NCBI RefSeq assembly: GCF_028330985.1
Contig: NZ_JAQMUE010000112.1
Span: 62,001 to 126,000 of the forward strand
Source of the DNA: Roseofilum reptotaenium CS-1145
GTDB lineage: Bacteria > Cyanobacteriota > Cyanobacteriia > Cyanobacteriales > Desertifilaceae
Reading direction: 5' to 3'
Length of the DNA stretch: 64,000 bases
The notes beneath the pieces are model-generated. The model saw only the letters and a program-made list of their open reading frames with translations, was not told the DNA's origin and made no database searches. The translations under genes and the position numbers were made by a program. This document shows, piece by piece, positions 1 through 64,000 of this stretch (position 1 is the stretch's first letter; every line of letters starts with the position of its first letter).

Positions 1-804
<804 letters not shown>

Positions 805-834
805 TTATGTAGAGGAGGGTTAGCAGTCAGCCAG

Positions 835-1146
835 TTAGCTTACTACAGCAAGGATGTCTTTTTCAGACAACAAAACATAGTCATCATTACCGAGTTTGAT
901 GTCGGTTCCAGCATATTTGGAGTAGAGAACCTTATCGCCAATTTTGACTTCTGGCTCTTGACGGGAACCGTCTTCGTTGCGTTTGCCTGGGCCAACTTGG
1001 ACAATTTCTCCCACTTGGGGTTTCTCTTTGGCGTTATCAGGCAGAATGATACCACCAGCGGTTTTTTCTTCAGCTTCGCTGACTTTAACAAAGACGCGAT
1101 CGCCAAGGGGTTTAACTGTAGAAACACTCAGGGATACTGCTGCCAT
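835..1146 (-). CDS. groES: Co-chaperonin GroES
   Basis: 10-kDa lid of the GroEL cage. The 103-residue product has the family features: [22 protein letters not shown] at the start (mobile loop GGIILPDNA around residues 31-39), the turn [10 protein letters not shown] and the ending EKDILAVVS. Length is normal for cyanobacteria. It is the first gene of the groES-groEL operon, with a CIRCE operator 71 nt upstream of its ATG, which implies HrcA repression released on heat shock. Other frames over this interval are shadows. Confidence 0.97.
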
Positions 1147-1216
1147 AGGAAAATCTTCTCCGATTTGATTGTAAAAAGTTAATCAGGTTTAAGGAACTGA
1201 GGGGCTATGTCAGTCG

Positions 1217-1243
1217 TTAGCACTCTCAACTCCTGAGTGCTAA
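1217..1243 (-). promoter_or_regulatory. CIRCE operator (HrcA binding site)
   Basis: TTAGCACTC at 1217-1225 and GAGTGCTAA at 1235-1243 form a perfect 9-bp inverted repeat with a 9-bp spacer. This is exactly the consensus CIRCE element bound by the heat-shock repressor HrcA. Its position just upstream of groES fits autoregulated heat-shock control of groESL. Confidence 0.96.
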
Positions 1244-1413
1244 TGTAATCTGAGGCGAGCAACCCTTGCAACAGGCGAAACAGTACGGGTTACCGTACCC
1301 TAGGGTAGGGAGATAGAGAGGATAGGCGAGAGAGGCTATTAGCTATTATCTATTCCCTATTCCCCATTCCCCTATTGTTGGGTGAACATCCCGTGATAAT
1401 CTGAAAGATGACT

Positions 1414-1583
1414 TAATGAGTCGCGGTCGGGCAGTCCGAGACTTAAAACGGACGTGGAAGAACAGATAAGACTGTTTCTAAAACAGCACTATCGATTGAA
1501 GCGTCAACCCCATTCAGCGACCACTGAATACACAAGGTGGCGCGGCGAAGAATCACCGGGTCTTTAGCCCAGTGAGGATGTCA

Positions 1584-1584
<1 letters not shown>
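1414..1584 (+). mobile_element. Degenerate IS200/IS605 (TnpB) right-end-like remnant
   Basis: Reading plus from about 1420 gives a broken frame, with stops near 1453 and 1528, whose residues (for example TDKTVSKTALSIEASTPFSD) look like a decayed protein C-terminus. It is followed by a hairpin at 1554-1574 (7-bp arms, one mismatch, loop TCTTTAG) and then a TCAA end at 1581-1584. A subterminal hairpin just inside a TCAA-type end after a tnpB 3' end is typical of IS200/IS605 elements, where the same segment is the omega/reRNA scaffold. No intact transposase and no left end are visible. The assignment is by resemblance only. Confidence 0.42.
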
Positions 1585-3268
<1,684 letters not shown>

Positions 3269-3378
3269 TCTCTAGCATTCCGATCATTAGGTTGGGTTAC
3301 ATCCTGAGTGAACCCAGCCTAAAAATTAACGCTCAAAACTTCAAAAATAAGTTCTCAATCTAGAATTTCAATCAACTC

Positions 3379-3798
3379 ATGACCCTAAAAGTTCGTGTTA
3401 TTGCTTCTAATAAGACTGTCTGGGATGATGTGGCGGATGAGGTGATTTTACCGAGTACGACTGGACAACTGGGAATTCTCAGTGGTCACGCTCCCCTCTT
3501 GTCTGCTCTCGATATTGGTGTAATGCAAGTGCGCCCCCAATCCAAAAAAGAATGGTTACCCATTGCTTTGATGGGTGGTTTCGCTGAGGTGGATGATGAT
3601 GAAGTGACCATCCTAGTGAATGGGGGAGAAGTGGGTGGCAATATTAATTTGGAAGAGGCTGAAAGTGCTTATCAAAAAGCCCAAGAACGCCTGAGCAAAG
3701 TTAATGTTGATGACCGTCAAGAACAGTTTCAAGCGACCCAAGCCTTAAAGCGGGCGAGGGCAAAATTCCAAGCTGCTGGTGGCATGGTCAAGTTATAG
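3379..3798 (+). CDS. atpE: F1 ATP synthase epsilon subunit
   Basis: Epsilon subunit (atpC in the E. coli scheme) of the F1 central stalk, which couples rotation and inhibits ATP hydrolysis. The 139-residue protein has the N-terminal beta-sandwich motif TGQLGILSGHAPLL (about residues 29-42) and a C-terminal two-helix domain rich in Q, A and R (EAESAYQKAQERLSK onward). It is second in the atpB-atpE operon and is directly followed by a rho-independent terminator. Confidence 0.97.
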   Translation: MTLKVRVIASNKTVWDDVADEVILPSTTGQLGILSGHAPLLSALDIGVMQVRPQSKKEWLPIALMGGFAEVDDDEVTILVNGGEVGGNINLEEAESAYQKAQERLSKVNVDDRQEQFQATQALKRARAKFQAAGGMVKL

Positions 3799-3830
3799 AG
3801 GAATATCCTCAGCCCTTAGTAAAACCTAAA

Positions 3831-3862
3831 CCCTCCTCGGAACTAGAGGAGGGCTTTGTTTT
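3831..3862 (+). terminator. Rho-independent terminator of atpBE
   Basis: CCCTCCTC (3831-3838) and GAGGAGGG (3846-3853) form a perfect 8-bp GC-rich stem with a 7-nt loop, followed by CTTTGTTTTC. It lies 32 nt after the atpE stop codon. Confidence 0.9.
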
Positions 3863-3968
3863 CTGGCGGAACATAAGTTCTAAGCGTTTGCCCCCCCAAG
3901 GTAACAGCCGAAAAAAAAAGCGGACTTTAAGGGAAAAGGTCTAACCCATTCCCCATTACCAGCAGGGT

Positions 3969-4268
3969 TCAACTGCTACCGGTAAAGACAACTTCTGGGA
4001 ATTTGGCTTGAGCTTCTGACATCGGTCGTTTTTGACCTTCCTCTTGCCAGTAATTAATCACTTCCGTTGCTTGGTTGAGGAGTCCAACTCGATCAGGCTC
4101 ATCAATCCAGTGTTTCTCTTCGAGTTGATCTTTGAGTTGTTGCCAAGCGTCATTACGGGGCCAGAAAAAGTAGCAAGTCAATGGACTCAAGCCTTTTCCT
4201 ACCACTTGATCGACGGTAATAGCAACGTTATCCTCTAACCAGAGAACTTTTAATTGAAATTTTGACAA
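3969..4268 (-). CDS. 30S ribosomal protein PSRP-3 (Ycf65-like)
   Basis: Small-subunit ribosomal protein specific to cyanobacteria and plastids. The 99-residue product has the family core: [34 protein letters not shown] and [10 protein letters not shown], then a short tail ending PEVVFTGSS. It stands alone on the minus strand, converging with atpE. The length matches plastid Ycf65. The alternative plus-strand frame at 4032-4238 is a shadow of this gene. Confidence 0.92.
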
Positions 4269-4488
4269 TCAAACCTCCAACGCTAGATTGGTTCAATAAA
4301 TGTAGTAGTTTATTATATCGCACTTTGAGCTGTTCTGTTGAGCTAGGGTAAAATCAACTAAAACGGGATGAGGGCGGTGTGGAGGTAGGGGCATAACGCT
4401 TCGAGAAGCCGCTTTGCGTCTACGATGTCCCCAAAGTGGGCATATTCTCACCATTGACAAAAAGCATACTATCAATGAGGTAAAGGTA

Positions 4489-5067
4489 ATGGGTAATTGG
4501 ATACAGGGTTATAAACCATTGGTGTTGCCGTTTTCCCTTTTGGCATTGACCGTTGGCTCTCCTATTCTAGCCATTCCTTTATCCTCACCCATTTATGCGG
4601 TTACTCTACGAGATGGAATTACAGCTTTTGCGGGATTACCTCGGTTAATCTCTGTTACCACCACCAATAATACTATTCGCGCTTGGAGTGCCGCCTATTA
4701 CTTCACTATCGAACTCCCTGAAGATGCCAGTGAACCCCTCAAGACGCTAGAAATTACCCAAACTCAAGGGTTTGATGTCCCTCGGTATGAGGCTCAACGG
4801 ACAAGGGTTTTTGCCGGAGATCGCCGGAATCGGGGTAGATCGTTTAGCCTAGAAGAGGTGGCGATCGCCGAGCGGACTCTTACCCTCACTTTAGAGGAAC
4901 CCATCCCCCCTGGAACAATATTTACTGTTGGATTGTATCCCGTGAGAAATCCCAATGTAACCGGCGTATATCTATTTGGCGTAACCGCCTTTCCCCACGG
5001 AGAAAAACCCCAAAAAGCCTTTCTTGGATTTGGCCGCCTCCATTTTTATCGAACCCCTTGGATTTAA
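4489..5067 (+). CDS. DUF2808 domain secreted protein
   Basis: Cyanobacterial protein of unknown function. The chosen ATG at 4489 is preceded by GAGGTAAAGG and starts a signal-peptide-like N-terminus (GYKPLVLPFSLLALTVGSPILA, about residues 7-28). An upstream in-frame ATG at 4414 would add 25 polar residues before the signal and is less likely. The mature part carries the DUF2808 features: a beta-rich body, PEDASEPLKTLEITQTQG and the segment PPGTIFTVGLYPVRNPNVTGVYLFGVTAFPHG. Probably exported. The 192-residue length is typical for the family. Confidence 0.85.
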   Translation: MGNWIQGYKPLVLPFSLLALTVGSPILAIPLSSPIYAVTLRDGITAFAGLPRLISVTTTNNTIRAWSAAYYFTIELPEDASEPLKTLEITQTQGFDVPRYEAQRTRVFAGDRRNRGRSFSLEEVAIAERTLTLTLEEPIPPGTIFTVGLYPVRNPNVTGVYLFGVTAFPHGEKPQKAFLGFGRLHFYRTPWI

Positions 5068-5489
5068 AACCCCGTTCTTCTAGAACCGCTTTTCTAGTTC
5101 TCTCATGTCATGCTGCTAGTCACAGTGAACAGTCAAGACTCACGGTGGCTTTAGCTTCGTGAGTCTATCAACTCCCCTATTTTTAATCCCGGTTAACTCT
5201 CTCCACAAGTAGGGTGCATCATTAACGCACTCTACTCAAGCGATGGTTGACCTAGCCTTTTGTTAACATTTCTTTAATGATTGAGGATAACAGATGCATT
5301 TTCGTCAAAATTCAATCATGATGGAAGAATATGGAGCAGCTTGATATAGCGCTTCGCACTCTAGCAATAGGTAATAGCTTATATGGCTGAGAGTCTGAGG
5401 CTTCAAGCTGTACTTCATAGAAGAGAGAATCTGTATATACCCCACGTCTTTAAAACCCAACTTCAACCCTTGTATAATATAAACGGCAA
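5068..5489. other. Intergenic region with transposon-end-like hairpin and weak promoter
   Basis: There is no gene here. It holds a weak hairpin CTAGAA/TTCTAG (5080-5085/5092-5097) just after the DUF2808 gene. It also holds a strong 9-bp hairpin AGACTCACG/CGTGAGTCT (5136-5144/5158-5166) followed by TCAA (5168-5171), resembling the element end at 1554-1584. A dispersed repeat copy related to TAGCGC..GCGCTA lies at about 5344-5379. A TATAAT box at 5473-5478 sits only 11 nt before the next start codon. Confidence 0.5.
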
Positions 5490-8450
5490 ATGACCATTCA
5501 AAAACATCAACCTCACCTGGAAGAGTCAAAACACCTGTGGGGGCTAACAGCGACAGAAGTTGAAGCGAGTCGCCAACGGTATGGACTCAACCTCCTCACC
5601 CCACCAGAACCAACGCCTTGGTGGAAACTTTATCTAGAAAAGTATGAAGACCCTATTATTCGGATTCTAATTGTGGCGGCACTGTTGGCCATGACCATTG
5701 GCTTTGTCGATGGAGAATATTTGGAAGGTCTGGGGATTCTGATCGCGATTTTTTTAGCGACTACAGTTTCGTTTATCAATGAGTTTAAGGCAACCCAAGA
5801 ATTTAATATTCTCAACCAAGTCAATGATGAAGTCCCCATAACTGTAGTCCGCAATAGCATTTTTAGTAAAGTCCCCAAAAAGGAGATTGTAGTTGGAGAT
5901 GTGGTCTTACTTGAAGCCGGGGATGAAGTCCCGGCTGATGGTTTAGTCATTGGTGCAGTATCGTTTCAGATTAATGAGTCTAGCTTGACTGGAGAAACTC
6001 TACCCGTGACTAAGGTGACCTCTAAGCAGTTAGAGAAAGTGACGGTTAGTTCTACAGCCTATCCTCCAGATCAGGTGATGCGAGGAACCATTGTGGTAGA
6101 TGGCCATGGCATTCTGGAGGTAATTGCCATCGGCGATCAAACAGAAATTGGACGCACTGCACGGGCGGCTGCTGGGCCAACAGAGGAAAAAACGCCCCTG
6201 AATCAACAACTCGATCGCCTGAGTCAGTTGATTGGGGTTTGTGGGTTGTTAATTGCTGTTTTAATTGATTCGGCCTTAATTGTGCGGGGTATTTTGGCAG
6301 ATGAATTTAATCTCAGTGGCCAACAGTGGTATGTGACCAGTTTAGTTATTCTAAGCGTGACGATCGCCTTAACTAAGGTTTGGTTACCCATTGTCTATCA
6401 AGGATTGAGCTTGATTAAACCCCAGATGAAATCCCCAGAATGGTTAGAAGATGAGGGTTTATTTGCATGGCTCAAAAGTTTGGCCATCGGAGTATTGGTG
6501 CTAGCGGGGGGATTGGGTATCGGTTGGCTGTTTAACTGGGTTCCGCCAACAGCGCAAACTTGGATCACCGCAGAAGCGGCCACGTCCCTACTGACCTATT
6601 TTATGATTGCTGTAGCGGTGATTGTAGTGGCGGTTCCCGAAGGCTTACCCTTAAGTGTGGTTTTGAGTCTGGCTTATAGTATGCGACGCATGACCCGGCA
6701 AAATGCCCTGGTGCGCCAAATGCAAGCGTGCGAGACGATTGGGGCAACTACGGTGATCTGTTCCGATAAGACGGGAACCTTGACTCTGAATAAGATGCAA
6801 GTGAGTGAGGCTTGTTTTGGAGGAGACTTAGATCTGATGGCTGAGGCGATCGCCATTAATAGTACCGCCAATTTACAGCGCAGTTGCAACCTCAATTTAG
6901 GCCAAGAAGAGGTTATACCGATTGGCGATCCTACTGAAGGAGCGCTGCTCTTATGGTTAGACGATCAGCAGCATAACTATGAACAAGAACGGGAAAGTTT
7001 TCGCACTTTAAACCAGTTAACTTTTTCCCCAGAACGGAAATATATGGCCACCTTGGGTTATTCTCGCCATCGTGCCAGTGATGCGGAGCCTTCTCGTCCC
7101 ATTATTCACATTAAAGGCGCGCCAGAAATTGTGTTAGCCCAATGTAGTCATATTCTGACCGAAAAAGGAGTGCAACCGATTCCCAGCCATAGCGCGATCG
7201 CCCAAACTATGCAAACCTACGAAGCCCATGGTATGAGGCTGTTAGGATTTGCCTATCGGGATAACTTAACTCTCCCCTATCCTGAAGCGGAAATTGAGAT
7301 TGAACGCCTCATGAGCCAACCCATGATTTGGTTAGGCTTTGTGGCTATTGCTGACCCGATTCGCCCCGATGTACCCAGAGCGATTAAAACCTGTCAACGG
7401 GCCCAGGTTGGCGTTAAAATTGTCACTGGCGATAATCCCAACACCTCCAAATATATTGCTCGTCAAATTGGGTTAGTTACCGATGAGGATGGCCCAGAAT
7501 GCTTTTTAACGGGTCAAGACTTTGCTCAACTTGACGACGAGCAAGCGCGAAGGGCTGTTCGGGACTTAAAAGTCCTCTCTCGTGCCCGTCCTGCGGATAA
7601 ACAACGATTGGTAAAACTTTTACAAGAAAATGGCGAAGTCATCGCGGTTACCGGAGATGGAACTAACGACGCACCCGCCCTTAATCAAGCGCAAGTGGGA
7701 TTAGCCATGGGTCAAGAAAGTACCTCAGTAGCCAAAGAAGCCAGTGATATTATTATCCTGGATCACTCCTTTAAGAGTATCGAAAATGCTGTCATGTGGG
7801 GGCGATCGCTCTATCAAAACATTCAAAAATTTATCCTGTTTCAGCTCACCATTAATGTGGCTGCCTGTGGCATTGCCCTACTCGGCCCCTTTATCAACAT
7901 CAATTTACCCTTAACTGTCACCCAACTGTTATGGGTCAACCTGATTATGGATACCTTTGCAGCTCTCGCTTTAGCCACCGATCCCCCCAACCCGATGGTC
8001 ATGCGCCATCCTCCTCGTAATCCGAAAGCCTTTATCATCACGCTATCAATGGCTAAACAACTCTTATCGGTGGCCTTTGTATTCCTGATCTTTTTTGTCG
8101 CCTTTCTCCTTTATATTCAGCAAGATGGAATGGTTGACCCCTATGAACTCTCCCTCTTCTTTACCACCTTTGTCATGGTCAACTGGTGGAATTTATTTAA
8201 TGCCAAATGCTTTGGCTTAAAAGATTCCGTCTTCAAAAACCTACCCGATAATCCTGGCTTTTTAATCATTTCTGCGGTAATCCTGTTTGGACAAATTATC
8301 ATTGTTCAATGGGGTGATGGTTTCTTTAGAACGGTTCCCCTCCATCTCCAGGATTGGTTAGTAATTTGGGGCGGAACCTCCATTATTCTTTGGGTAGGAG
8401 AACTTGGACGATTATTGGCTCGTATCCGTAGCCAAATGGCACAAAGTTAG
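5490..8450 (+). CDS. Calcium-type P-type ATPase (type IIB-like)
   Basis: Membrane cation pump, most likely exporting Ca2+. The 986-residue protein has the full P-type layout: a cation-ATPase N-domain, TM1-2 (IIRILIVAALLAMTIGFV), the actuator loop SSLTGETLPV, TM4 with VAVPEGLPLSVVLSLAYSMRRM, the phosphorylation site SDKTGTLT with Asp426, the KGAPE nucleotide-binding motif, the hinge VTGDGTNDAPALNQAQVG and a C-terminal helical block. PEGLP in TM4 points to the PMCA/SERCA branch rather than P1B metal pumps. The exact ion is inferred. No clear Shine-Dalgarno precedes the ATG, and a TATAAT box lies 11 nt upstream, so the mRNA may have almost no leader. Confidence 0.9.
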   Translation: MTIQKHQPHLEESKHLWGLTATEVEASRQRYGLNLLTPPEPTPWWKLYLEKYEDPIIRILIVAALLAMTIGFVDGEYLEGLGILIAIFLATTVSFINEFKATQEFNILNQVNDEVPITVVRNSIFSKVPKKEIVVGDVVLLEAGDEVPADGLVIGAVSFQINESSLTGETLPVTKVTSKQLEKVTVSSTAYPPDQVMRGTIVVDGHGILEVIAIGDQTEIGRTARAAAGPTEEKTPLNQQLDRLSQLIGVCGLLIAVLIDSALIVRGILADEFNLSGQQWYVTSLVILSVTIALTKVWLPIVYQGLSLIKPQMKSPEWLEDEGLFAWLKSLAIGVLVLAGGLGIGWLFNWVPPTAQTWITAEAATSLLTYFMIAVAVIVVAVPEGLPLSVVLSLAYSMRRMTRQNALVRQMQACETIGATTVICSDKTGTLTLNKMQVSEACFGGDLDLMAEAIAINSTANLQRSCNLNLGQEEVIPIGDPTEGALLLWLDDQQHNYEQERESFRTLNQLTFSPERKYMATLGYSRHRASDAEPSRPIIHIKGAPEIVLAQCSHILTEKGVQPIPSHSAIAQTMQTYEAHGMRLLGFAYRDNLTLPYPEAEIEIERLMSQPMIWLGFVAIADPIRPDVPRAIKTCQRAQVGVKIVTGDNPNTSKYIARQIGLVTDEDGPECFLTGQDFAQLDDEQARRAVRDLKVLSRARPADKQRLVKLLQENGEVIAVTGDGTNDAPALNQAQVGLAMGQESTSVAKEASDIIILDHSFKSIENAVMWGRSLYQNIQKFILFQLTINVAACGIALLGPFININLPLTVTQLLWVNLIMDTFAALALATDPPNPMVMRHPPRNPKAFIITLSMAKQLLSVAFVFLIFFVAFLLYIQQDGMVDPYELSLFFTTFVMVNWWNLFNAKCFGLKDSVFKNLPDNPGFLIISAVILFGQIIIVQWGDGFFRTVPLHLQDWLVIWGGTSIILWVGELGRLLARIRSQMAQS

Positions 8451-8616
8451 GGGATGACACGGAGAAACGGGGACGCGGAGAAGGGATAATTTTATAGAAT
8501 TCAGGCCTATCTTAGGGTCTATGGATGCACAATCGGAGAAAATCATTCAATTGTAAGATCCCCCTATCCTCCTATCTCCCCATCCCCCCATTACCCATTA
8601 CCGTGCGAAGCAATAC

Positions 8617-9240
8617 ATGACTGAAGTAGACGAAAAATTTCCCTTGAATTCTGTTCTTCAACCTTTGATGGAAAAGGTGGGTTTAAACTCTTGGACAGCC
8701 TTGAGTCAAAGTTCAGGAGTATCGATAAAACAATTGCGGCGCATCCGTCAAGGTAAAATAGACGATTTGAAAATGAGTACGTTGCGGCAATTAGCGACAG
8801 CGCTACACATTGGTGCGCCAGAATTGTTATCCGCTCTTGGACAATTGCCCGATCCAGTAACTGAATTGCGGCAAGAATACGATCGCCTTCAACTACAATT
8901 CAAAGAACAACATCAAGAGTTAAAAGAAGGTTTTCAGCGAGAAAGTTTAGACCAGTTAGAATCTTGGTTGCGCTATTGGCCGATCGCCGTGGCTAAAGTG
9001 GAACAGCAAGCCAATATCAAACCCAGTAATTTGGTGAAACTGGTCAAACCCGTTGAGTATCTCGTGCAAAGTTGGGGGTTAGAAACAATAGGAGCAGTTG
9101 GCGATCGCATTCCCTATGACCCCCAATGGCATCAACTCACCCAGGGAATAGCCGAGCCAGGAAGCTTAGTGACCGTGGTGATGCCAGGATATCTCTATCA
9201 GCAAAAGCTGCTATTTCGAGCAGAAGTCGCGATCGATTAA
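8617..9240 (+). CDS. HTH protein with GrpE-like C-terminal segment
   Basis: A 207-residue protein. Residues ~15-75 form a Cro/XRE-type helix-turn-helix (ALSQSSGVSIKQLRRIRQGKIDDLKMSTLRQLATAL). Then comes a coiled-coil-prone stretch (TELRQEYDRLQLQFKEQHQELKEGF) and a C-terminal beta part (GDRIPYDPQWHQL, then EPGSLVTVVMPGYLYQQKLLFRAEV). That last pattern, YDPxxHxL followed by a Gxx..L..A strand pair, recalls the C-terminal wing of GrpE. The fusion is seen repeatedly in cyanobacteria. A role in DNA-linked chaperone regulation is only inference. Confidence 0.7.
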   Translation: MTEVDEKFPLNSVLQPLMEKVGLNSWTALSQSSGVSIKQLRRIRQGKIDDLKMSTLRQLATALHIGAPELLSALGQLPDPVTELRQEYDRLQLQFKEQHQELKEGFQRESLDQLESWLRYWPIAVAKVEQQANIKPSNLVKLVKPVEYLVQSWGLETIGAVGDRIPYDPQWHQLTQGIAEPGSLVTVVMPGYLYQQKLLFRAEVAID

Positions 9241-9414
9241 AGATTATAACGCTGGGCGCTATAGTGTTTACAAATATTGGAAAACGGCATGGATAGCTTG
9301 TTCGATATCAAAGTTATAGCTAGGGGCGATCCCATTCTTCGACCTTATTCCCTCTTCCCTAGCGCGAAGCGCTATAGTCTATAATCAAGGAGTTAAGCCC
9401 CTGCCAAGTAAACC

Positions 9415-9654
9415 ATGCCGCAACTCAATCTCAGTAACGAACAAGCGATCGATCTGGTTAAACAGTTACCCCATCAACAACAACTGAAACTGCTTCAATT
9501 CTTACTGATACAGCAATGGGGAAAGTGGGAATCTTTATCTGCTTACGGTGTTAAGAAAGTTAGGTTACTTGCTCAAGAGCGCGGTTTTGATTGGGATTTG
9601 ATGACAGAAGATGAAAGAGATCACTTTTTTGATGGCATTTTACACGAAAACTGA
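9415..9654 (+). CDS. Putative antitoxin of a PIN-type toxin-antitoxin pair
   Basis: A 79-residue acidic, helical protein with no close motif I can name. It is rich in Q and L early on (LVKQLPHQQQLKLLQFLLIQQWGKW) and ends DERDHFFDGILHEN. Its TGA stop overlaps the ATG of the downstream PIN gene by one nucleotide (TGATG at 9652-9656), the usual arrangement of antitoxin followed by toxin. The function is inferred from this linkage. The downstream toxin looks damaged at its end, so the pair may be decaying. Confidence 0.65.
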   Translation: MPQLNLSNEQAIDLVKQLPHQQQLKLLQFLLIQQWGKWESLSAYGVKKVRLLAQERGFDWDLMTEDERDHFFDGILHEN

Positions 9655-9995
9655 TGTCATATATCGCTGTTTTTGATACTAATATTTTAATCTCTGCACT
9701 TCTCTCTACAACCAGTTATCCGTTTCAATATCTAGCTCTAGCAAAAACTGGGAAAATTAAATCTGTCACTTGTCAAGGAATTTTGGATGAGTTTAGGGAA
9801 AAGTTGTTGTTGAAATGCAAATTTTCTGAGGAAATGGCAAAAGCAGCAGTAGATGAAGTTCTATCTTTTTCAAACCTGGTGAGAATTTCTCGAACGCTCA
9901 AAACCATACCAGCAGACCCAGATGATGATAGGGTTGTAGAGTGTGCTGTGATGGGTAATGTCAGCCATATTGTTACAGGAGATAAGCTTAGATGA
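9654..9995 (+). pseudogene. PIN-domain toxin with frameshifted C-terminus
   Basis: PIN-fold ribonuclease of the COG1569-like toxin family. The product has the first catalytic Asp in VFDTNILISALL (Asp8), the acidic LDEFREKL segment, DPDDDRVVECA and TGDK, so the four acidic positions are present. It stops right after TGDKLR at 113 residues, whereas relatives continue ~25 residues with a ...EY..I.I... strand. Reading on in shifted frames gives LDEYERIE and then IIVNS before about 10030, which suits a small deletion near 9987 and a second slip near 10008. It is probably a recently decayed toxin, though a truncated active form is possible. Confidence 0.65.
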
Positions 9996-10043
9996 ATATG
10001 AACGTATCGAACATCATTGTTAATTCTTGATAATGAGCCAAAA

Positions 10044-11030
10044 CTACAATTTCAATTCAATCCAGGGATGATGGACACAGGCAATCCTTCCACCGGGAAA
10101 GGGATCGGTTTGGGAGCGGTTGGGCGCGGCGATTAGATGGGTAACTTTTTCAACTTGGGCAAAGTTGGGGGCATGAGGTAGCCATTGTATCAGAAATTGG
10201 CGGATGACACGCCGTTGTAGGGATAGGGGTGCGTCTGCGAGAAGTTGGCGGTTGAGTTGGGGTAAGTTGGGTTGCGAGACTTGGGTATAAAGAGTTTTCG
10301 CTATGGATTCGAGATACTCAACATCGGCATCTAGGAGTTCAGCAGTGGTGGCGAGATGGGTTTGGACTTGGGGGTTAATGGCTTCTAGGGCAGGGATGAG
10401 GTGCAATCTGATCTGGTTACGGGTGTAGCGGGTCTCTTGATTGGTGCTATCTTCCCAGATGGGGAGGTGGAAGTGTTGGCAAAATTGGGTGGTTTGCGAT
10501 CGCCCAATCTCCAGCATCGGACGTACCAGTTGCACGTTTTCTGTCAGGGGACGCTGCCACGTCAGAGCCGCAAGTCCATCGAGTCCACTACCGCGAATCA
10601 GGTTATGTAACAGGGTCTCGGCGCGATCGCTCTTGGTATGACCCGTCACAATCCTGGAAAACCCATGGGTTTCGGCTAGTGCTATCAAGGCATGATAACG
10701 CCAGGAGCGGGCAGCAGCTTCCCCTTGAAGGGGCTGTTCTGCGGTTTTTTGATAAAACGAGAGGTTCCAATGTCCAGTCACCTCTGAGACATGCTGGGCA
10801 TTGGTTGCAGAATCCGGGCGCATTTGATGGTCGCAGTGGGCAACAGCTAAGTGCCATCTCCAGTTGGGTTGCAAGTCCAGGAGTAGTTTCAGGAGGCAAA
10901 CCGAATCTTGACCTCCCGAAACGGCTACCAACAACGACTCCTGGGGGGGAAGCAGTTGGGGGCGCGATCGCAATGTACTCTGGAACTTGGCGTGTAAGTC
11001 GCTCCAATCTGGTTTAGAAGAACCAGCCAT
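10044..11030 (-). CDS. tilS: tRNA(Ile)-lysidine synthase
   Basis: Cytosolic enzyme that converts C34 of tRNA(Ile)(CAU) to lysidine, using ATP and lysine, so that the tRNA reads AUA. The N-type ATP pyrophosphatase loop SGGQDS lies at residues 38-43, followed by [11 protein letters not shown] and [23 protein letters not shown]. The start chosen is ATG at 11028-11030 (MAGSSKPDW), giving 328 residues. A longer reading to 11150 only adds sequence antisense-free but inside ccsA. The start overlaps the ccsA stop by 17 nt, so the two genes are translationally linked. Confidence 0.93.
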
Positions 11031-12054
11031 AGGAATGCAACCCTTTGCCCAATAGATTAACACCCATGTAGCACACCCAGACGACACAGAAACCGGCAGC
11101 CGCAAGAATGGCGGGACGGCGACCTTGCCAGCCTTTGGTAATGCGAGCATGGAGATAGGCAGCGAACACCAGCCAGGTAATCAAGGCCCAGGTTTCTTTC
11201 GGGTCCCAACTCCAGTACGATCCCCAAGCTTCATTCGCCCAAACTCCTCCGGCAATAATGCCAATGGTGAGTAGGGGAAAGCCCAGTCCGATCATCCGGT
11301 AGCTGATATTGTCCAAAACTTGGGCAAGACTCAGGGTTTCTGGTGACCACACCTCGACTCCGCTCGGTGAACTGGTGGGGGTGGTTTCGAGGGCGATCCG
11401 CTCTAGAGTGGTAACCCCTTGACTGCGCTCGGCGATCGCACTGCCATTGCTGCTGAACTGAACAGCAGGTAGATCGGAGATGGTTTCCATCTGATTCAGA
11501 GGTGTTTGGCGACGGTTGCCATTGCCGTAGGAGCTACCCGCAAGGCTCACGGCTTGGCCCCGCGTGACGATTAAAAAGGCGATCGCCAACAGGGAACCCA
11601 CCATCAAACAGGCATAGCTCAGAAGCATGACACTCACATGCATCATCAGCCAATTGGACTGAAGTGCAGGTACAAGGGGTTCAGCCACCTGCATCGTATC
11701 TGGTAAAGAGAGGGCAGCAAAGGCGGTAATCCCCATAGCAACGGGTGAAGTCACTGCACCCACCCACCGGGAACGGCTCAGATATTCAGCCAACAGATGG
11801 GTGGCGGTGAGTCCCCAAACAATGAAAAATAGGGATTCGTAGAGGTTACTGAGGGGAAAGTATCCTGCTTCGATCCAACGAGCGCCAAGTAAGGAAGCAA
11901 TAGAGAGATTGGCGATCGCCATCCCTGCGGTTCCCAAAGCAGCTAAATAGGGGATTTTTGGAAAGGCCATCCCTGACCAATAGAGTAACATCGTCACTAA
12001 AAGGACGGCAAAGCTTAGATTATCCAAGCTATTCTGGAGCGCAACCAGATCCAT
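11014..12054 (-). CDS. ccsA: Cytochrome c biogenesis protein CcsA (CcsB in some schemes)
   Basis: Membrane half of the system II haem-attachment complex that delivers haem to apocytochromes c on the lumenal side. The 346-residue protein has about eight hydrophobic segments and the tryptophan-rich haem-handling motif [18 protein letters not shown] near the C-terminus, with conserved histidines in [18 protein letters not shown] and [10 protein letters not shown] hydrophilic loop of ~80 residues (about 168-245) between helices is somewhat long. It is upstream of and overlaps tilS. Confidence 0.93.
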
Positions 12055-12200
12055 TATGTTCTATTTCTCCCAACTTTAAAGTGTTCTCTTCTTTTAGATC
12101 CTATCGGAAACATGCAAACTTCGACATAGCATAACTGATTATTCAGACTAGATATAAAATGTAAGGAGTTAAGACGTTGAAAATACAGGAGGGAATGCGA

Positions 12201-12497
12201 ATGTCTGTGGTAACAGTAAATCGCGAACAAGTACGCCAAAGGATTGCAGATGTTGTTGATGATTTGATGGTGCAGGAGGAGCTTTATCGGCAAGATTTAC
12301 TGGCGGAGGAGATGGTAGAGACCATTTTCCAAACGGTTGCAGAGAATCATTTGTTAGAGACATTTGCGGCGATCTCCGATGAGGATTTGCGCGATCGCTG
12401 CAATAGTATCATGGCAATGCATTTGTGGGCAACAGCAGGTAAGGATATGAGTCCACAGGAATTAGATGAGCTAATTGACGCAATTGAGGGAAGGTAA
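12201..12497 (+). CDS. Putative antitoxin of VapC-like pair
   Basis: A small acidic, helical protein of 98 residues from ATG 12201. The start was chosen because AGGAGGG at 12187-12193 sits 7 nt upstream. A TTG at 12177 with its own AGGAG, and an ATG at 12195, are alternatives in the same frame. The sequence (DVVDDLMVQEELYRQDLLAEEMVETIF, ending DELIDAIEGR) has no DNA-binding fold I can name. It ends 3 nt before a PIN toxin gene, so the antitoxin role is inferred from linkage. Confidence 0.7.
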   Translation: MSVVTVNREQVRQRIADVVDDLMVQEELYRQDLLAEEMVETIFQTVAENHLLETFAAISDEDLRDRCNSIMAMHLWATAGKDMSPQELDELIDAIEGR

Positions 12498-12500
12498 TCA

Positions 12501-12908
12501 ATGACAATCGGCTATCTGTTAGATACCAATATCGTTTCCCTCATCATGCGTCAAGATGCCATCATCATTCAGAATTTTGGTTTGTATCGAGCGCAAAAAC
12601 AAAACCTGTTGATGTGTGGGGTGACTTACTTTGAAATTCGACGAGGTTTGCTAGTCAAAAATGCGGCAGGACAAATGAGAAAGTTTGAGGCTTTTATGAA
12701 AATTGTGCCAATCGTTACGTTGGATGATATGGAAATCTTTGAGCAGGCAGCGGCGATCCATGCCGATTTGCAGCGCCGTGGGCTGATGATCCAAACTGAG
12801 GATATCTTGATCGCAGCGACGGGTATAGTCAAGGGGTTAACGGTGGTATCACGGGATGAGGATTTGAGACGGATTAAGGGGTTAAGCTTGGAGACTTGGC
12901 TAAGTTAA
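12501..12908 (+). CDS. VapC-like PIN-domain toxin ribonuclease
   Basis: A 135-residue PIN nuclease. Acidic catalytic positions are visible in YLLDTNIVS (Asp8), TYFEIRRG, TEDILIAATG and VVSRDEDLRRIKG. It ends with the typical final strand LSLETWLS. Unlike the PIN gene at 9654, it is full length. It is co-transcribed with the small gene immediately upstream. VapC-family toxins usually cleave tRNA or rRNA. The target here cannot be read from sequence. Confidence 0.88.
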   Translation: MTIGYLLDTNIVSLIMRQDAIIIQNFGLYRAQKQNLLMCGVTYFEIRRGLLVKNAAGQMRKFEAFMKIVPIVTLDDMEIFEQAAAIHADLQRRGLMIQTEDILIAATGIVKGLTVVSRDEDLRRIKGLSLETWLS

Positions 12909-12914
12909 GCAATC

Positions 12915-15900
12915 CTAAATTTTATCAATTTGATCGACAAGTTCAAATAACTCTTCAAACTCACAAGCATCTGCCAGAGCCTCTATGGATTTAGCCAGAC
13001 TCTCATCGTAGTCTTCCAGTTCAATAATGAGCTGTAACATATAGTCTGGATCTCCATTCAGGACAGCTTGTTGGAAGTTTTTACGCCAGGCTTGGGGCAG
13101 ATGGCGTAATTGCTCCACAGTGAATGAGGGAATGACAGAGGTAGATTGGTCAGACGTAGAGGTTTCGACAAATTCAACATGAAGATGTTTTTTTAGACTG
13201 TTAATAATGCGATCGGTCTTAAAGGGTTTACCAATAAAATCATTACAGCCGATACTTAGAATTTGGCTGCGGTTTTCTGCCAATGCACTAGCGGTTACGG
13301 CAATAATCACAACTGGGTTATCTGGACTTTGTTGTTGACGGATGACTTGAGTGGCTTGTTCACCATTCAGTTTGGGCATTCTCATATCCATAAAAATCAG
13401 ATCGGGTTGCCACGTTTTCCATTGCAGAATTGCTTGTTCCCCATCGGTTGCTTCTGCGATTTCAAAGCCCCAATTGTTTAACATATTTACCAAGAGTTGA
13501 CGATTAATTTGATTGTCATCAACTACCAAAATTCGATACTGATGTTGCTTAGGTGCAAGCCTAACTGACTTATAGCCATGGCTTGATTTCAAGTTACAAA
13601 TGCTCGATTCTTGGGCAATGGGAATATCGAACTTAAAAGTTGTACCTTTTCCTAGGTCACTGTCTACTGTTAATTGACCTCCGAGTAAATTGACAATTTT
13701 TTGGCTAATGACTAACCCCAGCCCTGTTCCTTCTTGACTATTTATACCACTTTGAGTTTGAACAAAAGACTGAAAAAGATCCTGGATTTCTTCTGGGGCA
13801 ATACCCACCCCAGTATCGCTCACTTGAAATTGTAGACGGAGGCGATCGCCGGTTGAGAGTTGGATGCTGAGAGTTACGGAACCTTGAGAAGTGAATTTAA
13901 TGGCATTATTGAGTAAATTAACCAAAACTTGTTGCAGTTTAATTTCATCAGTATTCAGAATTTCAGGAATATCCGATTGCCTATTAATTTCCAAAACTAG
14001 TCCTTTTTTATTCACTTTCGGTACGAACATCACTTCAAGATTTTCGAGTAGAGTTTCTAGTTTGAAGTTTTGAGGCTCAAATGTGATATAACCGGCTTCA
14101 ATTTTGGAAATATCGAGGACTTGATTGATTAAGCTGAGTAAATATTCTCCACTGTCTTGAATGATTTGTACAAATTCGCGATCGCGCTGAGACAGGCTGG
14201 GACTCTCGATTAAAAGCTGCGGATAGCCAAGAATTGCGTTCAGGGGAGTGCGAAGTTCGTGGCTCATATTGGCTAAAAAGGTACTTTTGGCTTGATTGGC
14301 GGATTCGGCGGCTTCTTTGGCTTGTTGCAGTTCGAGTTCTAGCTGTTTGCGATCGCTGATATCTAAGGAAATGAAGGTTACATTCCAGCACTGTTGCTCT
14401 TCATCCCACGTAGAACTACTGGTTTGGGAAATCCATCGAGTCTTGCCAGTTTTATCATAAATCCGATACTCATAGGCTCCGATTTCCCCAGCAAAAATAT
14501 TGGCCAAAACTTGCTCTTCAATCGGTTGCCAATCATCGGGATAGATATGGGAAACCCAAAAAAAAGGATCCATTAATTCGCCAGGATGATAGCCAGAGAT
14601 GATGTGACTGCCTTCAGAGACTTCATTGATTTTCCAGGTGCCATCCGGATAGACTTGTAAGTAAGTAATGGCAGCACTGACGCTATTAAAAATTCTTTTG
14701 AGTTTTTGTTCTGAGGCTTGGATAGATAATTCAAGTTGTTTGCGCTCAGTAATATCCTTGGTGACGACGAGGACATAGTTTTGGTCTTGTATGTGGCATA
14801 ATTCAGCCGAAACGAGTGCAATTTTAATCGCGCCGGATTTGACTCGTAGTGGCACTTCTAGATTAGAAACGCTTCCTTGCGATTGTAGCATCTCTAGAAA
14901 TCGTTCTCGATCGCCCAGATTTGCCCAAAGTTGCAATTCTACCGTAGTATGACCGATCACTTCCTCACGAGAGTATTCTAGGAAGTCAATCTCTCGATTA
15001 TTGGCTTCTATAATCCGTCCTTCGGGAAGATTAGCAATAGCAATTGGATCGGGGCTAGTACGGAAAATAGTGGCAAATTTTTCTTCAGATTCTTCTAGAG
15101 CGTTTTGAAGTTGCTCGGCAGTCCGATGGAACGAATCAGATAAAAGGGAAATTTCGGCGATCGCACTTTCCTTGCCCATAGAGGGTTCCCAGCATCGTTG
15201 GGCTAAGGCTATACTCTCTTGGCTGAGGCGCTTAATTGGAGTGGCAATAATCCGTGCAGTTAAGGTTCCAGTTCCTAGGACAACGATTAGGGCGATCGCC
15301 GATAATTTTAAGGTGCTTTTTTGATTGGCATTAATTTCAGCCGCAAAATCGGATTCTGGAATCGAAACAACAATCAACCAATCGAGTCCATATTCATCTT
15401 GGTAGGGAGTAATTCGCACAAACTCGCTTTGCTCCTTGATTTTGAGGTCTAAGGTTCGAGTTTCTTGGACAGTATTCAACGTACCAAAATACTCTTGAAG
15501 CGCTAAGGCGATCGCTTGGGTTCGTTTATTTTCGCTTTCAGTTGCTTTTAACCGTTGGAGTTCCCCTTTCTCTGACTTAATGAACGGAGTTTCTAAGGTC
15601 GATGTGGCGATCAACTTTCCGGAACGCTCTAAAATAAAATTTTGACCCGATTTAGAGAAGTTTAACTCGCTCAAAAATGTACTCAATGCTGATAGCGGCA
15701 AATCTGAGGAAAAGACACCCTGAAAGTGTCCGTTTCGATCCCGAATAGGGGCAATTGCATACAACCCTAAACTGGGAATAATTTGATAGAAGAAAACGGG
15801 AGACCAACTCTGTTTTGGGGCATTTTGAGCATAACGATACCAATTTAAATCCTGGTTATTGACTGGGAACTGATAAATTTTGCGCTGAGGCTTCCCTATA

Positions 15901-16412
15901 CTATCGACTGTATAGTAGTCTCGTTTCCCTGGGTCAGATATGTTTGTTTGCGCCCAGTATAACATCCCTTTATGTAAAGGTTCATCGGTTAAATTTTGCG
16001 CCTTTTTAACCAATTCTTCACTGTCCAACTTTCCATAGCTAATCTCTTGCCCAGTCTCGTCGGAAAACCGAATAGATCTTAAAAAAAGAGACAGACGAAA
16101 TTGGTGCCAAAAATAAGGCTGTAAGGAGTCAATGTTATTTAAGTCAAAGTCCCCTCTTTTAAGAGTTGTTTTATTCATTTTCAGGGATTCTTGAGGGATT
16201 TTGATATACAAATTAACTTTTTCTATAATTTCCCTCGAAGTATTATCTAATAATCGATAGGCTAAATTATCAACCGATGATCGACTGGTATTATAACCAA
16301 AATATTGAACCAGTCCAACGATAGTAACTAACTGGAGAAAGCAGGGAACAATTAAAACGACTTTTAGAGATATTTTTCGAGGTAATATTGTAGAAATATA
16401 CTTCACGATCAA
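12915..16412 (-). CDS. Hybrid sensor histidine kinase (dCache-PAS-PAS-HisKA-HATPase-REC)
   Basis: Membrane-bound sensor kinase of 1165 residues. A TM segment (residues ~14-36) precedes an extracytoplasmic dCache-like domain (to ~370), a second TM helix (LSAIALIVVLGTGTL), a HAMP-like linker, two PAS domains (~447-570 and ~575-690), HisKA with SHELRTPLN (phospho-His718), an HATPase domain with DTGVGI and GTGLGL, and a receiver domain with Asp1009 in LIFMDMRMP. A C-terminal tail (SFTVEQLRHLPQAWRKNF...) follows. The PAS/HisKA junctions hold long coiled-coil linkers. The signal is unknown. There is no response regulator next to it. Confidence 0.92.
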   Translation of the reverse strand: MIVKYISTILPRKISLKVVLIVPCFLQLVTIVGLVQYFGYNTSRSSVDNLAYRLLDNTSREIIEKVNLYIKIPQESLKMNKTTLKRGDFDLNNIDSLQPYFWHQFRLSLFLRSIRFSDETGQEISYGKLDSEELVKKAQNLTDEPLHKGMLYWAQTNISDPGKRDYYTVDSIGKPQRKIYQFPVNNQDLNWYRYAQNAPKQSWSPVFFYQIIPSLGLYAIAPIRDRNGHFQGVFSSDLPLSALSTFLSELNFSKSGQNFILERSGKLIATSTLETPFIKSEKGELQRLKATESENKRTQAIALALQEYFGTLNTVQETRTLDLKIKEQSEFVRITPYQDEYGLDWLIVVSIPESDFAAEINANQKSTLKLSAIALIVVLGTGTLTARIIATPIKRLSQESIALAQRCWEPSMGKESAIAEISLLSDSFHRTAEQLQNALEESEEKFATIFRTSPDPIAIANLPEGRIIEANNREIDFLEYSREEVIGHTTVELQLWANLGDRERFLEMLQSQGSVSNLEVPLRVKSGAIKIALVSAELCHIQDQNYVLVVTKDITERKQLELSIQASEQKLKRIFNSVSAAITYLQVYPDGTWKINEVSEGSHIISGYHPGELMDPFFWVSHIYPDDWQPIEEQVLANIFAGEIGAYEYRIYDKTGKTRWISQTSSSTWDEEQQCWNVTFISLDISDRKQLELELQQAKEAAESANQAKSTFLANMSHELRTPLNAILGYPQLLIESPSLSQRDREFVQIIQDSGEYLLSLINQVLDISKIEAGYITFEPQNFKLETLLENLEVMFVPKVNKKGLVLEINRQSDIPEILNTDEIKLQQVLVNLLNNAIKFTSQGSVTLSIQLSTGDRLRLQFQVSDTGVGIAPEEIQDLFQSFVQTQSGINSQEGTGLGLVISQKIVNLLGGQLTVDSDLGKGTTFKFDIPIAQESSICNLKSSHGYKSVRLAPKQHQYRILVVDDNQINRQLLVNMLNNWGFEIAEATDGEQAILQWKTWQPDLIFMDMRMPKLNGEQATQVIRQQQSPDNPVVIIAVTASALAENRSQILSIGCNDFIGKPFKTDRIINSLKKHLHVEFVETSTSDQSTSVIPSFTVEQLRHLPQAWRKNFQQAVLNGDPDYMLQLIIELEDYDESLAKSIEALADACEFEELFELVDQIDKI

Positions 16413-16630
16413 CTCTTTTCCCTAAGCAACATTTTGATCAAGGTTGTGACATCCAGAACGAGCTAGATGACTTAGGGCGCAATCATTGGGTTTTAAGGAT
16501 ATTACTGCCCTGGCTCCATCACCTAAAAAAATAGGTTCAGATTAAGTAAGTTATTCCTTTTCAATTGTTCTATCTATTCTGTCATAATTATGGTAAAATT
16601 ACTATATGATTAAGAGAGCCACTAGATCCC

Positions 16631-17977
16631 TTGAGTAGCCGATCAAACCGTCAAGAAAATCATCTCAACCTAGCTCGTGCTAGTATTCGACGATCGCTGG
16701 CCCAGTATAGCCCCTTGCTGCGTCAGAGTGCTACTGTGGCCATTCAACCGGAACTGAAAATACTCAATGCTAACCTGGAAAAACTCGATCAAAATGTGAT
16801 TCGGATTGCTGCATTTGGGTTGGTCAGTCGGGGAAAATCTGCGGTTTTGAATGGATTAGTCGGTCAAAAAATTCTGCCCACCGGGCCCATTCATGGGGTG
16901 ACGCAATGGCCGCGATCGGTGCGCTGGATACCCCAGGGGCAAAGTAAAGTACAAATCGAGTTAATCGATACACCTGGACTTGATGAAATCGGGGGAGAAG
17001 TGCGGGCAGATATGGCCAGGGAAGTAGCCCAACAAGCGGATTTAATTCTGTTTGTGGTGGCGGGAGATATTACCCAAACAGAATATGATGCCCTGCTGTT
17101 TTTAGCCCATACCCATAAACCGTTAATTTTAGTTTTTAATAAAGTCGATTTATATCCCGATCCGGACTTAGAAGCAATTAGTCGAAACCTGCAACAATTG
17201 GGGCAACCCCAAGAGTTAAAACAACTGCTAACGACTCAGGAAATGGTACGGGTGGCTGCCGAACCGATGCCTAGACAAGTGCGAGTGGAATTATCGGATG
17301 GTGAAGTGCGGTATGAATGGGAATATCCTGCACCGCAAATTGAGGAATTGCGGGGAAAAATTTTGCAGGTACTCAATCGTGAAGGGCGATCGCTCCTTGC
17401 TCTTAATGCGTTAGTGCAAACCCAAGCAGCAGAAGTTAGAATTGCCCAAAAAACTTTAGAGGTTCATCATCAACAGGCAGAAGCTCTGATTTGGCAGTAT
17501 ACCCGCTCCAAAGCCTTAGCTATTGCTGTTAATCCGATCGCCCTGTTAGACATTCCAGGGGGGGCGATCGCCGATTTAACGCTGATTCGTGCCCTCAGTC
17601 GCTTATATGGCTTACCTCTGAACCGACATGAAGCTCGAAAACTCTGGAGAACCATGTTCTTAAGTTCTGGAGGGTTAGTGTTAGGAGAGGTGGTAACCAT
17701 CCTCCTGGGAATTGGTAAAACTGCTGCTACTGTTGCCGGTGCAACTGGAGAAACTGCCGGTTTAACGGCTTGGATTCCTGGAGCGATTCTCCAAGGGGCG
17801 ATCTCCGGTTATGGTGCGTATCAAGTCGGACAAATTACCCGCGTTTATCTCCAACAAGGCTGTACCTGGGGTAACTTAGGTCCCAGCAGTGTCATCCAGC
17901 AAATTTTACAAGAACTTGACTCTCAAGCCATCCTCTACCGCCTGCGCCAGGAAATCGAGTCTTCGTTAAACCTGTAG
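16631..17977 (+). CDS. Dynamin/Era-like GTPase with DUF697 C-terminal domain
   Basis: A 448-residue GTP-binding protein. G1 loop GLVSRGKS (residues 63-70), G3 DTPG (113-116) and G4 NKVD (170-173) are all intact. The C-terminal half carries a DUF697-like membrane-associated region (AIAVNPIALLDIPGGAIADLTLIRALSRLYGLPL, then glycine-rich hydrophobic helices). The start is a TTG at 16631. I find no ATG in frame before the conserved region. Relatives are usually annotated as YcjF/DUF697 GTPases of unknown role at the membrane. Confidence 0.82.
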   Translation: MSSRSNRQENHLNLARASIRRSLAQYSPLLRQSATVAIQPELKILNANLEKLDQNVIRIAAFGLVSRGKSAVLNGLVGQKILPTGPIHGVTQWPRSVRWIPQGQSKVQIELIDTPGLDEIGGEVRADMAREVAQQADLILFVVAGDITQTEYDALLFLAHTHKPLILVFNKVDLYPDPDLEAISRNLQQLGQPQELKQLLTTQEMVRVAAEPMPRQVRVELSDGEVRYEWEYPAPQIEELRGKILQVLNREGRSLLALNALVQTQAAEVRIAQKTLEVHHQQAEALIWQYTRSKALAIAVNPIALLDIPGGAIADLTLIRALSRLYGLPLNRHEARKLWRTMFLSSGGLVLGEVVTILLGIGKTAATVAGATGETAGLTAWIPGAILQGAISGYGAYQVGQITRVYLQQGCTWGNLGPSSVIQQILQELDSQAILYRLRQEIESSLNL

Positions 17978-18097
17978 GAGGAATAAACTCCCCTACAATC
18001 ACAATGACAACGCTTAAAGTTACAGGCGATCGCTCTTCTCCATCTCTGCAACAAAATCACTCAACTTCCAGGTTTTGCACTTTCTCAATCAGAGCAG

Positions 18098-18682
18098 TCA
18101 AGTTGCTTTAGCGCTATTTCCGTTGTAGCCATTACGAATATGAATACCAGTACGCCAACCCGGTAAGGTGTCAATTGCGGCAACTTGCGACACTCCATTG
18201 ACAAGTAACTCATGATAGGTAATGTTGGTTTGAAAATTACCCAAACCTATACCAAAAGATGTTGCGCCACCCTCAATGTGAAATGTAATCCGGTCAGTAA
18301 GAAAGTGTAGTCCGACCTGCTCCCACTCTTGGTTTTGAGGTGTATTGACCAGTGCATGATGACCATCCCAGAGGTTATTACTATACATTCCACTCTGGGC
18401 TTCATTGTAAAGGGCAGGTAACACACTGATGGGTTCGGTGGTGGGATTGGTGTACGAAACCGATAACCCTGGAACTAACGTAGTATCTTCAAAGCTTTCA
18501 ATGGTATATCCAGTGATTCCCAGCAGCGCATCCATGGATGCGGTATCCGAGCTATAACTGGTTCCACTGAACAAGTTAATTTCAAAGGAGTCTGCATAAG
18601 CCACTTGTGCTGTAGCCATAGTGGTGCTGATACCTACGGCTAATCCGAGCAGTAAGTGTTTTGCATTGAATGAATTCATCAT
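18098..18682 (-). CDS. Secreted protein, probably lacking its C-terminus
   Basis: Unknown function. The start at ATG 18682 has GGGAG 6 nt upstream and gives a clean signal peptide (KHLLLGLAVGISTTMATAQVAYA, cleavage after AYA). The longer reading to 18721 adds 13 residues before it. The mature part is beta-rich and acidic (ESFEDTTLVPGLSVSY, ITFHIEGGATSFGIGLGNFQTN). It resembles the first half of cyanobacterial PEP-CTERM-type exported proteins but stops after NGYNGNSAKAT, with no sorting signal. A 3' truncation is likely but not proven. Confidence 0.55.
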   Translation of the reverse strand: MMNSFNAKHLLLGLAVGISTTMATAQVAYADSFEINLFSGTSYSSDTASMDALLGITGYTIESFEDTTLVPGLSVSYTNPTTEPISVLPALYNEAQSGMYSNNLWDGHHALVNTPQNQEWEQVGLHFLTDRITFHIEGGATSFGIGLGNFQTNITYHELLVNGVSQVAAIDTLPGWRTGIHIRNGYNGNSAKAT

Positions 18683-18916
18683 TTGTGACTCCCATACTGA
18701 GTATTTAACAACAGAAGCCATAGAAGCCTCTATAGAGTAGTCAGTTTTTTTGGGCTGATTTTATGCAAAATCACGGATTTTGTAATAAAACGTTACATTT
18801 CGATCCCCCCTAACCCCCCTTAAAAAAGGGGCGAATCAGAAAAGTCTCCACCAGTAACAGGGCCAAGCTCAAATGCTATACTATCCTCCATCCCCTGCGA
18901 TGAGAAACGATTCCCT

Positions 18917-19753
18917 ATGACCATCGCCAAATCATCAGAACTCAAAAATTTCACTCTTCCTGACCATACCCAACTGCCTGACTCCGATGGTACTTTCGTG
19001 AAAAACTTTCAGGAGCATCCCCAAAGTATTTTACTGACAGATTCGATTCAATCGACACTCGATCGCCGGCACCCAGACCAATACTATGCGATCGGTCAAG
19101 ACTGTGGTATCTATTGGAGGATGACAGAACCCCCAGAAAAAGGGGCGGAATGTCCGGACTGGTTTTATGTTCCCAACGTTCCTCCCACTCTTGAGGGTAG
19201 AGCAAGGCGTTCTTATGTGTTGTGGCAGGAATTTATTCCTCCTTTAATTGCGATTGAATTTGTATCAGGAGATGGTTCAGAAGAACGAGATACCACTCCC
19301 CTATCGAAAGTGCAGAAAAAAGGGCAAAAACCCGGTAAATTTTGGGTATACGAACAAATCATCCGTCCAGCTTTTTACGCGATCTATGAAGTGCAGAAGG
19401 CCAGTGTAGAAGTTTATCATTTAATCGAAGATCGCTATGAGTTAGTGGCTGCCAATGAGCGAAGTCATTATCCAATTCAGCCTATGGGTGTAGAGTTAGG
19501 AATTTGGCGAGGACAGTATGGAAATCTAGAATTACCTTGGCTGCGCTGGTGGGATAATCAGGGTAATTTGCTATTAACAGGAGATGAACGAGCGAGAATT
19601 GAACGCGAGCGAGCAGAAAGGGCTGAATTGGATTTAGAGCAGGAACGCGAGCGAGCAGAAAATGCTGAATTGGAGTTACAGCAAGAACGCCAACGAGCTG
19701 AACGACTTGCTGAATTGCTACGATCGCAGGGAATTAACCCAGAACAGCTATAA
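18917..19753 (+). CDS. Uma2-family (DUF820) endonuclease-like protein
   Basis: Member of the large cyanobacterial Uma2 family, which has a PD-(D/E)XK nuclease fold and unknown cellular role. The 278-residue protein has the family core (YYAIGQDCGIYWRM, CPDWFYVPNVPP, PPLIAIEFVSGDG) and a C-terminal heptad-like coiled coil (about 218-270) made of ERERAERAELDLEQ-type repeats, ending LLRSQGINPEQL. It converges with the DUF1822 gene. Such genes occur in dozens of copies per genome. Two further relics lie in this window. Confidence 0.85.
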   Translation: MTIAKSSELKNFTLPDHTQLPDSDGTFVKNFQEHPQSILLTDSIQSTLDRRHPDQYYAIGQDCGIYWRMTEPPEKGAECPDWFYVPNVPPTLEGRARRSYVLWQEFIPPLIAIEFVSGDGSEERDTTPLSKVQKKGQKPGKFWVYEQIIRPAFYAIYEVQKASVEVYHLIEDRYELVAANERSHYPIQPMGVELGIWRGQYGNLELPWLRWWDNQGNLLLTGDERARIERERAERAELDLEQERERAENAELELQQERQRAERLAELLRSQGINPEQL

Positions 19754-19760
19754 ATAACGG

Positions 19761-20693
19761 TTAAATTTGAACGGTTTGTGTCCAAGTTCGATCGTTATAA
19801 TTCACCTGAATGTTAACGATTTCTTGGGGTTCTGCACTAAATTGAAGTTGTAATCCTCGATCTTGAGAACGGGATAGGGCGGTTAACAGAGGATTTTGGC
19901 GATCGCCAAGTAAAACAAATGCTACTCCTGGGGGTAATGTGGCTCGCTCTCCACTTGGATACAATTGCAGACGAATATCCATCGATTCATCCACAGCAGT
20001 TTCAATTTCTACCACTAAGATCAAACTCAAATCGCCCACATCAATGGGTTTTGCTTGACGAAGGATTACGGGAGATTGAGCCGATCTAAAGTTAAATCCC
20101 AGGACTAAATCGGAACTCAATAGCTCTTCTACTGCTTGCCATCCAGGGGGGATAATTCCCGTTAACCACTCTCCTAATTGAATCATGGGCGTTAAGAGAT
20201 TAACTGGAGTGGAAGCAGAGCGTAAATTAAATAAATGCTCCAGTAAGGCTTCTAAGGGTTGCAACTGATCTAAATGCAGAGTTTCGTCCGTAACTTGGGG
20301 GACAAAACCGAGGATTGTGACTTGGCGATCGCCCTCTGCTAGTTCCACAATTGCATAACCAATGCGATCGCACCAAACTTCTAAAGGAATCGGACAAACC
20401 GTATCTCCTTCGCGCACCGCTCGGCATTCTAATTTTCCCAAATTCACCACTTCCAGATCGGCTAAATCTCCACCATATCGCATCACCGGATTCCAGCTAT
20501 CACTCGCTTCTCGATCCGTTTCTATGCCCAACATTTGCAGACAATCATCAACCCCTAAAACCGCCAACGTATTCAGATAAACTTGCCTCACTTTTTCCGG
20601 TGTCAGTTGTTCCTGAGCAAACTGATTCGCCCATTGGCGATAGCGCTCTGGAATCGGAAGAATTAACAGATGTTCATCAACAATAGTAGTCAT
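19761..20693 (-). CDS. DUF1822 family protein
   Basis: A 310-residue cyanobacterial protein of unknown function. The N-terminal part (ILPIPERYRQWANQFAQEQLTPEKVRQVYLNTLAV) and the repeated LGxx..W..GIIPPGWQAVEELL segment are typical of DUF1822. No signal peptide or TM helix is visible. It lies 83 nt downstream of a sigma factor gene on the same strand. In cyanobacteria DUF1822 genes are frequently adjacent to such sigma factor genes, which suggests a functional link (anti-sigma or effector). That link is inferred, not shown. Confidence 0.8.
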   Translation of the reverse strand: MTTIVDEHLLILPIPERYRQWANQFAQEQLTPEKVRQVYLNTLAVLGVDDCLQMLGIETDREASDSWNPVMRYGGDLADLEVVNLGKLECRAVREGDTVCPIPLEVWCDRIGYAIVELAEGDRQVTILGFVPQVTDETLHLDQLQPLEALLEHLFNLRSASTPVNLLTPMIQLGEWLTGIIPPGWQAVEELLSSDLVLGFNFRSAQSPVILRQAKPIDVGDLSLILVVEIETAVDESMDIRLQLYPSGERATLPPGVAFVLLGDRQNPLLTALSRSQDRGLQLQFSAEPQEIVNIQVNYNDRTWTQTVQI

Positions 20694-20776
20694 GTCTCAA
20701 TTAAAAATTAAAAATTAAAAATGGGTCGGTTAGGACTGTTTTTCAGTTTTGAAACCTATTCCCTCTTCCCCATTCC

Positions 20777-21442
20777 CTAAAAATACCCTTGAGATTGAGC
20801 AAATTCCCGCAAGCGGGGTAAACATTGACGAGAATAAAAACTGCTCAGGGTGTTTTTATCAACCTGAAATTCCTCGGCTAAGTCTTTCCAAGATGTTTCT
20901 GGGGGTAAACGGCGTAAAATTAACACTTGGCAGTTGACATCGGGGCGATCGCGCATATGAATCCGTCTTAACTTTCCCCCTGCATCAGTTTTGACCCAGT
21001 CATGTATCTCTTCCAACACCGGAGGAATCGGAGAAGGAGCCGGTAAATCATCGATCGGATCGTACACTTCTCCCTCAAAAGTCCGATAGGTTTGCACTCT
21101 AGTTTTTTGTTGCTGAAATCCTTCAATCCGGTTATCCTGCAATCGACGCTTCAAATAAGCATTAATCCAGGTAATAATTGTCCCTTTTTCAGCATCGTAA
21201 GCTGCCCCCGTTGCCGCTTCACAGAGGTTACGACAGACATAAAACCAGGTTTGTTGGAGAGCATCCTCATAGTGAGGAACCGCTTCTTTCCACAGTTTGC
21301 CGGAATGTTGAATCCATTTCACCAGTTGAGCCAATCCTTTTTGCCGTTCTAAACTCAAAGGAGGCTGGGCACAGGTTTCCTGGATTAACTGTTGCAGTTT
21401 GGCGAACAAGGGAGCCTTCCCCCCCGGCTGATTTTGATCCAT
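20777..21442 (-). CDS. Sigma-70-family (ECF-like) sigma factor
   Basis: A 221-residue protein. Region 2-like helices lie around YEDALQQTWFYVCRNL and GTIITWINAYLKRRLQDNRIEGFQ. A C-terminal region 4-like helix-turn-helix is visible at about 180-215 (LPPETSWKDLAEEFQVDKNTLSSFYSRQCLPRLREFAQ). It resembles the divergent sigma factors that accompany DUF1822 genes in cyanobacteria. It is the likely first gene of a two-gene unit with DUF1822. A proline-rich linker (about 130-145) separates the regions. Confidence 0.78.
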   Translation of the reverse strand: MDQNQPGGKAPLFAKLQQLIQETCAQPPLSLERQKGLAQLVKWIQHSGKLWKEAVPHYEDALQQTWFYVCRNLCEAATGAAYDAEKGTIITWINAYLKRRLQDNRIEGFQQQKTRVQTYRTFEGEVYDPIDDLPAPSPIPPVLEEIHDWVKTDAGGKLRRIHMRDRPDVNCQVLILRRLPPETSWKDLAEEFQVDKNTLSSFYSRQCLPRLREFAQSQGYF

Positions 21443-21657
21443 TACACACCATCAAGGCTTTATCGTTTATCAGATGTTCCTAGTGTGTCATGAACCCTTC
21501 TGTTTATCTGTCATCTGTGTAAGGGCACTCACGGCATTCTGTTACAAATCTTCATATTAAATCCGCTTTGACCCTGGTCAGGCCGTTAAACCACTCGATA
21601 CACTAGGATAGAATCAAAATGATTTACTGCACACCTTGACGTTCAATTTAGACACTA

Positions 21658-22236
21658 ATGAGTAGCATCAGTCTGCAAAAAGGCCAACGAATTTCTTTAG
21701 ATAAAGTCGCCCCCAACTTACAAGCCGTATTTGTGGGTTTAGGATGGGATGTAAAAGCCACCGATACCGGTTATGATTTTGACTTAGATGCCTGCGCATT
21801 TCTGTTGGGAGAAAATGAGAAACTCATTTCCGATAAGCACTTCATTTTCTATAATAATAAGGTGAGTCCCGATACCCATAAGTCCATTGAACATATGGGG
21901 GATAATTTGACCGGAGAAGGAGAAGGTGATGATGAAGTAATCATTGTCAATTTGCAAAAAGTGCCCCCAGAAGTTCATCGAATCGTGTTTACCGTAACCA
22001 TTCATGAAGCCGAGAAGCGCAAACAGAATTTTGGTCAGGTAGAAAATGCCTATGTGCGCTTAGTGGATGTTTCTACTAAAAACGAATTACTCCGCTATCC
22101 TTTGGCCGAAGATTATTCCATTGAAACAGCGTTAATTATGGCAGAACTCTATCGCCGTGATGGACAATGGCGCATGAATGCAGTAGGTTCTGGGTATCAA
22201 GGCGGTTTGCAGGCTCTATTGGATCGATATCTGTAA
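21658..22236 (+). CDS. TerD-family calcium-binding stress protein (copy 1)
   Basis: TerD/CABP-type protein linked to tellurite and general stress resistance. The 192-residue product has VGLGWDVKATDTGYDFDLDACAFLL, the acidic Ca2+-binding signature DNLTGEGEGDDE and a final MAELYRRDGQWRMNAVGSGY block. The next gene is a paralogue starting 15 nt downstream, so this is a local duplication in one operon. It is divergent from the sigma factor gene 215 bp to the left. Confidence 0.9.
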   Translation: MSSISLQKGQRISLDKVAPNLQAVFVGLGWDVKATDTGYDFDLDACAFLLGENEKLISDKHFIFYNNKVSPDTHKSIEHMGDNLTGEGEGDDEVIIVNLQKVPPEVHRIVFTVTIHEAEKRKQNFGQVENAYVRLVDVSTKNELLRYPLAEDYSIETALIMAELYRRDGQWRMNAVGSGYQGGLQALLDRYL

Positions 22237-22251
22237 CTGAGGCTCAAAATT

Positions 22252-22848
22252 ATGGGAATTAACCTAGAAAAAGGACAACGAATTTCCTTAGAGAAAATTG
22301 CTCCGGGCTTGAAAAGTTTGCTGTGTGGATTAGGTTGGGATGTTGTCGAATCAAAGGGATTATTGGGAATTCTAAAAAAAGAGGCCAATCTGGATTTAGA
22401 TGCGTCGGTAATCTGCTTGGACGACCAAGATAAGCTGAAGGGAGTTACGGATTTAGTCTATTTTGGAAACTTGCGCCATTCTTCAGGAGCAGTAACCCAT
22501 TTGGGCGATAACTTGACGGGAGAAGGAGAAGGGGATGATGAACAGATTTTAGTATCGCTAGACCAACTGCCGCCAGGGATCAAAAAGTTGGTATTTGTGG
22601 TCAATATTTATGAGTGCTTATCGCGAAAGCAGGAGTTTTCGCAAGTCAAAAATGCGTTTGTGCGCTTGGTTAACCGGTCGAATAATCAGGAGATTGCGCG
22701 GTATAATCTTTCGGGTTCCAATTATGCGGGAATGACTGGGATGATTATGGCAGAAGTCTATTTACAAGATGGACAATGGCAAATGGCAGCTAAGGGGGAA
22801 GGATTTCGAGTGAAAAATTTACAGGAAATAATCCAATATTATCGGTAG
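22252..22848 (+). CDS. TerD-family calcium-binding stress protein (copy 2)
   Basis: Paralogue of the preceding gene with the same architecture (LGWDVVESKG, DLDASVICL, DNLTGEGEGDDE, MAEVYLQDGQWQMAAKGEGF). It has 198 residues, and a short insertion (LLGILKKEANL) before the DLDAS strand distinguishes it from copy 1. The acidic metal-binding signature is identical in both copies. A hairpin at 22922-22945 may end the operon. Confidence 0.9.
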   Translation: MGINLEKGQRISLEKIAPGLKSLLCGLGWDVVESKGLLGILKKEANLDLDASVICLDDQDKLKGVTDLVYFGNLRHSSGAVTHLGDNLTGEGEGDDEQILVSLDQLPPGIKKLVFVVNIYECLSRKQEFSQVKNAFVRLVNRSNNQEIARYNLSGSNYAGMTGMIMAEVYLQDGQWQMAAKGEGFRVKNLQEIIQYYR

Positions 22849-22921
22849 TTTCTAGGAGATCGCTACGGGCGGGGAGTGGATAATCGGTCATGGGTCATTG
22901 GTTAGTATGAGTACGGAAACT

Positions 22922-22947
22922 AGGGGCGAAGTGGCGATCGCCCCTTT
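22922..22947 (+). terminator. Probable terminator after terD pair
   Basis: AGGGGCGA (22922-22929) and TCGCCCCT (22938-22945) form a perfect 8-bp GC-rich stem with an 8-nt loop, followed by a short TTCCTC tract. It lies 73 nt after the second TerD stop codon. The U-tract is poor. Confidence 0.5.
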
Positions 22948-23135
22948 CCTCACCTTTGGGATATCATAACAGCACTTTGCTGGCATTATGAAACACAAGC
23001 TTGAATCCTCTCTCTCTATGTACCACAACCCTATTCCCTATTCCCCAGCGCCAAGCGCTGTATCTACTATCAACTGCTATAACATAGGGTGCAACAGTTT
23101 AGAATCACTTCAAGCTCAGGAGCATTTTTAGTTGC

Positions 23136-23231
23136 ATGATGAGTATCTTAGTATCTATCACATTAGGTTTAGTCTTGATTGGGATTATCATTTACGCGCT
23201 GATCGCAGAAGAGTCAAAAGGTGGTGAGTAG
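23136..23231 (+). CDS. Small single-helix membrane protein
   Basis: A 31-residue product from ATG 23136 (30 from the second ATG): one hydrophobic helix (SILVSITLGLVLIGIIIYAL) followed by a charged tail AEESKGGE. AGGAG lies 13 nt upstream, rather far for a Shine-Dalgarno. The stop is 9 nt before the next gene's ATG, so the two are probably one transcript. Size and layout recall photosystem or cytochrome b6f small subunits, but I cannot match it to a named one. Confidence 0.5.
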   Translation: MMSILVSITLGLVLIGIIIYALIAEESKGGE

Positions 23232-23240
23232 GGAGCAACA

Positions 23241-24167
23241 ATGAGAGTTAAATTAGTTAAATTAGGAGCGATCACCATTCGCTTAAGTTTATTTGCTTTT
23301 TTATTGGTGATTCTTTGCCAAACCACCACCCATAGCTTTGTCGCGAATAGACCAAAAATTGTATTTCAGTCCCTGCGGGAAAACAATATGTCCATCTATG
23401 TCATGAATGACGATGGTTCCTATCCTAAGCGCCTGACCCATATTTTACGGGATGATGGCTTACCGGCTTGGTCACCGGATCGCCGTAAAATAGCCTTTGT
23501 CTCAAACCGGGACTTAAATCGGGAAATTTATGTGATGAACGCCGATGGTGGAGATCAACGACGGTTAACCATCAATCCCGCTTGGGAATTTTACCCCACT
23601 TGGTCGCCCGATGGAGAGAAAATTGCCTTTAGTTCCGATCGCAACGGGAATCAGGATATTTTTGTCATGAATCCTGATGGAACCAGGCAAACCAATATTA
23701 GCCATCATCCTGCAGTGGAGCGATCTCCCGATTGGTCTCCTGATGGCAAGCAGATCCTGTTTACGTCGAACCGCTCTGATGGCAAGAGTTTCCAGATTTA
23801 TCTCATGAATGCAGATGGTTCTAATGTCATTCAATTGAGCGATCGTGAAGGCATTCACCACACCCCCGTTTGGTCTCCTGATGGAGAGAAAATTGCCTTT
23901 AGTTTTGAATCTTTTCAACTTAAACCCGGTTACTTTACCCGTGATGCCGATATTTATCTCATGAATGCAGACGGAACCAACCTCATTAACTTAACCCGCA
24001 ACCCAGGACGAGACCTCGAACCTACTTGGTCACCCGATGGTTTCAAGCTCGCTTTCCGCTCCACTCGCAATGGTTCCGATCTAATTTTTACAATTAATAG
24101 AGATGGATCAAATGTAAAACCCATTACAGAATTACCCCAAACCGGTGCAGCACCCGATTGGTATTAA
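23241..24167 (+). CDS. TolB-like beta-propeller protein (PD40/WD40-like repeats)
   Basis: A 308-residue exported protein. A hydrophobic N-terminal segment (LSLFAFLLVILCQTTTHSFV) is followed by at least five repeats of the pattern xxIYVMNADGxxxxRLTxxxxxxxxPxWSPDGxKIAF, as in the TolB C-terminal propeller. There is no TolB N-terminal domain, so it is not the Tol-Pal TolB itself. GGAG precedes the ATG at 7 nt. It probably acts in the periplasm as a binding scaffold. It is likely co-transcribed with the small membrane protein upstream. Confidence 0.8.
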   Translation: MRVKLVKLGAITIRLSLFAFLLVILCQTTTHSFVANRPKIVFQSLRENNMSIYVMNDDGSYPKRLTHILRDDGLPAWSPDRRKIAFVSNRDLNREIYVMNADGGDQRRLTINPAWEFYPTWSPDGEKIAFSSDRNGNQDIFVMNPDGTRQTNISHHPAVERSPDWSPDGKQILFTSNRSDGKSFQIYLMNADGSNVIQLSDREGIHHTPVWSPDGEKIAFSFESFQLKPGYFTRDADIYLMNADGTNLINLTRNPGRDLEPTWSPDGFKLAFRSTRNGSDLIFTINRDGSNVKPITELPQTGAAPDWY

Positions 24168-24355
24168 TTTTCAACCCTATGCTATCCTACTTCTATAGAT
24201 AGCTATTGATCGAAGTCACAAACTGTAAAGATTTTATAACTTCAGATAAAAATCTTTATATATCTAGCATAGTTTTTGATTTATACTTAGGAACTGCGTT
24301 AGAAAATGCAGTCACTCTTTAGAGTGGTTAATCCTAACAACTAGGAGTTTTTCTG

Positions 24356-24394
24356 ATGAGTGAAGCAGGGTTAAGCCAGAAAAGCTTAGGTTAA
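24356..24394 (+). CDS. Mini-ORF upstream of mscS (leader peptide candidate)
   Basis: A 12-codon frame (MSEAGLSQKSLG) with a good AGGAG at 24343-24347, 8 nt before its ATG. It ends 22 nt before the first MscS gene. A hairpin CACTC-TTTA-GAGTG lies at 24313-24326. It could be a translated leader that influences mscS expression, or chance. Confidence 0.3.
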   Translation: MSEAGLSQKSLG

Positions 24395-24416
24395 GATTCG
24401 ATCCCATAGAAACAAA

Positions 24417-26087
24417 ATGATGGAAAACTTATACAATCTTATCTTTGTCATCAGTGAGTTAGTAGTCGTTTTAGTTGCCTTTATTGTGCTGCAATGGGCG
24501 ATAAATTTCCTCTTCAAGAAAAGCTACCACTTATCATGGCTGAAAGACAAAAAAAGCCAAATTGATAGGCTTCGGAAATACTCGAAAAAAATCCTAGCAT
24601 TTTCTTGGTTTTTCCTCAGTATCTCCATCGTTTTAGCCAATGTATTTTTGATTTATCGAGGGGAAAAAGACTTACTCAAGTACACCCTGAGATTGTTTCA
24701 AAATGTACCCAAACAGTTATGGCAAACGACGTTGTTTGGACTCTTGATTACCAGTGGTCTAATTATCGTTACCTTAACCATTATCCGTTATCTTGATCCG
24801 GTTCTCAACCCAGCCGGTAAAAAAGTAAAAGAGTTTGCTGTTTTTGCTAAACTAACTGCTGTTTACGATCAAACCGATCTGTTTTTAGCAAACACCAAGT
24901 TTCATGTCACCAATACCCTTTGGCTGCTGACCTTATATCTCAGTGGATACTCTTTTAAGTTACCAGAAACACTCATAAGCTACTTGAAAACCCTATTGAT
25001 TGGGTATCTCATTGTTGCTTTAAGTATCCTCATTTTGCAAGCCGCAACTTCGATTATTGATAGTCTCGATAATCTGATTGAATCTTATTTCAAGCCAGAC
25101 ACCTTAGTCAGTCGATATTATGGCAATCTTAAGCATTTAGTCCCCTTCGCTAAACGCTGTTTAGAAGCTGTAATTTATGTCAATATGGTCACCCAAGTCA
25201 TTGGATTAATTCAGGCAATTACTGGGTTGACCAATATTGGAGAAAAACTGATTAATTTAATTGTCATTATCCTCCTCAGTCGTGTCTTTATTGAGTTGAG
25301 TCAACTCCTCCTTGAAGAAGTCATGCTATCTGACAAAAGCTTATCAGATACGCAGAAGCAGCGACGGATGACGATTACGCCACTGATGCAAAGTTTATCC
25401 AAATACTTGATATACTTTGGTGCTGGTATTTTGATTTTAGATGTTTTTGAAATTGACCCCACCCCCATTTTAGCCGCAGCGGGTTTATTGGGTTTAGCCG
25501 TAGGTTTAGGGGCACAAAACTTGATTAACGATATGGTCAGTGGGTTCTTTATTTTATTTGAAAACTATTATTTAGTTGGAGACTTTGTGGAGACAGGAGA
25601 CGCTTCAGGGGTTGTAGAAGCCATTGAACTCAGAACGACTCGCATTCGCCATCCTAATGGTCAAGTTTATATCATTCGTAATGGAAATATTGAAGAGGTT
25701 GTAAACTATTCTAGAGATTTTATCTATGCCGTAGTCGATATCCCGATTTCCTATGAAGCAAATGTCAAGAAAATCTATGGAATTTTAGGACAAGTTAGTG
25801 AAGAGTTACAAGCGAATCACCCCGAAGTTTTAGAACCCATTGACTTTAATGGAATTGAGGAATTTACGACCTCTCATATGATCATTCGCACCATGACAAA
25901 ACTCAAGCCAATCAGTAACCCCAGAGGCATCCATGACGAAATTCAAGGAGTTGTCCGAGATATGATCAAAGAGGCTTTTGATCGGGCAGGAATTCCACCT
26001 CTGTTACCTCAACGGATTATTCGCTTTAAGTCACCAGAAGATAGTCAGATTAATTTGCTCAAACCCGATAATCCGTCTATGACTTAA
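24417..26087 (+). CDS. Mechanosensitive ion channel, MscS family (large)
   Basis: Inner-membrane channel gated by membrane tension. The 556-residue protein has several N-terminal TM helices (first at ~8-30) and the MscS pore-plus-beta region at about 335-430: PILAAAGLLGLAVGLGAQNLINDMVSGFFILFENYYLVGDFVETGDASGVVEAIELRTTRIRHPNGQVYIIRNGNI. The G/A-rich packing helix and the following beta domain are conserved. It is followed 30 nt later by a second MscS gene, probably as an operon. Confidence 0.9.
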   Translation: MMENLYNLIFVISELVVVLVAFIVLQWAINFLFKKSYHLSWLKDKKSQIDRLRKYSKKILAFSWFFLSISIVLANVFLIYRGEKDLLKYTLRLFQNVPKQLWQTTLFGLLITSGLIIVTLTIIRYLDPVLNPAGKKVKEFAVFAKLTAVYDQTDLFLANTKFHVTNTLWLLTLYLSGYSFKLPETLISYLKTLLIGYLIVALSILILQAATSIIDSLDNLIESYFKPDTLVSRYYGNLKHLVPFAKRCLEAVIYVNMVTQVIGLIQAITGLTNIGEKLINLIVIILLSRVFIELSQLLLEEVMLSDKSLSDTQKQRRMTITPLMQSLSKYLIYFGAGILILDVFEIDPTPILAAAGLLGLAVGLGAQNLINDMVSGFFILFENYYLVGDFVETGDASGVVEAIELRTTRIRHPNGQVYIIRNGNIEEVVNYSRDFIYAVVDIPISYEANVKKIYGILGQVSEELQANHPEVLEPIDFNGIEEFTTSHMIIRTMTKLKPISNPRGIHDEIQGVVRDMIKEAFDRAGIPPLLPQRIIRFKSPEDSQINLLKPDNPSMT

Positions 26088-26117
26088 ATCATTGATCCTG
26101 TTGCAGAGAGAAACCCG

Positions 26118-27248
26118 ATGACGATCGCGGAAATTTGGGAAAAATTGGTTACCTATCAGTTATTCAGTATCCCCTTACCTAAATGGATAATTGTCTTATT
26201 GATTCTGGTTATTGTTCAATTCTTACGGCAAGTCATTTCTAAACTGGTGATTCGTAAGATTGAACAAATAACAGCAGCCACAGAAACAACCTTAGATGAT
26301 GAACTAGTCGAGATTTTCAAGCCTTCCTTTAGTTTGCTGGTTATCTTAGGAGGGATTTGGGCAATTCAGTTAGTTCTCTCTGAAAACCTGACCCCGAAAC
26401 TTAATCAAACCCTTGATGGCTTATTGAGCTGGTTAGGGGTCGTAATTATGGCTTATATTATTTATCGAGCCTCCAGTTTACTCGCTGAAATTGCTTCTAC
26501 AGTTATTATTGGTTCTGAAGGAGAATTTCAGGAAATAATTAGGCCATTTTTACCCAAAATATTCCAAACGGCTGCCATTGTTATCATGGTGATCAAAGCC
26601 GCAGAAATTTTCCTAGGAGCTTCCACAGGAGCCTTAGTTGGACTACTCGGCGGTGCCGGAATCACCATCGGTTTGTTACTCAAAGATATTGTCTATGACT
26701 GGTTTTGTACCTTCATTATTTTCTCCGATGGACTGTATCGCCAAGGCGATTGGATTATGGTTCAAGGGTTGAGCGGATTCACTCAAGTGATAGATATTGG
26801 CTTTAGAAGTACCGAACTAAAAATTGGCCCCTGGGGTTCGACAGTAAAAATTCCTAACTCGAAGATGATTTCTGGCATTGTGGAAAACTGGACTCAAGTG
26901 GGAAGTAGTGGCAATCCCTTAATGTGGGGAATTCTACTCAAGCTAAGAGTTGATGGTATCTGTGCGAAAAAGACTCAGCGGATTTGCGAGCGTCTCCGAG
27001 AGATTGCACCTTCCATTGAAGGAGTGCATCCCAAATGCACGGTCTTTTTAAAAGAGATTGATGGCAATGCTCGTGTCTTTGATATCCGCGTTAAAGTACA
27101 AGACTTAGATTCTTACTATAACATTCAAGAGAGTTTAAATATTAGAATATTGGAGCTGATAGAAGAAGAAAAAATTCCCAGTCTCAATGTTCAATTGAGA
27201 ACCGATCCAGAGAGCTATAACAAATTGGTGAATTCAGAGAATAATTAA
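26118..27248 (+). CDS. Mechanosensitive ion channel, MscS family (small)
   Basis: A 376-residue channel protein with TM helices near residues 20-40, 75-95, 105-130 and 150-175. It has the pore helix TGALVGLLGGAGITIGLLLKDIVYDWFC and a beta domain with GDWIMVQGLSGFTQVIDIGFRSTELKIGPWGSTVKIPNSKMISGIVENWT. It is second in a two-gene MscS operon. Its stop codon overlaps the convergent stop of the hybrid kinase on the other strand (27245-27248). Confidence 0.9.
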   Translation: MTIAEIWEKLVTYQLFSIPLPKWIIVLLILVIVQFLRQVISKLVIRKIEQITAATETTLDDELVEIFKPSFSLLVILGGIWAIQLVLSENLTPKLNQTLDGLLSWLGVVIMAYIIYRASSLLAEIASTVIIGSEGEFQEIIRPFLPKIFQTAAIVIMVIKAAEIFLGASTGALVGLLGGAGITIGLLLKDIVYDWFCTFIIFSDGLYRQGDWIMVQGLSGFTQVIDIGFRSTELKIGPWGSTVKIPNSKMISGIVENWTQVGSSGNPLMWGILLKLRVDGICAKKTQRICERLREIAPSIEGVHPKCTVFLKEIDGNARVFDIRVKVQDLDSYYNIQESLNIRILELIEEEKIPSLNVQLRTDPESYNKLVNSENN

Positions 27249-30200
27249 GTAGGAAGTTGAGGCTCTTTTTGTTTCAGAATGACTAGGGCCATATCATCAA
27301 ATACTGTATGTTGGCCAATATGATTCTGAACATCAACAATAATTGCCTGGCGAATTTCTTCAGCCGATTGGTGATGATGAGCTTGAACCACTTCACACAG
27401 TTTATCAATACCATAAAAGACTCTATCTTTGTTTTCTGCTTCGGGAATCCCATCCGTATACAAAACCACTACATCTCCAGGGTTGAGTGCGATTTGAGCA
27501 GAGGAAATAAATTGACTGATGTTAGCTTCTAAACCTAGGGGCAATCCTAAATCAATTGTATCAATTCGTTCAACTTCTCCATTGTATCGAACAACGATCA
27601 TCTCTTCATGTTGTCCACTGAGTTGGATGATTCCATTGCTATAGTCTAGAAGTGCGAGCGTCATACTTTTATCAGAATTCATGCGCTCAATATTGTGATA
27701 GAGAGTGCGATTGAGAATCGATAGGAATTCTACGGGATCGGTTTGTTTACTTTCTTGCAGAGTACGGACAGCGGTTTGAGCCATAATCATGATGATACTA
27801 CTTTCGAGTCCATGGCCAGTAACATCACCAATCCCAATTGTGAGGCGATTTCCCTCCACTAAGACATCATAATAGTCTCCACCCACATCTTCCGCCGGTT
27901 GCATACATCCAGCAATATCTAAAGTGGAGATCGCCCTCAACTCAGATGTAGAGGGTAATACCATCTCTTGCATCCGGCGAATAATATCCAATTCTGCACT
28001 TAAATACAAGTTTTCCGCCTTCAAACGTTTCAAATTGAGCTGAGTCCGTAAACGGGCTAATAACTCATCCTTAGCAATGGGTTTAGTAAGATAATCATTT
28101 GCCCCTACCTTTAAACCCGCGACAATATCTTGAATTTGATTTTTTGCCGTCAATAATAAAATGGGCAATTCTGTAATATTAAACTTTTCCCGTAATCGTC
28201 TCGTTACTTCATATCCCGTCATTTTGGGCATCATGACATCTAGCAAAACTAAATCAGGTTTTAATCCATTATCGATTAACTCTAACGCTTCTTGACCGGT
28301 ACTTGCTTGGCAGATAGCATAGTCATTCAAAGATAAATGATTGACTAAAACTTGACGATTTACCGGTTCATCATCCACAATCAAAATTTGTGATTTTTCT
28401 TCTACTTCTACCTGATGTATCTCTTCAAGAGATTCCCACTTATCTTCTACTTTGAGTTCACTACTTGGGAGGGTTAAGGTTGATGAGTTGTTAGACACTT
28501 TAGCAGATGAGATAGGTAGTGTAAAAGTAAATTTTGAGCCTTTATTAACCTGAGAACTAACACAAATTTTACCCTGATGTAATTCTACTAATTGTTTAGT
28601 AATTGCTAACCCTAATCCTGTCCCTCCATATTCCCGCTCTGTTGAACCATCTGCTTGCTCAAAAGATTCAAAAATCTTCTCCAATTTATCTTCAGGAATT
28701 CCAATCCCGCTATCAGACACTGAAACCGCAATTTCAGAGTTATGACTAGAAGATTTGAGCGCTTCTGCACTAACTTCTACAATTCCCGACTCAGTAAACT
28801 TAATGGCATTACCAACCAAGTTATAAAAAATTTGTTGTAAGCGATTTTCGTCCGCTTCTGCAAGAGGATAGTCTTTAGGGATATTATTAATCAGTTTTAC
28901 GTCTTTCTGGGCGACTAATGGTTTCGATAAAGTCAAAACAATTTCAACAATTGAATGCAAATCGACAGGTTTGAGTTGCAACGTAATGGTCTGATGTTGT
29001 AACTTAGAAAAATCTAAAATATCATTGACTAAGTTTGACAAGCGACGAGCGCTAGCAATAATGGTAAATAAGTTAGAACGAGTGACAGGAGAGAGTTCTC
29101 CCGCTACTCCATCCATCAAAGATTCGGCAATCCCAATAATTCCATTTAATGGGGTTCTTAGCTCATGGGATGTATTGGCTAAAAAGCTATCTTTCATTCG
29201 ATCGAGTTGCTGAAGCCGCACATTCGTTTGATCTAAATCATCTTTTTGTTTCTGTAACGTTTCAAAAGATGATTTAAGTTTTTCGGACATGAACATAAAA
29301 GATTGAGACAATTCTCTTAACTCATGGGAACGATGAATATTTAACTGCTGCTCCCAGTCTCCAAGAGATATTTTTTTTGCCGCTTCATTCAAACTTAAGA
29401 TATCTTGGATAATCCATCGGGAAGTCATAATTCCCAATATAGTTGCCACACCTAAAGCTATGAAGCACAGTAAAATAGTCATGCGATTATTCTCATGAAT
29501 TTTAGCCATGAAATCAGATTCAGGAATAATCACGACAATCAACCAATCTAATCCATATTCGTCGCGATATGAGGTGACTTGAATTAACTGCCATTCGTCT
29601 CCTAGTTTGAATTTTAGCTGTTGGATCCCTGATATATCGTTAAAATCTGGAAACTCAGTTTCTAAAAATTTTGCAGTTGCTTGAATTAATGGATTATCCA
29701 TATCCCTTGCTGGCAACCGTTGCGGTTTTTCTTCTCCTTGAATTAAAGGTGATGCATCTGTTGAGGAACCAACTAATAATCCATTCCGCTCCATTATAAA
29801 TGTTTGACCGGTCTTACCAATTTCTAAAGTTTGTAAAAAGGTGCTGATCTCTAGCAAAGATAGATCAACTACTAAAATAGCTTCTAGATTTCCATCTTTA
29901 TTATAATAGTGACTGAAACCTGGTAAGGAGATATTACGACGATTTGCCCAAATAAAAATTTCTCCCCAACTCGGTTTATCTATATTTTTTCCATCTATAT
30001 ACCAAACCCTACTAAACATATCCCAATTGGGATATTGATCGTATATTTCTGTCCGATATCCGGCCGGATCTACATCCCAAATTTCATAGATTTTGTCCGG
30101 ATCTTCTATGCTCCAATGGGCAGTTCTAACTTGACCATTCACGATATTTTCTGAACCACTAAAAAGACCTTTTGGTGTGGCTAAATTAATAGAAGATATA

Positions 30201-30535
30201 TTGGGGAAAAGTTGTATTTGTTGCCAAAAATGACGTTCTAATAAGGTCACATCATTGAGGTCTAGTTTCCCCATTTCTAAGTCGTGAAGATTAATTCGAT
30301 TGATTAAATGGGGATTGGATAAATAAGTGTTTAAATGATCGGTTATGCGGCTGGTGGTTTCTTGTCGTAACTGAGTTGCTAATTCTTCAATGGCTTGTTG
30401 ACCATTACGATACGACCAATATCCAATTAATCCTACGACTACAAATATTTGTACCAAGAATGGCACAATTAAAACTATCCTTAAGGGAAGTTTTTCAGAT
30501 GCTTTATTAATCCATTGATTCAGCCGTATCGCCAA
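27245..30535 (-). CDS. Sensor kinase-receiver-PP2C fusion (dCache-HAMP-HisKA-HATPase-REC-SpoIIE)
   Basis: A 1096-residue signalling protein. An N-terminal TM helix and dCache-like sensor (to ~340) lead to TM2 with HAMP (~350-430), HisKA SHELRTPLN (phospho-His457), HATPase (NLVGNAIKF, DSGIGIPED, GTGLGLAI), a receiver with Asp766 in LVLLDVMMP, and a PP2C/SpoIIE-type phosphatase at ~870-1090 (VGGDYYDVL, GIGDVTGHGLESS, YTDGIPEAEN). The whole path from sensing to Ser/Thr phosphatase output is in one chain. The target of the phosphatase, usually an anti-sigma-antagonist STAS protein, is not encoded nearby. It is convergent with the mscS pair. Confidence 0.93.
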   Translation of the reverse strand: MAIRLNQWINKASEKLPLRIVLIVPFLVQIFVVVGLIGYWSYRNGQQAIEELATQLRQETTSRITDHLNTYLSNPHLINRINLHDLEMGKLDLNDVTLLERHFWQQIQLFPNISSINLATPKGLFSGSENIVNGQVRTAHWSIEDPDKIYEIWDVDPAGYRTEIYDQYPNWDMFSRVWYIDGKNIDKPSWGEIFIWANRRNISLPGFSHYYNKDGNLEAILVVDLSLLEISTFLQTLEIGKTGQTFIMERNGLLVGSSTDASPLIQGEEKPQRLPARDMDNPLIQATAKFLETEFPDFNDISGIQQLKFKLGDEWQLIQVTSYRDEYGLDWLIVVIIPESDFMAKIHENNRMTILLCFIALGVATILGIMTSRWIIQDILSLNEAAKKISLGDWEQQLNIHRSHELRELSQSFMFMSEKLKSSFETLQKQKDDLDQTNVRLQQLDRMKDSFLANTSHELRTPLNGIIGIAESLMDGVAGELSPVTRSNLFTIIASARRLSNLVNDILDFSKLQHQTITLQLKPVDLHSIVEIVLTLSKPLVAQKDVKLINNIPKDYPLAEADENRLQQIFYNLVGNAIKFTESGIVEVSAEALKSSSHNSEIAVSVSDSGIGIPEDKLEKIFESFEQADGSTEREYGGTGLGLAITKQLVELHQGKICVSSQVNKGSKFTFTLPISSAKVSNNSSTLTLPSSELKVEDKWESLEEIHQVEVEEKSQILIVDDEPVNRQVLVNHLSLNDYAICQASTGQEALELIDNGLKPDLVLLDVMMPKMTGYEVTRRLREKFNITELPILLLTAKNQIQDIVAGLKVGANDYLTKPIAKDELLARLRTQLNLKRLKAENLYLSAELDIIRRMQEMVLPSTSELRAISTLDIAGCMQPAEDVGGDYYDVLVEGNRLTIGIGDVTGHGLESSIIMIMAQTAVRTLQESKQTDPVEFLSILNRTLYHNIERMNSDKSMTLALLDYSNGIIQLSGQHEEMIVVRYNGEVERIDTIDLGLPLGLEANISQFISSAQIALNPGDVVVLYTDGIPEAENKDRVFYGIDKLCEVVQAHHHQSAEEIRQAIIVDVQNHIGQHTVFDDMALVILKQKEPQLPT

Positions 30536-30846
30536 TTGGATAAAATCTCCTTGATGAATGAATATTTACTGTCACATCTCATTTTGTCGATTCATTATTA
30601 AGATTTGTAACATTTTACCGTACTTGTTGTCACAAGACAGACAACTTTTGGGTAATTTGATTGGATGCACCCATCATGAAGTTCTCTAATCCTCTGTTAG
30701 GTTTCTCCTGTTGGGCTAAAATTCGCCTCATTTTGGCTTTAAGTGACTTGGCTATACTGAGATCGGGATTGGCACTCAAACTCCATTATCTTAGTACTGA
30801 GGTTTAAATTCGAGTGTTAGAGGGTATTTATCATCATGGTAACCGC
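30536..30846. other. Intergenic region, little structure
   Basis: No gene is seen. A short hairpin GTTGTC/GACAAC lies near 30628-30648. The rest is AT-rich sequence between the divergent kinase gene and a membrane-protein relic. Confidence 0.4.
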
Positions 30847-31143
30847 ATGGAAGCAAATTTATGGATACTGTTTGCTCTCGGATTAGGTTGGCGATCGATC
30901 CTTCCCTCTCCCCCCCATGCTACACTGTCTCGATGGGTAGTCCCCATTTTTACTCTATTTGGTCTCTCCGATCTAGTAGAAGTGCATACCGGAGGATGGT
31001 GGAAACCTGGGTGGTTATTGCTGTGGTAAGGGCTGTGTATTTTAGGGATGTTGGTGTTGCTCAGGGTATATCGGGCTTCACGCTTGGAAATAGAGTTGTT
31101 TAGAACCGTTCAGCTTGGATTGAACGCTTGCACAAACTGTTGA
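30847..31143 (+). pseudogene. Small membrane protein gene interrupted by one in-frame stop
   Basis: From ATG 30847 the frame reads a hydrophobic protein (ANLWILFALGLGWRSILP, WVVPIFTLFGLSDLVEV, TGGWWKPGWLLLW) and meets TAA at 31027-31029. Past this stop the same frame continues with GLCILGMLVLLRVYRASRLE, a convincing last helix and basic end, to TGA at 31141-31143. A single AAA-to-TAA change would explain the stop. I do not know its function. The resemblance to conserved cyanobacterial membrane proteins is from memory. Confidence 0.55.
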
Positions 31144-31427
31144 TGTTCTGTGGACTGAATCCCCTGTTGCAAAACTGCCAACACTTGCGCCATATTACCC
31201 TGGATCATGGCTTCAATATCTAATCGCAACCCAGAAAACATCACTGAGGAAATAACTCCCATTTCCTCAGGTGATAACGAAACATAATCACCATTGTCTA
31301 AACGAAACCAATCAATCTGGCGATCGCACATCTGCCAAACTCTATACTCTTGTACACCACTACGCCGATACGCCCATTTTTTATCCCCTAGATCAATGGC
31401 AGCACTACTAGCAGCAATTTCTCTCAC
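31110..31427 (-). pseudogene. Uma2-family gene fragment (C-terminal half)
   Basis: Codes for 105 residues typical of the second half of Uma2 proteins: VREIAASSAAIDLGDKKWAYRRSGVQEYRVW, then LSPEEMGVISSVMFSGLRLDIEAMI and a final VLAVLQQGIQ...HQQFVQ. The only start is a GTG, and an in-frame stop occurs just upstream near 31460. The N-terminal half with the family's acidic active-site residues is missing. This is a 5'-truncated relic, converging with the damaged membrane protein gene. Confidence 0.75.
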
Positions 31428-31618
31428 TAACTTCTGAAGCGTTATGGCATTATACTTAAGCGATCATTTTTTATTGTAGATCAGACCAAATCATAGACTT
31501 CTTGGAGAAGTCAAGGAATAGGGAATAGGGGTAAGAATACAGGATACTCCTACCCTTCATTTTCTACCGACTGATGGAAGAGGTCTAATGTAGAGTTGAG
31601 AGACTTTAAATTCCAGAC

Positions 31619-32392
31619 TTAAATCAACGCTTGAATCTGATCAACGGCTAAATCTTCTACATTTTTAAATACCCTTTGCGCTCCAGCACTTTCCAATCGT
31701 TGGGCATAGGTTTGGCTCTGTTCTGGCGTTTCTTGCACATGGGGCGGTAAAATGCCGATCGCCACCCATAACCGATCCGGTTGCTCTACTCTTGCTCGCT
31801 CTACCGTCTTCATATCCGCCACCGTATCCCCCACATAAAACACCGGTAGTGTTGGATCGGAATCTAACTGTTCAATCACCTGAAATAATCCGGTTGGATC
31901 GGGTTTTCCTGGAGCATCTTCCATCGCCACTAACGCTAAATTCGACAGCTTTAACCGATACTCTAGAGCATATTTGGCTTCTGCCCGCGTTGCTCCACTA
32001 AAAAAGCCCCATAGAATCCCGTGGTTATTCAAGTCATACAGATAATCCGCCGTAACTAATAAGGGTTCATGGGTAATATATCCATTGAAGTTCTGGAGAT
32101 CGCTGCCTTGATAGCGAGATTGGAAAAATTCCACCAGTTCCTCATAGTTAAGTGCCATACTCTCCCTGGTTTGACCTTGACTCACCCAATAGCGATACAC
32201 TAACTCTTGAGACGCTTCCCAATCATTATTCCAAATTCCCTCATTTTTCAGCTCATCCATATCTGCTAAAGTGGGACGATACTGGTTATCTGTAAATTTC
32301 TCCACTGTATCGGCGATCGCTCGACGATAGGATTGACCCACATCTCGCAAAACCCCATCAATATCAAATACCACCAGTGCTTGTCGATCCAT
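31619..32392 (-). CDS. HAD-superfamily hydrolase, subfamily IA (TIGR01548-like)
   Basis: Haloacid dehalogenase-type phosphatase. Motif I VFDIDGVLRD near the N-terminus holds the nucleophile Asp, motif II is FFSGATRAEA, and motifs III/IV are GKPDPTGLF and YVGDTVADMKT. It is 257 residues from ATG 32392. This start overlaps the upstream gene's TGA by one base (TGATG), and a start five codons earlier at 32407 is possible. The substrate is unknown. The upstream SH3-like gene is probably co-transcribed. Confidence 0.85.
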   Translation of the reverse strand: MDRQALVVFDIDGVLRDVGQSYRRAIADTVEKFTDNQYRPTLADMDELKNEGIWNNDWEASQELVYRYWVSQGQTRESMALNYEELVEFFQSRYQGSDLQNFNGYITHEPLLVTADYLYDLNNHGILWGFFSGATRAEAKYALEYRLKLSNLALVAMEDAPGKPDPTGLFQVIEQLDSDPTLPVFYVGDTVADMKTVERARVEQPDRLWVAIGILPPHVQETPEQSQTYAQRLESAGAQRVFKNVEDLAVDQIQALI

Positions 32393-32838
32393 CACCTGAT
32401 ACTCCATGAAATTACCAGTCGATACAGTAGGGGTTTCGCTTTCACCACTACACCTGTGGGTATCCCACTATTGCCTTCATTATAACATTCAAATTCACTC
32501 AAATTATCTCGCCGCACCCATCCCCTAGCCTGACTTTGAAGCAATTCTACTTTTACCCAATTGTTTCCATATTTATCGTTAGCGATCGCCAATCCATCTC
32601 GATCGCCTTGCAGAATTGAGACGTGATCGCCAGGACTACCATAATATCTCGTGTAAAATTCTGTGCCAACACCATCATAGATCCCTAAGTCATTTTCCTG
32701 GTCTTCTTCCCCTAAAATCGCCGTACAAGCAGAAATGGGTTGAGCTTGCACCGACTGACTTTCCAGTGAGATTACGGACAATAAGAGCAACAGACTAGCG
32801 GCGATCGCTCCTATTCTGAGCTTGGATTGTGCGTTCAT
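32392..32838 (-). CDS. Exported SH3-like domain protein
   Basis: A 148-residue protein from ATG 32838, chosen because AGGA lies 9 nt upstream and the signal peptide then begins properly (KLRIGAIAASLLLLLSVISLESQSVQA). The mature part contains an SH3b-like beta barrel (HVSILQGDRDGLAIANDKYGNNWVKVELLQSQARGWVRRDNLSEFEC). A basic hydrophobic tail follows. Probably periplasmic, perhaps binding peptidoglycan. Function unknown. Its stop overlaps the HAD gene start. Confidence 0.72.
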   Translation of the reverse strand: MNAQSKLRIGAIAASLLLLLSVISLESQSVQAQPISACTAILGEEDQENDLGIYDGVGTEFYTRYYGSPGDHVSILQGDRDGLAIANDKYGNNWVKVELLQSQARGWVRRDNLSEFECYNEGNSGIPTGVVVKAKPLLYRLVISWSIR

Positions 32839-33076
32839 AGCTTGATCCTGAAATCCCTTAATCCCATTCAATTCATATCCCTAAATTTTGACTTCCTCCA
32901 CTTGGGTGATTCATGACCTTTGGCTGGCTTTCTTTACACTTCTCAATATTAACTGAAGTGAATCCTAGAAAAATCGTTCACCCGATCCGATAGATATAAA
33001 TAAATATTGCACTCTTACGCAGTTGGGGCAAAAGTTCGGTACAACAAAAAAGTAGAGAGTGTACGAGAGAAACGAA

Positions 33077-33586
33077 ATGGGAACTCTATCTGGAACAAAT
33101 GGGAAAAACCTCAATTGGCAACAAATCCTCCTAGGCGCTCTAGGATTCTGGTTGAGTGCAACCCTCATTATTGATCTGGTAATTATGCCAGGTTTATATA
33201 CGGCTGGAATGATGACTCAACCGGGATTTGCCTCGGCTGGTTATTCTATTTTTTGGATTTTTAACCGTGTAGAAACTCTCTGTGCCGCTTTAACCTTAAC
33301 CGGCTTACTCGTTTTAGAAAATCAACATCAACTCTCAGACGCAAAACGCCATACTGCCCTTATCTTATCCGTTATTTTATTGGCGATCGCTTTAGTAGAC
33401 ACCTATGGCTTAACTCCTCAAATGAGCGCCATGGGACTCAACTTAACCTTCTTTGAAACCGTGCGCTCGGTTTCCTCAGAAATGATGCCCATGCAAATGG
33501 GATATTGGGTCTTAGAACTGTTAAAAGTAGTCGGTTGTGGCATCATTCTCCAACTCTGTAGCCCTTGGAGTACTGCTAACAACTAA
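33077..33586 (+). CDS. Four-helix membrane protein (DUF4149-like)
   Basis: A 169-residue integral membrane protein with hydrophobic segments at roughly 17-40, 58-80, 95-115 and 140-160 of the 33077 reading (GALGFWLSATLIIDLVIMPGLY, LTLTGLLVLEN, ALILSVILLAIALVDTYGL, GYWVLELLKVVGCGIILQL). It starts at ATG 33077 rather than the GTG at 33059, which has no better ribosome site. The topology resembles DUF4149 proteins. I cannot give a function. Confidence 0.65.
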   Translation: MGTLSGTNGKNLNWQQILLGALGFWLSATLIIDLVIMPGLYTAGMMTQPGFASAGYSIFWIFNRVETLCAALTLTGLLVLENQHQLSDAKRHTALILSVILLAIALVDTYGLTPQMSAMGLNLTFFETVRSVSSEMMPMQMGYWVLELLKVVGCGIILQLCSPWSTANN

Positions 33587-33699
33587 AGCAACAACAACTC
33601 AACTTAAAATATTCCAATCCATGACTCAATTACAAGGCTCTTAAAATGGCCTTGTTTCTTTTTTTGTCCTTATTCCCTGTCTCCTGTTCTCTATTCCCT

Positions 33700-34344
33700 A
33701 TGTACAAGCAACGGTGGTTAGACTTACTGCATCATTATCGGGCGATCGCCGTCATCCGTTCTCCCGATCTGAAATTGGGGATGCAACTTGCCCATGCAGT
33801 CGCGCAGGGAGGAATGGGTTTAATTGAAATTACCTGGAATAGCGATCGCCCCGCCGATCTGATCGCCTTACTGCGTCAACAGTTACCCCACTGTACCATC
33901 GGCGCAGGAACCGTACTCACCAGCGATCAGATGCAAGACGCGATCGCCTGCGGTGCAGAGTTTTTATTTTCACCCCATACCCATCCCCCACTCATTGAAC
34001 AGGCGATAAAAGCCCATATTCCCATCATTCCCGGCGCTCTTACCCCCACCGAAATTGTTAGCGCTTGGCAAGCAGGAGCCAGTAGTGTCAAAGTCTTTCC
34101 CATTCAAGCTCTTGGTGGTAGCCACTATCTTAAAAGTTTACAAGGCCCTTTAGGTCATATTCCCCTCATTCCCACAGGAGGTGTTACTCCAAACAATGCC
34201 CTAGATTTAATTAAAGCCGGGGCGATCGGCGTTGGGTTATCCACCCAACTTTTTCCTCCATCTTTAGTCAAAGCACAAAATTGGCAAGCAATTTCCGAAA
34301 ACAGCCACCGACTCCTAGCACAATTACGCATGGATGATCGATAG
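33700..34344 (+). CDS. eda: KDPG/KHG aldolase
   Basis: 2-dehydro-3-deoxy-phosphogluconate / 4-hydroxy-2-oxoglutarate aldolase, the last step of the Entner-Doudoroff route (pyruvate + glyceraldehyde 3-phosphate). It has 214 residues from ATG 33700. The upstream in-frame ATG at 33646 adds an unlikely hydrophobic stretch. Visible motifs are AVIRSPDL, GLIEITWNS (catalytic Glu), the Schiff-base Lys in SSVKVFPIQALGG, and IPTGGVTPNNA. Length is normal. The Entner-Doudoroff pathway is known in cyanobacteria. Confidence 0.92.
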   Translation: MYKQRWLDLLHHYRAIAVIRSPDLKLGMQLAHAVAQGGMGLIEITWNSDRPADLIALLRQQLPHCTIGAGTVLTSDQMQDAIACGAEFLFSPHTHPPLIEQAIKAHIPIIPGALTPTEIVSAWQAGASSVKVFPIQALGGSHYLKSLQGPLGHIPLIPTGGVTPNNALDLIKAGAIGVGLSTQLFPPSLVKAQNWQAISENSHRLLAQLRMDDR

Positions 34345-34540
34345 TTCTTCAGGCAAAATAGGAATATATAAAGGAGTGCTTTAAGACGGTTAGGTTATTG
34401 TTTTAGCAATAGGTAATCCGTCATAGGCAATAGAAAGTGTCCTAACTCTTCCTTTCTCTGCTATAGCACTTGCTCTCTGTTTTGAGACATTACCCATGAC
34501 TAGCGCATAGCGCTATAGCGATCGACTTTGCATCACTGCC

Positions 34541-35011
34541 ATGAAAGCTATTATTCCTATCCTCACCCTCATTATTCTTGGAGCGCATGGTATTCAACCT
34601 ATCCCCACCTTCGCCCAAAACCCCACCCTAGAAGAACAGACTCAAACCCTCAAAAACTCCAGCCAACGCTGGATCGAGGTTAACGTTGCCACCCAACGAC
34701 TCACGGCTTGGGAAGGCTCCATTCCCATCTACAGCGTCATTATCTCCACCGGTAAAGCCTACCATGAAACACCTAGGGGCAGCTTTGCCATCCAATCCAA
34801 ACATGAACTAGCACGAATGCGAGGAGATGGTTACGATTTACCCGACGTTCCCTATACTATGTACTATTCCGGTCATTATGCCATCCATGGCGCGTACTGG
34901 CATAATCAATTTGGTATACCCGTCAGCCATGGTTGTGTGAATGTCGCTGTCGATCATGCCCAATGGCTCTTTAACTGGACAACCTTGGGAACCCCCGTAA
35001 TTGTTAAGTAA
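34541..35011 (+). CDS. L,D-transpeptidase (YkuD family)
   Basis: Exported cell-wall cross-linking enzyme. It has 156 residues with a signal peptide (about 1-25). The YkuD domain starts at RWIEVNVATQRLTAWEG and holds the catalytic signature with His116 in HYAIHGAYW and Cys132 in SHGCVNV. It likely forms 3-3 peptidoglycan cross-links or anchors outer-layer components. No LysM or other accessory domain is present. Confidence 0.93.
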   Translation: MKAIIPILTLIILGAHGIQPIPTFAQNPTLEEQTQTLKNSSQRWIEVNVATQRLTAWEGSIPIYSVIISTGKAYHETPRGSFAIQSKHELARMRGDGYDLPDVPYTMYYSGHYAIHGAYWHNQFGIPVSHGCVNVAVDHAQWLFNWTTLGTPVIVK

Positions 35012-35098
35012 TAGGAAATAGAGGAATAGGACGCTTCCTTCGACACTTCGGCTACGCTCAGGGAGCAACGACACGGGGACTCCATCATTGCCTATTGC

Positions 35099-35287
35099 CT
35101 AATTTTTAGTCGGACTCCCCTTCGGATGATTGAAATGACTAGGACGTTCCGAACTCCACTGCTGGCGTAAGCGCCGCAATTTCTGACTTTCCACTTGTGC
35201 GGCATGAATCTGAGCTTGCCAATTGTATTCGCCACCAATAAACACAGAGGGAAGATGCATCAAGTCTCGATCTTCAAATAGACTCAT
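35099..35287 (-). CDS. Small hypothetical protein
   Basis: A 62-residue polar protein (MSLFEDRDLMHLPSVFIGGEYNWQAQ..., basic C-terminus). A purine-rich GGTAGGT precedes the ATG. No overlapping gene competes for this interval and the composition looks coding, but I recognise no family. Confidence 0.5.
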   Translation of the reverse strand: MSLFEDRDLMHLPSVFIGGEYNWQAQIHAAQVESQKLRRLRQQWSSERPSHFNHPKGSPTKN

Positions 35288-35329
35288 TAATACCTACCTA
35301 ACGTAGAATCACTATAGAATCTCAGTCTA

Positions 35330-36447
35330 TCAAGATTCCTCTGCTTGCGGTAGGGTGGGTAAAAGAACATGGATGGTTGTTCCTTTGTTGAGAGAACTCT
35401 CAATCGTAAATTTTCCGTCATATAAATTCACCAATTCCTTAACAATCGATAAGCCTAATCCTGAACCTTGTTGTTCATAGATTTTCCGATCGAATTGCTG
35501 GTAAGCACCGAAATTAGCGATCTGTTCTGCACTCATTCCCCGTCCGCGATCGCGAATCGCTAAATGATAAAATTCCCCCTCTATTTCACCAAAAACTGTA
35601 ATCTCAGTGCCCGGCTCTGAAAACTTAAAAGCATTATCCAGCAATTCTTCCAAGAGTTTAATAAAACCTTCCCGATCTATCCGCAGATGAGCGTCTTTTA
35701 CGTTTAATATCAAATCATCCATGCGGGATTTTGGCTGTTTTTTAGAGACGCCTACACTGAGTTCCTTAATAATAAGACTTACATATTCTATCGATTTACC
35801 TCTTAAAGACGATAACCGTTTTGGATTCGTTTTTATTAACTGCAAATCAGTATAAAACAAAAATTTATAATTAATCTATGGAGCCGTTTTGCTGAAACAT
35901 TAATGTTTTCCAAAAGCTCTAAAATTTCTTGATGATCTAAATTCTCAAAATCGTGCTGTAAGAATTCTGAAGAAACCAAAATCCCGTTTAAGGGAGTGCG
36001 GAGTTCATGGGGTAAAGAGAGGGAGATACTATGGCGCAGTTCATCTAGTTTGATTTCGGCTTTTTCGGTTTGAACCTCTTGTTTTTTTAACCGAGTTGTA
36101 ATAGCACTTAACAACTCAGTCCGCATAAACGGTTTGGTAATATAATCATCTGCTCCCAACTCCATCCCTTGGCGTTGATCAAATTTAGTGGATTTCGCCG
36201 TCAAAAAAATAAAAGGAATTGTTGCCGTTTGAGGTTGATTTTGGAGTTCTTTTAAAACGCCATAGCCATCCAATTCTGGCATCATAACATCACAAATAAT
36301 TAAGTCTGGAAGATGGGCGATCGCTAAGTCAACTCCCTCACGTCCATGTTCTGCACCAATGGCCCAATAGCGCTCTGCTTCTAACACATCCAATATAATA
36401 TCCCGAACATCTGGATCATCTTCAATAACCAGTATTTTTTTCATCAC
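35330..36447 (-). pseudogene. Response regulator-histidine kinase split by a one-base frameshift
   Basis: The 36447-35836 frame encodes a receiver domain (ILVIEDDPDVRD, DLIICDVMMPELDGYG, KPF) and HisKA SLPHELRTPLNGI. It then reads off into RLIINFCFILICS-stop. The 35860-35330 frame continues exactly where it leaves off (FYTDLQLIKTNPKRL, then an HATPase domain with ELLDNAFKFS, DRGRGMS and GSGLGLSIVKE). Adding one T to the T5 run (plus-strand A5 at 35859-35863) restores ...LIINFLFYTDLQ... So this is one ancestral ~365-residue gene broken by a homopolymer indel. It lies 10 nt downstream of the PAS kinase and forms a two-component unit with it. Confidence 0.85.
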
Positions 36448-36457
36448 GAAACTATCC

Positions 36458-38239
36458 TTAATGATATAATGGCAGGGTTACTGAAAACAGACTTCCTTGG
36501 TCTGGTGAGCTTTCTACCGTAATCTCACCCTGCTGTAAATCCACCGCTTTTTTGACAATGGCCAAACCTAACCCTGTACCGGGTAAGTTGCCTACATTGT
36601 GACCGCGATGAAAGGATTGAAATAAATATCCAAGGTCTTCTTCCGGTATGCCAATGCCACTATCTTGAATTTGAAAACAAACTTTGTCGGTATTATACTC
36701 TATCCTCAACTTGATTTCACCTCCATGGGGAGAATATTTAATGGCATTAGAAAGTAAGTTTTCTAAAATCTGTCTTAATAAGCTTTCATCCAGATAGACT
36801 TCCAACGGTTCAGGGGTTCCGTCAGTCAAGAATTTCAAATGGTGTTTTGGAGTTAAACAACTGCTTGTTTCTTCTATCAAATTTTGACACAACTGATATA
36901 AATCAACTTTATGAGGATTGATCGGAAGTTTGTCCGAGTCTGACCTCCCCATGATCAAAATATTATTCAACAAACAATTCAAGTGATTAACGGTGATTTG
37001 AATTCGTTGCAAATATTTAAGTTGTTTAGATGAGTCCCACTGGCTTTGGTAATGCTCCAAGGCTTCAGCAGAAGCCAAAATCCGGGTTAACGGCGTGCGA
37101 AATTCATGGGAAGCCATGGCAATAAACCGAGATTTTAACTGATTTAACTCTTTTTCTCGTTCCCAATTTTTTCTCATATCTTCTTCCATGCTTTTGCGCC
37201 GAGTAATGTCTTCTACTGTGCCTTCATAGGCAATAATTTCCCCCCGATGATTAGTAATGACTCTGGCATTTTCACAAATCCAAATGATCTGGCGATCGCG
37301 CCGATAAATCTGGGATTCAAAGCCGATCACTTGACCTTGCTCGCGAATCAGTTCCATGAACTCTTGACGGCGATGGGGATCGACGTACATTTGGCTAATA
37401 TCCGTCAGATTGGTCAATTCCTCTGGAGAATCATAACCATAAATATGGGCTAAACTCGGATTAACACTTAAATACTGTCCCTCTGGAGACGATTGGAAAA
37501 TCCCTTCGATCGCGTTCTCGAAAATACTGCGATATTGGCGCTCGGCTTTCTCCAAATCTTGATAAGCCATTTCCAGTTGGCGACGACTCTTAAATTCGGA
37601 CTGTTGCAGCCGTTCATAGAGATACACGGAAAAATCGCAAATCAAGCACACCCAAAACAGGATTAAGACCATAGGGACTTGCAAGGAGGAATCTAACACG
37701 GAGAAAAAAGAAGCCTCATGCTCCATAGAGTAGAACAGAGCATAAAATCCTACCATTACCCCTTGAGCGAATAAATGGAGCCGCCAACGCACCGAAATCA
37801 AGGTTGCTTGGGTAAAAAAGGTAATAATTAACCCGGAAAAGTCGATTTCAGAGGCTGGATTTACGGTATTGGAGACGAGGGGGAATAGGGTAAGAGACCA
37901 GGAAAATAGTAGAAATAAGACATTCAGATGACGATGGGTGGACGCTAAGGGAAGCAGACGCAGACTGGTCAACAGGCTTAGGGCGATCGCCACTTGAGTC
38001 CCTAGCTGGTAATCCCATAAGGGTTCCTCCAGTCGCCAAAACCGCATCCCATTGAGGGTAATCACACTAAAGATGAACCCTAATGCAATCCATAGCGCCA
38101 ACTGCAAGCGCACTTTCATAAACCGCTGTTGCCATTGCTGATAATGACTTAAACCTTCACAACCTGGAGGATTGACTAGCCCCCAGAAGGGTTTCAATGG
38201 GGTTAAAGAACGTAAGCAATGGGATAAGTTTGGAATCAT
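36458..38239 (-). CDS. Membrane PAS-domain sensor histidine kinase
   Basis: A 593-residue kinase from ATG 38239 (15 residues more if 38284 is used). About five TM helices cover the N-terminal 190 residues. They are followed by a coiled coil, a PAS domain (YRSIFENAIEGIFQSSPEGQ through EYGTVEDITRRK-like PAC end), HisKA with SHEFRTPLT (phospho-His378 from this start), and HATPase with NLLSNAIKY, DSGIGIPEED and GTGLGLAIVK. Its likely partner is the frameshifted response regulator/kinase directly downstream. Confidence 0.9.
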   Translation of the reverse strand: MIPNLSHCLRSLTPLKPFWGLVNPPGCEGLSHYQQWQQRFMKVRLQLALWIALGFIFSVITLNGMRFWRLEEPLWDYQLGTQVAIALSLLTSLRLLPLASTHRHLNVLFLLFSWSLTLFPLVSNTVNPASEIDFSGLIITFFTQATLISVRWRLHLFAQGVMVGFYALFYSMEHEASFFSVLDSSLQVPMVLILFWVCLICDFSVYLYERLQQSEFKSRRQLEMAYQDLEKAERQYRSIFENAIEGIFQSSPEGQYLSVNPSLAHIYGYDSPEELTNLTDISQMYVDPHRRQEFMELIREQGQVIGFESQIYRRDRQIIWICENARVITNHRGEIIAYEGTVEDITRRKSMEEDMRKNWEREKELNQLKSRFIAMASHEFRTPLTRILASAEALEHYQSQWDSSKQLKYLQRIQITVNHLNCLLNNILIMGRSDSDKLPINPHKVDLYQLCQNLIEETSSCLTPKHHLKFLTDGTPEPLEVYLDESLLRQILENLLSNAIKYSPHGGEIKLRIEYNTDKVCFQIQDSGIGIPEEDLGYLFQSFHRGHNVGNLPGTGLGLAIVKKAVDLQQGEITVESSPDQGSLFSVTLPLYH

Positions 38240-38380
38240 GCCATAGAAACCAAGAGAAGACTTAAGGAACAAAAGTCGGTACAATCCTAGGGAACACAGG
38301 TGGGGTCATACTAATTTTGAGTATCCACGATCGCTGCCCTCAAAAACAACGAGCAATGACTCAGTACAGTTCCTACTTTC

Positions 38381-39898
38381 ATGGTATTACTAACCTACGC
38401 TCCCTCTAGAGTGGGCAAATCTTCAACCCAAACTTTAGCTAAACATCCCGGTGTTAGCCCAAAACTTAAGCCTGCTGACAGGGTTCCTCGCAAGGTACGC
38501 AGACGATACAGACGACTGTGGCGCTTCAAATCCTTCTGTTTAGGTATTTCCTTACCTGCGTCTATCCTCGGTACTTATCTATTTGCCACAGAAATCTTGA
38601 TCCAAGACGGAGAAGTGCCACAATCTTTGTATGAGTGGGAAATTGCTGCATCCGAACCCACACCAGAACCCCAAGCCACACCCGATCGCTGGCAAGATGT
38701 GGAAAATACGGTTAATCAGGCTACTTCTTTAACGTCCACCGCACGAACCAAGGCTCAATGGCGTGAAGTAAAATCCTATTGGCAACAGGCGATCGCAACC
38801 CTCGATACCCTACCCCCCGATCATCCCCAGTTTACTCAGATTCCTAGCCTCAAAGCAGACTATCAACAGCAACTCGACACTGTTCAACAGACCCTCTGGG
38901 CCGATTCCACTCCTATGACACTCAACCACGTGATTCGTGGGAACCTCTCGCCTAAATCGATTGTACATTCAGGAAATGGTCTATTCTTCGCCCAAAATAT
39001 GATGTATTCCCATACGGTCACCGTATACGACCGGGAGTATAATTTAGTCGGAACAATCAGCGATCGCGTCGATTTAGAAGCCTTTGGTCATACCGAATAT
39101 AGCGGACTCTTTCAAGGATCGCCCGTAGAAGCCGCCTTTTCTCATAACGGTCAATATGCCTGGGTATCCAACTATCAAATGTACGGCCCCGGATTTAATC
39201 GTCCTGGAGATGATGTCTGTCATCCCGATGCCAACTTTGACCCCTCCACCCTCTATCGTATCAACACCGAAACCCTGCAAATTGAAAACGTCATCTGGGT
39301 GGGATCTGTACCCAAATATGTCGCCACTACCCCCAATAACCGCCTGGTTCTAGTTTCCAACTGGTGTAGCTGGGACTTAAGTATCATCGACACCCAACAG
39401 AATCAAGAAATTAAGCGTATTCCCCTTGATGCCTATCCACGGGGAATTGAAGTGGATGCCCAATCTCAATTTGCCTATGTTGCCATTATGGGATCGGATG
39501 ATATTGCCAAAGTCAACCTCAATGACTATTCTGTGCAATGGTTTAACCAAGTGGGAGTCACTCCCCGTCACTTAAATTTAGACCCCTTAGAATCCTATTT
39601 GTATGTCAGTTTTAATCTGGATAACGAAGTCGGGAAACTAGACCTCAAAACTGGAGAAATTGTTAGTAAAGTTTCCACTGGAAGTGCCCCCCGCAGCATG
39701 GTCTTATCTGATGATGGACAATTTTTATATGTAGTCAATTACAATTCCGATACCCTGAGTAAGATTCGTACTCAGGATATGAAAGTCCTGCAAACAGTGT
39801 CCACAGAAGCGGCTCCCATTGGCGTAACCTATGACCCCGAAACCCATCAAGTTTGGGTGGCGTGTTATACGGGAAGTCTGATGATTTTTCAAGATTAG
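38381..39898 (+). CDS. Membrane-anchored YncE-like beta-propeller protein
   Basis: A 505-residue protein. It has a basic, disordered N-terminus (residues 1-50, RKVRRRYRRLWRFK) and one TM helix (about 52-72). A helical linker with a proline/threonine-rich stretch (PTPEPQATPD) follows, and then a seven-bladed-type propeller (about 180-505) with repeats such as YVATTPNNRLVLVSNW, GIEVDAQSQFAYVAIMGSDD and GVTYDPETHQVWVACY. Probably faces the periplasm. Function unknown. Divergent from the PAS kinase. Confidence 0.78.
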   Translation: MVLLTYAPSRVGKSSTQTLAKHPGVSPKLKPADRVPRKVRRRYRRLWRFKSFCLGISLPASILGTYLFATEILIQDGEVPQSLYEWEIAASEPTPEPQATPDRWQDVENTVNQATSLTSTARTKAQWREVKSYWQQAIATLDTLPPDHPQFTQIPSLKADYQQQLDTVQQTLWADSTPMTLNHVIRGNLSPKSIVHSGNGLFFAQNMMYSHTVTVYDREYNLVGTISDRVDLEAFGHTEYSGLFQGSPVEAAFSHNGQYAWVSNYQMYGPGFNRPGDDVCHPDANFDPSTLYRINTETLQIENVIWVGSVPKYVATTPNNRLVLVSNWCSWDLSIIDTQQNQEIKRIPLDAYPRGIEVDAQSQFAYVAIMGSDDIAKVNLNDYSVQWFNQVGVTPRHLNLDPLESYLYVSFNLDNEVGKLDLKTGEIVSKVSTGSAPRSMVLSDDGQFLYVVNYNSDTLSKIRTQDMKVLQTVSTEAAPIGVTYDPETHQVWVACYTGSLMIFQD

Positions 39899-39935
39899 AC
39901 TAGCACGGTAACCTCGTATGCTAAGGATTGATTGC

Positions 39936-40532
39936 TTAAGATTGTAGGCTCAACTCAGGTAGATCAGGAAATAAGACCAACTCTACTTCTGCTAAGGCTC
40001 GATCAAAGTCATCATTGACAATTTGGACATCAAACTCGTCTGCGGCAGCAATTTCGATGATGGCACGGTTGAGACGGCGGGTAATTGCCTCTGGAGACTC
40101 ACTTTGCCGATCGCGTAATCTGCGCTCTAACTCGGACATCGATGGGGGCAAAATAAAGAGTCTCAGAGCTTGGGGAAAGGAGGCGCGAATCTGCCGAGCG
40201 CCTTCTAACTCAATCTCTAATAATACCAGTATTCCTTGCTTGATTTTTTCCTCGACCTGTTGGCGAGGCGTGCCATAATAATTACCAGCAAATTGGGCCC
40301 ATTCCAACAGTTGCTCCGCAGCGATTAAATCCTGAAACTGTTCTGGAGTGACAAAAAAATAATCTTTACCGTTCACTTCTCCAGGGCGAGGAGAACGAGT
40401 AGTCATTGAGACTGACAAATAAATATCTGGATGACGCTCGAGCAGCGATCGCACTAACGTCCCTTTACCCACCCCACTTGGGCCCGTAATAACCACTAAT
40501 TTTCCTGTCCCAACCGTTTGTATCATTCCCAA
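39936..40532 (-). CDS. gmk: Guanylate kinase
   Basis: Converts GMP + ATP to GDP + ADP. The P-loop GPSGVGKG is at residues 17-24, followed by VSMTTRSPRPGEVNGKDYFFV (GMP-binding) and LLEIELEGARQIRASFPQALRLFILPPS. It has 198 residues, normal length. It is downstream of remA on the same strand (28 nt gap), the conserved order in many bacteria. The start could be Met1 or Met3. Confidence 0.95.
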   Translation of the reverse strand: MGMIQTVGTGKLVVITGPSGVGKGTLVRSLLERHPDIYLSVSMTTRSPRPGEVNGKDYFFVTPEQFQDLIAAEQLLEWAQFAGNYYGTPRQQVEEKIKQGILVLLEIELEGARQIRASFPQALRLFILPPSMSELERRLRDRQSESPEAITRRLNRAIIEIAAADEFDVQIVNDDFDRALAEVELVLFPDLPELSLQS

Positions 40533-40560
40533 TGTATTCTGAACGTTATCCTCTGCTCCC

Positions 40561-40818
40561 TTAAGATTCCCGATTACCCTTTTGAGACATCAGCCGGTGG
40601 GAAACGGTTTCTGGTTGAATGGCAGATAGGACAACATGGCCTGAATCCATAATTATCACAGCGCGGGTGCGTCTACCATAGGTGGCATCAATTAATTGTC
40701 CGCGATCGCGACAGTCGGCGATCGCCCGTTTAATCGGTGCTGACTCTGGAGTGACGATCGCAATGACTCGATTCGCATTAATGATATTACCAAATCCAAT
40801 ATTAATCAGTTGAACCAT
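40561..40818 (-). CDS. remA: RemA/DUF370 family regulator
   Basis: Small DNA-binding-type protein related to the Bacillus extracellular-matrix regulator RemA. The 85-residue product starts at ATG 40818 ([21 protein letters not shown]) and keeps the core [36 protein letters not shown]. An upstream ATG at 40851 would include repeat-derived sequence and is rejected. The remA-gmk order is conserved widely. Its cyanobacterial role is not settled. Confidence 0.88.
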
Positions 40819-41070
40819 AGGGGGATAGGGGAATCGGGGACACGGAGACATGGGGAGATGGATGGGGACAAAGGGGCTGACGCTCCCTGAGCGAAGCGCC
40901 GCAGCCTAGCCGAAGTATCGAAGGGAGCCGATTGATTCAGGATTCGATTTATTCTACATTGAGGGTAGAGCGTTTAACGCTCCTATGAGGTGCATGGTTA
41001 CAGACTCTAACCCTGAGTACGATACCCATTCCCTATTCCCCATTCCTTAGCACGAAGCGCCCTATCAGCT

Positions 41071-41328
41071 ATGCCTCCACGTTGGCCTCGAAAACCCGAC
41101 CGTAACAACGATCCAGACTATCGCCGCTTAGATGACCGGATGAACTTTGCGCTCCATGTAGCGATATATGCCGCAACGAACTCCGGACTCTGGTTTGTCC
41201 ATCAAATTAAGCCTGATACCCTCCTCTGGCTGACTTGGTTTAGCTTAGGCTGGTTGGGACTGTTGGCGATCCATGGAATCTTTATTTTTGCGATCGCCGA
41301 CTACACGCCTTCTTCTAATCCCAAATAA
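41071..41328 (+). CDS. 2TM domain protein
   Basis: A short membrane protein of 85 residues: a basic N-terminus (PPRWPRKPDRNNDPDYRRLDDR), then two hydrophobic helices (FALHVAIYAATNSGLWFVHQ and LLWLTWFSLGWLGLLAIHGIFIFAIADY) with a tight turn. This is the 2TM domain layout. Unknown function. Confidence 0.72.
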   Translation: MPPRWPRKPDRNNDPDYRRLDDRMNFALHVAIYAATNSGLWFVHQIKPDTLLWLTWFSLGWLGLLAIHGIFIFAIADYTPSSNPK

Positions 41329-41437
41329 ATTTGCCAATTATTCCCCTCATCCCCCCGTCTCCTGCGGAAGAAGGGGGATTTAGGGCGATCGAAATCTACC
41401 GGATAGCAGAAGGAAGAGCGATAACGATTCATTCCCT

Positions 41438-42736
41438 CTAGCTATATTGATTACTAGAAGCCGCCTCAATCTCCAGATTAAACAACGTCTTCAGAGTTTC
41501 CATGGCTTGCTTGCGAGCTTCAATATCTTGTTGGGCCCGCAGTTGTACCATGGGATCGTGTAGAATTTTATTCACAATTCCACGGGTGAGCGCTTCAATC
41601 ACTTCTTGGTGTTTCTCCGCAAACTCAGACCCCAAACGAGAAAGGGCTTTTTCTAACTCTTGCTCGCGAATCGTCTCCACTTTATGACGTAAACAATTAA
41701 TCGTTGGTACAGTTTCCAGACTGCGCCACCATACCTCAAACGCTTCTACTTCTTCTTCTAATAAGCTTTCAGCTTCCATCGCCATTTGACGGCGACTTTC
41801 CTGATTTTGGGCAACTACTGCCTTCAAGTCATCCACATTATAGGGTTTGACTGAGGGTAACTCTCTCACATCAGCATCCACATTTCGAGGAACGGAAATA
41901 TCAATTAAAGTTAAGGGGCGTTCTGGATTAACAATGGGTTCTAAATTGGCACGATTTAATAAGGGTTGGGTTGCTCCAGTACTGGTAAAAACCAAATCCG
42001 ATGCCTGAACCACCTCCATCATTTCTCCCATGGGATGAAGCGCTAAAGAAGCCTCACTAAATTTATTGGCTAATTCTTCAGCACGCTGCATGGAGCGATT
42101 GACAATACTAATTTGAGTACCGCCTTTGGAGAGCAAGTGTTGTACCAACAAACGGGACATTTTACCCGCACCGATAATGGCAATCTTGCATTCTTCCAGG
42201 GTTTCTAGTTTCATTTGGGCAAGTTCAACCGCGGCTGAACTAATAGAAACTGCACCTGTACCGATGTTGGTTTCCGTACGTACCCGTTTCCCCGCAGTAA
42301 TAGCTTGTTTCATTAAGCGGTTGAGAATCCGACCCACACCTTTATACTGTTGGCCGAGTTTATGACCTTGTTTAACTTGCGATAAAATTTGCCCTTCGCC
42401 GAGTACCAAGCTGTCTAATCCGGCTGCCACGCGCATTAAATGCATAATTGCATCTTCATGGAGGAGAATAAACAGGTGAGGACGCAATTGGGAGAGGGGC
42501 AGTTGGCTATGTTCGGAAAGAAATTGGGTAACTTCCCAAACGCCTTGTTGATTGTCACGAATCACCACATAGATTTCTAAGCGGTTACAGGTGCTTAGAA
42601 TAGCGACTTCTTCAATATGAGGATAGAGCTTGAGGGTGGTGATGGCTTGTTCGAGTTGGGGTTCAGGAATACTGAGTTTTTCTCGAACTTCAACGGAAGC
42701 TGTTTTATGGCTTAAACCGATAACTGCGACATTCAT
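41438..42736 (-). CDS. hemA: Glutamyl-tRNA reductase
   Basis: First committed enzyme of tetrapyrrole synthesis (C5 pathway). It reduces glutamyl-tRNA to glutamate-1-semialdehyde for chlorophyll, haem and bilins. The catalytic Cys50 is in [11 protein letters not shown]. The NADPH-binding Rossmann segment is [13 protein letters not shown], and the dimerisation helix domain follows ([19 protein letters not shown]). It has 432 residues, as usual for cyanobacteria. It stands alone. The start ATG at 42736 has no near alternative. Confidence 0.97.
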
Positions 42737-42957
42737 GGGTTAATGTTTGTTAAGGCAACTTGCTAAGATTTTGGGCAGATTATAAACAAAAGATGGCTTC
42801 AGTGAAACTGAAGACCCTATGGAGATAGAGTTTTAGGGTGTTCTAGTTCCTATGATTAAACCCCCTATCCCTCCATCTCCCCATCCCCCCATCTCCTAAA
42901 ACAATGGGGTTGGGGGGGATCTTACAGAGCAGAAACGACTGTAATTGAAAAGTTATC

Positions 42958-43998
42958 CTATTTTAATTGGATATTTTTGGGTGCGTCAGCCATATGAACG
43001 GTGTCTACAAACCGGGCAGTTTTGGACTGACTGGAAATAACCAGGCTATGGGTTCTGGCTCCACCATGGAAATAGCGAACGCCTTCCATGAGGGTTCCAG
43101 GGGTAATACCGGACGCGGCAAACAATACGGTTTCTCCACAGGCGAGTTCTTCAGCATTGTATACCCGGTCTGGGTCTTCGATGCCCATGCTGCGTAGACG
43201 TTCGAGATTGCTTTCTTTGCTTTCGCCAATTAAGCCGGTTTTCACGATTTCTGGATCGTAGATGAGTTGACCTTGGAAGTGACCCCCTAAGCAGCGCATG
43301 GCAGCAGCGGAAATGACTCCTTCGGGAGCGGCTCCAATTCCCATGAGGGCGTGGATGTTGGTTCCGGAAAAGGCACAGGAAATGGCGGCGGATACGTCTC
43401 CATCAGCAATGAGGCGAACTCTTGCGCCAGCGCTACGAATTTCGTTGATCAGGTTTTTGTGACGAGGCCGATCCATGACGACAACGACTAATTCTTCTAC
43501 GGAGCGATCGAGACACTCGGAGATCAGTTTTAGGTTTTCGGTCGCTGATTTGCGGATATCTACATGGTTTTTGGCGGCTGGAGGAGCGGCCAGTTTTTTC
43601 ATGTAGAAGTCGGGAGCAGCAAAGAGTCCACCTTTTTCAGAAATGGCAAGCACAGCCATGGAACCGGGTTGACCGTAGGCGACGAGGTTGGTTCCTTCAC
43701 AGGGGTCAACAGCGATGTCAATTTCAACTAATTCATCGGGATTGCAGTATTCTTTGGCATCTTCGCGGGAGCAAATGCCGACTTCTTCGCCGATGTAGAG
43801 CATGGGAGCGTCATCCCGTTCTCCTTCTCCGATGACGATGCGTCCGCGCATGTGGATTTTGTTCATACGTTCGCGCATCGCTTCTACAGCGACTTGGTCA
43901 GCGGTGTTTTTTTCCCCTTTCCCCATCCAACGAGCAGAGGCGATCGCCGCTTGTTCGACCACTTCTATAATTTCTAATCCCAATGTGGTTTCAATCAC
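42958..43998 (-). CDS. glpX: Class II fructose-1,6-/sedoheptulose-1,7-bisphosphatase
   Basis: Calvin-cycle enzyme hydrolysing FBP and SBP. In cyanobacteria the GlpX-type enzyme does both jobs. The 346-residue protein has the metal-binding core [18 protein letters not shown] and [25 protein letters not shown], plus [20 protein letters not shown]. The order and length are normal. It is divergent from the small membrane protein at 44245. Confidence 0.95.
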
Positions 43999-44244
43999 AG
44001 TTTTTCTCCCTAGAGGTAATTCAGTGAAATGCTTATATTTAGCCGGTTTCAGTGTATCAGTCTATCAGAGTCTGGGGCCAATGTTCGATCGCAGTCTCTC
44101 TGAGATTATGTTAAGTTTTGCATCTTTTATCTCCGAGTCCACGGCTCTGAGACCAGTCGGAGTTCACAGAAGCCAGCTTTTGTGTAAATCTCCTATAATT
44201 ATCGACAAAGACTCGCTTGAGCTGAAAACTACAGGAGCCATACC

Positions 44245-44655
44245 ATGTCTGAAACTCAAGGAAATTCAGAATTATCTAAACCCGTGGAAACGGTGACTGA
44301 ACAAAAAGAGGAGACCCGTTTTCTGGAACCTCTGCAAACCAAGGTCAGTAATATATTGGCCAGTTGGCAACTGAAAGTTGGACTGGTGGGCGCGGTTCTA
44401 GTGACGATCGCTCTAACGGTTTTCTTTTGGCAACATGAAGTGGCGGCTTTGGGTATGAGGCTCTGGTCAAGACAGGCCGGTGCAACCCCAATTGAATGTA
44501 TGGTTAAGGATACCAATGGCGATCAGTATGTCAGTTGTAGCGCGATTCTCAACGACCAGGTGGTTCCTTTAGAATGTGGCGCAAGTATTTTTAATGTGGG
44601 CTGTCGGATTAATTACGGTGCAGCCGCGATCGGAGCGCGGAAATCTAGAGATTAG
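44245..44655 (+). CDS. Single-pass membrane protein of unknown function
   Basis: A 136-residue protein. The cytosolic N-terminus is acidic and disordered (residues 1-45), one TM helix lies at about 47-67 (LVGAVLVTIALTVFFW), and an extracytoplasmic part has four cysteines (IECMVK, YVSCSA, PLECGA, VGCRI) that could pair into disulfides. I do not recognise the family. The last residues (GARKSRD) run into the intergenic repeat tract. Confidence 0.7.
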   Translation: MSETQGNSELSKPVETVTEQKEETRFLEPLQTKVSNILASWQLKVGLVGAVLVTIALTVFFWQHEVAALGMRLWSRQAGATPIECMVKDTNGDQYVSCSAILNDQVVPLECGASIFNVGCRINYGAAAIGARKSRD

Positions 44656-44723
44656 AGAGGGAATGGGGAATGGGGAATAGGGAATAGGGAATAGGGAGTA
44701 GGCAATAGGCAATAGGCAATAGT
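44656..44723. repeat. Tandem 7-nt repeat tract (GGGAATA/GGCAATA type)
   Basis: An array of GGGAATG, GGGAATA and then GGCAATA units runs directly after the preceding stop codon. Related CCCTATT/CCCCATT units recur at many intergenic sites in the window (for example near 1350, 8570, 20760, 23025, 41030, 42865 and 47915). This is the short tandem repeat type known from filamentous cyanobacteria. It is not a CRISPR. Confidence 0.8.
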
Positions 44724-44810
44724 CTGCTATCTCCGTGTCCCCCTATCTCCCCATCACCCCACCCAACAAGAGCGCTATCATAGTTACTCAAGAATATAAA
44801 GATTTGTAAC

Positions 44811-46214
44811 ATGATTGGCTTTTCCTCTCCTGGCTCCCAGAATCTGTTCAAAAAACTGCTATTGGGTAATGAACCCACCCCAGAATTACTGGCTATTTTG
44901 CTGGTGTATTTCGTGCAAGGGGTTTTAAGTCTGGCTCGATTAGCCATTAGCTTTTTCCTCAAGGATGATTTGGGTCTTTCTCCCGCCCAAGTGGCAGCGC
45001 TCACGGGAGTGGCAGCCCTACCTTGGATTATTAAACCCCTGTGGGGATTTATGTCTGACGGTTTGCCGATTTTGGGCGATCGTCGCCGTCCCTACCTGAT
45101 TTTGTCGGGTTTGTTGGGGAGTTTGGCTTGGGTAGTATTGGCGACAGTTGTCGATAATGCAATCATGGCAACAGCGGCGATCGCCCTTAGCTCCCTTTCC
45201 GTTGCCATCAGTGACGTGATTGCCGACTCCATTGTAGTTGAACGAGCCAGAACAGAATCCACCAGTCAAGTCGGATCGCTACAATCTCTCTGTTGGGGAA
45301 CGTCAGCCCTAGGAGGATTAATCACAGCTTATTTAAGCGGATGGTTATTAGAAATTCTGACTCCCCAACAAGTATTTGGCATTACAGCAATTTTCCCATT
45401 AATTGTAGCCATAGGAGCGGGGCTGATTGTCGAATCCCCAGAAACTGACTCTACTCCAGCATGGAATACCATCAAACACCAAGTATCGCAGCTTAAAGAA
45501 GCGATATTTCTCCCCTCCATCTGGAAACCCACCCTCTTCCTCTTCCTCTGGCAAGCCACTCCTTCTTCCGACTCTGCCTTTTTCTTTTTCACCACCAACG
45601 AATTAGGCTTTCAACCGGAATTTCTAGGTCGCGTGCGTCTATTTACCAGTATTGCTGGATTAATTGGCATTTGGATTTTTCAACGCTTCCTCAAAGCCGT
45701 TCCCTTCCGGCAAATCTTTGGTTGGAGTACCGTCATAGCTGTCCTTTTTGGCTTCACCCCGGTACTGCTGGTTACCCATACGAATCGACTCTTGGGGATT
45801 GGCGATCAGTGGTTTAGTCTAGGAGATAGCGTGATTCTCACCGTCATTGGCGAAATTGCCTTTATGCCCGTTCTCGTTCTCTGCGCCAAACTCTGCCCCC
45901 CCGGTATCGAAGCCACACTGTTTGCTCTGCTCATGTCCATTGCCAACCTGTCCCATGTCGTTTCCCAAGAGTTGGGCGCTCTTCTCATGCATAGCTTTGG
46001 CATTACCCCCAACACCTTCGACAACCTTGCCCTGTTGGTTACTCTCACCAACCTCTCCTCTCTTCTACCCCTTCCGTTCCTGAAACTCCTACCCAGCGAC
46101 AACACCCTCAGTACCCCACAAGTGGCAGACAACCCAATTCATCCTCTTCCAGATGAAGAGGACGATCCAGAAAAGACTAAACCCTTAGCAGGACTCACAC
46201 AAGTTTCAAGCTAA
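44811..46214 (+). CDS. BT1-family folate/biopterin transporter
   Basis: A major-facilitator-related membrane carrier of 467 residues with 12 hydrophobic segments. Family hallmarks are VQGVLSLARLAISFFLKDDLGLSPAQVAALTG, LPWIIKPLWGFMSDGLPILGDRRRPYL and SDVIADSIVVERAR. BT1 proteins of cyanobacteria transport folates or pterins. The precise cargo here is inferred. The C-terminal tail is acidic and proline-rich. Confidence 0.88.
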   Translation: MIGFSSPGSQNLFKKLLLGNEPTPELLAILLVYFVQGVLSLARLAISFFLKDDLGLSPAQVAALTGVAALPWIIKPLWGFMSDGLPILGDRRRPYLILSGLLGSLAWVVLATVVDNAIMATAAIALSSLSVAISDVIADSIVVERARTESTSQVGSLQSLCWGTSALGGLITAYLSGWLLEILTPQQVFGITAIFPLIVAIGAGLIVESPETDSTPAWNTIKHQVSQLKEAIFLPSIWKPTLFLFLWQATPSSDSAFFFFTTNELGFQPEFLGRVRLFTSIAGLIGIWIFQRFLKAVPFRQIFGWSTVIAVLFGFTPVLLVTHTNRLLGIGDQWFSLGDSVILTVIGEIAFMPVLVLCAKLCPPGIEATLFALLMSIANLSHVVSQELGALLMHSFGITPNTFDNLALLVTLTNLSSLLPLPFLKLLPSDNTLSTPQVADNPIHPLPDEEDDPEKTKPLAGLTQVSS

Positions 46215-46252
46215 AACCAGGCCTACACGTTATTTGTAAGTGGTGTTTTATC

Positions 46253-46597
46253 ATGGTTTTATTCCCAATTTCTGAAGAATTAGAAAAATCTAGAGATGCA
46301 ATCCTTTATAGCCCAGACTTTGCTTTGCTCAGAACAATCCTTAAATCCCATTTTCCAAATTTAGGAGATAAAATATTTCTTTTGCACTGGATTCCAGAGC
46401 CTGACATGGATTTTTATACTTTATTAATTGATGGGGAATACCGGGTTGAAGTTCACCTATCAAAAGAGCCTAATGTCACCAACCCAGATTTTTTTAAAGT
46501 TACAACAGTGGTGGATTTTCTGAAACAGAAACCTAAAATGTCTAAAAGGTCACGACGAGAATTTGAGAGCGCTATTAAGCTTTCTAAAACAGAATGA
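46253..46597 (+). CDS. Hypothetical protein
   Basis: A 114-residue soluble protein (ISEELEKSRDAILYSPDFALLRTILKS..., then YTLLIDGEYRVEVHLSKEP). It looks like a real coding region: no competing frame, and good codon-like composition. No family is recognised. It starts 38 nt after the BT1 transporter stop in the same direction and may share its transcript. Confidence 0.6.
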   Translation: MVLFPISEELEKSRDAILYSPDFALLRTILKSHFPNLGDKIFLLHWIPEPDMDFYTLLIDGEYRVEVHLSKEPNVTNPDFFKVTTVVDFLKQKPKMSKRSRREFESAIKLSKTE

Positions 46598-46975
46598 GAT
46601 GGCTGTTTAAGGGGCATTCAAAGCATGTCGCTCGATCTCCTCTTTTTTGTTTGCCGTTTTGTCTTGACATTCGCGATCGCTGAGGTGATACGGATCGTTA
46701 TTGCGCTCGATTCAGCCCTATCAGCTCTCTCTTGCTCCTGACCTGCCACTTCTTCCGGCACAAATACGAAAAGTTAATGTTTCCACAGGAATTGCCGCTC
46801 TTGACTCTAATCAATGGCACAAATGAGCTTCCACGAATTGCTCCATCCTAGCAGGCAACGCTATAGTAATGGGGAATTCCTCACTTAAGGTTTAAATTCT
46901 CCCCCTTCATCTCCATCCTTTGATAACCTTATATGAATAATCTAGTCTACTACCGCTTAGGAACCTGAATCATTA
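46598..46975. other. Gene-free stretch with a possible coiled-coil relic
   Basis: No intact gene. On the minus strand 46763-46701 reads FVPEEVAGQEQERADRAESSA, resembling the coiled-coil tail of Uma2-type proteins such as the gene at 18917, without a start and with nothing conserved around it. The remainder is low-content sequence before cysH. Confidence 0.3.
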
Positions 46976-47734
46976 ATGAATTCAACCATCACCGCGCTAC
47001 CCAACCTCGATACTCAAACCCTGCACGAACAGTTCTCCGATATAGAAGCTAGGGATATTGTGCAATGGGCTGCTACAACCTTTGGCGAAGGTCTAGCCAT
47101 GAGTACCAGTTTCGGCATTCAATCGGCTGTGATGCTCCATTTGGTCACTTCTGTTGTGCCCAATATCCCAGTTATTTGGGTAGATACGGGTTATTTACCT
47201 CCAGAAACCTATCGCTTTGCCCATGATTTAACCCACAAACTTAACCTCAACCTAAAAATTTACCAATCTTCCATGAGTCCCGCCCATATGGAAGCTATTT
47301 ATGGCCAACTCTGGGAACAAGGTACAGTAGAAGCATTAAATCAATACGATCAACTGCGTAAAGTTGAACCCATGCAACGAGCGTTAAAAGAACTTAACGT
47401 CACGGCTTGGTTAGCGGGTTTGCGCCGCGACCAAACCGATCACCGTAAGAGTTTACAGTTTATTAATCGTCAAGGTGATATTTATAAGGTTTTACCCATT
47501 CTGAATTGGAATTCACGGGATGTTTACCAATATTTAGTTGCCCATGATTTACCCTATCATCCGTTGTTTGATCAGGGGTATATGACTGTTGGAGATTGGC
47601 ATTCTTCTCGTCCGCTCAGTTTGGAAGATGGACATGAACGCGATACCCGCTTCCAAGGTCTGAAACAAGAATGTGGATTGCATTTGCCCGCGACTGACGA
47701 CGAGGCTCACAGTCTTGACTCTAGTAGTTTATAG
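46976..47734 (+). CDS. cysH: Phosphoadenylyl-sulfate (PAPS) reductase
   Basis: Assimilatory sulfate reduction: PAPS to sulfite with thioredoxin. The 252-residue protein shows the ATP-pyrophosphatase-like core ([46 protein letters not shown]) and the catalytic C-terminal ECGLH with Cys233. This is its only cysteine. The CC...CxxC iron-sulfur ligands of APS reductases are missing, so PAPS is the expected substrate. Confidence 0.94.
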
Positions 47735-47923
47735 TGTTTTGGCTAGGGAATAGGGATAGACCAAGTAAGAGGCGATAGTCATTCCAATTATTCCTCTTCT
47801 GTCACTTTTGGAAAAAGGGGAATGATCTCATGTCCGAGTACTCAGTTTAACTAGGTTAATCAGTTGAACTCTGTACAGTGCATTTCCACTCCTACATTGT
47901 TCCGGTAAAACATCCCTTGTTCC

Positions 47924-48796
47924 CTATTCCCTATCCCCTATTTTCTGAGTAACAGAAGAGGGATAACTTTGCAAAAAATTACCTAAAACTTGATTAAAGG
48001 ATTCTGGCTCAACTAAAAAGGCCCAATGGTTACCGGGGACTGTTTCAATTGTTAAATTCTGAAGATAAGTGCGGTACGGTTTTAATTGCCAGTTCGTGCG
48101 ATTGAGTCCTTTTTCTGGAGTCATTAATAAAGTGTGCAGGTCTAGGGGTTGTGTCAGTCCAGCAACTTGCATCACTTCTTTAAAGATTTCATTGCGAGCA
48201 TCAATAGTGAATTTACTTCCCCAAGTGCCATCCGGTTTAGATTCGATACTGTTTTGAAAAACTTGTTGCTGTAAATCGCTCCATCCCCGATATTGTTTGA
48301 GGGTTTTGGCTTTGGTTTCGGCCGCCTCATAACTGCTAAAAGGGCCCATCCCTTGCAAGAAGGGCAAGACGCGATAGAGTAAGGGAAAAGTGACCTCAAA
48401 AAATTTAGGGATTTTATCAATAAAAAAGGGATCGACTAAGGTCATAGTCCGGAAACGTTTGGAATTCTGACTTGCCCAGAGAGGTAAAAATTTCGCGGAA
48501 AAGGAATGACCAACAATATGGGCACTTTCCCATCCCAGACGATCCATTAATGCTTCTAAATCAGTAATCAGGCGATCGAAGGTATATCCAGTTTTGGGTT
48601 TATCACTTTCTCCATGGCCGCGCAAGTCGGGGGCAATGCAATGGAAGTTTGGCCCTAGGGAGGCAGCGAAACTTGACCAAACGAGGGCATGATCGGCTAA
48701 ACCATGCAATAACAAAACGGGTTCTGTACCTGAGCCATGCCATTGAAGGTAGGATAATTGTAGATGATCTGTGGAGAATGTATGACGAATGGCCAT
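47924..48796 (-). CDS. Alpha/beta-fold hydrolase
   Basis: A 290-residue hydrolase. The oxyanion segment LLHGLADHALVW, IAPDLRGHGESDKP, the nucleophile elbow VGHSFSAKF (Ser in GHSFS) and a late His in PGNHWAFLVEPE form the usual catalytic triad layout. Substrate unknown. Divergent from the EI24 gene 39 nt away, so the two share a promoter region. Confidence 0.87.
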   Translation of the reverse strand: MAIRHTFSTDHLQLSYLQWHGSGTEPVLLLHGLADHALVWSSFAASLGPNFHCIAPDLRGHGESDKPKTGYTFDRLITDLEALMDRLGWESAHIVGHSFSAKFLPLWASQNSKRFRTMTLVDPFFIDKIPKFFEVTFPLLYRVLPFLQGMGPFSSYEAAETKAKTLKQYRGWSDLQQQVFQNSIESKPDGTWGSKFTIDARNEIFKEVMQVAGLTQPLDLHTLLMTPEKGLNRTNWQLKPYRTYLQNLTIETVPGNHWAFLVEPESFNQVLGNFLQSYPSSVTQKIGDRE

Positions 48797-48835
48797 GTGA
48801 TGCTCTCTCTAGATTTACGATAAGGTGCGATCGCT

Positions 48836-49684
48836 ATGTTTAATCTTCCCATGGGATTGATTGCTGGAGCAACTTACCCGTTTCGCGCTTTGGCATTATT
48901 GGTGAATGAGCCTAAATTGCGCGGTTATGTGATTGTGCCCATTTTAATCAATATCTTGATTGGTATTGCGCTCTATGTGGGTTTAGTGTTTCCCGGTTTG
49001 GAACTGGTGGATACTCTGACACAACAGTGGACGTTTCAGTGGAATCAATGGATCGCTAGTTTACCGATGTGGTTAGGGTTTTTGACTGGGTTCACGGTGG
49101 TTCTGCATTGGCTGTTAAATGTTTTGGTGCTGTTGGTGTTATTCCTGGTTACAGGCTTTTTGTTGGTTCAATTTGGGGCAATTTTAGGGTCTCCCTGGTA
49201 TGGTCAATTATCAGAACAAATTGAGAAAACACGCCTGGGACAACTGCCGCAGATCAATACTCATCCGTTGGCGATCGCCCAGGATATTTGGCGAGCCATC
49301 CTGTTTGAGTTAAAAAAATTACTGTTGATGGCGATCGCTGGTATTCCCCTATTGCTATTTAACTTTATTCCGGCGATCGGCACGCTGCTCTTTAGCATCG
49401 GCAGTTTAACCCTAGCGACAACCCTCGTTTGCCTAGATTTTTTTGATTCTCCTCTAGAGCGCCGCAAGCTTCCCTTTCGGCAAAAGTTAACCTTAGTTTG
49501 GCGCACGTTTCCCGCCAGTGCCACGTTTGGCTTAGTGTGTTTTGGATTGGTGAGTGTTCCGTTTATCAATATCTTAACGGTTCCCCTTTGTGTGTCTGGT
49601 GGCACTCTATTGTTCTGCGATCGCATTTGGCCCCATCATTTTACCCAAGAGCGATCGGATATAGCGCTTGGGACTAGGGAATAG
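48836..49684 (+). CDS. EI24/CysZ-like membrane protein
   Basis: A 282-residue membrane protein of the EI24/CysZ superfamily with about six hydrophobic segments (GYVIVPILINILIGIALYVGLVF, MWLGFLTGFTVVLHWLLNVLVLLVLFLV, LLMAIAGIPLLLFNFIPAIGTLLF). CysZ relatives move sulfate, and cysH lies ~1.1 kb away, but the intervening gene is on the other strand, so a sulfate role is only suggestive. The last residues (SDIALGTRE) and the TAG stop come from a dispersed repeat also found elsewhere in the window. Confidence 0.72.
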   Translation: MFNLPMGLIAGATYPFRALALLVNEPKLRGYVIVPILINILIGIALYVGLVFPGLELVDTLTQQWTFQWNQWIASLPMWLGFLTGFTVVLHWLLNVLVLLVLFLVTGFLLVQFGAILGSPWYGQLSEQIEKTRLGQLPQINTHPLAIAQDIWRAILFELKKLLLMAIAGIPLLLFNFIPAIGTLLFSIGSLTLATTLVCLDFFDSPLERRKLPFRQKLTLVWRTFPASATFGLVCFGLVSVPFINILTVPLCVSGGTLLFCDRIWPHHFTQERSDIALGTRE

Positions 49685-49687
49685 GGA
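49660..49687 (-). repeat. Dispersed TTCCCTAG..GCGCTATA repeat at gene 3' end
   Basis: The reverse complement reads TTCCCTATTCCCTAGTCCCA, then AGCGCTATATC. Related copies are at 9348-9376, 23034-23065, 34499-34517, 41041-41066 and, inverted, 5344-5379. Here the element overlaps the final codons and the stop codon of the EI24 gene. Confidence 0.55.
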
Positions 49688-49695
49688 AATTCTAG

Positions 49696-51462
49696 TTAAC
49701 GCGCTCCATTGATTCTATTTGTGGAGTAGGAAACATTGAATAACCCTTCAGATGCTTCCATTTCTGAAGGGTTATTCAATGTTTCCAGGGGAGGAGATTC
49801 TATAGGTTCTTTTAAGGGCGCAGAATCGACTAAATCGGGAAATTCGATCGTCTCTTGAGCTTCTTCTTCTAACACTTCTGGAGTCTCGATTTCCTCTTTT
49901 ATAACTTCGGGTTCAAGTGCTTCAGGTTCTGGGGTTTCAATTTCTTCTTCTACAGGTTCGGGTTTAAAAGGGGATTCAATCACTTCTTCTACAACTGGGG
50001 ATTCAGGGGTAATTTCCAGAGTCTCTTCTGGCTCTAAAGCTTTATTGCCAAAGGGATTAATAGACTTAACATCAAGTTGGTTCCATTTGGATTTTAGGCG
50101 ATCGCGCCACTGATTCAGATTCAGTTGCTTACGCCATGCTGGAGTCTCACTAACCACTTGTTCTGCTTCCTCTTCTGCTCCTGAAGATTCTGGTATTATT
50201 TCTTCTGGTTCTACCGTTTCTATCGGTTCTAACTCTGGAGTTTCTAGAATCTCTTCTTCTACGTCCACAGTTTCAGAAATCTCTTGTTCTATAGGTTCCT
50301 CGACTGGTGAGATGTCCAAAACCTCTACCTCTGTGGTGTCCTGAACGTCTTCCTCCACTTCCAGAATTTCCAAAATCTCTTCCTCTACCTCTGGAGTTTC
50401 AGGCACTTCTTCCTCAACTTCAGGTTCCGGAAGCTCTTCCTCCGCCGCTATTGGTTCTTCCTGCGGTTCTAAAACTTCCGTCTCCGGTGCAGCAGTGGAC
50501 GGAGCGATGTAGTTTGGATCGACAATACCTTGGGCCACTTCAGCACTAATTTCACCTCGGATGAGTTGAGACAGGGTATCCGTAGCTTCAGGATCATAGG
50601 TTACCAAGCGAGCCGTGGTATTGAAAACATTGTTAACCGGGTTACCCAGTTCATCTAGAATTTCCAGTTTGACCCAGTTTTTGCCTCGGTCAAATCCTTT
50701 CAGATAGAGAGGTTCCCAGCGATCGAGGATAAACTCTTCTCCGTTTACCGATGCTCGAATCCGCCAGTCTAGAATATTGTCCTCTGAATTTTCTTGCGCG
50801 ACGACATGCAGAGGCGCATTGGTGAGATAGAAATCTAACAGAATGGGTTCGGCTCCATACGTGCCGATGGGATTGCTATAGGTGAGCAGGGGAAGGTCAG
50901 GATTAGGGATTTGGTCTTCAGTTTTCGTAAAGATGTGAAACGTGGTTTGGGCGTAAGCACCTTCATTTTTGAAGCTCTCTCCCCAGGGAGTGGTGGCGAA
51001 TACTCTAATCGTATGGGTTCCCAGATTGAGGTTGCTAAACCTAACCGGTTGGGATAGATCATAAAGGGTTGTATAGGGTTCGTTGTCTAGGGTCACTTCC
51101 AGGTGAGGCCCTAAAGCTAGATTCGGGTCTTTATATATAGGTAAGTCTTGAACGTCGAGTTTTAGGGTAAAGGTTGTGTCTTGGAGTGTTTGCTCAGGTT
51201 GAGGATTGAGGATTGTGACTTGGGGTTGGTAGGTTTCGAGAATTGGCCGTAGTTTTTGGATGGCTTCTGGGGGCGAGACTTCAGCGATTTTTGGGGAAAT
51301 TTCCCGCTTGAGAGGATTGGAGATCCCGGAGGTGGGATTGGGGAGATTGAGGCTTCCTTGATCCCCACAACTGACAACTCCCAGGGATAGACCCAGCACT
51401 AACATGAGTCCTAAGAGGCTTGAAACCATGCGTTTCCCGATTTTCTGACGCAACACCGACAT
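49696..51462 (-). CDS. Putative lipoprotein with long acidic Glu/Pro repeat region
   Basis: A 588-residue exported protein. The N-terminal hydrophobic segment ends in a lipobox-like LGVVSC (Cys near residue 32). Residues ~75-300 are beta-rich (two Ig-like/beta-sandwich stretches: VTILNPQPEQTLQDTTFTLKL, VRFSNLNLGTHTIRVFATTPWG). Residues ~325-570 are a highly acidic low-complexity region of repeating EEEIxETPE/PExEE units, interrupted by one basic patch (WRKQLNLNQWRDRLKSKWNQ). The C-terminus is encoded by a perfect 24-bp inverted repeat. Family unknown. Likely an extracytoplasmic surface or scaffold protein. Confidence 0.65.
   Translation of the reverse strand: MSVLRQKIGKRMVSSLLGLMLVLGLSLGVVSCGDQGSLNLPNPTSGISNPLKREISPKIAEVSPPEAIQKLRPILETYQPQVTILNPQPEQTLQDTTFTLKLDVQDLPIYKDPNLALGPHLEVTLDNEPYTTLYDLSQPVRFSNLNLGTHTIRVFATTPWGESFKNEGAYAQTTFHIFTKTEDQIPNPDLPLLTYSNPIGTYGAEPILLDFYLTNAPLHVVAQENSEDNILDWRIRASVNGEEFILDRWEPLYLKGFDRGKNWVKLEILDELGNPVNNVFNTTARLVTYDPEATDTLSQLIRGEISAEVAQGIVDPNYIAPSTAAPETEVLEPQEEPIAAEEELPEPEVEEEVPETPEVEEEILEILEVEEDVQDTTEVEVLDISPVEEPIEQEISETVDVEEEILETPELEPIETVEPEEIIPESSGAEEEAEQVVSETPAWRKQLNLNQWRDRLKSKWNQLDVKSINPFGNKALEPEETLEITPESPVVEEVIESPFKPEPVEEEIETPEPEALEPEVIKEEIETPEVLEEEAQETIEFPDLVDSAPLKEPIESPPLETLNNPSEMEASEGLFNVSYSTNRINGAR
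49729..49786. repeat. Perfect 24-bp inverted repeat (10-nt loop)
   Basis: Left arm 49729-49752 (starts GGAAACATTGAATAACCC) and right arm 49763-49786 (ends GGGTTATTCAATGTTTCC) are exact reverse complements, with loop TGCTTCCATT at 49753-49762. It lies wholly inside the 3' end of the acidic lipoprotein gene. No T-tract follows on either side, so an ordinary terminator is unlikely. Confidence 0.9.
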
Positions 51463-51805
51463 CCTTAATCCCTTGCACGTTAAAGTACAGCGCTATTTTA
51501 TCACCAACCTGGAAGTCTCTAAACTGGGTCTGCTTCATTCCATTGAGTTTTGTAAATATTATTGATAGATTATTGACTTTTGTTCTGTTTTTTGAACAAA
51601 AAGCTATCTGAAGATTTAGCCCCACACTTGATGAAGGCAAATTTGAATTATTGTTAAGTAGCTTCCTCAAAGGGAAGACAAGTCCTATAATTCACAGTCA
51701 GTACACTACTTAAAACCGGTGACCTTCTGGATCGCTTGATCTTAGTGAAACCTTCGGAGCATCGGGATCAAAGAGAAAAGGCTATAAAAGGGCAATGTCC
51801 TGAGT

Positions 51806-51824
51806 GAGGAAATTAAAATTCCTC
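51806..51824 (+). promoter_or_regulatory. Hairpin in psaA upstream region
   Basis: GAGGAA (51806-51811) and TTCCTC (51819-51824) form a 6-bp stem with a 7-nt loop. It lies ~200 bp upstream of the psaA start codon. Whether it is transcribed is unknown. Confidence 0.35.
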
Positions 51825-51831
51825 AAATTCA

Positions 51832-51849
51832 GTAACAAAGCTTTACATA
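51832..51849 (+). promoter_or_regulatory. HLR1-like site (RpaB binding) upstream of psaA
   Basis: GTAACAAA-GC-TTTACATA matches the HLR1 consensus (two KTTACAWW units spaced by 2 nt) at 15 of 16 fixed positions. RpaB binding to HLR1 at photosystem I promoters is established in cyanobacteria. It lies ~174 nt upstream of the psaA ATG. Confidence 0.6.
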
Positions 51850-51874
51850 GACCCACATCTTGAAAAAAAACCGA

Positions 51875-51911
51875 TCTTGAACATCAAGAAATCTAATCTT
51901 GAACATCAAGA
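51875..51911 (+). promoter_or_regulatory. Twin palindromes TCTTGAACATCAAGA, 22 bp apart, upstream of psaA
   Basis: Identical 15-bp palindromes (6-bp arms TCTTGA/TCAAGA, 3-nt centre) lie at 51875-51889 and 51897-51911. A third half-site TCTTGA is at 51858-51863. The period of 22 bp is close to two helical turns, so two dimers would sit on one face of the DNA. If transcribed they would form two small hairpins in the psaA leader. Confidence 0.55.
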
Positions 51912-52022
51912 GATAACTGATAGATCCCAAAACTGCTTTAAAGTGCCTCACAGAACTAACCCTATTAAGTAGTGCCTAGCGTTCTGTAATGACGCTACTT
52001 GTCTAAAGAGAGGAGAGTCTCA

Positions 52023-54290
52023 ATGACAACTACCCCAAAGGAGCAAGAAGCAAAGGCGAGGGTGGTCGTCGATAAAGACCCAGTCCCCACTTCATTTGAA
52101 AAATGGGGCAAGCCGGGTCATTTTGACAGAACCCTAGCTAGAGGACCCAAAACCACAACCTGGATTTGGAATCTTCACGCCGATGCTCATGATTTCGATA
52201 GTCATACCAGCGATCTAGAAGACGTATCTAGAAAAATCTTTAGCGCCCATTTTGGTCATTTAGCCGTTGTATTTGTCTGGCTAAGTGGCGCTTATTTCCA
52301 CGGTGCTAAATTCTCAAACTATGAAGCTTGGTTGAGCGATCCTCTCGGCATTAAACCGAGTGCCCAAGTGGTTTGGCCCATTGTCGGCCAAGATATTCTT
52401 AACGGTGATGTTGGTGGTGGATTCCACGGAATCCAAATTACCTCCGGTTTATTCCAACTCTGGAGAGCCTCCGGCTTCACAAACTCTTACCAACTCTACT
52501 GCACCGCGATTGGTGGGTTGGTGATGGCTGGCTTAATGTTATTTGCCGGTTGGTTCCACTATCACAAAGCAGCTCCCAAACTGGAATGGTTCCAGAATGT
52601 GGAGTCGATGATGAACCATCATCTATCTGTACTGCTCGGTTGTGGTTCCCTCGGTTGGGCCGGTCACCAAATCCACGTTTCCTTACCGATCAACAAGTTA
52701 TTGGATTCTGGAGTAGCTCTCAAGGATATTCCCTTGCCCCATGAGTTTATTCTCAATCCCAGCTTGATGACGGAACTCTACCCCAGTGTAGAGTGGGGAG
52801 GTCTCGGTGGAATCCAGCCTTTCTTTACCCTGAATTGGGGTGCTTTCAGTGACTTTTTAACCTTCAAAGGTGGACTCAATCCGGTCACTGGTGGCTTGTG
52901 GTTGTCTGATACAGCCCATCACCATGTGGCGATCGCCGTCCTCTTTATCATTGCTGGCCATATGTACCGCACCAACTGGGGTATTGGTCACAGCATGAAG
53001 GAAATCCTAGAGGCTCACAAAGGCCCCTTCACTGGAGAAGGCCACAAGGGATTGTACGAAATCTTCACAACCTCTTGGCACGCTCAACTGGCCCTCAACC
53101 TAGCGTTGTTGGGATCATTGAGTATCATTGTGGCTCATCATATGTATGCGATGCCTCCGTATCCATACATCGCTACAGACTATCCGACTCAACTCTCCCT
53201 GTTTACTCACCATGTTTGGATTGGGGGATTCCTGATTGTCGGCGCGGGCGCTCACGCAGCTATCTTTATGGTTCGTGACTACGACCCGGCGAAAAATGTT
53301 GATAACTTGTTAGACCGGGTGATTCGTCATCGGGATGCAATTATCTCTCACCTCAATTGGGTTTGCATATGGCTAGGCTTCCATAGCTTTGGCTTGTATG
53401 TTCATAACGACACCATGCGTGCGTTAGGTCGTACCCAAGATATGTTCTCGGATACGGCAATTCAACTTCAGCCTATCTTTGCTCAGTGGGTACAGAATCT
53501 ACATAATCTGGCTCCTGGTAACACAGCCCCCAATGCGTTGGCTAGTGTCAGTCCTGCCTTTGGTGGCGATGTCGTAGCTGTTGGTGGAAAAGTAGCTATG
53601 ATGCCAATCGCGCTGGGAACAGCCGACTTCATGGTTCACCACATCCACGCCTTTACCATCCACGTTACGGTGCTTATCCTGCTCAAAGGTGTTCTCTATG
53701 CCCGTAGCTCTCGTCTAGTTCCTGATAAAGGAAATCTGGGCTTCCGCTTCCCCTGTGATGGTCCGGGTCGGGGCGGTACTTGTCAAGTCTCAGGATGGGA
53801 TCATGTCTTCCTGGGTCTGTTCTGGATGTACAACTCTCTGTCCATTGTGATTTTCCACTTTAGCTGGAAGATGCAATCGGATGTCTGGGGAAGTGTATCC
53901 TCCGATGGAACCGTTTCCCACATCACTAATGGTAATTTTGCCCAAAGTGCAATTACCATCAATGGCTGGTTACGTGATTTCTTGTGGGCGCAAGCGTCTC
54001 AAGTGATTACGTCCTACGGGTCTGCTTTGTCTGCCTATGGCATTATGTTCCTAGCCGGTCACTTCATCTTCGCCTTTAGTCTCATGTTCCTCTTTAGTGG
54101 TCGTGGATACTGGCAAGAGTTGATTGAATCGATTGTTTGGGCCCATAATAAGCTCAAAGTCGCACCCGCGATTCAGCCTCGCGCCTTGAGTATTATTCAA
54201 GGTCGCGCTGTAGGGGTAGCCCACTACCTCTTGGGAGGAATTGTCACTACTTGGGCATTCTTCCTGGCTCGCATCATTGCAGTAGGATGA
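52023..54290 (+). CDS. psaA: Photosystem I P700 apoprotein A1
   Basis: Core PSI subunit that binds P700 chlorophylls, A0, A1 and the shared FX 4Fe-4S cluster in the thylakoid membrane. It has 755 residues from ATG 52023 ([16 protein letters not shown]), with AGGAG upstream. An in-frame TTG at 51999 adds 8 unlikely residues. It has 11 TM helices. The FX-binding loop [19 protein letters not shown] supplies two cysteines, and conserved His-rich helices are present throughout ([31 protein letters not shown]). Co-transcribed with psaB 19 nt downstream. Confidence 0.98.
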
Positions 54291-54309
54291 GGTCGAGAAG
54301 GACTTAAAC

Positions 54310-56538
54310 ATGGCAACGAAATTCCCCAAGTTTAGCCAAGACCTCGCACAAGATCCCACAACTCGTCGGATCTGGTACGGGATAGCTACCGCCCATGATT
54401 TTGAAACCCACGATGGCATGACGGAAGAAAATCTTTACCAAAAGATTTTCGCCTCCCACTTTGGTCATCTGGCAATCATCTTCCTGTGGACTTCTGGCAA
54501 CCTGTTCCACGTAGCTTGGCAAGGTAACTTTGAACAGTGGATCAAAGATCCTCTCAATGTCCGTCCCATTGCTCACGCGATTTGGGACCCACAATTTGGA
54601 CAAGCAGCGATCGATGCTTACACTCAAGCCGGTGCTGCTAACCCTGTAAACATTGCTTATTCCGGTGTCTACCACTGGTGGTACACCATCGGAATGCGGA
54701 CGAATGGCGATCTGTATCAAGGAGCTATCTTCCTTTTGGTTCTAGCTTCGTTGATGCTATTCGCTGGCTGGTTACACCTCCAGCCCAGTTTCCGTCCTAG
54801 CTTGTCTTGGTTCAAGAATGCTGAATCCCGTCTGAATCACCACTTGGCTGGTTTGTTCGGTGTTAGCTCTCTGGCTTGGACCGGTCACTTAGTTCACGTC
54901 GCAATCCCCGAATCTCGCGGTCAGCACGTGGGCTGGGATAACTTCCTGAGCACTTTGCCTCACCCGGCTGGTTTGGTTCCCTTCTTCACAGGGAACTGGG
55001 GCGTATATGCAGAAAATGCAGATACGGCTGGTCATGTGTTTGGCACATCTGAAGGTGCAGGAACCGCAATTCTAACCTTCTTAGGTGGTTTCCATCCCCA
55101 AACTGAGTCTCTGTGGCTCACCGATATGGCTCATCACCATTTGGCGATCGCAGTTCTCTTCATCGTTGCCGGACATATGTACCGCACGAACTGGGGCATT
55201 GGCCATAGCATGAAGGAAATCATGGAAGCCCATAATCCTCCCAAAGGAACTCCCTTTGGAGGAATGATCGGTGACGGTCATAAAGGAATGTACGATACCT
55301 ACAACGAATCGTTACACTTCCAGTTGGGATGGCACTTAGCTTGTCTGGGTGTTGTGACTTCTCTAGTCGCCCAACATATGTATGCCATGCCTCCTTATGC
55401 TTTCATGGCTAAGGACTACACCACCATGGCAGCGCTATACACCCATCACCAGTACATTGCTGGATTCTTGATGGTAGGGGCTTTTGCTCACGGTGCAATC
55501 TTCTTAGTTCGGGATTACGATCCAGAAGCCAATAAGAACAATGTATTGGCTCGGATGCTTGAGCATAAAGAAGCTCTTATTTCTCACTTGAGCTGGGTTT
55601 CCTTGTTCCTCGGTTTCCATACCCTGGGACTGTATGTTCACAATGATGTTGTGGTTGCCTTCGGTACTCCTGAGAAGCAAATCTTGATTGAACCTGTGTT
55701 TGCTCAGTTCGTTCAAGCTTCTTCCGGTAAGTTAATGTATGGAATGGATGTTTTACTGTCCAATCCTGACAGCATTGCTTATACCGCATTCCCCAATCAC
55801 GCCAACTTCTGGCTACCCGGATGGTTAGATGCGATTAATAACAACTCTAACTCTCTGTTCTTACCCATTGGCCCTGGTGATTTCTTAGTTCACCATGCGA
55901 TCGCCCTTGGTCTGCACACCACCACCTTAATCCTCGTGAAAGGTGCGTTGGATGCACGGGGTTCCAAGCTGATGCCCGATAAGAAAGACTTCGGTTACAG
56001 CTTCCCCTGTGATGGCCCCGGTCGTGGTGGTACTTGCGACATCTCTGCTTGGGATGCCTTCTACCTCGCCATGTTCTGGATGCTGAATACTCTGGGCTGG
56101 TTAACCTTCTACTGGCACTGGAAGCATCTGGCTATCTGGCAAGGAAATCTGGCTCAGTTCAATGAGTCCTCTACCCACCTCATGGGTTGGTTCCGCGATT
56201 ACCTGTGGTTAAACTCCTCTCAGTTGATCAATGGATATAATCCCTACGGCATGAATAACTTGGCTGTTTGGGCTTGGATGTTCCTCTTCGGACACCTGGT
56301 CTGGGCAACTGGATTCATGTTCCTGATTAGCTGGCGTGGTTACTGGCAAGAGTTGATTGAAACGATTGTTTGGGCCCACGAGCGTACTCCTCTGGCGAAC
56401 CTGGTTCGTTGGAAAGATAAGCCCGTTGCTCTGTCCATCGTTCAAGCTCGTGTAGTTGGTCTAGCTCACTTCACTGTTGGCTATGTCTTGACCTATGCAG
56501 CCTTCTTAATTGCCTCCACTGCGGGTAAGTTCGGTTAA
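54310..56538 (+). CDS. psaB: Photosystem I P700 apoprotein A2
   Basis: Second core subunit of the PSI heterodimer. The 742-residue protein starts [20 protein letters not shown] and carries the partner FX loop [18 protein letters not shown] with two cysteines, and the same helix pattern as PsaA ([33 protein letters not shown]). It ends [13 protein letters not shown]. Normal length. It is followed by a strong terminator at 56567-56596. The spacing to psaA is 19 nt. Confidence 0.98.
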
Positions 56539-56566
56539 ATCCTTCTGGACTGATCATTAACTGATA

Positions 56567-56596
56567 AAAACCCCTCACCTTCGGGTGGGGGGTTTT
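56567..56596 (+). terminator. Rho-independent terminator of psaAB
   Basis: AAAACCCCTCACC (56567-56579), loop TTCG, and GGTGGGGGGTTTT (56584-56596) form a 13-bp stem with one G-T pair and a stable tetraloop. It ends in T's, 28 nt after psaB. Confidence 0.92.
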
Positions 56597-56776
56597 GTAG
56601 TTGGATATAGCAGGGAAAGGGATAATCAAGGAATCAGGGTTTGAAGCTCCTTTTTCACAACATGACAGAAGAGGAATATAGCAGAAAAAAGGAGAGTTAG
56701 GACATTGTCTATTGCTATTCGTGCCTATTGCCTCAAACCATACCTAACTGTCCTAACCAAGTCTTTCTCTGCTATA

Positions 56777-58264
56777 TCATTGCTTTCTTAAACCCAGTTC
56801 GATCGCCTCAATCACAGACTCCAACACCTTCACTCGTGCATAAAGCTTATCGTTGCCAGCCACTATTGTCCAAGGAGCATTGGGTGTATGGGTGCGGCCA
56901 ATGGCCTGATTCACTGCAACCTCGTATAGTCCCCATTTTTCTCGGTTTCGCCAATCTTCATCGGTTAACTTATAGCACTTAAAAGGATCATTCTGACGGG
57001 ACTCAAAGCGCTGTAACTGCTCCTCTGGACTCACATGAAGCCAAAACTTAACTAAAACATACCCTGCATCGATCAACATGGCTTCAAATTCGTTAATTTC
57101 ACGATAGGCTCTCCGCCATTGGGTATCGGTGGCAAAGCCTTCAATACGTTCAACCAAAACCCGACCATACCAAGTTCGGTCAAAAATACCAATTTTGCCG
57201 GCGGTGGGTAAATCTCGCCAAAATCGCCATAGATAATGATGCATTTTTTCCTCAGCCGTCGGTGCAGAAAAGGCTTTGACCTCATAACTGCGAGGGTCTA
57301 GATTATCGGTTAAGCGCTTAATAGCTCCCCCTTTTCCCGCCGCATCCCATCCTTCAAATAGGGCTAATACGGGCAATTTAGCCTTAAAAATCTTCAGTTG
57401 TAATTCTTGCAATCTCATTTGGGCTTTTTTGAGCCGTTTCTGATACTCTTTCTTAGAGAAGGAAGCCCTCAGATTGACCCGTGCTAGAAAATCCGGTTCT
57501 GTGGGTTCTAAATGCTCTTGGGGAGGAAGAGAAGGGGGAATGAGTTGACTTTGCCTACGATCTAGGGCTTCTCGCAGGGTAGCGGCTACGGTTTGTAAGA
57601 CTTTGACTTGGGCCCAGCGTTGACAGTTGCCTTCGACTAATGTCCAGGGGGCAAACCCGGTGCTGGTTTGAATAATCATTTCTTCTGCCAGCATCTGATA
57701 GTCGTCATACCGTTTGACCTGTTGCCAATCTTCATCCCTAACTCGCCAGGCATTTAGGGTGTCTTTGGCGTAGGCTTTAAGCCGTTGCTTGAGTTCTTTT
57801 TTACTTAGATGAATCCAAAATTTGGCGATCGCACAACCATCATCGCTCATTTGCCGCTCAAAAGCGTTAAGGTGGCGCATCAGAGCGGGAACTTGAGCTT
57901 CTCGAACACGATTAAATAGCCGGTCTTCGAGAACATGGGTATACCAGCTATGGTAAAACAGCCCAATGCTGCCGTAGTGGGGGATTTTTTGCCAAAATCT
58001 CCAGAGGACAGGATAATTTTTTTCTTCGGCGTTTGGCGGCCAAATGGGATGCAGTGCAAATCCTCTGGGGTCCATATACCCAATCACTTTTTTGACTAGA
58101 GCGCCTTTACCCGCGGCTGCCCATCCTTCAAGCACGATGATCATGGGTAATTTTTTTTCCCAACAGGCGTGTTGAAGCGATCGCAACTGTTGCATCAGAT
58201 CTTCTATTTCTATTTTGTAGCGGTGCTTGTCAAGAGAGCGATCGAGATCCAGTTGCTTGAGCAT
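56777..58264 (-). CDS. pap: Polyphosphate:AMP phosphotransferase (double PPK2 domain)
   Basis: Uses polyphosphate to phosphorylate AMP to ADP. The 495-residue protein is two fused PPK2 domains, with P-loops EGWAAAGKG (residues 46-54) and EGWDAAGKG (304-312). The second domain keeps the acidic residues of active PPK2 (Asp in GWDAAGKG, FDRTWYGRVLVERI), while the first has Ala in the P-loop and FYHSWYTHVL in place of DRxWY. The C-terminal copy is therefore expected to be catalytic. Full length for the family. Confidence 0.88.
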   Translation of the reverse strand: MLKQLDLDRSLDKHRYKIEIEDLMQQLRSLQHACWEKKLPMIIVLEGWAAAGKGALVKKVIGYMDPRGFALHPIWPPNAEEKNYPVLWRFWQKIPHYGSIGLFYHSWYTHVLEDRLFNRVREAQVPALMRHLNAFERQMSDDGCAIAKFWIHLSKKELKQRLKAYAKDTLNAWRVRDEDWQQVKRYDDYQMLAEEMIIQTSTGFAPWTLVEGNCQRWAQVKVLQTVAATLREALDRRQSQLIPPSLPPQEHLEPTEPDFLARVNLRASFSKKEYQKRLKKAQMRLQELQLKIFKAKLPVLALFEGWDAAGKGGAIKRLTDNLDPRSYEVKAFSAPTAEEKMHHYLWRFWRDLPTAGKIGIFDRTWYGRVLVERIEGFATDTQWRRAYREINEFEAMLIDAGYVLVKFWLHVSPEEQLQRFESRQNDPFKCYKLTDEDWRNREKWGLYEVAVNQAIGRTHTPNAPWTIVAGNDKLYARVKVLESVIEAIELGLRKQ

Positions 58265-58584
58265 TCGTGTATATATCCTTGTATGGTTCTGGTTCTATGA
58301 TCTGCGATCGCTTCCTGATTCTTCCAATCCTTTGGCTTATTTTCAAATTTGCACCCATATCCCCTCCTGGCCAACATGGAGGAATGACTTAATTCTTTTT
58401 ACATATAATTTGATACGCTAAATCCATGGTAACTTAAGAGATTTCATCATGGAATATCACTCCTACAACACTCAATTCCCTGCTCTCACTTGCGTCTAAC
58501 AAGGGGCACTCAGCCCCTTGCCTCTTGATGATCGATTAGAGGAAACCTTAGAAAGAAATGGTTTCAGGATTCAGAATAGTTAAC
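58265..58584. other. Gene-poor stretch with a mini-ORF and terminator-like hairpin
   Basis: On the plus strand ATG 58449-58451 opens a 16-codon frame (MEYHSYNTQFPALTCV) ending at 58499. It is followed at once by CAAGGGGC (58500-58507), loop ACTCA and GCCCCTTG (58513-58520). No further gene lies in that direction before the convergent znuA, so it is not a normal leader peptide. Nothing else is seen. Confidence 0.35.
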
Positions 58585-59628
58585 TTATTCATTTAAAGCG
58601 TCAGCTAAATTAGTTGCATTTTGTTCCATAATCGTCAAATACATAGTGGGTTCAGTACTGGTTGAACCTCCTGTTTCGATTGGATCAAATGTACTAACTT
58701 CAATTTTGAGATCTTGAGCTAGAGTTTCAAAGGCTTTAGTGTTTCCTTGCTGATCTTGGAGTAAGGCTTGAATCTGTTCGGCTTGCACAATTTCGATCAA
58801 GCGGCGCACATCTTCAGGAGAGGGATTTTCTTCCGGAATGTCTACCAAGAATTCAGCTCTGAGACCATAACTCTGAGCAAAATAATTGGCAAAATCATGG
58901 AAGGTGATAAAGGTTTGTCCGGCGTAAGGTTTCAGTTGTTCGGTAATCTGAGCATCTAAGCTTTTGAGTTCCTCGATAAAAGCAGCAGCATTTTGGGTAT
59001 AAACTTCTGTTCCTTCTGGATCAGCCGCAATTAAAGCATCACGAATATTTTCGACTTGCTCAATTGCTCGTTTGGGATCGAGCCAAATATGAGGATCGAA
59101 TTCTCCATGATCATGACCATGGTCGCGATCATCTTCATCACCATGGTCATGATCATCTTCGTCGCCATGGTCATGATCATCTTCATCACCATGATCGTGG
59201 TCATCATGGTCTTGTTCTGCAAACTTTAACGGTTCAATACCGGAACTTGAATCAACGATGACTAAATTGGTATTCTCCGCATTGTTAATGAGGTCATCTA
59301 GAAAAAATTCTAGTTCTAACCCATTTTTAATCAATATATCCGCTTGGGCGATCGCCTGAACATCCCCAGGTTTAGCTTGGTAGTCATGGGGGCCGATGTT
59401 AGTTGGTAGTAATTGTATGACTTCTGCGCGATCGCCGGCCACTGCCTTCGTAAATTGGGTAATCGGCAAAAATGTGGTCACCACCTCCAAGTCGTCTTGC
59501 TCTTCCACAACGGCTGTATTTTGCCCTGTAATGGGTTCAGTGCTGGAGTTAGAAACACAACTGACGAGAGATAGGGCAGTGAAAACCGCGATCCCCAATT
59601 GACTTACTCTCTTTCCTGGAATGATCAT
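58585..59628 (-). CDS. znuA: Zinc ABC transporter substrate-binding lipoprotein ZnuA
   Basis: Periplasmic zinc-binding protein of a ZnuABC uptake system. The 347-residue protein has a lipobox-like LVSC (Cys24), the metal-ligand His81 in IGPHDYQ, a His/Asp-rich loop at 141-174 built from DHDHGDED repeats, His180 in DPHIWLDP, and a later His in FHDFANYFAQSYG. This is the cluster A-I/ZnuA layout. The znuB/znuC genes are not in the window. A Zur-like palindrome sits 13 nt upstream of the start. Confidence 0.92.
   Translation of the reverse strand: MIIPGKRVSQLGIAVFTALSLVSCVSNSSTEPITGQNTAVVEEQDDLEVVTTFLPITQFTKAVAGDRAEVIQLLPTNIGPHDYQAKPGDVQAIAQADILIKNGLELEFFLDDLINNAENTNLVIVDSSSGIEPLKFAEQDHDDHDHGDEDDHDHGDEDDHDHGDEDDRDHGHDHGEFDPHIWLDPKRAIEQVENIRDALIAADPEGTEVYTQNAAAFIEELKSLDAQITEQLKPYAGQTFITFHDFANYFAQSYGLRAEFLVDIPEENPSPEDVRRLIEIVQAEQIQALLQDQQGNTKAFETLAQDLKIEVSTFDPIETGGSTSTEPTMYLTIMEQNATNLADALNE
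59131..59202. repeat. Three tandem 24-nt repeats in the znuA His-rich loop
   Basis: Units at 59131-59154, 59155-59178 and 59179-59202 are near-identical. The first begins ATCTTCATCACCATGGTCAT. They encode successive DHDHGDED octapeptides. Slippage at such units would change the number of metal-binding histidines. Confidence 0.85.
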
Positions 59629-59641
59629 GGACTTAAATTAG

Positions 59642-59654
59642 AATGATTATCATT
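59642..59654 (-). promoter_or_regulatory. Zur-like palindrome upstream of znuA
   Basis: AATGATTATCATT is a perfect palindrome around one central base. It resembles the TGATAATNATTATCA core used by Zur/Fur-type repressors. Only 13 nt separate it from the znuA ATG, so bound protein would block transcription or the ribosome site. Confidence 0.6.
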
Positions 59655-59687
59655 TTATTTTAGCAGTAGGAGCGAAAAATCTTTCGC

Positions 59688-61352
59688 TTACTGGCACTCT
59701 TTTTCCTCAAACCCACGATTGCCGGTCACGGAAATTAGGCAAGAAAACTCTAATACACTCTCACCCGTTCCCTGATTATTGATAATCGTATTTCCTCCTC
59801 CTCCTTGAGAAGCCTTAACTACAATATTCCCATGGACTTGATTATTTTCAATTCTGACATTATTCATCTCACTTGCTCCTCGATTGGTATCGGCACTGAC
59901 GTAAATATTCGATTTCCCAATTGGAGCAGGTAAGAGGAGATTATCCGCGATCGTCACATGGTCAATTTCAGGAATTTTATAAATGCCAATATACGCATTA
60001 CCTTGATTTCCCCGAATCACTGCCCCCTTAACCGACGTTCCTCCACAGCACTCTTGAATTAAAATCCCTTCTCCATCCACACTCCAATACCGATTATCCA
60101 TAATTTGATGGCGATACACCTCATACTCATTTCCCTCAATAGTCACCTGATGTCCTGACCAATCAATCCCTCTATTTTCAAACGTATTAGCATTTCTGGG
60201 TTGACTTAATCCTGTCGGGTGAGTCCACACTTGTTTTCGCCGTTGATCGTGAATTTCATTGTCTTTAATCACCAATCCTTGACCGGAAGCTTGAATCCCA
60301 GAGCGCATCGTATGATAAATCCAATTATCTCGAATTGTAATTCCGTGACGAAATAATCCAGGTTGAGTCCTGGGAGTTTCTCCTAAACTGAACTGGCCAG
60401 AGCGATTCACTGCAATCCCATAATGGGCGCTATAATCGAAAGGGACACGACTACCTTGAGCATAAGTGATAATCTTTTTTTTCTTCAGTCCTTTGACTTT
60501 ATATCCCGGTTGCTCATAAGTATCGGTAATCCGATCGTTGAGGCGATTATTGGCCACTAAAATATGTTCATAGCCATTAATTTTGAAATTAGCACTAAAG
60601 CGACTGGCAAACCGCATCCAACCTTCTTGAAAAGAGCGATCGGGTATTCGACTGTCAGGATAGGCAACATTATTGCTACGAATGCCAAATAGGATGATAT
60701 TTCGATTCTTGGCTGAGTTCAAATCTGGTAGAATCTGCACTCCTGCGCGATTAATCTCTAAATAGACTAACCCTAGATCGCTATCCGTTTCAGGATGAGC
60801 AGTGCGAATCGTCTTAAATGCCGTATTGTTGGGAGTTCCTTCTCCCGATAGCTGGGGTTTATACTCAGGGAAAACCAAACGGGAGCGGGGTTGAAAGTCA
60901 TCGGATTTTGCTTCGGTTATCTTTGGAGGCTCTCCGCGCAGAATAATTCTATTATCTAAAACCAGATCCTCGGAAAATTGATAGGTTCCGGCAGGAAAAT
61001 AGATGACTCCTCCCCCCTGTTCCATGGCTGCTGCTTTGGCTTGCTCAAACTGGCGATCGCTGTTTTCTCCCGGAAAGTCGTTAATATTATACACGCATCC
61101 CCAAGGTAAGCGATCGCTCCAGGGATAAGCGTCTTGTCCATACCAATCGGCTATTGGATTAGTTTCCAGAACTGAATAATCCGCAGGACAATCGAGATCT
61201 GCAACTTGAATAATAGATACCGGTAAAGGCTCTAGATTAATACTTTCTGGAAATAGATTCAAAAATAGAATATAACTGAGCAAGCATAAAATAGCCATCC
61301 ACCCTATGCTAAAAACTAATTTCTTGTATTTCCTCCAGAATTTGCGGTTCAT
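59688..61352 (-). CDS. Exported right-handed beta-helix protein (pectate-lyase-like fold)
   Basis: A 554-residue protein. It has an N-terminal TM/signal anchor (about 12-34), then a GH28/pectate-lyase-like start (GQDAYPWSDRLPWGCVYNINDFPGENSDRQFEQAKAAAMEQGGGVIYFPAGTYQF). Many short parallel-helix repeats follow with asparagine ladders (ITIRDNWIYHTMRSGIQASGQGLVIKDNEI, VTIADNLLLPAP, VRIENNQVHGN). The C-terminus has two cysteines. Likely acts on or binds surface polysaccharide. Activity not predictable from sequence. Confidence 0.82.
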   Translation of the reverse strand: MNRKFWRKYKKLVFSIGWMAILCLLSYILFLNLFPESINLEPLPVSIIQVADLDCPADYSVLETNPIADWYGQDAYPWSDRLPWGCVYNINDFPGENSDRQFEQAKAAAMEQGGGVIYFPAGTYQFSEDLVLDNRIILRGEPPKITEAKSDDFQPRSRLVFPEYKPQLSGEGTPNNTAFKTIRTAHPETDSDLGLVYLEINRAGVQILPDLNSAKNRNIILFGIRSNNVAYPDSRIPDRSFQEGWMRFASRFSANFKINGYEHILVANNRLNDRITDTYEQPGYKVKGLKKKKIITYAQGSRVPFDYSAHYGIAVNRSGQFSLGETPRTQPGLFRHGITIRDNWIYHTMRSGIQASGQGLVIKDNEIHDQRRKQVWTHPTGLSQPRNANTFENRGIDWSGHQVTIEGNEYEVYRHQIMDNRYWSVDGEGILIQECCGGTSVKGAVIRGNQGNAYIGIYKIPEIDHVTIADNLLLPAPIGKSNIYVSADTNRGASEMNNVRIENNQVHGNIVVKASQGGGGNTIINNQGTGESVLEFSCLISVTGNRGFEEKECQ

Positions 61353-61405
61353 AAATTTGACCGTTTTCTCCCCTCAACACTTCCGCTGGAAACATTTATA
61401 ATCAA

Positions 61406-62941
61406 TCAACACAGTTCGTCATCTAAAGGATGACAACAAAATCCATTTCTCCCTAACTTCTTGGCTTGATATAATGCCTGATCGGCAGCATTAATTAGAG
61501 ACTTGACAGACCAGTTATCGGATGGTATTACACTGCTAATTCCTAAACTCAACGTTACATACCGAGCGATTTCAGACTCCTCGTGTATAATCTGCAAATC
61601 AGCCATTTCTTTCTGTAAACTACGAGCTATATCGCATGCTCCATTCCGATTGGTACTGGGTAAAATTATAGCAAACTCTTCTCCACCATATCGAGCAACC
61701 AAATCCCCTGGCCTTCTCGCTGCTTTCGTCAATGCACCAGCAATTGCAATCAAACAATCATCCCCTGACAAATGCCCATAAAAATCATTATATTTCTTAA
61801 AATAATCTACATCACACAAAACCAAGGATAGGCATTTTTGTTCCCGTTTCATTCGCAACCATTCTTTTTCTAATACAGAATCAAAAACGCGTCTATTCGC
61901 TACCTGTGTCAATCCATCTCGATTAGCTAAACGTTCTAACTCTTGGTTCGCCATTTCTAGTTGTTGATACAATTTTGACTTTTCTAAAGGTGAAGCTAAT
62001 TGATTAACAACTGCTTGAATTAAATCCACCAAATAATCTTGGCAGTCTTCAACGCTTAATTTATAAAAGACCAGAATCGCCAATACTGTTTGGCTGGCAA
62101 CAATGGGAACACCAAAAACTGATTTGAATTCTGACTTTTCAGCCAATTCTTTACCCACACATAAATTATCTAAATCATTACAACAATCATGAATCCATTC
62201 TGGTTTTTGAGATGTCCAAATTCTACCAGGCAAACCTTGATTAGGAGCTAAGGTGATCTGGCCACTTTTTTCTTGAAACTCTTGAAATTTCTCTATTCCA
62301 GTTTCTAGACAAGGAATATAGGTTAACAAAGTTTCCTCATGATTAGGAATCCAGGCTTCTGCATAATCCCACAAGATATGACGGCAGACTCGATCTAAAA
62401 CTTGAGAAATAGCTAACTTGATGTCAAAAACATCATTGATTATTTTGGTGACATCTAGCATTAAACTCATCTCTCCTTGAGTTTTCTGCAATTGTCTATT
62501 CTTGATCTCTAGAAAATTATTGTTGAGTTGTAATTCTCGTTGTAAATCTCTTAATTCCAGATGATGTTTAACCCGGGCTAAGAGTTCCTCCATTTGAAAC
62601 GGTTTCGTCAAATAATCGGCTCCTCCCAGTTGAAAGGCTTTAGCCTTATCCATTCCTTCTTGAAGAGCGCTCAAAAAAATGACTGGGATATCAGAGGTTT
62701 TGGGATTTTGCTTCAATTCTTGACAAAAAAGATACCCATTCATTTCCGGCATCATGATATCTAGAAGAATTAAATCAGGCTGGAAATGGTCAAGACTGGT
62801 GAGTGCAAATTTACCATTAGCAGCTAAACGAACTTCATAACCTTGCTGTTGCAAAACGGTTTTCAGTAGTCGTAGATTTTCCGTAAAATCATCAACGACT
62901 AACAGTTGTGGAGACAGGTTAGAATTAAAAGACTGAATCAT
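61406..62941 (-). CDS. Response regulator with GAF and GGDEF (diguanylate cyclase)
   Basis: Makes the second messenger c-di-GMP. The 511-residue protein has a receiver domain (Asp61 in LILLDIMMPEMNGY, KPF), a linker coiled coil, a GAF domain (~170-335) and a GGDEF domain (~345-505) with the active signature YGGEEFAIILP. An RxxD product-inhibition site (RPGD) sits five residues before GGEEF, so feedback inhibition is expected. No EAL domain. Its partner kinase is not adjacent. Confidence 0.93.
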   Translation of the reverse strand: MIQSFNSNLSPQLLVVDDFTENLRLLKTVLQQQGYEVRLAANGKFALTSLDHFQPDLILLDIMMPEMNGYLFCQELKQNPKTSDIPVIFLSALQEGMDKAKAFQLGGADYLTKPFQMEELLARVKHHLELRDLQRELQLNNNFLEIKNRQLQKTQGEMSLMLDVTKIINDVFDIKLAISQVLDRVCRHILWDYAEAWIPNHEETLLTYIPCLETGIEKFQEFQEKSGQITLAPNQGLPGRIWTSQKPEWIHDCCNDLDNLCVGKELAEKSEFKSVFGVPIVASQTVLAILVFYKLSVEDCQDYLVDLIQAVVNQLASPLEKSKLYQQLEMANQELERLANRDGLTQVANRRVFDSVLEKEWLRMKREQKCLSLVLCDVDYFKKYNDFYGHLSGDDCLIAIAGALTKAARRPGDLVARYGGEEFAIILPSTNRNGACDIARSLQKEMADLQIIHEESEIARYVTLSLGISSVIPSDNWSVKSLINAADQALYQAKKLGRNGFCCHPLDDELC

Positions 62942-63230
62942 GTTTTTACATAAGAGTTGTATAAGCTACAAAGTCCAACGATAAAGATAATTCTAAATTA
63001 TCAGGCTCAATCATCAAGATTAAAGACATGTAAAGGGATAGAATTTAGCAACTGAGATTCAGAGGACTAAGGATCTTAATTCTCATGATATGGCATGTTC
63101 AAATAATCAGCCATGCGATCGCGCAAGGGATGGGTCGCACGATCTCCTCCTACTTCACCTCTGACCCTAACCCCCAACTGTCAAAAGGGTTTAAAATCCA
63201 ATCAGCACACCTGATATTCTCTCAAACCCT

Positions 63231-64000
63231 GTGACAACTCAACAGTTATCTCCAAAACTCTTAACCCCTCAAACCTGGCTCTGGCAAAACCATCGAATTA
63301 TCTATACGGTTCAGGGTGAGGGTATTCCCCTTGTCCTACTCCATGGTTTTGGCGGGTGTGTGGGTCATTGGCGCAAAAATATTCCCACGTTAGCCCAAGC
63401 TGGATATCAAGTGTTTGCCCTCGATTTACTAGGGTTTGGAGCTTCAGATAAACCCCCCTTAGACTACTCCATGGATCTCTGGTATAGCCTGCTTCAGGAC
63501 TTTTGGGCAACTCATATTCAACAGCCAGCCGTATGGATTGGTAATTCTATTGGCGGACTGTTGAGCTTAATGATTCTAGCCCAAACTCCAGAGCGGGGAA
63601 AGGCTGGCGTTTTGATTAACTGTGCTGGAGGATTGAACCATCGTCCTGAAGAACTGAATTTTCCCTTACGGATAGTCATGGGAGCGTTTACCCGTTTGGT
63701 CAGTTCTCCGGTTACTGGACCGTTTCTGTTTAATCAGGTGCGGCAAAAACACCGCATTCGCAGGACGCTCCATCAAGTTTATATGTCCTCTGAGGCAATT
63801 ACGGATGAGTTAGTAGATTTACTCTATCAACCCTCCTGCGATCCAGGAGCACAAAAAGTCTTTGCTTCGGTATTAACTGCTTCTCCAGGGCCAAAACCAG
63901 AAGAGTTATTAACCCAGGTCAAACAGCCCTTGTTAGTCTTGTGGGGCGAAAATGACCCTTGGACTCCCATTAGTGCAGGTAAGCTGTATCGTCGTTTGGC
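63231..64000 (+). CDS. Alpha/beta-fold hydrolase, 5' part (cut by window edge)
   Basis: Reads from GTG 63231 to the right edge (256 codons). GTG is the only usable start after an in-frame stop at 63192. Visible motifs: LLHGFGGCVGHW (oxyanion), ALDLLGFGASDKP, the nucleophile elbow WIGNSIGGLLSLM (Ser), and LLVLWGENDPWTP near the end (acid Asp). The triad His would lie beyond the window. Unlike the hydrolase at 47924, it has a cap region after the nucleophile. Confidence 0.88.
   Translation, partial: MTTQQLSPKLLTPQTWLWQNHRIIYTVQGEGIPLVLLHGFGGCVGHWRKNIPTLAQAGYQVFALDLLGFGASDKPPLDYSMDLWYSLLQDFWATHIQQPAVWIGNSIGGLLSLMILAQTPERGKAGVLINCAGGLNHRPEELNFPLRIVMGAFTRLVSSPVTGPFLFNQVRQKHRIRRTLHQVYMSSEAITDELVDLLYQPSCDPGAQKVFASVLTASPGPKPEELLTQVKQPLLVLWGENDPWTPISAGKLYRRL

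Follow-up and report, generated by a model that had tools for sequence, protein, structure and literature searches.

A perfect 24-bp hairpin in a Roseofilum lipoprotein gene as the probable scar of a local template switch

Mutation by template switching is well studied in laboratory Escherichia coli and has been documented in yeast, in primates and in RNA genes. The closest described systems are the quasipalindrome-associated template switches of E. coli, known from the thyA hotspot, from the lacZ QP reporters and from the model put forward by Ripley in 1982 (PMC7202029). In yeast, template switching homogenises the arms of inverted repeats within coding genes, lengthening those of UTP5 from 4 to 11 bp and those of REG2 from 5 to 16 bp, with inversion of the spacer as the mark of the intermolecular route (PMC8604942). 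For RNA genes, Monttinen and Loytynoja argue that template switching can build long perfect stems in a single step (PMC8794818). The literature searched, a part of the whole, yielded no paper describing a natural cyanobacterial case. Here we describe a perfect inverted repeat in the cyanobacterium Roseofilum reptotaenium CS-1145 which we read, with a probability of about 0.9, as the trace of a single replication error in the ancestry of this strain, a local template switch of the quasipalindrome type involving two switches.

The repeat is found well away from the ends of a 162.9-kb contig, within the last ~30 codons of a gene for an acidic lipoprotein (49696-51462, minus strand; 588 amino acids) and upstream of its stop codon; positions throughout are those of the window, the whole stretch of 64,000 nucleotides that was analysed. 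The protein begins with a signal peptide and a lipobox (MSVLRQKIG...LGVVSC; lipobox GVVSC), is rich in glutamate over its C-terminal half and matches no Pfam or NCBIfam family. Homologues were found in all 39 of the 39 genomes of the order searched (that of CS-1145 included), and among the named records matching the protein the closest relatives are other Roseofilum (R. halophilum, R. acuticapitatum and the MAG UBA2566). Convergent to it stands a gene for a membrane protein of the CysZ/EI24 family (48836-49684, plus strand; 282 amino acids; Pfam PF07264, E 5.5e-40), hereafter the cysZ-like gene, whose 3' end overlaps a dispersed short heptamer-like repeat at 49660-49688 (..TTGGGACTAGGGAATAGGGAA) that recurs at ~40 other places in the same genome and also in several congeners.

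A preliminary description of this DNA had reported a perfect inverted repeat inside coding sequence that no T-tract accompanies, and each element of that report is confirmed. The arms, at 49729-49752 and 49763-49786, are complementary at every position (24/24) across a 10-nt loop (49753-49762), and both are translated within the lipoprotein reading frame; inspection of the letters on both sides reveals no T-run after either arm, and a terminator pattern scan does not list the hairpin. The stem has an energy of about -39 kcal/mol on either strand, with fold z-scores of -9.2 and -7.5. In a census of perfect inverted repeats across 789 kb of the CS-1145 genome (arms of at least 15, loops of up to 60 nt; n = 17) it is the longest, the next being two of 20 bp. 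Eight of the remaining repeats have arms of at least 17, and five of these fall outside any open frame of 80 amino acids or more. The window holds a second inverted repeat at 59107-59156, near-palindromic over 59107-59180, which corresponds to the His/Asp-rich loop of a ZnuA-like metal-binding lipoprotein reading frame (58585-59628, minus strand) and is explained by HDHGDEDD-type codons.

The history of the site can be read from a comparison of the CS-1145 genome (G000) with those of five congeners (G001 to G005), of which G001 is the closest, at ~94% nucleotide identity in aligned stretches; a protein scan of genome contigs recovered congeners and no second strain of the same species. In the alignment, the coding strand reads ..CTGGAAACATTGAATAACCCTTCAGA AATGGAAGCA TCTGAAGGGTTATTCAATGTTTCC TACTCCACAAATAG.. 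in CS-1145 and ..CTGGAAACCTTGACTAACCCTTCAGA AATGGAAGCA TCCGAGTCGGAAGAAATGCTCTC TACTCCAAGGATAG.. in G001. The upstream coding arm (49763-49786, minus strand), which encodes ETLNNPSE, is identical to G001 at 22 of 24 positions and can also be aligned in frame in G002, G004 and G005: it is ancestral, and is the source from which the other arm was templated. The loop (49753-49762, minus strand; coding AATGGAAGCA) is likewise ancestral, with 10/10 identity to G001 and no inversion. The downstream coding arm (49729-49752, minus strand), which encodes ..SEGLFNVS, is the derived target, with only 12/24 forward identity to G001, as against 22/24 when read as the reverse complement of G001 sequence at most 60 nt away. 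Sampling of the G000/G001 alignment gave ~39,700 windows, of which 407 had such low forward identity (14/24 or less), and the target has the best reverse-complement score of them all; the typical best is 11-12, windows scoring 20-21 are overlapping windows of the hairpin site itself, and the best elsewhere is 19. The replaced sequence is shared by G001, G002, G004 and G005 (..GAGTNG..AAATGCT.TCTA..CCA, the last three matching G001 at the downstream arm as GAGTGG..AAATGCT.TCTA..CCA) and encodes a conserved peptide, x-M-L-S-[TN]-P; the tail of G003 differs and carries no information on this point. Because four congeners share the replaced sequence, it is CS-1145 that is derived, its upstream arm being old and its downstream arm new, and collinearity is kept on both sides of the replaced segment. 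Comparison of homologues, as the preliminary description had proposed, thus finds the hairpin in CS-1145 but in none of the four congeners whose tails are homologous; those tails give fold z-scores of 0.2 to 1.1 against -9.2.

The replacement altered both the sequence and the frame of the protein tail. Between the shared motifs GCATC and TACTCC lie 21 nt in G001 and 22 nt in CS-1145, a net gain of one that shifts the reading frame by one. Accordingly, where the congener-type protein ends in ..SEMEASE-SEEMLSTPRIESMERVN before its stop, that of CS-1145 ends in ..SEMEASE-GLFNVS-YSTNRINGAR, in which the six codons of GLFNVS were written by the copied arm and the ten codons of YSTNRINGAR (49699-49728, minus strand) are old DNA read in a new frame. 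The old tail remains legible in the +1 frame, as TPQIESMERVN and a stop in CS-1145 and as TPRIESMERVN and a stop in G001. The ancestral stop codon, TAG at 49692-49694 (minus strand), recognised from the alignment with G001 and the +1-frame reading, is now out of frame, and translation ends instead at a new TAA (49696-49698, minus strand). The rewriting is probably close to neutral, because it affects the variable end of a C-terminus that is acidic and rich in repeats.

The suggestion, made in the preliminary description, that a template switch created the C-terminal residues is supported by the congener alignment: source arm and loop are ancestral, the target now carries the source sequence in reverse complement, and one nucleotide was gained. 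From these features we infer a single event with an intrastrand fold-back geometry. The upstream arm and loop of the lipoprotein coding strand would have been copied first. A short stretch of imperfect complementarity (TCAGA/TC[C or T]GA) would then have let the nascent strand fold back and use its own upstream arm as template for ~22 nt, before synthesis resumed on the regular template near the shared AATG..TC|TACTCC. The outcome would be that 21 ancestral nucleotides were swapped for 22 and a perfect 24-bp hairpin was left behind. On the coding strand, synthesis reaches the source before the target, and the loop is not inverted, which makes intrastrand fold-back the simplest geometry; comparison with G001 places the loop in its forward orientation, and inversion of the spacer is absent. 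The complementary blocks that might have seeded the switch were identified by eye (TCAGA/TC[C/T]GA beside the loop, and further out CATT, in the CS-1145 source arm, with AATG) and at 4-5 bp are too short for significance; G001, whose inner block reads TCAGA/TCCGA, has no stable fold at the site.

More than one mutation separates CS-1145 from G001 here, since the source arm carries two differences (C in G001, A in CS-1145) and three adjacent substitutions at 49719-49721 turn AGG in G001 into CAA in CS-1145 on the coding strand, 8-10 nt past the return point. The AGG to CAA substitutions may belong to the same complex event as the arm rewrite. It was considered whether the C-to-A change at arm position 7 of the source, which pairs with AATG, had been corrected from the target; the other source difference does not fit this idea, and the change was left as chance. 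The exact arms, and an old frame that can still be read, are what a fairly recent switch would leave. By our own estimate, however, at ~6% divergence, arms with no mismatch have roughly a one-in-four chance even if the event is as old as the split from G001, and its age is therefore only loosely bounded. The event is bracketed only by that split.

In a simple scan, ~120 kb of the G000/G001 alignment was examined for clusters of mutations in which neighbouring sequence has been copied as its reverse complement. This gave 5 hits with CS-1145 as derived and 6 with G001 as derived, compared with 1 and 2 for reversed-only controls and 0 and 0 for complement-only controls, the hits including the same event seen from both sides as well as heptamer repeats. 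A 14-nt change at ~137389 of contig C112 of CS-1145 and a 12-nt change at ~150084, both relative to G001, are probably short inversions produced by template-switch events. Within the window, an intergenic perfect hairpin at 58500-58520 (CAAGGGGC-ACTCA-GCCCCTTG) has its 5-nt loop inverted (TGAGT) in G001; sequence related to it occurs at four other places in G001, and it may be a small dispersed repeat. All three changes look like real short inversions, and local template switching seems to operate in this lineage. The event at the lipoprotein gene is the largest arm rewrite in the ~120-kb sample.

Several other readings of the hairpin must be weighed. Its stem is very stable on either strand and lies 44 nt past the cysZ-like stop codon, which is itself only 11 bp from that of the lipoprotein gene, and a structure so placed might act as a bidirectional terminator or 3'-end protector for both transcripts, having been made by template switch or by selection and being kept by selection now. 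Such a functional RNA element is unlikely, however. An intrinsic (Rho-independent) terminator consists of a GC-rich stem followed immediately by a U-tract, and a T-tract is lacking on both strands; the hairpin lies upstream of the lipoprotein stop; and it is folded by none of the four congener tails. Moreover, in G002 (C4) and in G005 (C107) separate contigs carry the lipoprotein gene and the cysZ-like homologue, so that the convergent arrangement has been rearranged within Roseofilum and is not conserved in the genus. With neither a U-tract nor a congener hairpin, nothing points to a conserved RNA element, and the proposal of an RNA stability element for the convergent pair finds no support. 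That the stable stem past the cysZ-like stop nonetheless affects 3'-end stability is equally doubtful. Somewhat less likely again is a broader scenario in which short-range template switching would be frequent in Roseofilum and the convergent pair would have come to use the new hairpin as a signal for RNA 3' ends or termination; if this were true, one replication error would both have rewritten a protein tail and made a regulatory element.

An artefact of sequencing, amplification or assembly has also to be considered, as fold-back chimeras do yield perfect inverted repeats and the genome is a draft of 113 contigs. It is very unlikely to explain a site well inside a 162.9-kb contig at which collinear ancestral DNA resumes after 22 nt: this would take a second switch coordinated with the first, whereas a chimera, having a single junction, stays inverted. 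Perfect symmetry, in a genome that contains small dispersed repeats, might equally bring to mind a mobile or repeated element, whether a REP/MITE-like palindrome, a transposon footprint or a recombinase or protein-binding site. REP and MITE elements have several genomic copies, and a search of the CS-1145 genome for the 24-mer, also proposed beforehand, returned this single locus at up to 3 mismatches; viral contigs contain no exact match. One arm, furthermore, is simply ancestral coding sequence, and a net change of just +1 nt means that nothing was inserted. Without a second copy or a viral match, nothing suggests a site of recombination or mobility, the recombination or protein-binding site envisaged in the preliminary description is not borne out, and the whole class of explanation is highly improbable. 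Chance symmetry of codons, finally, has a negligible probability. From base composition, perfect arms of at least 24 with a loop of 0-60 nt are expected ~2e-8 times per 64 kb and ~2e-6 times per genome, in keeping with the initial judgement that the symmetry is improbable by chance, and here the symmetry was gained through the wholesale replacement of one arm.

The template switch that we favour is, as a mechanism, an ordinary and well-known type of mutation, and the locus is an unusually clear natural bacterial example of it, in which a single case shows the source and the target of the copy, its polarity, the orientation of the loop and the effect on the protein. It also illustrates that a long perfect hairpin in coding sequence, easily mistaken for a terminator or a binding site, can arise in one step. 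The likeness to the E. coli systems is that an imperfect inverted repeat would be made perfect by nascent-strand copying, with the frameshift that is typical of such events; the difference is that those systems correct existing quasipalindromes at laboratory hotspots and reporters, whereas here, in a lineage from nature, ~22 nt were rewritten and the putative seed is a weak one of 4-5 bp. With the yeast genes it shares the homogenisation of arms inside a gene, with altered amino acids as a consequence, but the yeast arms reach 11-16 bp, and those of Roseofilum extend to 24 bp, carry a net +1 frameshift and belong to a bacterium. As in the template switching proposed for RNA hairpins, one event would have given a long perfect stem to a sequence whose ancestor had no such structure, although the Roseofilum site is protein-coding and gives no sign of a role for its hairpin.
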